Shown in pieces: positions 1 through 32,576 of a DNA stretch of 32,576 bases. A program made the position numbers and the translations under genes. Under the pieces are notes generated by a model. The model worked only from the letters and a program-made list of their open reading frames with translations, searched no databases and was not told where the DNA came from. Position 1 is the stretch's first letter, and the number at the start of each line of letters is the position of its first letter. This stretch comes from Cyclobacteriaceae bacterium (lineage in GTDB: Bacteria; Bacteroidota; Bacteroidia; Cytophagales; Cyclobacteriaceae): NCBI GenBank assembly GCA_025455225.1, contig JALOMY010000003.1, forward strand, positions 1-32,576, given 5' to 3'.

Positions 1-575
1 GGGCCCGAAACTTCGACAGCGAAAAAATCAAGGTTAACGATAAGGTAGGTAACCCCATTCAGATAGGTGTTATCCTGGTATGGCAAGTACGCGATACCTT
101 TAAAGCAGCTTTTGAAGTAGACGATTATGAGAATTTTGTGAAAATACAAAGTGATGCAGCGGTTCGAAAACTGGCCGGTATGTATGCCTATGATAATTTC
201 GACAATGACGTTGAAGTTACACTACGCTCCGGTCATGATGAAGTAAATCATACGCTCGAAGAAAACCTCCGTAACCGGCTTGAAATTGCTGGCATTCATG
301 TTATCGAAGCCCGTATCGGATACCTTGCCTATGCGCCAGAAATTGCCAGTGCCATGTTGCGCAGGCAGCAGGCTGCTGCTGTAGTTTCGGCACGGTATAA
401 AATTGTTGAAGGTGCCGTAAGTATGGTGCAAATGGCGCTCGATCATCTTTCCAAAGAGAGAATAATTGAACTGGATGAAGAGCGCAAAGCTGCTATGGTA
501 AGCAATTTGATGGTGGTGCTATGCGCTGACAAAGATGTCAGCCCCGTAGTCAACACCGGAACACTTCACAATTAA
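1..575 (+). CDS. SPFH domain / band 7 family protein, 5'-truncated by window edge
   Basis: The reading frame is open from the window start (ARNFDSEKIKVNDKVGNPIQIGVILVWQVRDTFKAAFEVDDYENFVKIQSDAAVRKLAGMYAYDN...), so the listed M at 138 (GTG) is an internal Val. Band-7-like beta pattern is followed by a helical C-terminus (LRRQQAAAVVSARYKIVEGAV). Confidence 0.85.
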   Translation, partial: ARNFDSEKIKVNDKVGNPIQIGVILVWQVRDTFKAAFEVDDYENFVKIQSDAAVRKLAGMYAYDNFDNDVEVTLRSGHDEVNHTLEENLRNRLEIAGIHVIEARIGYLAYAPEIASAMLRRQQAAAVVSARYKIVEGAVSMVQMALDHLSKERIIELDEERKAAMVSNLMVVLCADKDVSPVVNTGTLHN

Positions 576-576
576 T

Positions 577-1116
577 ATGGCACGTGAATTATTCCAGGAG
601 TATCAAACGTTACGGTCGGTGGTATGGATGTGGTGGATTATCATTCCGGTAAGCATAGTGATGATCATCTTCCTTTTCTATGGCTTCTACTGGCAGCTTA
701 TAATGGGTGAACCCTGGGGAACAAAACCAGGCTCGGATGCTGAATTGATCCTGACAATTGTGCTGGTACTTGTAACCTGGGGTGTTGTTATGCTGATTCT
801 GTTATCCATGAATCTTCAGGTTCACGTTACCAAAACAGCCATTCGGTACAGGTTAAAGCCCTTTATGAGAAAGTCAGAAGAAATCAATTGCGATGAAATT
901 CAGGCATTCAGGATTCTAAAATTAAGTTTTCTAAAATCAAGAAGACGGGGCATCCGAAGAAATCTTTCCGGAAATGAAAAACTAATCCATATTTCAGGAC
1001 GGCACGCGTTGGAATTACTATTGAACGATGGAAGGAAACTGGTTATCGGCACTCAACGTCCGAAAGAATTGGAATCGGCTATGAAAGAAATGAAGTCACC
1101 CTGCGAACCTGCTTAG
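577..1116 (+). CDS. Membrane protein with two N-terminal TM helices and a PH-like C-terminal region
   Basis: ORF starts 1 nt after the SPFH stop. Two hydrophobic segments are followed by a soluble domain. Confidence 0.6.
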   Translation: MARELFQEYQTLRSVVWMWWIIIPVSIVMIIFLFYGFYWQLIMGEPWGTKPGSDAELILTIVLVLVTWGVVMLILLSMNLQVHVTKTAIRYRLKPFMRKSEEINCDEIQAFRILKLSFLKSRRRGIRRNLSGNEKLIHISGRHALELLLNDGRKLVIGTQRPKELESAMKEMKSPCEPA

Positions 1117-1118
1117 CC

Positions 1119-1274
1119 ATGGCTCAAAAAAAACCTTTTGTACTGCGTCTTGATCCCGAGGTTCTAAAAGCCATTGAAAAATGGGCGGCCGATGAATTCC
1201 GGTCAACCAACGGGCAATTGGAATGGCTGATAACGAAAGCACTGAAAGAAGCCGGTAGATTCAAACAAAAATGA
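1119..1274 (+). CDS. 51-aa Arc/RHH-like small DNA-binding protein
   Basis: Manually translated ATG(1119)..TGA(1272-1274): MAQKKPFVLRLDPEVLKAIEKWAADEFRSTNGQLEWLITKALKEAGRFKQK. Beta strand plus two helices fit ribbon-helix-helix. It starts 2 nt after the previous stop and is missing from the ORF track, which seems to list only ORFs of about 60 aa or more. Confidence 0.75.
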   Translation: MAQKKPFVLRLDPEVLKAIEKWAADEFRSTNGQLEWLITKALKEAGRFKQK

Positions 1275-1341
1275 TGCACAAAATATTTCCACTGAACTGG
1301 AATGATATTCGCTTCACGAATTATCTTTCGAACTTAAACTG

Positions 1342-2133
1342 ATGATTATGAAAATCTATGCCGTGATTTCATTTATGCTCCTATTCATGGTTTTCATTCC
1401 GGCTTATAGCCAAACCGATTATGTTGTTCTGGCCAAGGGTGATACGCTGTATGGCAAAGTAACTCATCTTAATTACGGGATTGAACAAAAAGTTCAGCTG
1501 GTTGATACTAATCGAAAAAAATCGGTATACAGTATTGTCCAGGTTAAAGCCTTTCACCTGAAAAATGACAATTACCATGTTGTAAAAATGTTCGACCGGT
1601 ATAAGTTCATGAAGTTGGTTGTACCGGGATATGCGAGCTTATACGAATACCAGGAAGATGATCGTACAACCTGGGATGGTCGTTATTTATATAAAATGGA
1701 TGGCTCCGGGATTGATGTTCCCAACATCAGTTTTAAAAGACGAATGGTTGAGTTTATGAAGGATTGTCCCCAGGTTGCTGCACAACTGGATTCAGGTAAA
1801 CTAGTTCGAAATGATCTTGTTGAAATTGTACAACAATACAACGCCTGCATTGAAAATAATACATTGGTAAGCAAAAACGAGTCAGCTATGGCTGAGCAGG
1901 CTGTTGCCACTAAAATAAGCCCCTGGAATGAACTTGAATCGGCCGTGAAAGAATCCGCAACGCTGGAAGAAAAAGAATCCGTTTTGGAAATGATCAGTGA
2001 AGCCCGGTCAAAAACCGAACGGGGTGAGAAAATTCCCAATTTCATTTTAGATGGACTGAAGAAATCGTTTGCCGGGGAACCTGCTCTTTCAGAATTGCTG
2101 ACCAAAGCCATCGATGCATCTATAAAACAGTAA
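1342..2133 (+). CDS. Secreted hypothetical protein
   Basis: Signal peptide-like N-terminus (IYAVISFMLLFMVFIPAYSQ) and a 263-aa ORF; no family recognised. Confidence 0.65.
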   Translation: MIMKIYAVISFMLLFMVFIPAYSQTDYVVLAKGDTLYGKVTHLNYGIEQKVQLVDTNRKKSVYSIVQVKAFHLKNDNYHVVKMFDRYKFMKLVVPGYASLYEYQEDDRTTWDGRYLYKMDGSGIDVPNISFKRRMVEFMKDCPQVAAQLDSGKLVRNDLVEIVQQYNACIENNTLVSKNESAMAEQAVATKISPWNELESAVKESATLEEKESVLEMISEARSKTERGEKIPNFILDGLKKSFAGEPALSELLTKAIDASIKQ

Positions 2134-2134
2134 G

Positions 2135-2157
2135 CCTTTGTTGTACACAAGGTTTTT
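2135..2157 (+). terminator. Possible intrinsic terminator
   Basis: Imperfect hairpin CCTTTGTTGTACACAAGG followed by TTTTT right after the 2133 stop. Confidence 0.4.
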
Positions 2158-2332
2158 GCATGGATAAAGCAAGGCCAATCACTTAAAATCTCCGTGATGC
2201 ACAGGAGAGTGAAAATAGCTGAAGTGGTTTTCGATCCGTCCTAATTAAAACTTCATTCATATCCGTCAGGAGATTCCTCCGGTTTTAAAGTAATCCTTTT
2301 CATAGACGATTGATTCCTTATTACCTTCGGGC

Positions 2333-3103
2333 ATGAAACTTTTTATTGAAAAGGAATTGCGCCAGGTTGAACTTAAACCCAAAGATGAAAGTCGGTTTCT
2401 TGAAGGTCCTCACAGCCGTTCCTATGAATTCTTTTTTTCACTCCGTGTTTTGCTGGAATTTATAAAAGGATTCCGGGCATTGCACTTTGTAGGACCGTGT
2501 ATTACTGTTTTTGGATCAGCCCGCTTTAAAGAAGATCATCCGTATTATAAACAGGCATATGAAATTGGTAAACGCATAGGTAAAAGCGGAATTACTGTTA
2601 TGACTGGTGGTGGTCCGGGTATCATGGAAGCTGCCAATCGCGGAGCTTTTGAGAATGGAGGAACATCGGTTGGCTGTAATATTGAGTTGCCCTTCGAACA
2701 GTCAGCCAACCCCTACATGCATAAATGGGTAACCATTAAATATTTTTTCGTGAGGAAGGTGTTGCTTGTTAAATATTCCATTGCTTTTGTTGTGATGCCG
2801 GGAGGATTTGGCACAATGGATGAATTTTGGGAAACGCTAACCTTGATTCAAACAAGCATCATCAGTGATTTTCCGGTGGTTATTATTGGCAAAGAGTACT
2901 TTGCACCCTTGCAAACCATGCTGAATAAAATGGTGGAAGAGAAAACGGTATCACCCGATGATCTGCGCCTGGTATTGATAACCGATGATGTGGATGAAGT
3001 TCAGGATTACATCAGTCGCTTTGTACAGGAAAATTATCATATAAAAAGGGTTAAGCCTCAGCCTTTTCTCTTTGAACATCTCAACTTAAGTAAACGTAAA
3101 TAA
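2333..3103 (+). CDS. LOG family protein (TIGR00730-type, cytokinin riboside 5'-monophosphate phosphoribohydrolase-like)
   Basis: Motifs VFGSARF, TGGGPGIMEAANRGA and PGGFGTMDEFWETLTLIQ. Confidence 0.88.
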   Translation: MKLFIEKELRQVELKPKDESRFLEGPHSRSYEFFFSLRVLLEFIKGFRALHFVGPCITVFGSARFKEDHPYYKQAYEIGKRIGKSGITVMTGGGPGIMEAANRGAFENGGTSVGCNIELPFEQSANPYMHKWVTIKYFFVRKVLLVKYSIAFVVMPGGFGTMDEFWETLTLIQTSIISDFPVVIIGKEYFAPLQTMLNKMVEEKTVSPDDLRLVLITDDVDEVQDYISRFVQENYHIKRVKPQPFLFEHLNLSKRK

Positions 3104-3203
3104 TGGATGCTAATTGGTATTTAAGCCATCCGAAACTCATTAAATCTGCAAGCTCTGAATGATTTGATTAATCAATTTGTTATCCGATAAATTCCAATCT
3201 ATC

Positions 3204-3680
3204 ATGAAATGGTTTTTGCCTGCACTTCTTCTCCTGGTTGCCTGTCAATCAAAACCATCCGAAACACAATCTGAACTTGATATCCAAAGTGAACCTGATT
3301 CAGTAATTCAAGACAATGAATTTGAACTTCCACCGAAAACGGACTGGAACTACGAAATTCTGTACGGACATTACGAACATGAAAGCAATACCAGGGGTTT
3401 TAACTCATTTGTTGAAATACGACCGGAAGGTAATGACGTTTGGTTCGATTTATCGGTCAATAATCAATCGTGTACCGGCCAGGCGAGTGGATTTATCGGA
3501 ATTGCTTTACGAACAGATAATGAATACGCTGGTTTTTACGAAAACAACGATTGCCGTCTCGAGTTTTATTTCAACATCATAGAGAAGACTATCCGTATAG
3601 AAGAAGTTGGCTTTTGCAAACTTCATGAAACGGGTTGCGGATTTGCCGGTGTTTACCGGCAAGTAAAAAAGACCAATTAA
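3204..3680 (+). CDS. Putative lipoprotein, hypothetical
   Basis: ATG at 3204 gives MKWFLPALLLLVACQSKP with a lipobox (LVAC). The listed start at 3177 is TTG. Confidence 0.6.
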   Translation: MKWFLPALLLLVACQSKPSETQSELDIQSEPDSVIQDNEFELPPKTDWNYEILYGHYEHESNTRGFNSFVEIRPEGNDVWFDLSVNNQSCTGQASGFIGIALRTDNEYAGFYENNDCRLEFYFNIIEKTIRIEEVGFCKLHETGCGFAGVYRQVKKTN

Positions 3681-4741
3681 TTTTCTTCGAGCGAAGTCAG
3701 ATCCCAGCTTTTGTTTACATCATACCGAATTTCTCCCCCGCTTACCATTAGTGGTGAAGGGAAATTATCCTGATAGAGAAGACCGGTACCCAGTCCCTGC
3801 GGAAGATCAACTTCATAATTTGCTGTAAATTGACAGATGGCATTTAATCCAATGTTTGATTCAAGGGCGGATGTCATCCACCACCCTACATTATGTTGAT
3901 CAGCCAATTGAATCCAATCGCGGCAGGAATTCAGGCCACCATGCAGCGTTGGCTTTAAGATGATAAACTGGGGTTTGATCCGGGTTAATAATTCAACTTT
4001 ACGCTGAATTTCAGTAACGCCAATCAATTCCTCATCCAATGCAATCGGGATGGGCGATTGTTTACACAATTGCTCCATGAGAGTTGATCCGGGTTTTATC
4101 GGTTGTTCGATTGAATGAACGGAAAAACGGGCCAGCTCATTTAATTTATCCAAAGCCTCCCCGGGATTGAATGCACCATTTGCATCCAACCGCAGATTGA
4201 TCCCATAGTTGGCGTAACGGGTCCGTATATACTGCAACACCTCACATTCCTTTGAAAAATCCAGGCTTCCTACCTTGATTTTTATAGTCCGGAATCCTTG
4301 CATGATTTTCGAATCAATCTGCCGGATCATGGAATCCGGTTCACTCATCCAGATCAGTCCGTTAATAGGAACAGGAACTCCTTCTACAAACCGGTTTTTA
4401 TAGATCAACCGTTTTCCTCCATTCAGCAGGTCGAGCAAAGCGGTTTCCAATCCAAAACGAATAGAGGGCAAATTGGCAGGCACACATTCAATGATCCGGT
4501 TCATTTCCAGCGGGCCCGTACAAAATTTTGCAAGTGAATCAGCAAGCAGATCCTCAAAATCCGTATGGTCATCCGGACTAAGCCCGGGTAAGGGTCCACA
4601 CTCGCCCAGACCAATCTGATTGGGGTAATTTGAATTCCACACTTTAACAAACCAGGATGTTTTTGAATTCATAGTGCCCCTTGAGGTACGGGCATCAAAG
4701 TTGAAGTGAAAGACTTTTTTAATGAAGGATGAACGAATCAT
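3677..4741 (-). CDS. menC: o-succinylbenzoate synthase / enolase superfamily
   Basis: Enolase-superfamily motifs IKIKVGS, LRLDANGAF, SIEQPI, ALDEELIG, LKPTLHGGL and TSALESNIGLNAI. Confidence 0.8.
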   Translation of the reverse strand: MIRSSFIKKVFHFNFDARTSRGTMNSKTSWFVKVWNSNYPNQIGLGECGPLPGLSPDDHTDFEDLLADSLAKFCTGPLEMNRIIECVPANLPSIRFGLETALLDLLNGGKRLIYKNRFVEGVPVPINGLIWMSEPDSMIRQIDSKIMQGFRTIKIKVGSLDFSKECEVLQYIRTRYANYGINLRLDANGAFNPGEALDKLNELARFSVHSIEQPIKPGSTLMEQLCKQSPIPIALDEELIGVTEIQRKVELLTRIKPQFIILKPTLHGGLNSCRDWIQLADQHNVGWWMTSALESNIGLNAICQFTANYEVDLPQGLGTGLLYQDNFPSPLMVSGGEIRYDVNKSWDLTSLEEN

Positions 4742-4807
4742 TTCATTTCAGAATCTTAAAAGCGAAAGTATGAAATAAATCATCAGCGCTTAACTTTGCC
4801 ACCCATT

Positions 4808-5998
4808 ATGCAACCGATTTCCATTCAGGATTATCTTTACCACCTTCCGGAAGAACGAATCGCCTATCACCCATTACCCGACCGGGATCAGTCAAAACTT
4901 TTGGTTTATAACCGGGGTTCTGTCTCGCATGCGCATTTTAAAAACCTGCCGGAGTTTCTCCCATCTAACAGCACACTCTTCTTTAATGATACCCGGGTTA
5001 TTCCTGCACGCATGCATTTTGTTAAAGACAGTGGCTCCATAATTGAAATATTCCTCTTAAATCCAATTGAACCATCGGCTTTACTATCGGAAGCGATGGC
5101 GGCTACAGGCACCTGTTCCTGGCATTGTATGATTGGTAACGCTAAACGATGGAAACAAAGCACGGTGCTAACAAGAATGCTGGATGATATTAAACTCACA
5201 GCATCCCTGAAAGACCGGGCAAATCAGGTAATTGAATTTTCATGGACACCATCCACGTATTCATTCACGGAAATTCTGAGTCGGGTCGGACTCACTCCCC
5301 TTCCTCCTTACATCAAGCGCAAAGTCGTTCAAACAGATGCAGATCGATATCAAACAGTTTATTCAGATAAAGATGGAGCAGTTGCTGCACCTACTGCAGG
5401 ACTCCACTTCACAGAAAAGGTTTTGCAACATTTGGAAAGCCTCGGTATTGAAAAGGAATTTCTCACTCTTCATGTAAGTGCCGGTACATTCCAACCCATT
5501 AAATCTGAAAATGCTTTAGAACATACCATGCATGAGGAGCAACTGGTTGTTCAATACCAGACTATCGTAAACCTGCTTAAACCAAATCGATTCATTGTAT
5601 CGGTAGGCACTACCTCATTGCGTACACTGGAAAGCCTGTATTGGTATGGTGTAAAATTATTGACCAATCCCGATGCCCGGTTTGAAATAGAACAAGATTA
5701 TCCATATGCACAATCCAAAGGCTTACCCGACCGGTATACTGCCATTTCCGCAATTAAAGCTATGATGGAGAGCAAGGGGCTTAAACAGATAGTCGGGTAT
5801 ACTTCAATTTATATTTACCCGGGGTATTCATTCCGTATATGCCAGGGTTTAATAACCAACTTTCATCTTCCCGGTTCAACCCTGATGTTGTTAATAGCCG
5901 CCTTTGTTGGTCCGAACTGGAAAAAGATTTATAACGAAGCACTTGAAAACAACTACCGCTTTTTAAGCTATGGAGACAGTTCCTTACTTATTCCATGA
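4808..5998 (+). CDS. queA: S-adenosylmethionine:tRNA ribosyltransferase-isomerase
   Basis: Motifs LFFNDTRVIPAR, YQTVYSDKDGAVAAPTAGLHFTE, HVSAGTFQPIK and NFHLPGSTLMLL. ATG at 4808 preferred over the TTG at 4796. Confidence 0.95.
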   Translation: MQPISIQDYLYHLPEERIAYHPLPDRDQSKLLVYNRGSVSHAHFKNLPEFLPSNSTLFFNDTRVIPARMHFVKDSGSIIEIFLLNPIEPSALLSEAMAATGTCSWHCMIGNAKRWKQSTVLTRMLDDIKLTASLKDRANQVIEFSWTPSTYSFTEILSRVGLTPLPPYIKRKVVQTDADRYQTVYSDKDGAVAAPTAGLHFTEKVLQHLESLGIEKEFLTLHVSAGTFQPIKSENALEHTMHEEQLVVQYQTIVNLLKPNRFIVSVGTTSLRTLESLYWYGVKLLTNPDARFEIEQDYPYAQSKGLPDRYTAISAIKAMMESKGLKQIVGYTSIYIYPGYSFRICQGLITNFHLPGSTLMLLIAAFVGPNWKKIYNEALENNYRFLSYGDSSLLIP

Positions 5999-6231
5999 TG
6001 AATTTCAGCCCTTGAAAGGGCAATGTACTTACCTGAACTGTTTGTTCTACTTAGGTTGCCGGGAATCAAAAAACGTATGCAATTCAGGATTAAATTTTAA
6101 AGAAGGGTGTTAGGATTTCACCGGCCAAATCGCGTATCTTAGAATGTTGTGCTTTAGCATTATTATTAAATCGAAACCAAACGAGACGATCTGGCCAATA
6201 ATCACAGCGTTGAACCACCAAGACTCCTCCT

Positions 6232-7656
6232 ATGCATTATGACATTGACGTTCTCATAATTTTTTCTGAAAAAGACAACCACTCAACTTCCGGACAAATC
6301 GGTTGGGTTACCCAGCTTAAAAAACATCTGGAACTTGTACTTACCCAGTTAACCCGGTCTAAACCTGCTGTTTTACTTAAAAGTGAATTTGATTCAATCA
6401 CTTCTCCCAATCTGAATAATGCTGCTGTATTGATTGCCATTGTTACACCCGATTTCATTGTTTCATCAAATTGCCTGGATAACCTCAAGCGATTTCAGCT
6501 AGTGGTTCAAAATCAAACTTCAAGAATATTTAAAGTGGTTAAAAGCCGGGTTCCGCTGAGTTCACTACCGCCAATACTCCAGGAATCAGATGAATATGAT
6601 TTGACTCCGGTTAATTCAAGCAACAATAGATTATTTTACCAGGCGGAAGATTCATCCGTGAACGAGGAAGAATTATACTGGCTCCGGGTAACCGATCTTG
6701 CTTACTCTATAAAAGATGAATTAAGTCAGTTGAAGCCGAACGGAACTGAACAAAATTCAAGGAAACTTATACAGAAGACTGTTTACCTGGCAGAAACCGG
6801 CAACGATTTAACGGTTCAGAGACACATTCTTCAGCGGGAACTTATTAAGCATGGCTATCGGGTACTCCCAGAAAAAAAACTACCGGCACATTTTGCTGAA
6901 TTTGAGAAAGCAGTCCGCCACGACCTGGAGGAAGCCCAGTTGGCAATCCACCTGATCGGCTATCATCCGGGTGAGATGCTTGAGGGAACCCAGCTTTCTG
7001 TTTTAGACCTTCAAAACCGAATAGCGTCTGAAAAAAGCAACCGCACAGGAACCGAAAACTTTTCGCGAATGATCTGGATCTCGCCTGAACACATTCGGGC
7101 AGATGATAAACAACGGCAGTTTATTGAAAATCTCAAGCGTGAAACTGAGGTTCAGGAAGGCATTGAAATACTTCAAACACCAATTGAAGAATTCAAAAAT
7201 ATCATCCGGGAAGAATTATCAGAACCTTCGGGAAGTTTTACTCTGCAGGATTCTCAGGGCAAGTCTGTTTACCTTATACACGATCGAATCGATCAGTCGC
7301 TGGTTGATCCTCTTATTAAATCTTTGGAAAATGGTGGCTATACGGTTCTTACACCTCAATTCGATGGAGATATGCTAACGGTACGGCAGCGTCATTTGGA
7401 AAACCTGAGAGCATTTGATTCAGCAATTATCTTTAAAGGAAAAGTAAATCCGCAATGGGTACGCATGAAAATTCTTGACTTGCTTAAAGCGCCAGGCCTT
7501 GGCCGTAATAAACCGGTTATTGGAAAAGCGATTTTAACTTTGGCCGGAAATCCTTTGGAGCTGGAAATTATCAAGAAGCATAATATCAAAGTAGTTGAAA
7601 CAGACCCGTCTCATGCTACCCATAACCTTCAGGCTATTTTAAGTGAATTTTCGTAA
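6232..7656 (+). CDS. TIR-like / DUF4062-like / TIR-like three-module protein
   Basis: Module 1 is TIR-like (DVLIIFSEKDN...GWVTQLKKHLELVL...AAVLIAIVTPDFIVSSNCLDNL). Module 2 resembles DUF4062-type regions of STAND-associated proteins (KTVYLAETGNDLTVQRHILQRELIKHGYRVLP...FEKAVRHDLEEAQLAIHLIGYHPG). Module 3 is SVYLIHDRIDQSLVDPLIKSLENGGYTVLTP...HLENLRAFDSAIIFKG. Confidence 0.7.
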   Translation: MHYDIDVLIIFSEKDNHSTSGQIGWVTQLKKHLELVLTQLTRSKPAVLLKSEFDSITSPNLNNAAVLIAIVTPDFIVSSNCLDNLKRFQLVVQNQTSRIFKVVKSRVPLSSLPPILQESDEYDLTPVNSSNNRLFYQAEDSSVNEEELYWLRVTDLAYSIKDELSQLKPNGTEQNSRKLIQKTVYLAETGNDLTVQRHILQRELIKHGYRVLPEKKLPAHFAEFEKAVRHDLEEAQLAIHLIGYHPGEMLEGTQLSVLDLQNRIASEKSNRTGTENFSRMIWISPEHIRADDKQRQFIENLKRETEVQEGIEILQTPIEEFKNIIREELSEPSGSFTLQDSQGKSVYLIHDRIDQSLVDPLIKSLENGGYTVLTPQFDGDMLTVRQRHLENLRAFDSAIIFKGKVNPQWVRMKILDLLKAPGLGRNKPVIGKAILTLAGNPLELEIIKKHNIKVVETDPSHATHNLQAILSEFS

Positions 7657-7842
7657 TAAAATCCAGTAAGCAAGTATTAAATTAAGTTTTCTTATCCTGT
7701 CTGTTTTAATGTAATTATATAATGCAAAATTGTTGGCCTCAAACCCTGAATAAGATTTCCGAAACCAGGCACGGACATAATTTTAAGCTTTTGTTAGAAT
7801 TATCAACTTCCATTATTTTTAACCCTTAATCGTACCCTCTGA

Positions 7843-8643
7843 ATGGAAATATTCTTACAGGCAGATACCTGGCTCGCTCTTCTGACGCTGACGTTTTTTG
7901 AGATTGTTCTTGGTATTGACAATATCATTTTCATTTCCATTGTCTCAAACCGACTCCCGGTTGAAATGCGTCAACGAACCCGTAATATGGGCTTGCTGCT
8001 CGCCATGGGCGTTCGAATTGTTCTTTTGCTTGGAATTACCTGGGTGATCGGATTTACGGAGCCCCTCTTTACGGTAGGCGATATTCTTCCTGCCTTTCTT
8101 TATGATTTCGTCAATGAACAACATGGTTTTAGCGGACGGGACTTGATCCTTGGATTTGGTGGTTTATTTCTGATTGCTAAAAGTACCCGTGAGATCAACC
8201 ATGAAATGGAGGGTGAGGAAGACGAAGAAATGCATGTGAGCAAAGGCAAAGTAGATGTTACAGGAATTATTCTTCAGATTATCCTGATCGACTTAATTTT
8301 TTCATTTGACTCCATTCTTACAGCCGTAGGGCTTACCAAGCATGTAGTTATCATGATTATTGCTGTAATTTTTTCCATAGGTATTATGATGCTATTTGCA
8401 GGAAAGATCAGTGAATTTATTGCAAAACATCCCTCAATGGAAGTATTGGCGCTCGGCTTTTTGATTTTGATCGGGTTTATGCTTTTCCTTGAAGGCCTTA
8501 AATACGAAATTCCAAAAGGGTACATCTACTTTGCTGTGGCCTTTTCCCTGCTGATTGAAATGGTGAACATCCGTGTCCGGAACAGGCGAATAAAGGCAAA
8601 AGAAAAAGAAAAGGAACATTTGAAGGAACACGCCAAATCATGA
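7843..8643 (+). CDS. TerC family membrane protein
   Basis: Polytopic protein with ALLTLTFFEIVLGIDNIIFISIVSNRLP and IDLIFSFDSILTAVGLT. Confidence 0.92.
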   Translation: MEIFLQADTWLALLTLTFFEIVLGIDNIIFISIVSNRLPVEMRQRTRNMGLLLAMGVRIVLLLGITWVIGFTEPLFTVGDILPAFLYDFVNEQHGFSGRDLILGFGGLFLIAKSTREINHEMEGEEDEEMHVSKGKVDVTGIILQIILIDLIFSFDSILTAVGLTKHVVIMIIAVIFSIGIMMLFAGKISEFIAKHPSMEVLALGFLILIGFMLFLEGLKYEIPKGYIYFAVAFSLLIEMVNIRVRNRRIKAKEKEKEHLKEHAKS

Positions 8644-9182
8644 TTGATGTAAAAAGACAATACCCCATCGGGAAGTTCACTTCAAAACCATCCTATTCGG
8701 CAGAAGAAACAAATAATTACATCGAACAAATTGCCGCGTTGCCGGAAAAGTTAGAAAAACTTTATTCGTCCATTAATTCAAACTTATTAAATAGAACGTA
8801 TCGTGAAGGCGGTTGGACGGGACTTCAGGTTATCCACCACCTGGCCGACAGCCACATGAATGCTTACATCCGATGCAAATGGACATTAACCGAGAATAAT
8901 CCGGTCATTAAAGCGTATGATGAAAAAGCCTGGGCCGTTACACCTGAGACACAACTTAACGCATCATTATCAATAAATTTGCTTCATGCCCTTCATAAAA
9001 AATGGGTTGCCTTACTTCGTGGTCTTACGCAGGAAGAATTGAATAAACAATTTGTACATCCTGAAACGCATAAGCAGATTTCAATTAATCAGCTGATCGC
9101 TCTTTATGCATGGCACGGTGAACACCACCTTGGCCATTTAAAACTGATTGCCACAGGACATGATGTAAATCAAACCCAATAA
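8640..9182 (+). CDS. DinB superfamily protein, YfiT-type putative metal-dependent (bacillithiol S-transferase-like)
   Basis: YPIGKF, GGWTGLQVIHHLADSHMNAY and WHGEHHLGHLKLI (DinB His ligands). Overlaps terC by 4 nt (ATGA). Confidence 0.85.
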   Translation: MIDVKRQYPIGKFTSKPSYSAEETNNYIEQIAALPEKLEKLYSSINSNLLNRTYREGGWTGLQVIHHLADSHMNAYIRCKWTLTENNPVIKAYDEKAWAVTPETQLNASLSINLLHALHKKWVALLRGLTQEELNKQFVHPETHKQISINQLIALYAWHGEHHLGHLKLIATGHDVNQTQ

Positions 9183-9189
9183 TTCTGAC

Positions 9190-10134
9190 TTGAGCTACTC
9201 GCCTCCGTACTTATTGTTTAATGCGCACCTGGAAACCATTTATCCTGCTCTGATTCGAAGGGTAAACTTGCCAGATTACCACCGCGAACGAATACAAACT
9301 CCGGACAATGATTTTCTTGACCTGGATTGGTTACTTCTACCATCGCGCAAGTTGGTCATTATTTCACACGGGCTGGAAGGAAACTCATTGCGTGCATACA
9401 TTAAAGGGATGGCGCGGGCACTGATTAGCCAGGGTTTCGATGTGCTGGCCTGGAACTACCGGGGTTGCAGCGGGGAAATTAACCGGCAACTCCGTTTTTA
9501 CCACAGCGGAGCAACAGACGATCTGAATACGGTATTAGACCATGTTCTCAAATCCAATCGGTATGATGAAATCAATCTTATCGGCTTCAGCCTCGGTGGT
9601 AACCTAACGCTGAAATACCTTGGTGAGCAACGCATCCGATCTCCATTGCTAAAACGTGCTGTTGCATTTTCCACACCTTTGGATCTTTACACTAGTTGCC
9701 AGGAAATTTCAAAACCATCCAATTGGATCTATTCAAAGCGATTCCTGGTAAGTCTAAGAAAAAAAGTGATCGAAAAATCGAACGTGATACAGGGATTGGA
9801 TATTCGTGACCTGTCGAAGGTCAAAACACTCATGGAATTTGACGACTATTTTACGGGTCCCGTTCATGGTTTTAAGAATGCCATAGATTACTATGACAAA
9901 TGCAGTTCACTTCAATTCCTTCGAGATATTCAACTACCCGTACTGATAGTCAATGCGTGGAATGATCCCTTTCTTAGTAAAGCATGTTACCCGGTAGACG
10001 AACTAAAGAACCATCCTACTATTCACTTCGAAACTCCTGATTACGGTGGTCATGTTGGGTTCACTCAATTCAATAAAAATGGGCTATATTGGTCTGAACA
10101 GCGCGCTCTTCAATTTTTAACTGAACATGATTGA
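9190..10134 (+). CDS. YheT-type alpha/beta hydrolase
   Basis: LFNAHLETIYPALIRRV, VIISHGLEGNS, WNYRGCSGE, LIGFSLGGNLTLKYLGE and GGHVGF. TTG start. Confidence 0.88.
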   Translation: MSYSPPYLLFNAHLETIYPALIRRVNLPDYHRERIQTPDNDFLDLDWLLLPSRKLVIISHGLEGNSLRAYIKGMARALISQGFDVLAWNYRGCSGEINRQLRFYHSGATDDLNTVLDHVLKSNRYDEINLIGFSLGGNLTLKYLGEQRIRSPLLKRAVAFSTPLDLYTSCQEISKPSNWIYSKRFLVSLRKKVIEKSNVIQGLDIRDLSKVKTLMEFDDYFTGPVHGFKNAIDYYDKCSSLQFLRDIQLPVLIVNAWNDPFLSKACYPVDELKNHPTIHFETPDYGGHVGFTQFNKNGLYWSEQRALQFLTEHD

Positions 10135-10822
10135 ACGCTACAGCATAAGCGCATCAGCACAAGCCGTCAATGATCGATTTCATGTAGATGTTCCGGGCTA
10201 TTATAAACCCCGGTATAATGCAGCCCCTACCCAACTATTACCGGTTATTACGTCTGAATCTCCACAGGGCATTTCACTTTTTTATTGGGGTCGCCCTCCA
10301 TTATGGGCCAGAAATAAATCACTGAGTGAACGAATTATCAATCTCCATGTCGAAAATCTTAACGACCGGCCTGTCTTAAAAAAAGCCTTAATGAAATTCA
10401 GGTGCATTATACCGGCAGACGGGTTTTATGCCTGGAAAAAAATTGGAAAAAAAACCTCGATCCCCTACCGGGTAATAACTAACCAGGAGTTATTTTCTTT
10501 TGCCGCTCTTTGGGAAGAATTCGAAGATGAAACCGGAAGTGTGGTGCATACCTTCAATATCATTACAACAGAAGCGAACGATACATTGAAAAAAATTACA
10601 GAACGAATGCCTGTAATACTTACCAGGGAATCAGAAAAAATCTGGTTAGCCGGTTCTTCCACTGAACCGGAGTTATTGAAGCTTCTTGAAATCTACCCTG
10701 CAGATCGTACAAGTATGTACCCGGTATCACCCCGAATAAATGAAATTAAAAACGATGCTCCTTCTTTATTGATTCCAACACCGCCTGCTGATCAATTCGG
10801 AAACCTTACCTTGTTTGATTAA
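10127..10822 (+). CDS. SRAP (SOS response-associated peptidase, YedK/HMCES) family protein, apparently active-site-degenerate
   Basis: YKPRYNAAPTQLLPVIT, FYWGRPPLWA, RCIIPADGFYAWKK, FNIITTEANDTLKKITERMPVIL. The protein begins MIERYS rather than MCGRY. Confidence 0.88.
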   Translation: MIERYSISASAQAVNDRFHVDVPGYYKPRYNAAPTQLLPVITSESPQGISLFYWGRPPLWARNKSLSERIINLHVENLNDRPVLKKALMKFRCIIPADGFYAWKKIGKKTSIPYRVITNQELFSFAALWEEFEDETGSVVHTFNIITTEANDTLKKITERMPVILTRESEKIWLAGSSTEPELLKLLEIYPADRTSMYPVSPRINEIKNDAPSLLIPTPPADQFGNLTLFD

Positions 10823-11751
10823 TTACCAAACCCATCATCTTCTTCCTCCTCCTTTTTTTCTACCGGAGGTTCCTCGGTTTTCTTGTTCTTCTTGTCAGTT
10901 TTTGATTTCTTCTTGAAAAGTCCTTTCAATCCCTTTTTCTTCTCAGGTTGAACGACAGGTTCCTGTTGCTCAGCGGGTCTCGTATCATCAAACTCATCAA
11001 AATTATAGTCATCCATATCCTGAGATACCTGCTGACCTGGTTCTTCTTCAATTTCTTCCTGCTTCTTTTTCTTTTTGAACAGGCCGCTGAAAAATCCTTT
11101 CAGTCCCTTCTTTTCCTTTTTCGCTTCGGCTTCTTTCATCTCACTCTGTTTCTTTGCCAGCCTGACATCCGGCAGGATCAGCACATCGCGCAGGTACCAT
11201 AAGTAACTGTCTTGTTCAACATTAAAACCTACATCTTTAATGTAATAGGTTGGTTTTGATGGGAGATAACGACCGGTCAATTCATCATACTGAACGGTAT
11301 CGGGTGTATTGTATTTCAATACCCTTACTTCCTGGTCCACACTTATAATATAATCCTGATCCGGGACTTCGGTTGCCTGCTCACTCTGCGGTACATCAAT
11401 GATGTATGTGCTGTCGATAACCGAACGGGCAGCCGCATCCAGTTCTGCAGTAATTGCGGCAGAATCACCCAGGACCAACGAATCAGGTACAATGGGCTTG
11501 ATTGGTTTCGCTTCAACAGTCTTTAAACTCCGTACTTTCTGTTTATACGTAACAGGTTCTGCAATAAGGTATTTGGTTTTACTAACCGATGCCAGTTTTG
11601 GAGTAGAGTCTTCGTTAAAGTAACTGAATTTCTTTCTCAGTTCATCTTTATCGTAGATATAGGCACTTTGAAATGCAGGGCAAACCAACTTTTGAGTGCA
11701 TGAACTCAAAATGATCCAGCCAACCAATATGACAATTATTGCCCTGAGCAT
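10819..11751 (-). CDS. Putative lipoprotein with Lys-rich, low-complexity C-terminus
   Basis: ATG at 11751 gives MLRAIIVILVGWIILSSCTQK with a lipobox. C-terminus is KKEKKGLKGFFSGLFKKKKK...KKKGLKGLFKKKSKTDKK. Confidence 0.65.
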   Translation of the reverse strand: MLRAIIVILVGWIILSSCTQKLVCPAFQSAYIYDKDELRKKFSYFNEDSTPKLASVSKTKYLIAEPVTYKQKVRSLKTVEAKPIKPIVPDSLVLGDSAAITAELDAAARSVIDSTYIIDVPQSEQATEVPDQDYIISVDQEVRVLKYNTPDTVQYDELTGRYLPSKPTYYIKDVGFNVEQDSYLWYLRDVLILPDVRLAKKQSEMKEAEAKKEKKGLKGFFSGLFKKKKKQEEIEEEPGQQVSQDMDDYNFDEFDDTRPAEQQEPVVQPEKKKGLKGLFKKKSKTDKKNKKTEEPPVEKKEEEEDDGFGN

Positions 11752-11882
11752 ATTACCGGTAATCAAACAAAAATAACGAAATTAAACAGAAGTAATTCGA
11801 AATCCAGTCTAATTGTAACCAGCTGACAATCAATTTCTTTATGCCAGAGTATTAAAATTTTACTTAGTGTAGCGCAGGCAGA

Positions 11883-12086
11883 TCAATAGCCGAATACAAA
11901 TCGCTTTAAAATGATTAAAAGACACACCAGGAACATCAATATGGAAATCTTATTGATGGTATGCATTGCCCGTATATTAAACGTATTGGGTCGTGAAGGG
12001 TCTTTTTTTCTGAAGAAATAAACCAATACTTCATTCAGTTGAAAAAACTCTTTAACGCGATTGGGTTTACTGGATTCTGATTTCAT
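11883..12086 (-). CDS. Small single-TM protein, DUF6728-like
   Basis: EFFQLNEVLVYFFRKKDPSRPNTFNIRAMHTINKISILMFLVCLLIIL; recalled similarity to a Bacteroidetes small-protein family. ATG at 12086; the alternative start at 12110 overlaps ispG. Confidence 0.5.
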   Translation of the reverse strand: MKSESSKPNRVKEFFQLNEVLVYFFRKKDPSRPNTFNIRAMHTINKISILMFLVCLLIILKRFVFGY

Positions 12087-12096
12087 ATTGGAGATA

Positions 12097-14085
12097 TTAA
12101 AATTGCTCAACGGTTTCAGGCTGAAACCAGTTCCCGTCTTCCCGTATAAGATTGATCAATTCATCTACTGCCTGTGCGGATGGTACATTCCGCTTTACTA
12201 CTTCCTTTCCACGGTACAAGGTTATCCTTCCCGGACCTGAACCAACATAACCATAATCGGCATCCGCCATCTCACCCGGACCGTTTACGATACAACCCAT
12301 AATACCAATTTTTATTCCTTTTAAGTGGTCAGTTCGTTTACGGATCATGGCTGTCGTTTCCTGCAGATCAAATAGCGTTCTTCCACAGGATGGACACGAA
12401 ATATATTCGGTTTTCGACATCCGGTTCCGGGTTGCCTGAAGAATTCCAAAAGCCGTTTTATTGGAAAGATCGGCATGGCGCAGTGCATCTTCTTTGGCTT
12501 GATGATCAGCAACGCCAAGCATAATTCCATCGCCCAATCCATCAATAAATAATCCACCTGCATCGGTGGCTGCAAAAATCCGGAATGGATCTTCTTGAAG
12601 TGATGGATAGGAACGTTGAATGATGACCGGTACCTGAACATTCTTAAGTATGAATTCAAAAAATATTCTTCGCAACTCAGCCATGGCATGTGAATTCTCA
12701 CTGTGAATGACCGCTACGGATGTTGGATTCTTCTCCAGTGCCTGAAATAAAGAATCATCCAATTCATCGATACTAAAACGGACAAAGTTTACATCCTTAT
12801 GCTTTTTACCCGGCTGTAGAAATTCCGTTTTCGTGAACAGAGGAATTTTGTTCACCTGGTCATCGGAAGAAAGCCAAACCGGGTAATTCCGGATTTCTTT
12901 CAAACCGTTTGGCAGCATGAAAGGAATCGGCCGGTTGCCTGTATAAACATAGTCTGCTCCCTGGTCATTCATCCGCCATTTGTCCGGTTCCGGCAGATAA
13001 AAATGCCCGATGCAACGAAGGTCTTTGTAATCGCTGATCTCCACAGTACTCAAGTCGGCAAGCACCCTTGGAACATGATGACCTCCACCGATATTTGAAA
13101 CTTCACGGGTTACTCTTCTATTATAGCTGTACGGATTAACTGGTGACTCATTAATGGCTTTGATTGGTTTATGGTTGATTCGATCAATGTATCGATCAAC
13201 CATTATCCTGGCCACAGGTGCTTCAGCTTCAGGTTCTTCTGTTAATGACACGCGAACGGTATCGCCTAAACCATCTTCCAATAAAGTTCCGATGCCCACC
13301 GAAGATTTGATACGACCATCTTCGCCATCACCAGCTTCAGTTACACCCAGGTGAAGCGGATATGGTTTGAAACCTTCTTCATTCATTTTCTGAACCAGCA
13401 AGCGGTATGCCTGAACCATGACCTGAGGATTGCTGGCCTTCATGGAAAGAACGATATTATAATAATTCAGGTCTTCACAGATCCGTAAAAATTCAAGGGC
13501 TGATTCAACCATCCCAAGGGGCGTGTCACCATACCGGCTCATAATCCGGTCACTCAGTGAACCATGATTGGTACCAATCCGCATGGCTGTTCCATATTCC
13601 TTACAGATTTTCACAAGTGGTGTAAATTTCTCACGGATTCGTTCGAGCTCCGCCTGGTAGGCTGAATCGGAATAGTCAATAACTTCAAATCGCTTTTTAT
13701 CAGCATAATTACCCGGGTTGATCCGAACTTTTTCCACGATGCGTGCAGCTAATTCGGCAGCATTGGGTGTAAAATGGATGTCGGCAATAAGCGGAACCGT
13801 ATAGCCCCGTTTGTGAAGTTCCTTTTTGATTTCGGCCAGATTCTGTGCCTCCTTAATGCTGGGTGCTGTGATGCGTACGTATTCACAGCCTGCCTCCACC
13901 ATGCGGATAGTTTGTTCTACCGAACCATGGGTATCCATGGTATCCACCGTTGTCATGGACTGGACCCGAATTGGATTGTTACCGCCAAGGGGTACATCTC
14001 CGATGTTTACTTCGAGGGATTTCCTGCGGTTATATTGAACAAGGCTTGTACAGTATTGCTGTACCAGTGTAACGGTTGAATTCAC
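12097..14085 (-). CDS. ispG: 4-hydroxy-3-methylbut-2-en-1-yl diphosphate synthase, long insert-containing form
   Basis: GGNNPIRVQSMTTVDTMD, LIADIHFTPNAA, KVRINPGNY, CPSCGRTLFDLQ (Fe-S cysteines) and GIMGCIVNGPGEMADADYGYVG. At 662 aa it matches the long Bacteroidetes/chlamydia/plant type. Confidence 0.95.
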   Translation of the reverse strand: MNSTVTLVQQYCTSLVQYNRRKSLEVNIGDVPLGGNNPIRVQSMTTVDTMDTHGSVEQTIRMVEAGCEYVRITAPSIKEAQNLAEIKKELHKRGYTVPLIADIHFTPNAAELAARIVEKVRINPGNYADKKRFEVIDYSDSAYQAELERIREKFTPLVKICKEYGTAMRIGTNHGSLSDRIMSRYGDTPLGMVESALEFLRICEDLNYYNIVLSMKASNPQVMVQAYRLLVQKMNEEGFKPYPLHLGVTEAGDGEDGRIKSSVGIGTLLEDGLGDTVRVSLTEEPEAEAPVARIMVDRYIDRINHKPIKAINESPVNPYSYNRRVTREVSNIGGGHHVPRVLADLSTVEISDYKDLRCIGHFYLPEPDKWRMNDQGADYVYTGNRPIPFMLPNGLKEIRNYPVWLSSDDQVNKIPLFTKTEFLQPGKKHKDVNFVRFSIDELDDSLFQALEKNPTSVAVIHSENSHAMAELRRIFFEFILKNVQVPVIIQRSYPSLQEDPFRIFAATDAGGLFIDGLGDGIMLGVADHQAKEDALRHADLSNKTAFGILQATRNRMSKTEYISCPSCGRTLFDLQETTAMIRKRTDHLKGIKIGIMGCIVNGPGEMADADYGYVGSGPGRITLYRGKEVVKRNVPSAQAVDELINLIREDGNWFQPETVEQF

Positions 14086-14140
14086 AAATCACAATTTGAC
14101 GCAAATTTAACCGATATGAAGGGTATTTTGTTCAGACAAC

Positions 14141-14839
14141 CTAAATATCGCCCAATTGAGGCCGTATTATGATTTCCTCGACCACACTACGGCTGGAGAG
14201 CGCGTACGAGGCGTATACCATATCGGCAATATCCTCCGGCTTCATAAACCGGTCCTCGGGCAAATTCACCCCCTCCCAGCTGGCCGTAAGGGTAGCACCC
14301 GGCATGATGGCCGTTACCCGGATGCCCATATCCTTAAGCTCTTCCCGGAGGCATTTTGAAAATCCCAGCAATGCAAATTTGGTGATGGCGTACGATCCAC
14401 CATTTTTATACGCTTTCATGCTGGCTATGGAGCACATGTTGAATATATGCCCTCTTTTGTTCTGTTTCATTTGGGGTAAAATCCCCCGCGTTACGTGATA
14501 GGCACTTAACAGGTTTGCCTGGATCATGGATTCCAGCACGCCTTCCTCCTCGGTGCTGATTTCACCAGGTACAAAAAAGCCGGCATTATTAATCAATACA
14601 TCCACCGGGCGATTTAATTCGGTGATAAATTGAATAAAACGGGTTATTGCCTTTCGATCGGTTAAATCGGCTGCAAGAGTTAAAAGATTACCCGGATGCT
14701 TTATGTCAGCCTTTAATTTTTCCAGATCCTCGCTGTGACGGGAACAGGTAACTACATCAAATCCTTCCTTTATAAATCGTTCGATGATTTTTCGGCCTAT
14801 GCCTTTCGATCCGCCTGTAATTACCAGTAATTTATTCAT
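14141..14839 (-). CDS. SDR family oxidoreductase
   Basis: TGGSKGIGR, NNAG and YAITKFALLGFSKCLREEL. ATG at 14839 puts the Rossmann strand at the N-terminus. Confidence 0.9.
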   Translation of the reverse strand: MNKLLVITGGSKGIGRKIIERFIKEGFDVVTCSRHSEDLEKLKADIKHPGNLLTLAADLTDRKAITRFIQFITELNRPVDVLINNAGFFVPGEISTEEEGVLESMIQANLLSAYHVTRGILPQMKQNKRGHIFNMCSIASMKAYKNGGSYAITKFALLGFSKCLREELKDMGIRVTAIMPGATLTASWEGVNLPEDRFMKPEDIADMVYASYALSSRSVVEEIIIRPQLGDI

Positions 14840-14983
14840 TTCAAAGGGAATGTTATTTTTGGGTATCTTTAGCAAGATAGTGATAACCCATAATTTGTTC
14901 ATTCATACCCTGCGGAACCAGCGCATATTTAATGCAGGCATTTACTTCGTATCATTAATCGGATTCAACAACCTTCGCAAGGC

Positions 14984-15715
14984 ATGAAAGAAATTGGCCG
15001 ATATTTCATATTTCTTGGAAGCCTGTTTATCAACCGGGAGTCTTTCAAAACTCAATACAAACTAATTATTGAAGAATGCATACTCATCGGGATTGACTCC
15101 ATTTTTCTGTTTGTACTGGTATCCACTTTTATAGGTGCTGTAACCACCGTACAAACAGCCTATAACCTGGTGGCTCCTTATATACCCAATTATGTGATTT
15201 CCCAGGTAGTCCGTGAAATGACCGTGCTTGAATTGGCCCCTACCATCATGGCTATTATCTATGCCGGAAAAGTAGGTTCGAGTATGGCCGGAAACCTGGG
15301 TACCATGCGTATAACGGAGCAGATTGATGCACTTGAAGTGATGGGTATTAATTCCATTAATTACCTGGTTTTACCTAAGATTATTGCCTCCATTATGATG
15401 TATCCTTTGCTTGTTGTGGTATCAGGCACTTGCTCCCTTGTTGGTGGATATCTTGTGGGCGTATTAACCGGTATTATAACACCTACCGAATATATTTACG
15501 GAATTCGTTACCTCTTTAATGAATTCACCATTACGTTCGCTTTAATAAAGTCATTTGCTTTTGCCTTTCTGGTTGCATCGATTTCGTCATTTAAAGGATA
15601 TTATACACAGGGTGGGGCACTGGAGGTTGGCATCTCCAGTACAAAAGCAGTTACAACAAGTGTAATAGCCATTTTAATTGCTGACTACTTGCTGGCTCAA
15701 CTATTACTGGCATGA
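14984..15715 (+). CDS. MlaE family ABC transporter permease
   Basis: Polytopic, with VREMTVLELAPTIMAIIYAGKVGSSMAGNLGTMRITEQIDALEVMGINSINYLVLPK. Confidence 0.92.
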   Translation: MKEIGRYFIFLGSLFINRESFKTQYKLIIEECILIGIDSIFLFVLVSTFIGAVTTVQTAYNLVAPYIPNYVISQVVREMTVLELAPTIMAIIYAGKVGSSMAGNLGTMRITEQIDALEVMGINSINYLVLPKIIASIMMYPLLVVVSGTCSLVGGYLVGVLTGIITPTEYIYGIRYLFNEFTITFALIKSFAFAFLVASISSFKGYYTQGGALEVGISSTKAVTTSVIAILIADYLLAQLLLA

Positions 15716-16464
15716 TTGAAATTCAACATATTAGTAAATCATTCGGAGAACGAAATATTCTAAAAGATATTAGTGGGGTGTTTGATAAAGGTAAACCCAA
15801 CCTGATCATTGGAGCTTCAGGTACCGGAAAAAGTGTCTTGCTGAAATGTATTGTTGAATTGGTAAAGCCGGATATCGGAACGGTTTACTTTGATCGTAGA
15901 AATTTCACAGACAGCGACCGCAAACAAAAATCAGAAATAAGGCGTGAAATTGGTATGCTCTTTCAGGGAGGAGCCCTTTTCGATTCCAAAACTGTTGAGG
16001 AAAATGTTCAGTTTCCTCTCGACATGCTCTCGGTAATGCCCCGGGATGAAAAACTTGATCGTGTTAACCTGGTATTAAACCGGGTAGGTTTAGCAAACGC
16101 CAACAAAAAAATGCCTTCCGAATTAAGTGGCGGAATGCGCAAACGGGTCGGTATTGCCCGGGCCATTGTTAACAACCCGAAATACCTGTTCTGTGATGAA
16201 CCGAATTCAGGTCTTGATCCTCAAACCTCAATCCTGATTGATGAACTCATAAGCGATCTTACCACCGATTATGATACCACTACCATCGTAGTAACTCACG
16301 ACATGAATTCAGTTATGGGAATTGGTGAGAAAATAATGTTTCTCTACCAGGGGGAAAAACTATGGGAAGGCACCAAAGATGATATTACGCATTCCGGTGT
16401 AAAAGAACTGGATGACTTTGTCTTTGCCAATAAAGTAATGATATCAATGCGTGACAAGCTTTAA
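15712..16464 (+). CDS. MlaF-type ABC transporter ATP-binding protein
   Basis: Walker A GASGTGKS, signature ELSGGMRKRVGIARAI, Walker B YLFCDEPNSGLDP, H-loop VVTHDMN. Overlaps the permease by 4 nt. Confidence 0.93.
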   Translation: MIEIQHISKSFGERNILKDISGVFDKGKPNLIIGASGTGKSVLLKCIVELVKPDIGTVYFDRRNFTDSDRKQKSEIRREIGMLFQGGALFDSKTVEENVQFPLDMLSVMPRDEKLDRVNLVLNRVGLANANKKMPSELSGGMRKRVGIARAIVNNPKYLFCDEPNSGLDPQTSILIDELISDLTTDYDTTTIVVTHDMNSVMGIGEKIMFLYQGEKLWEGTKDDITHSGVKELDDFVFANKVMISMRDKL

Positions 16465-16473
16465 TTATGCTGT

Positions 16474-17004
16474 TCAAAATTTCAGGGCGGCATATCCCTT
16501 TAACTGATAGGTTGTAAAAACCGTCAGCATAGAGGTGGCAATACCCACCTGCGGATGGATTTTTTTTGGATCAACTTTCCGTGAGATCAAAGACTGACCA
16601 CAAACAAAGAATTTTACGCCTGCATTGCAGAGTTCATCATATAACGCCAGGTTTGGGTTGTCTTTCTTATACCGGGCCCGGTATGAGTCATTATCCAGCA
16701 ATGAATACGTTGCTTCATTATGAACAGCAACAATGATGTTCAGATTTTCTTTGGGAACACCCCCCATATAATGCAGGTTAATCATACGGGCGATATTATT
16801 TAATCCGAAATGCACCTGGTCTGCCGGTTCGCTACCGGTTGCCAGATCAATAACAATATTATATTGAAGATCGGGATCAGGTTTTTCAATAGCATCGGTA
16901 ATATCATAAATACCACCATAATTCTTGATCAACGGAAAAATGTACGACTGAGCCTTACCTGTACCGGAAATTAAAATCAAACCAATCAAAAGAAGTATTC
17001 TCAT
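16474..17004 (-). CDS. Secreted DsrE-like protein
   Basis: Signal peptide MRILLLIGLILISGTGKAQS and a DsrE-like core (INLHYMGGVPKENLNIIVAVHNEATYSLL...YDELCNAGVKFFVCGQSL). Confidence 0.7.
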   Translation of the reverse strand: MRILLLIGLILISGTGKAQSYIFPLIKNYGGIYDITDAIEKPDPDLQYNIVIDLATGSEPADQVHFGLNNIARMINLHYMGGVPKENLNIIVAVHNEATYSLLDNDSYRARYKKDNPNLALYDELCNAGVKFFVCGQSLISRKVDPKKIHPQVGIATSMLTVFTTYQLKGYAALKF

Positions 17005-17017
17005 AAATAACATGATT

Positions 17018-20000
17018 TTAAGTTTTTATTATGGGGAATTCCATCCAGAACGTGGACCCCTCCCCTAATTTAGATTCAAAATTGATTGCCCCACCCATCT
17101 GTTCGATTCCTTGCTTTGCAATTGCAAGTCCAAGGCCTGAACCGGTTTGTTTAGTACTGAAATGAGGTAGAAATATTTTATCTTTTAACGATTCCGGAAT
17201 ACCCGAACCGTTATCAGTGAAGCTAATTGTAACCCGATTATCACTAACCTTTACTGAAATTTTCACCTTAATGGAAGAATCAGATCGCGCAGACTGAATT
17301 GCATTTAAAACTAAATTAGAAAATATCCGGCCCAGAAGTTTTTGATCAGCCAGAATTTCGATCCTTTCACGGGGTACGTCCAAAACAATATCTGCAGACT
17401 GTTCATGCAGGGATTTACAAGAAACAAGTAATGAAATCAATTCAATTCGTTCCAGCACCGGCTCCGGCATTTTTGCAAACGTACTGAATGAAGAGGCGAC
17501 ACCATCTAATATTTCTACTTGTGACAAGACTGTTGCAATGGCTGTACGTAGTTTTTCCATCTTTCTTGGATCCTGATCATTTAGACGCTCCAGCTGCTGG
17601 AAGGTTAGCTTAATAGGGGTTAGAGGATTTTTTATTTCATGTGCAACCTGTTGTGCAATTTCGCGCCAGGCCCGTTCCCGCTGGACACGTTCCAACTCCC
17701 TTTTATTGTTGCTCAGGGTTGACAACATATGGTTATATTCTTTCACCATGATACCGATTTCATCATCTGACTTCCATTCGAGAGGCTGGTTGGATTGAAT
17801 TAATGATATGCGTCCTAACTTCTGTGTTATCATTCGTAAGGGAAACGTCAGCCAGGTAGAAACCCAGTAGGAAATGATAAGTAAAACGATGAAAATAATA
17901 GTAAATACCGATATTATATTAGCCAGAACCTGAATCTGCATTTTCTCGAGCAAGTAAGCCGACTGATAAAAAGGAACAGCTGCTATCCCTAAAAGTGTAC
18001 CATCTTTAGGAGAAATAACAGCCGAGTAGGCAACATTATAAACCAGATTACCTACTTGCTCCCTGGTTACAAATGAACGTTCACTTTGAAGAATCCGGTT
18101 CAATGCATGGGGGTTGATAAAAGGAGAAAGCAATTGATTCTCAAAAATCATGGGTTGACTCGAAAATTGAAGCCGTCCATTTATAGTAAAGTAATTAGCA
18201 TCCAGGTTAGAGATGCTTGCCAGTTGGGAGAAGTTTTGTTCTGCGAGAGCCGGATCTGAATCCAAAGATTCGCTTACCTGTAAGCTAAGTTCACGCGAAA
18301 AATGCTGGGATTTAGTCAGATATTCAGTATTTAACTGATCCTGGTTGGTCTTTGCTGTCAACCCTAACGTCATCAAGCTAACGATGATCAATGGAACAAA
18401 AAATGACAAATTCAAAACCAACTGGATACGTGCAGCAAGAAGTAATCGTTCATTGCGCAGGAAATCAACAAGGCCAATGATCAACAGAAAAAACAATACA
18501 GCAGCCAGGCCTATGATTATAAAAAAAGAATAATCAGCAATCTGTAATAACATTGAAGGTAAAGGTGCGGAAACCAGAACAATTCTTCCTGACGTATCCT
18601 TGGATCCTATGTGTCTATAACCGTTTTGATACAATCCGGTTGAAAACAGCTTTGGATTCTCTAACTGGTTCATATTAAAATAATTATAATTCAGTTCACC
18701 CGACTGGAACTGAATTGAACCATCTGAAATTACTGCATAGCTGTATTCTTTCGAACGATATGATTTCTGAAAGCGGTTATCAACAAGCAGTTCCGGGTAA
18801 ACCGTTTCCGGGATAAGACTTTTCAGCGACAAACTTAAACCAACATATCCTGCCAGAATATCGCTGCGGTGGATTGGAATCAACACTACGTATTTACTGG
18901 AAGTCTCATTTCTTTCGCGGTTGATAAAGTAAACACGCTGTTGAATCGCTTCCGTAGTATCAACCCCTGATTGAAACATCCATTGCCTTAAGGGATATGG
19001 ATTCAAATCATCCATTGCATTTCCCTCAGCATTGAATAACATGATTGTGACATTATACTTATTGAAATACCCCGGTATAAATACCTGGCGAATCTTCTGA
19101 GTAACGGCTTCTTTATTTAGAAAAGGTCCGTACATACGGGTCTGAATAAATAAATCTCTTGAAATTCGATTTATGGTTTCATTAAGCAAAAACTCTCCAA
19201 AATCATCGCGCTCAATTAAATAAATCGTTGCAAACCGAGCCTGGTCCCGTTCCATTCTTATGTTATTGAATTTCCAGGTCGCGAAATAGGTGTTTATCGA
19301 AAAGACAAGTATGGCGAGGAAAAAATAAAGAAACGTGCGGTACTGAAACTTTTGCAGCGTTCGAACGAGATTAAATATCCACACCAACACGATATACAAT
19401 AGCCCGCATAATAATGACGAGAGAAAGTATTGACCGCTGAGTTCATTAATTCCTATAAAAATTAAACTACCCGCGAGAATAAATAGTATAATCTTATTTA
19501 TGGTCTTATTCCTAAGCAACAGCCGCAGAAACAGATGACTGAATAAAAATCCAGAGATACATGAAATCAGAATTGAAATAAACGCGGCAATCCGAACTAC
19601 ATTAAAGGATACAGATTCCGAAACATTTAAGGTTATTGTTGAGTTGTTGTACAAGGTCTGTATTACAACAAATGGAAAGAGAATACCAAACAATAATGCG
19701 CAAACTGAAAATACTGAAATTATACTATTCCACTTTTTATCAGATAATAACCTACGAAGGCCTTTAAACCGGAAATAATTAAAGGCCAGGTAAATGCAAA
19801 GAATCAGAACCATGGTCAAGTTCAGTATCATTTCACTCATAGATGAATTAAACTCAGATGATGCAAAATTCTTGGCATCAAACAATTCCGAGTTTAAAAA
19901 CCGGGAAGGTATCCGGGTTAAAACCATCAGATACCGGATTGAAACTATACCGGTAAATAAAATTAAAAAGCTTATTGCTGGATTGATTCTTCTCCATTGT

Positions 20001-20662
20001 GTAACCAATGGAATGAACAGAACTACCAGTAGAATTAAGGTTATCGTAAAAGACAATAAGGCCAGTATTCCATCAAAGGTTATAGCTGGCTCTGCTGAAA
20101 TTGGCATAATACGAAACAGGGTTTCACCTTTTATTGCTATCGGATATCCCTCCACTGCAGTGCGATCCAATATAACAACCTGGTAATTACCAGCTATAGA
20201 TTGATTCAATGAAGGCTCCAGATACTCGTTTTGAATTTTATACTGAATATGAAGCGGGATAATAGCAATTAATGAATTAGTGGTATTGATCACCCATTTT
20301 CGAAGGAGGAAATCACCAATTCCGGTCTTAATGTGCTTCGCGTGATAGTCGCCCATCATAAAGCGTACACCGGGTAAATAACGATTGCTAGACCAATACG
20401 AAATCTGCTGATCTGTAAGTACGCAGAAAGTTATAGCATTTAAATTCTCAAGACTGACGAATTCGATCTTTCCGGACGGAATGGAATAGGTATTTACATA
20501 TTGGTCTAATTTATTTAGCTCACGATCTAAATTTTCGGTAATAGAAGCTGCCATTTCCTGTCCGGGTGTAGGCAGAGAAGCCCGATAGGAAAAATAAATG
20601 CCGCTGCATACAAACGCCAGTACAATCAGGTATAGCCAGGTAATTGTCTTCTTTATTGTCAT
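17018..20662 (-). CDS. Large NtrY-like sensor histidine kinase
   Basis: Many TM segments, a HAMP-like region, H-box AQQVAHEIKNPLTPIKLTFQQLERL, N-box NLVLNAIQSA, G-boxes DNGSGIP and GSGLGLAIAKQGIEQMGG. ATG at 20662 preferred. Confidence 0.9.
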   Translation of the reverse strand: MTIKKTITWLYLIVLAFVCSGIYFSYRASLPTPGQEMAASITENLDRELNKLDQYVNTYSIPSGKIEFVSLENLNAITFCVLTDQQISYWSSNRYLPGVRFMMGDYHAKHIKTGIGDFLLRKWVINTTNSLIAIIPLHIQYKIQNEYLEPSLNQSIAGNYQVVILDRTAVEGYPIAIKGETLFRIMPISAEPAITFDGILALLSFTITLILLVVLFIPLVTQWRRINPAISFLILFTGIVSIRYLMVLTRIPSRFLNSELFDAKNFASSEFNSSMSEMILNLTMVLILCIYLAFNYFRFKGLRRLLSDKKWNSIISVFSVCALLFGILFPFVVIQTLYNNSTITLNVSESVSFNVVRIAAFISILISCISGFLFSHLFLRLLLRNKTINKIILFILAGSLIFIGINELSGQYFLSSLLCGLLYIVLVWIFNLVRTLQKFQYRTFLYFFLAILVFSINTYFATWKFNNIRMERDQARFATIYLIERDDFGEFLLNETINRISRDLFIQTRMYGPFLNKEAVTQKIRQVFIPGYFNKYNVTIMLFNAEGNAMDDLNPYPLRQWMFQSGVDTTEAIQQRVYFINRERNETSSKYVVLIPIHRSDILAGYVGLSLSLKSLIPETVYPELLVDNRFQKSYRSKEYSYAVISDGSIQFQSGELNYNYFNMNQLENPKLFSTGLYQNGYRHIGSKDTSGRIVLVSAPLPSMLLQIADYSFFIIIGLAAVLFFLLIIGLVDFLRNERLLLAARIQLVLNLSFFVPLIIVSLMTLGLTAKTNQDQLNTEYLTKSQHFSRELSLQVSESLDSDPALAEQNFSQLASISNLDANYFTINGRLQFSSQPMIFENQLLSPFINPHALNRILQSERSFVTREQVGNLVYNVAYSAVISPKDGTLLGIAAVPFYQSAYLLEKMQIQVLANIISVFTIIFIVLLIISYWVSTWLTFPLRMITQKLGRISLIQSNQPLEWKSDDEIGIMVKEYNHMLSTLSNNKRELERVQRERAWREIAQQVAHEIKNPLTPIKLTFQQLERLNDQDPRKMEKLRTAIATVLSQVEILDGVASSFSTFAKMPEPVLERIELISLLVSCKSLHEQSADIVLDVPRERIEILADQKLLGRIFSNLVLNAIQSARSDSSIKVKISVKVSDNRVTISFTDNGSGIPESLKDKIFLPHFSTKQTGSGLGLAIAKQGIEQMGGAINFESKLGEGSTFWMEFPIIKT

Positions 20663-20812
20663 ATCCGAATTCAATAAAGTTAACAATTCCAACTATTGAA
20701 GCATATACTAAAGTACCTGTATCGATCAGGATAAAAGAAATCTGTTCACTGTCAATTAAAAACCGGCAGCCTGGTATTAAAGAATAAGAAATACAGATTA
20801 TAGTAATGTCAG

Positions 20813-21076
20813 CTATCCAACCACCGCTTTTTGCTTTGAATTAGCCGAGGCATTTGCTCTGCTGTTTCGGTACCAAACGTAACCAAGCACCAGAATGGCG
20901 AGGTAAGGAAGACTTAAAAGATAAAGAATTCCAGTATTCAAACCGGCAGCAATACCAATATCCCCACTGCTGATATTGTTTTCAAGCTGAGTACGGCACA
21001 TGGCACATTGTGCCAATAATCCCGGACCTGAAAGAAACATTAGGAGAAATAACTGTAGACTGATAAACTTTTTCAT
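20813..21076 (-). CDS. Small exported/membrane protein with CAMC motif
   Basis: 87 aa: signal-like N-terminus, AQCAMCRTQLENN and one TM segment. Confidence 0.6.
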   Translation of the reverse strand: MKKFISLQLFLLMFLSGPGLLAQCAMCRTQLENNISSGDIGIAAGLNTGILYLLSLPYLAILVLGYVWYRNSRANASANSKQKAVVG

Positions 21077-21081
21077 ACCGG

Positions 21082-21597
21082 CTATTGATAATACGGACTG
21101 ATCATCAAATATACAATTACTCCGGTGATGGCCACATACAACCAGATCGGAAAAGTATACCTGGCCAATGCTTTATGCCGTTCATAATTACCGGAAAGAG
21201 CCCTTCCAAACGTAAACAACACAAATGGAATTACAACTACTGAAAGAATAATGTGGGTAACAAGTATAAAGAAATAAACATACCGGATTACTCCCTCCCC
21301 ACCAAAAGGAGTTGAATCGCTTGTCATATGATACATGACGTACATTACCAGAAAAGCTGCAGACAGCCCTATACAAATTTTCATAAGCAATTCATGCCGC
21401 TTACGATTACCTGATTTGATTGAAATAAAAGCCATTACCAGTAATAGTGCTGTAAGGGCATTAATTGAAGCGTAAATTGGCGGAAGAAACGAAAAGTCGT
21501 AACCTTCTATTTTTACACGAAAAAGCACCGCTACAACTATCGGAACAATTACCGATATTATTATTATCAGTCGGTGGTAAGGATCCCGGGTGCTCAC
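21082..21597 (-). CDS. DUF420 / CtaM-like membrane protein
   Basis: Polytopic, with LPPIYASINALTALLLVMAFISIKSGNRKRHELLMK...HITRHIILSVV-type pattern (FFILVTHIILSVVVIPFVLFTF). GTG start. Sits in a cox assembly context. Confidence 0.75.
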   Translation of the reverse strand: MSTRDPYHRLIIIISVIVPIVVAVLFRVKIEGYDFSFLPPIYASINALTALLLVMAFISIKSGNRKRHELLMKICIGLSAAFLVMYVMYHMTSDSTPFGGEGVIRYVYFFILVTHIILSVVVIPFVLFTFGRALSGNYERHKALARYTFPIWLYVAITGVIVYLMISPYYQ

Positions 21598-21598
21598 A

Positions 21599-22147
21599 CT
21601 AATATTGTTTAAGAATAATATTGATCTCCATCAAAAGCCGGTCAAATTCCTCACGATTACTCAGTTGATAATATCCACGTATTCGACCTCCGTGATCAAC
21701 AAGTATCAGATCATTTGGTTCACTCACGAATAAAAAACAATTTTTATAATTAGTAAGAACAGCTTCAGCAATTACAATCGATTCAAGTTTCACACTTTTA
21801 TCTAATGATTCCAATGTTCCGTCCTGAATAACAATAACCTGGAGCAGGTTAGGTTTATAATTTGGTAATAATCGATCAGAATACAGAGGCTTACTGATTT
21901 CCGGATCTAAACTGTATAAAGTTAAACTGTCAGATGAATTCCAGGCTAAACGAGAAAGAATTGAGTCAGGAATGACATAAGGCAATGTCAATTGATAACC
22001 GCAATCTGAAGGGAGATCTGAAGGGAACTCGTCAATAAAAAGTGGCCTGACTTCAAATTCATTTTTGCCAAAGAATTTAAGAAAAAGGAAAATACCAACC
22101 GGCAGAGCGAGTGCCAGTACCAGAACGAGTGATTTAACTTTATTCAT
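21599..22147 (-). CDS. SCO-like cytochrome oxidase assembly protein without the CxxxC motif (putative)
   Basis: N-terminal TM then FLKFFGKNEFEVRPLF, and C-terminal LILVDHGGRIRGYYQLSN similar to the SCO-family LVDkeGrIRGyY block. Located between DUF420 and cox IV. Confidence 0.55.
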   Translation of the reverse strand: MNKVKSLVLVLALALPVGIFLFLKFFGKNEFEVRPLFIDEFPSDLPSDCGYQLTLPYVIPDSILSRLAWNSSDSLTLYSLDPEISKPLYSDRLLPNYKPNLLQVIVIQDGTLESLDKSVKLESIVIAEAVLTNYKNCFLFVSEPNDLILVDHGGRIRGYYQLSNREEFDRLLMEINIILKQY

Positions 22148-22157
22148 CAATACCTAA

Positions 22158-22191
22158 CAAAAAAGAAAGGCTTAAGTTCACCTTAAGCCTT
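22158..22191 (-). terminator. Intrinsic-terminator-like hairpin downstream of cox subunit IV
   Basis: On the minus strand: AAGGCTTAAG-GTGAA-CTTAAGCCTT followed by TCTTTTTTG. The 10-bp stem is perfect and the loop is 5 nt. Confidence 0.85.
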
Positions 22192-22212
22192 CTATTTGAT
22201 ACATCATTAGTA

Positions 22213-22548
22213 TTACGGACGTGCTAATTCAATTTGAATACCTTCATAAACAAAAGCCACCAGCATCCAAACCACAAATATCATCGGGATAAGGATTGAC
22301 CATAGCAAAACTTTGGCTTCATAGCGCAAGTGCATAAATTCTCCGACAATATAAGCTGCCTTAACAATCGTCATTAAAATAAAAGTCCATATTCGAAGGT
22401 CTTTCATTTCATGAGGTACACCAAACGCAACACCAAATTCAAAAAGCGTGATTAAGCCCAGGATTCCAGCCACCTTCCACAAGTGACGGATTTTTGCCGT
22501 ATCAGGAGGGAGAACATTTACCTGGGGTGCATCTTCAGAATGAGCCAT
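22213..22548 (-). CDS. Cytochrome c oxidase subunit IV family protein
   Basis: Three TM small protein: IWTFILMTIVKAAYIVGEFMHLRYEAKVLLWSILIPMIFVVWMLVAFVYEG. Confidence 0.85.
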   Translation of the reverse strand: MAHSEDAPQVNVLPPDTAKIRHLWKVAGILGLITLFEFGVAFGVPHEMKDLRIWTFILMTIVKAAYIVGEFMHLRYEAKVLLWSILIPMIFVVWMLVAFVYEGIQIELARP

Positions 22549-22571
22549 AGTTATGAGTTATCAGTTAAGGT

Positions 22572-23324
22572 TTATACAAGATAAAAAAACGTAAATACAA
22601 ATACCCATACAAGATCTACGAAGTGCCAGTACAAACCAACCTTCTCCACCATCTCATAATGGCCTCTGCGATCATAAACTCCGGTAACGGTATTATAATA
22701 GATCAGAAAATTCAGCATTACACCACTGAACACATGAAATCCATGGAATCCTGTTATGAAAAAGAAAAACGCTGCAAAATCTGGCGGTCCGTATTGGTTC
22801 ATGCTGAGATTAGCCCCGAAAAACTCTGTTCCCTTAACAACTGCATCTCCTTCTGTTGTGCCATGAATGAAGTGTGTCCATTCCCATGCCTGGCAGCTTA
22901 AGAAAGTTAATCCACCCACAATCGTCCAAAGCATCCACTTCTCAACGGAATGGCGATCCATGCGATGGCCAGCTTCCACTGCCAGTACCATGGTTACCGA
23001 ACTCATAATGAGAATGAAGGTCATTAACCCAACAAATACCAGGGGAGCATTAACGCCATGGAAAAAGGGGATCGCATCAAATACCTTTTCAGGGATAGGC
23101 CAATAAGCCTGTGAAAATTTAAAGGCCTCCACTGCTCCTTCATAGGCCTTATGAGATGACCTCACCAGGCCGTATGTAATTAGTAATGCTGAAAACGTAA
23201 AGGCATCGGAAAGGAGGAAGAACCACATCATGAGTTTGCCATAACTGGCATTCATCGGGGAAACTCCGCCATCCCAAACCGACTTGCCGGGTGCAGGAAC
23301 AGTTGCGGTAGAAGTACTTGCCAT
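22572..23324 (-). CDS. Cytochrome c oxidase subunit III
   Basis: FFFFITGFHGFHVFSGVMLNFLIYY...VEKVGLYWHFVDLVWVFVFTFFYLV. Confidence 0.93.
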   Translation of the reverse strand: MASTSTATVPAPGKSVWDGGVSPMNASYGKLMMWFFLLSDAFTFSALLITYGLVRSSHKAYEGAVEAFKFSQAYWPIPEKVFDAIPFFHGVNAPLVFVGLMTFILIMSSVTMVLAVEAGHRMDRHSVEKWMLWTIVGGLTFLSCQAWEWTHFIHGTTEGDAVVKGTEFFGANLSMNQYGPPDFAAFFFFITGFHGFHVFSGVMLNFLIYYNTVTGVYDRRGHYEMVEKVGLYWHFVDLVWVFVFTFFYLV

Positions 23325-23346
23325 TGTATTGAGTTACAGTTTTGGT

Positions 23347-23940
23347 TTAAGGATTCAATAATAAGAATACGAACAAATATAGCCAAAGTCCGCCCAAAAA
23401 ATGCCAGTAGGTTGCGCACATTTCAAGCTGATTCATGTTTTTTGAATGGATGCGAAACCGGAATGCGCTGATCAGAACCACCACCAGAAAAATGAGGCCG
23501 CTCACTATATGCAAGCCATGAACTGCGGGCAAAATCCAAAGAAAGGAATGGGATACATTACTGCCGGTAAAATGCTCTTTTAACGAGACCATTTCCACAT
23601 AAGCATAGTATTGCCCAACCAGGAACGATATGCCCAGTATCATTGTGGCTGCAAGCGAAAATTTTAACCATTTAATTTTATCCCTTCTGGCAGCAAAATA
23701 GGCCACAATCATGGTAACGCTGCTCAATAAAACAATGCCGGTATTAATCCAGAACATATCGGGCAAAACAATTTCGGCCCAACCTGCATCGGCTCGTTTA
23801 ACCAGGTAGGCACTGGTCCATGCTCCAAACAACATGATCACACTCATCATAAAAAGCCAAAGAGCAAACTTCTTTGGATTCATGGAGAGGGGCCTTTTGG
23901 CCTCTTCTACTATTCTTAGATCCTTCAATTCCACATTCAT
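23347..23940 (-). CDS. Cytochrome c oxidase subunit III, second paralogue
   Basis: ILPAVHGLHIVSGLIFLVVVLISAFRF...QLEMCATYWHFLGGLWLYLFVFLLLNP. Confidence 0.9.
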   Translation of the reverse strand: MNVELKDLRIVEEAKRPLSMNPKKFALWLFMMSVIMLFGAWTSAYLVKRADAGWAEIVLPDMFWINTGIVLLSSVTMIVAYFAARRDKIKWLKFSLAATMILGISFLVGQYYAYVEMVSLKEHFTGSNVSHSFLWILPAVHGLHIVSGLIFLVVVLISAFRFRIHSKNMNQLEMCATYWHFLGGLWLYLFVFLLLNP

Positions 23941-23952
23941 AACATCCTCATT

Positions 23953-24843
23953 CTATATTTTATCAATCAAATAGGCAATCTGTACAATTGGCAAATAAAA
24001 AAATGATCCGAACATAATTCGTAAAGCGCTGACACGACTTCCTGTTTTCATTAATGAAAAAGTTTGCGCCAGAAAGAGCACTCCGCAAATGGTAGCTACA
24101 ATGGCAGAATCAATCCCGGTAATACCAAATTTAGCAGGCAGCATTCCTAAAGGCAGAAGGAATAAAGTGTAAATCATGATTTGAATTGCGTTATTCAAAT
24201 CCCGTTGTCCACCGAATGGAAGTAATTTAAATCCTGCCTTTTTATAATCCTCATCCGCCAGCCAGGCAATTGCCCAAAAATGAGGAAACTGCCAGATGAA
24301 CTGAATACCAAAAATAATCAGTGCTTCATAAGTAATCTTCCCTGTTGATGCTACCCAACCCAGCAAAGGAGGAAGAGCTCCCGGTATGGCGCCAACAAAA
24401 ACAGCTATAGGTCCCACTCGTTTCAGAGGGGTGTACACAAAGCTGTATAAAATCATGGACAGAACAGACAAACCAACCGTTAACAGGTTGGAACTGTATA
24501 AGAGGATTGAAATGCTTACTGCAAAACAAACGATAGCAAAGACGAGGGCCTCCTGAACCGTAACCCTGCCGGTTGGAATCGGACGGTTCATTGTTCGGGT
24601 CATCAGTTTGTCGTAGTTACGTTCAAGAATTTGATTTATCGTAATGGAGGAACCCGATAATAATAATCCTCCAACAAACAACAATGTCAACGTGCTCCAA
24701 TTCACAGTTGGGGTGGCCAGTGTATACCCAAAAGCACATGAAAAAGCTACCAAAAGCGATAACCGGAATTTCAGAAGCTCCCAGTATGCCTTCGCTTTAG
24801 CTGCAACCCAATCTGTTCCGTGTAAAGTATCTATCGTTGCCAT
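23953..24843 (-). CDS. ctaB: Protoheme IX farnesyltransferase (heme O synthase)
   Basis: INQILERNYDKLMTRTMNRPIPTGRV, YTPLKRVGPIAVFVGAIPGALPPLLGW and WQFPHFWAIAWLADEDYKKAG. Confidence 0.95.
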   Translation of the reverse strand: MATIDTLHGTDWVAAKAKAYWELLKFRLSLLVAFSCAFGYTLATPTVNWSTLTLLFVGGLLLSGSSITINQILERNYDKLMTRTMNRPIPTGRVTVQEALVFAIVCFAVSISILLYSSNLLTVGLSVLSMILYSFVYTPLKRVGPIAVFVGAIPGALPPLLGWVASTGKITYEALIIFGIQFIWQFPHFWAIAWLADEDYKKAGFKLLPFGGQRDLNNAIQIMIYTLFLLPLGMLPAKFGITGIDSAIVATICGVLFLAQTFSLMKTGSRVSALRIMFGSFFYLPIVQIAYLIDKI

Positions 24844-24844
24844 T

Positions 24845-25870
24845 CTATTTTATTAACACACCGGTTTTGCCTGTGTTTAATTTTAACGCTAATAAAAATA
24901 ACGTTCCGAAGGAAATGGAAGCCAATCCCAGATGAACGGGTTGCAAGGCCGGAGGCACAGCCATATAGGCCATTCCTGCACCGCTTAAAACCGTGCACAA
25001 AAGTAACAGGAATACCCCAAGGCCAAAAGATCTCATCCTGTCACTTTGAATCAATTTGTATAGTATACCGGCAAAAATTATCAGTACAATCCATGAAAAA
25101 GAGCGATGGATAATAAAATCAGTACCCAGGGAAGCAATCCAATCGTTACGGTTGGCGATTGTGCGTGCCACCTGATCCAGGCTTTCACGTACCTGGGTGC
25201 CTAATAAAATCTGGAAAAGCAGGGCAACAAGGCCCCCGATTACCCAGGGATTTAATCCGGCAACTTTAAATACCGGATAGGAATCGCGTGATGTCTGATG
25301 TATAATCCACGTTAAAAGGGCAACAATTACCAAAGCCAAAAACATGTGGACGGTTATTGTCCATGGGGTTAGATTGGTTGAAACCACAAATGAACCAATC
25401 CATCCCTGAAAACCAACCATAAGAAAAGTAATCAAGGCCACAACAGTCCACGACCTCTGCGTATTCCAGAAACGAATGGAGGAAACAAATACAGCAAATA
25501 TCAACAGGCCAATAATCACACCTATAAGGCGGTTTATATATTCAATCCATGTTTTAAGGGGATTAAAATCCGCTTCTTCACGGATGGATTCATCTTCTAA
25601 TATTTTCTCAGCTGTGGATGAAAGTCCTATTGCATTCAAATATTTAGCAAAACGGATATTCTTCTCATGGCGGTAATTCGAGTAGATTTCCTTGTAATTT
25701 TCCGGTAATTGATCTGCCGAAGTTGGGGGTACCCATTTGCCAAAGCAAGTTGGCCAATCCGGGCAACCCATGCCGGAACCGGTACTTCTCACAATTCCCC
25801 CAACCAAAATCAATACGTAAACCGCAATTAAGGTGGAAAGGGATAACCTATAAAATCCCCGTACACGCAT
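24845..25870 (-). CDS. ctaA: Heme A synthase, COX15/CtaA family
   Basis: GGIVRSTGSGMGCPDWPTCFGKWVPP, YINRLIGVIIG and HRSFSWIVL. Confidence 0.93.
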   Translation of the reverse strand: MRVRGFYRLSLSTLIAVYVLILVGGIVRSTGSGMGCPDWPTCFGKWVPPTSADQLPENYKEIYSNYRHEKNIRFAKYLNAIGLSSTAEKILEDESIREEADFNPLKTWIEYINRLIGVIIGLLIFAVFVSSIRFWNTQRSWTVVALITFLMVGFQGWIGSFVVSTNLTPWTITVHMFLALVIVALLTWIIHQTSRDSYPVFKVAGLNPWVIGGLVALLFQILLGTQVRESLDQVARTIANRNDWIASLGTDFIIHRSFSWIVLIIFAGILYKLIQSDRMRSFGLGVFLLLLCTVLSGAGMAYMAVPPALQPVHLGLASISFGTLFLLALKLNTGKTGVLIK

Positions 25871-25888
25871 ACGACATAATCAACGAAA

Positions 25889-25938
25889 AAAGATTCAAGC
25901 TCACCAACCCGGATAACTGATTAGTGGTCTTGAATCTT
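25889..25938 (-). terminator. Hairpin followed by U-tract in the ctaD-ctaA intergenic region
   Basis: On the minus strand: AAGATTCAAG ... CTTGAATCTT then TTTT. The 10-bp perfect outer stem (25890-25899 with 25929-25938) encloses a possible ACCA/TGGT inner pairing. Confidence 0.6.
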
Positions 25939-25952
25939 CTTACCTTTTACTA

Positions 25953-27836
25953 TTAATGCTTTTCGCCTTCAACCACAATCGCTCCGTGACCACCGGAAGT
26001 CTCCAGTTTAATCATCTCATTCTCATGAGGTAGGTTAGACTCAGGAGTCTCGGAATATGGAACAGTCTGAGGGATATAATCATCTTTAGCCCCTGGCTTG
26101 CTGTAATCATAGGGCCAACGGTACACAGCTGGTATTTCACCCGGCCAGTTGCCATGACCCGGCAAACGAGGTGTAGTCCACTCAAGTGTAGTTGATTTCC
26201 AGGGGTTAGCCGAAGCCAGTTTCCCTCTGAAAATACTGTAGAAAAAGTTAAACAAGAAGATCAATTGTGCTGTAAGCGTAAACACAGCTGCAATGCTAAC
26301 CAGGGTATTTAAATCCGTAAACCCGCTGAAGGTCTCAAAATTGGTAAACGAATAATATCTTCTTGGGAAACCCGCTATTCCAATATAGTGCATTGGGAAA
26401 AACACCATGTAAACGCCTACGAACGATAACCAGAAGTGAATGTATCCCAGCTTTTCATTCATCATCCTTCCAAACATTTTCGGGAACCAATGGTAAATAC
26501 CGGCCAGCATTCCAAAGAATGAAGCGCTACCCATTACCAGGTGGAAGTGTGCAACAACGAAATAGGTATCATGTAACTGAATATCGATGGCTGAATTGCC
26601 CAGGAAAATTCCAGTAATACCACCCGTTAAGAAGAATGACACAAGACCGATTGAAAACAACATTGCCGATGTAAACCGGATGTTGCCCTTCCAAAGTGTT
26701 GTTACATAATTGAAGATCTTAACAGCTGATGGAACTGCGATAATCAAGGTTAACAACATGAAGATGGAACCGAGGAATGGGTTCATTCCGGTAACAAACA
26801 TATGATGCGCCCAAACTATAAAGGAAAGTATTGCAATAAATAACATGGAACCAATCATCGCTTTATAACCGAAAATAGGTTTACGAGAATTGGTAGCAAT
26901 AATTTCAGAAGTAATACCCAGCGCAGGCAACAACACAATGTATACTTCAGGATGGCCCAGGAACCAGAATAAGTGCTGGAATAAGATGGGGCTACCCCCT
27001 ACATTAGTCAAAGCCTCACCACCAATGTAGATGTCAGAAAGGAAGAAACTGGTTCCGAAGCTACGATCAAAAATCAGCAATAAGGCAGCGGCAAACAGTA
27101 CCGGGAATGATAGTAACCCGATAATGGCTGTAAAGAAGAACGCCCAGATGGTAAGCGGCATACGCGTGAACGACATGCCGCGGGTACGCATATTAATCAC
27201 AGTGGTGATATAGTTGATACCGCCTAACAGGGTGCTGACAATAAACAAGGCCATGGCAACCAACCAAAGTGTCATTCCGAGCCCGGATCCCTGAATTGCC
27301 TGAGGCAAAGCACTGAGTGGTGGATAAACTGTCCAGCCACCGCCAGCAGGTCCTGTTTCCAGGAAGAATGAACTCATCATGACTACACTGGACAAAAAGA
27401 AGAACCAGTATGATAACATGTTCATAAATCCCGATGCCATATCACGTGCCCCGATTTGCAACGGAATAAGGAAATTTGAGAACGTACCACTTAATCCGGC
27501 AGTGAGCACAAAGAACACCATGATTGTTCCGTGCATGGTAACGAGGGCCAGATAAAATTCCGGATCGAGTTTTCCTTCCGGGGTAATCCAACCGCCAAGC
27601 ATCGGACGTAACCATTCCAGGCTCATATCGGGGAAACCCAACTGCAACCGGAAGATCACTGAAAGCAATCCACCGAAAAGTGCCCAAAACATCCCCGTGA
27701 TCAGGAATTGCTTGGCAATTACTTTATGATCCTGACTGAAAATATAGGTTGTCCAAAAATTGCCCTCATGATGCTCATGCTCATGATCATCATGGTGGTG
27801 TACATCAATGTTGGTGTGAGTATGTGTTGTTGCCAT
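25953..27836 (-). CDS. ctaD: Cytochrome c oxidase subunit I
   Basis: FWFLGHPEVYIVLLPALGI, LHDTYFVVAHFHLVMG and about 12 TM segments; His-rich N-terminus. Confidence 0.97.
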   Translation of the reverse strand: MATTHTHTNIDVHHHDDHEHEHHEGNFWTTYIFSQDHKVIAKQFLITGMFWALFGGLLSVIFRLQLGFPDMSLEWLRPMLGGWITPEGKLDPEFYLALVTMHGTIMVFFVLTAGLSGTFSNFLIPLQIGARDMASGFMNMLSYWFFFLSSVVMMSSFFLETGPAGGGWTVYPPLSALPQAIQGSGLGMTLWLVAMALFIVSTLLGGINYITTVINMRTRGMSFTRMPLTIWAFFFTAIIGLLSFPVLFAAALLLIFDRSFGTSFFLSDIYIGGEALTNVGGSPILFQHLFWFLGHPEVYIVLLPALGITSEIIATNSRKPIFGYKAMIGSMLFIAILSFIVWAHHMFVTGMNPFLGSIFMLLTLIIAVPSAVKIFNYVTTLWKGNIRFTSAMLFSIGLVSFFLTGGITGIFLGNSAIDIQLHDTYFVVAHFHLVMGSASFFGMLAGIYHWFPKMFGRMMNEKLGYIHFWLSFVGVYMVFFPMHYIGIAGFPRRYYSFTNFETFSGFTDLNTLVSIAAVFTLTAQLIFLFNFFYSIFRGKLASANPWKSTTLEWTTPRLPGHGNWPGEIPAVYRWPYDYSKPGAKDDYIPQTVPYSETPESNLPHENEMIKLETSGGHGAIVVEGEKH

Positions 27837-27849
27837 GTCGTTGATAATC

Positions 27850-28932
27850 TTAATTTGAACCTACTGCCGTCTGAGTTGCCTGAACAAAAGCATCGTTATC
27901 GACCGGTATACCTGCTTTAATCATAGCTGATTCCCTCAGGCTAGCCGGTACATTCTTCAAATAATCAGGATTTTGCTTTAACCAGGCTTCTTGTTCCATC
28001 TTCCATTTTTCAAAATCTTCTGGTGTATCAACTACTACCGGCATCTTCATGGAAAAATGTCCTTTTCCACAAATTTCAGTGCAGGCAAGTTCATAGTTAA
28101 AATCAGGATTGCCCAATTCATCACGCATCTCTTTGGTAGTTTTGGTTGCGGTGAATTTGAATTGAGTAGGCATCCCCGGAACAGCATCCATTTTCACCCG
28201 GAAATGAGGAAGAAATACACTGTGTAAAACATCTTTTGCTCTTATTTTCAAGAGTACTTCCTTTCCTTTAGGTATGTGCAGTTCTAAGGATTTAAAATCA
28301 TCATAGGTATTATTATCGGTAAGGACAAGACCAAATTCGTTGATTGCATCAATCTTCTGATAATGGTACTCGCCAAGCACTTTATCTTTTCCCGGATACC
28401 GTGCGGTCCAGGCAAATTGCTGGGCAATTACTTCAATAACTTCCGCATCCTCAGAAGCAGGTGAGGTTATATCGTTCCACGCACGCAAGCCTGTGAATAT
28501 CAACACGGCCAATACGATGGCCGGAATAATCGTCCATGCTAACTCCAGATAATGGTTATCCGGATAGAAAGTTGCCTTTCTTCCCTCTTTATACTGGTAT
28601 TGATATATGAATACGAATTTAATTATGCTGATAATTGTGAAGGCAACTACTGTAACACCCATTGTAATCCAGAATAATGTATCTGTCCAGGCGCCATGCT
28701 CGGATGCAATGGGCAATGTATACTTATCGAAATTCGCATACGAATACCAGAAAAATCCTGTAAAACCAAAGATTGCGAAGAGCAGAAAAAGCATCGCATT
28801 GATGCTGTTGCTGCTGTCTACCTCACCTTCTTTCTTTCCCTTTGCTACACTTACCAGGTTACTGATTCTGAAAATCATATACAGAATAGTCAGAACCAGA
28901 ATTACACCAAGAACAACAATCAGAGTCATCAT
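27850..28932 (-). CDS. ctaC: Cytochrome c oxidase subunit II
   Basis: Two TM segments and CuA motif ACTEICGKGHFSMKM; no C-terminal CxxCH. Confidence 0.95.
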   Translation of the reverse strand: MMTLIVVLGVILVLTILYMIFRISNLVSVAKGKKEGEVDSSNSINAMLFLLFAIFGFTGFFWYSYANFDKYTLPIASEHGAWTDTLFWITMGVTVVAFTIISIIKFVFIYQYQYKEGRKATFYPDNHYLELAWTIIPAIVLAVLIFTGLRAWNDITSPASEDAEVIEVIAQQFAWTARYPGKDKVLGEYHYQKIDAINEFGLVLTDNNTYDDFKSLELHIPKGKEVLLKIRAKDVLHSVFLPHFRVKMDAVPGMPTQFKFTATKTTKEMRDELGNPDFNYELACTEICGKGHFSMKMPVVVDTPEDFEKWKMEQEAWLKQNPDYLKNVPASLRESAMIKAGIPVDNDAFVQATQTAVGSN

Positions 28933-28944
28933 ACTGCTTTCAAA

Positions 28945-30300
28945 TTAAATGTGGTGATGGAGGCTTTCTTCTAATAAAGGATGGTTCTTGCCAAAGAGGG
29001 GCATTTTGGACAAGCTGGATAATGTTATCCATAAGAACGCAGCCAGGAAGATGAATGCCGTACCGATTTCGAGAAGCCCTAATCCCCCCTGCTCTTTCAT
29101 CACACCCGGTGTAACCATATTGTAAAAATCAAACCAATGTCCAACAATGATAATCGGACAAACCAGTTTCAACATTGATAAATGGCGTTTTGCATCTCTC
29201 GTCATTAATAACAGGAACGGAAGCACAAAGTTCAGGATCAAATTGGCAAAAAAGATCCAACTGTACGGACTGGTACGCATGCGTTCAATGAAGTATACAG
29301 TTTCTTCAGGAATATGCGCATAGTAGATCAACAGGAACTGTCCGAACCAGATGTACGTCCAGAAAATCGAGAACGCAAAAACAAATTTACCCAGATCATG
29401 AAGATGGTTCGAATTAACAATCTTGAGATAACCTGCCTCTTTCAAGCTAGCCACAATTAGCGTAATCAAAGCAAGGCCGGTTACCCACCAACTGGCAAAA
29501 ACATACCAGCCGAACATGGTACTGAACCAATGGGTGTCAATACTCATTACCCAATCCCAGGCAGATACCGAAGAACTTACCGCGAAGAACACCAGGAACC
29601 AGGCTGAGATGCTGCGGTTTTTGTACCAATGTTTTGTATCCGCGTCAAGATCTTCAGCCATCATGTTCTTTTTTATCATGGTAAAGAACCAATACCACAT
29701 GCCGAAGAAGATTACCATACGGGCGATAAAGAATATAGGGAAACCACCGGCTTCACCGGGCCAGAAAAAATAAGGAGCTTTTTCCGCAATTATGGTATCG
29801 TAGGAACCACTGTTCTCATCATATAAATAACTGTGGGTCCAATGGAAAATATCATGATTGGTTACAAACCATAGAACCAGGGTAAGTAATCCGGCAATCG
29901 GAATCCAATGGCCCATAGCCAGCGGAATTCGCTTAAGGCCTGCAGACCAACCCGCCTGGGCGGCAAACTGAATGGCTACGAAGAACAATCCAATGATACC
30001 AAGACCAACAAAAAAGACGTTGTTCATCCACAGCGTAGTTAAAATACGCTTGATCCACGGAGCGGTTTCATGATGTTCACCTGAGGCATGTTCAGCAGCT
30101 GCGCTTTCATCAGCAGCGGCTACAAGTTTTTCAACCATAACACCGGCATGACCTCCTGAGCCCTCGGAGTGATCAGCACTTCGGGCAAAAAATACTCCGG
30201 CAATAAATAACACGATGCCAATAGCTAATAAAATAATAAGCTTCTTTTTGGCCTCCTGTGTGAAAACAAATTTTTCTTCCGCTATTGTTGAATGACCCAT
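28945..30300 (-). CDS. actF: Alternative Complex III subunit ActF (quinol:cytochrome c oxidoreductase membrane subunit)
   Basis: Polytopic protein downstream of actC-D-E: VSAWDWVMSIDTHWFSTMFGWYVFASWWVTGLALI. Confidence 0.88.
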   Translation of the reverse strand: MGHSTIAEEKFVFTQEAKKKLIILLAIGIVLFIAGVFFARSADHSEGSGGHAGVMVEKLVAAADESAAAEHASGEHHETAPWIKRILTTLWMNNVFFVGLGIIGLFFVAIQFAAQAGWSAGLKRIPLAMGHWIPIAGLLTLVLWFVTNHDIFHWTHSYLYDENSGSYDTIIAEKAPYFFWPGEAGGFPIFFIARMVIFFGMWYWFFTMIKKNMMAEDLDADTKHWYKNRSISAWFLVFFAVSSSVSAWDWVMSIDTHWFSTMFGWYVFASWWVTGLALITLIVASLKEAGYLKIVNSNHLHDLGKFVFAFSIFWTYIWFGQFLLIYYAHIPEETVYFIERMRTSPYSWIFFANLILNFVLPFLLLMTRDAKRHLSMLKLVCPIIIVGHWFDFYNMVTPGVMKEQGGLGLLEIGTAFIFLAAFLWITLSSLSKMPLFGKNHPLLEESLHHHI

Positions 30301-30339
30301 GTTCTATAGTGTTAACTCCTTTTGAGTAGAATTCAATTA

Positions 30340-31008
30340 TTATTTCTGTAATGTCTTTACGTAACGGGCAATTTTCCACCGGTCTTCAGGACTGATCTGT
30401 GATCCATGCGGAGCCATCAAACCTTTGCCTGCAGTAATTACATGAAATATATGTCCTTCTGTAATGTCTTTATAGGCATCACCTTTCAGGTTGGCAACCC
30501 CGGCATAGGCACTGCGCTCAACACCATCAACCGTAACACCGGTAGCTACTTTTCCATCACCTTCACCCTTAGGCCCATGGCAATGATTGCAGTAACTAAT
30601 ATAAAGAGCTTTACCTTCATCAAGTAGCTGCTTGTTGTCAATACCTTCGAAAGGACTTACCATTTTAGCCGCGATCTCCAGGCTGTCTTTTGGAAGACGG
30701 TAAGGAAGCGATCCGAATTTATTTCGGCTTACTGTATTCGGAGCGGGTAAACGCATATTCATCCGGTACGGATTAAGTCCGTTTGAATTATAAAATTCTG
30801 CATGCCCGTCTTCGTATTCAATGGAAGTTAACCAACGGCCTGCATCCGGGTCGGTGATCTGTGTATACGGTTCATAGGCAACCGAATGATACATATTGGG
30901 TGAATACTCTAAACCGGGATTATCACCGCCAGCCTTACAGGAAACAAGTAGAATGGCAGCCAGGCCCAGAACCAGAGTATAAGTAAAGTTCATCATGATC
31001 TTCTTCAT
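30340..31008 (-). CDS. actE: ActE monoheme cytochrome c lipoprotein of Alternative Complex III
   Basis: ATG at 31008 gives MKKIMMNFTYTLVLGLAAILLVSCKAGG (lipobox) and CNHCHGPKGEGDG (CxxCH). The longer listed start overlaps actD. Confidence 0.88.
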   Translation of the reverse strand: MKKIMMNFTYTLVLGLAAILLVSCKAGGDNPGLEYSPNMYHSVAYEPYTQITDPDAGRWLTSIEYEDGHAEFYNSNGLNPYRMNMRLPAPNTVSRNKFGSLPYRLPKDSLEIAAKMVSPFEGIDNKQLLDEGKALYISYCNHCHGPKGEGDGKVATGVTVDGVERSAYAGVANLKGDAYKDITEGHIFHVITAGKGLMAPHGSQISPEDRWKIARYVKTLQK

Positions 31009-31012
31009 AGAA

Positions 31013-31543
31013 TTATTCAAAACTCTTTTCGTTAACTTCAACTGCCCCACTTTCTGATAAGATGCGTTTAATATCATCTTTGGTTTTTCCACCGTTTACG
31101 GCCAGATCAACAGCCATGATATGCATGTCCTGCGTGCTTCGGATATCAAATTGACGGGGCCACTTATAAGGTTTCATGTCGCTCACAATCATGAAAGTGC
31201 CCACCATGCCAAGGGCTGACAAGAGCACGGTTAATTCAAAGGTTACGGGTATAAACGGAGGAAGTGATGCAAAATTCTTTCCCCCAATGATCATGGGCCA
31301 GTCAAATCCAAGCATCCAGAACTGCAACAAAAGGGCAAGGCTGGTACCAGTCATTCCGAAAATAAAGGCAGCAATAGGTAAACGCGTACGCTTATATCCC
31401 AAAGCTTCATCGATTCCGTGAACCGGGAAAGGCGAGTAAACTTCCTCGATTTTAATTCCGCTTGCGCGGACTTTTTTTATGCCGCTCAGAAGAACATCCT
31501 CGTCATTGAAAACACCTACAACAAAATGCTTGTTTGCATCCAT
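31013..31543 (-). CDS. actD: ActD (DUF3341) subunit of Alternative Complex III
   Basis: VVGVFNDEDVLLSGIKKVRASGIKIEEVYSPFPVHGIDEALGYKRTRLPIAAFIFG. Confidence 0.92.
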   Translation of the reverse strand: MDANKHFVVGVFNDEDVLLSGIKKVRASGIKIEEVYSPFPVHGIDEALGYKRTRLPIAAFIFGMTGTSLALLLQFWMLGFDWPMIIGGKNFASLPPFIPVTFELTVLLSALGMVGTFMIVSDMKPYKWPRQFDIRSTQDMHIMAVDLAVNGGKTKDDIKRILSESGAVEVNEKSFE

Positions 31544-31556
31544 GATTTATTGCTTT

Positions 31557-32576
31557 TCAGAGGTTGATTTTAAAATGCATAGTCCAGCTGGAGGGAATGT
31601 AATCGCGATGTATGGACGTTACAATGATTACAAATCGCTCAAACCACATACCGATGTTCACAACAATGGAGAGCACAAAAGTGGCCACAATGCTGGTCCG
31701 GATTTTCTTAATCCAGAAAAGCTGCGGGCTGATTACATTACACGTCATCATTGACCAGTATGCCCATGCATACGGACCTACAACACGGTTATAAAAGGCA
31801 TAACCTTCATACGGTACGCGTGAATACCAGGAAATAAATAATTCAGTGATGTAGGCAATACCCACAATTGAACCTGTTATGATGATGATAATATTCATCA
31901 ACTCAATGTGGTAGATGGTTATGTAGTCTTCGAGCTTAAATACCTTACGGGTAACCAATAATAAAGTCAATACCATGGCAAACCCAGAGAAAATTGCACC
32001 TGCAACGAAATAGGGAGGGAAGATGGTGGTGTGCCAACCAGGAATTACCGAAGTGGCAAAGTCCATGGATACAATGGTATGAACAGATAATACAAGTGGC
32101 GTAGACAAACCGGCAAGAATGAGCGCAACGGATTCGTAACGCATCCAGGTCTTAGCTCCTCCTTGCCATCCAAAACTGAGAGCATTATAAGCCAAGGCAC
32201 GAATTTTATTTCCTTGTGCAACAGCCCGGTCGCGGATAACAGCGAAATCCGGTATCAAACCCATGTACCAGAAAACAAGGGAAACCGTAAAGTAGGTTGA
32301 GATCGCAAATACGTCCCAAAGCAAAGGAGAGTTGAAGTTTACCCACAATGATCCAAAGGTATTGGGTAACGGCAATGCCCAATAGAATCCTAACCACAAA
32401 CGTCCCATGTGAAATCCAGGGAAGCTTGCCGCACAAATTACCGCAAAGATGGTCATGGCTTCAGCAGCACGGTTGATAGACATTCTCCAACGCTGGCGGA
32501 ACAACAAAAGAATAGCTGAGATCAGAGTACCTGCGTGACCAATACCGACCCACCATACGAAGTTGGTGATGTCCCA
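31557..32576 (-). CDS. actC: ActC (NrfD/PsrC-like polytopic subunit), 5'-truncated by window edge
   Basis: The frame stays open to 32576 ([42 protein letters not shown]...). The M at 32507 is an internal TTG. Confidence 0.92.

Follow-up and report, generated by a model that had tools for sequence, protein, structure and literature searches.

SRAP proteins of the YedK/HMCES type normally bond chemically to damaged DNA, and crosslinking is their accepted function. When the family was defined in 2013, Cys2 was described as "absolutely conserved" (PMC3765255). The locus analysed here raises the question of what a SRAP protein may do once this residue and its catalytic partners are gone. It lies in a window of 32,576 nucleotides (the whole stretch of DNA that was analysed) from a Cyclobacteriaceae bacterium, on the forward strand at positions 10127..10822. 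No account of a SRAP lineage devoid of the catalytic triad (Cys2, Glu and His) was found in the literature searched, with most subscription papers lying outside its reach.

The window encodes a SRAP protein without the catalytic triad

The gene specifies 231 amino acids beginning with MIERYS, and its product matches the PF02586 profile over positions 1-213 of 214 (E 2.5e-52; 178 bits against a cut-off of 27.1). The protein is thus a member of the SRAP superfamily by descent and fold. A previous reading, made from the letters alone (the sequence-only reading), had claimed that no alternative start would supply a Cys2, and this proved correct: the in-frame codons ahead of the start are the stop TAA (10118-10120), CTG and AAC, so an upstream start with a Cys is ruled out. 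The SRAP start overlaps the stop of the preceding hydrolase gene by 8 bp (ATGATTGA), as seen for translationally coupled genes.

The protein was aligned with E. coli YedK; the N-terminal residues and numbering are those of the E. coli sequence, in agreement with the aligned part. The crosslinking Cys2 is replaced by Ile2 (codon 10130..10132), the catalytic Glu105 by Ala102 (10430..10432) and the catalytic His160 by Thr158 (10598..10600), whereas Asn75 is retained as Asn72 (10340..10342), a position invariant in a 40-sequence alignment. These are the substitutions that the sequence-only reading had proposed from motifs; one more pocket change, absent from it, is the replacement of Arg77 by His74 (10346..10348). 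Presumably Arg77 is among the residues by which YedK contacts DNA. Among the features of a YedK/HMCES-type crosslinker, Cys2, Glu105 and His160 are therefore missing and only the Asn75 equivalent is present, and Asn72, the sole crosslinking residue left, is the one whose loss matters least. Judged from these residues, the loss of catalysis is well supported, and the protein very probably can no longer form the crosslink.

The SRAP fold is predicted to be intact

An AlphaFold2 model, for which 61 sequences (the window protein and those of its related loci) were aligned, reached a mean pLDDT of 89.9 and a pTM of 0.87, with values below 50 for residues 227-231. In a structure search with this model all 21 PDB matches at E <= 0.001 were SRAP proteins (best E 1.1e-20), among them 6nuh, in which YedK is bound to an analogue of an abasic site (E 1e-17), and HMCES with DNA. 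Together with the full-length PF02586 match, this bears out the earlier view that the fold blocks are intact, and the SRAP fold is predicted to be preserved.

The top PDB match in both sequence and fold was BT_1218, the SRAP protein of Bacteroides thetaiotaomicron (2f20); unlike the window protein, it retains the Glu (GYFEWRHE) and the RMPAIL block in the matched region. The fold is also shared with human HMCES (6oov, 5ko9), which crosslinks via Cys2, and with YedK (TM about 0.78 to 6nua). In common with YedK the window protein has Asn75 and most of the groove residues, but Cys2, Glu105, His160 and Arg77 are replaced, and its C-terminal LF tail has no counterpart in YedK.

The active site was lost in place and across a lineage

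Upstream of the SRAP gene, at 9190..10134 on the forward strand, lies a YheT-type alpha/beta hydrolase gene (PF00561, E 8e-17; PRK10985, E 2.1e-65, under the cut-off of that model) whose product has the nucleophile motif GFSLGG. A YheT-type gene adjoins the SRAP gene, often overlapping it, at nearly all degenerate loci and at most of the intact-triad loci examined. In sister genera the same gene stands beside canonical SRAPs of the MCGRYS...E...H type (L021, L026, L028, L165-L169), in which Cys2, Asn, Glu and His are intact and the tail reads DQ(F/H)GNYTLF. The window protein is the positional orthologue of such an intact-triad enzyme, and no spare copy, a relation that goes beyond the earlier interpretation. 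Since the neighbour is common to intact and degenerate SRAPs, the active site was eroded in place. In a quickly built tree, many of whose forks are weakly supported, the triad-less forms are nested within the YheT-linked group and few changes are needed (Cys2 6, Glu 3, His 3). A further set of MCGRYS-type SRAPs from sister genera (L136-L143), assigned by sequence, likewise has Cys2, Asn, Glu and His intact.

When genome contigs were scanned, 32 related loci emerged, those of Ohtaekwangia, Chryseolinea, Chryseosolibacter, Pseudochryseolinea and Chryseotalea among them, and a genome search found a match in 45 of 59 relatives. The search for other MIERYS-type SRAPs that had been suggested thus returned dozens of orthologues with the same or similar residue states, from independent assemblies and isolates. 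Degenerate states recur in Ohtaekwangia koreensis DSM 25262, Chryseolinea sp. H1M3-3, Chryseosolibacter indicus, Pseudochryseolinea flava and Chryseotalea sanaruensis. At the N-terminus almost all of the close orthologues read M[IVL][ED]R[YF], and their Glu position is taken by Ala, rarely by Thr, Gly or Cys.

For a wider comparison we used a subfamily of 74 distinct sequences, collected by its Q[FHY]G[NS] tail. The triad is intact in 12 of them; at least one residue is lost in 62 and all three in 50. Intermediate states exist, such as MPGRYS with Glu and His retained, or MCERYS with Leu and Ser. All 12 intact sequences have Glu and His at the catalytic positions, whereas the degenerate ones have Ala in place of Glu in 40 of 62 cases and Thr, Ser, Tyr, Gln, Asn and others in place of His; position 2 is Ile, Pro, Val, Cys, Leu or Gly. 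The Asn75 equivalent is retained in 50 of the 62. At the Arg77 position the intact group has Lys or Arg, and the degenerate group Arg, Pro, His, Ser, Glu or Lys. Several other residues of the groove and core (YedK Asn37, Pro40, Trp61, Trp106 and Pro164) are invariant in 74/74, and Arg4 (69/74), Thr149 (70/74) and Arg162 (60/74) are mostly retained; Arg77 is not. Among related proteins from other families of the order and class, all 17 with a readable start (the start of L187 was unresolved, and it was left out) have Cys2, Asn, Glu and His.

The Nei-Gojobori dN/dS of 16 close pairs had a median of 0.05 (range 0.036-0.076), which places the gene under purifying selection; in the intact-triad group no pair fell within the dS and identity limits. 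A decaying gene, or an error of assembly or base calling that hides a Cys codon, might be suspected because three catalytic residues are altered together in the window copy. Such an explanation is hardly credible in view of the selection, the lack of internal stops and the dozens of orthologues whose frames are open in independently assembled genomes and in isolates, and we regard both sequencing error and pseudogene as ruled out.

The degenerate protein is often the only SRAP of its genome

The sequence-only reading had asked whether genomes with such a protein also carry a canonical copy. PF02586 was searched in 17 genomes of the genus, 15 of them at least 95% complete, and in 12 of these 15 the degenerate type is the only SRAP. 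Most near-complete genomes thus have no canonical copy, and a paralogue living beside an active backup is not the general case. The window's own genome (82% complete) does have one, a distant canonical SRAP starting MCYDKS with Asn, Glu and His intact. Elsewhere, two genomes (G009 and G011) carry an MCYYKS-type SRAP besides the degenerate type, one at 87% completeness (G012) has the canonical type only, and in another the second SRAP is apparently split over two frames (G007:C1:646911-647382), possibly a canonical copy in decay.

The C-terminal tail resembles a beta-clamp-binding motif

The protein ends in DQFGNLTLFD (10790..10819, forward strand), a putative beta-clamp-binding motif with the core NLTLF at 10802-10816. 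This near-invariant tail, too, is beyond what the earlier interpretation contained. All subfamily members have the form DQ[FHY]G[NS][LYF][TSRI]LF, a few with Asn for Asp, and the terminal Leu229-Phe230 is invariant in 74/74; as the set was chosen on Q[FHY]G[NS], conservation there is circular, and independent evidence comes only from LF and the residues next to it. In the AlphaFold2 model residues 227-231 are disordered. The C-terminal clamp-binding consensus is QLxLF (PMC4549789), and the window pentapeptide has Asn at the first position, where the consensus has Gln; binding of the tail to the clamp is for this reason no more than plausible. Among 288 non-SRAP open reading frames of the flanks and the window, an [QN]xxLF ending occurred in three, each a DNA polymerase IV with QLRLF or QLKLF. 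The genus's own Y-family polymerase, looked at as a control, has no clamp tail. Among the other SRAPs of these genomes, 9/30 end in QLSLF, QLDLF, QLGLF, QGSLF or similar, forms that fit the QLxLF consensus or come near it. A DNA pattern for GNLTLF had 1-2 matches per genome, a frequency similar to that of a control pattern, so the SRAP match alone is meaningful and the motif is rejected as a genome-wide repeat.

In the SRAPs of these Bacteroidota, intact as well as degenerate, clamp-motif-like endings such as QLSLF, QLDLF, QGSLF and GNLTLF are thus frequent (window 10793-10819; L069, L075, L076, L077, L081, L083, L087, L094, L095). At three loci (L039-L041) a DNA polymerase IV gene lies inside the 6-kb SRAP flank, on the opposite strand.

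A non-covalent, clamp-tethered DNA binder is the favoured reading

The earlier suggestion, a maintained pseudo-enzyme that perhaps binds ssDNA or abasic sites without a covalent bond, fits best with the predicted intact fold, the strong selection and the lineage-wide loss. With the tail added, our main reading is a maintained SRAP pseudoenzyme that may bind ssDNA or abasic sites non-covalently while tethered to the clamp; we give this reading a probability of about 0.55. The protein would no longer form the thiazolidine crosslink, its groove would still allow non-covalent binding of ssDNA or an abasic site, and the NLTLF-type tail would dock onto the replication clamp. At replication forks such a protein would serve as a reversible shield or as a recruiter, and no longer as a suicide crosslinker. 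Against this scheme, the tail pentapeptide begins with Asn and not Gln, Arg77, probably a DNA contact, is not retained, and the constant partner gene is a hydrolase and not a repair gene.

This constant partner could also mean that the SRAP fold no longer works on DNA but serves the YheT-type hydrolase, for instance by regulating it or by binding its substrate. The two genes are adjacent and often overlap in nearly all degenerate and most intact-triad relatives examined, and the hydrolase retains its GFSLGG motif. However, the pairing is equally found at the fully canonical loci and so fails to explain the residue loss, and the clamp-like tail has been kept; we consider a partner role unlikely. 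Neither does a weak covalent activity, in which the N-terminal amine would form a Schiff base and support AP-lyase cleavage, seem probable. By the methionine aminopeptidase rule Ile2 should leave Met1 uncleaved, which would shift the amine by one residue, and position 2 varies irrespective of Met removal, so that no processed N-terminal amine is under preservation. Asn72 is retained, and the C2A variant of YedK does make a Schiff base and act as a lyase, but Glu105 is absent from the window protein and the lyase rate of YedK C2A E105Q is about 25-fold under that of C2A (0.002 vs 0.05; PMC9436759).

A pocket rebuilt for new chemistry was the other half of the earlier suggestion. Within the MI[ED]R group Ala102 is near-fixed, and most of the degenerate proteins have Glu3 or Asp3 instead of Gly3. 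In the column comparison of the 74 sequences, however, no nucleophile- or base-type replacement residue was newly fixed in the triad-less group, and a single column, Leu214, is at least 90% fixed there but rare among the intact sequences; its residue is of a non-catalytic type. As no catalytic-type residue has taken the place of the lost ones, a repurposed site is less supported than a pseudo-enzyme, and we judge it very improbable.

For certain SRAP-like proteins, a role as regulatory subunits that bind UmuC-like polymerases has been proposed (PMC12926913). Those proteins are SRAP-related and linked to Y-family polymerase genes, whereas the constant neighbour here is a hydrolase. In the HMCES literature searched, nothing was found that bears on binding to the clamp or on a mechanism independent of crosslinking.

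More tentatively, and at somewhat under even odds, we suggest that in one bacterial lineage a suicidal SRAP crosslinker has been replaced, at its native locus, by a clamp-tethered protein that reads ssDNA or abasic sites reversibly. If this is true, the function that SRAP proteins conserve can lie in recognition and in positioning at forks rather than in crosslinking itself. A strongly selected protein without the chemistry, often the sole SRAP, amounts to a natural separation-of-function experiment and makes it testable in this lineage whether non-covalent binding of AP sites or ssDNA is useful by itself. The tail suggests that SRAPs of this group may act on the replication clamp.

Origin and surroundings of the locus

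A scan of viral contigs with the degenerate alignment confirmed no relative, and phage and plasmid matches were all below 60% identity, the best among the matches listed being about 37-39%; a mobile-element or phage origin was rejected. On the reverse strand, a gene at 10819-11766 converges on the SRAP gene, with a 4-bp overlap at the SRAP stop; it encodes a protein without a Pfam or NCBIfam match and is syntenic in many relatives. Elsewhere in the window, at 6232-7656, lies the gene for a 474-aa protein whose only match, to TIR_2, falls below threshold (E 5.6e-4; 20.8 bits, with the cut-off at 28); the protein is conserved at two of the related loci (L038, L046).
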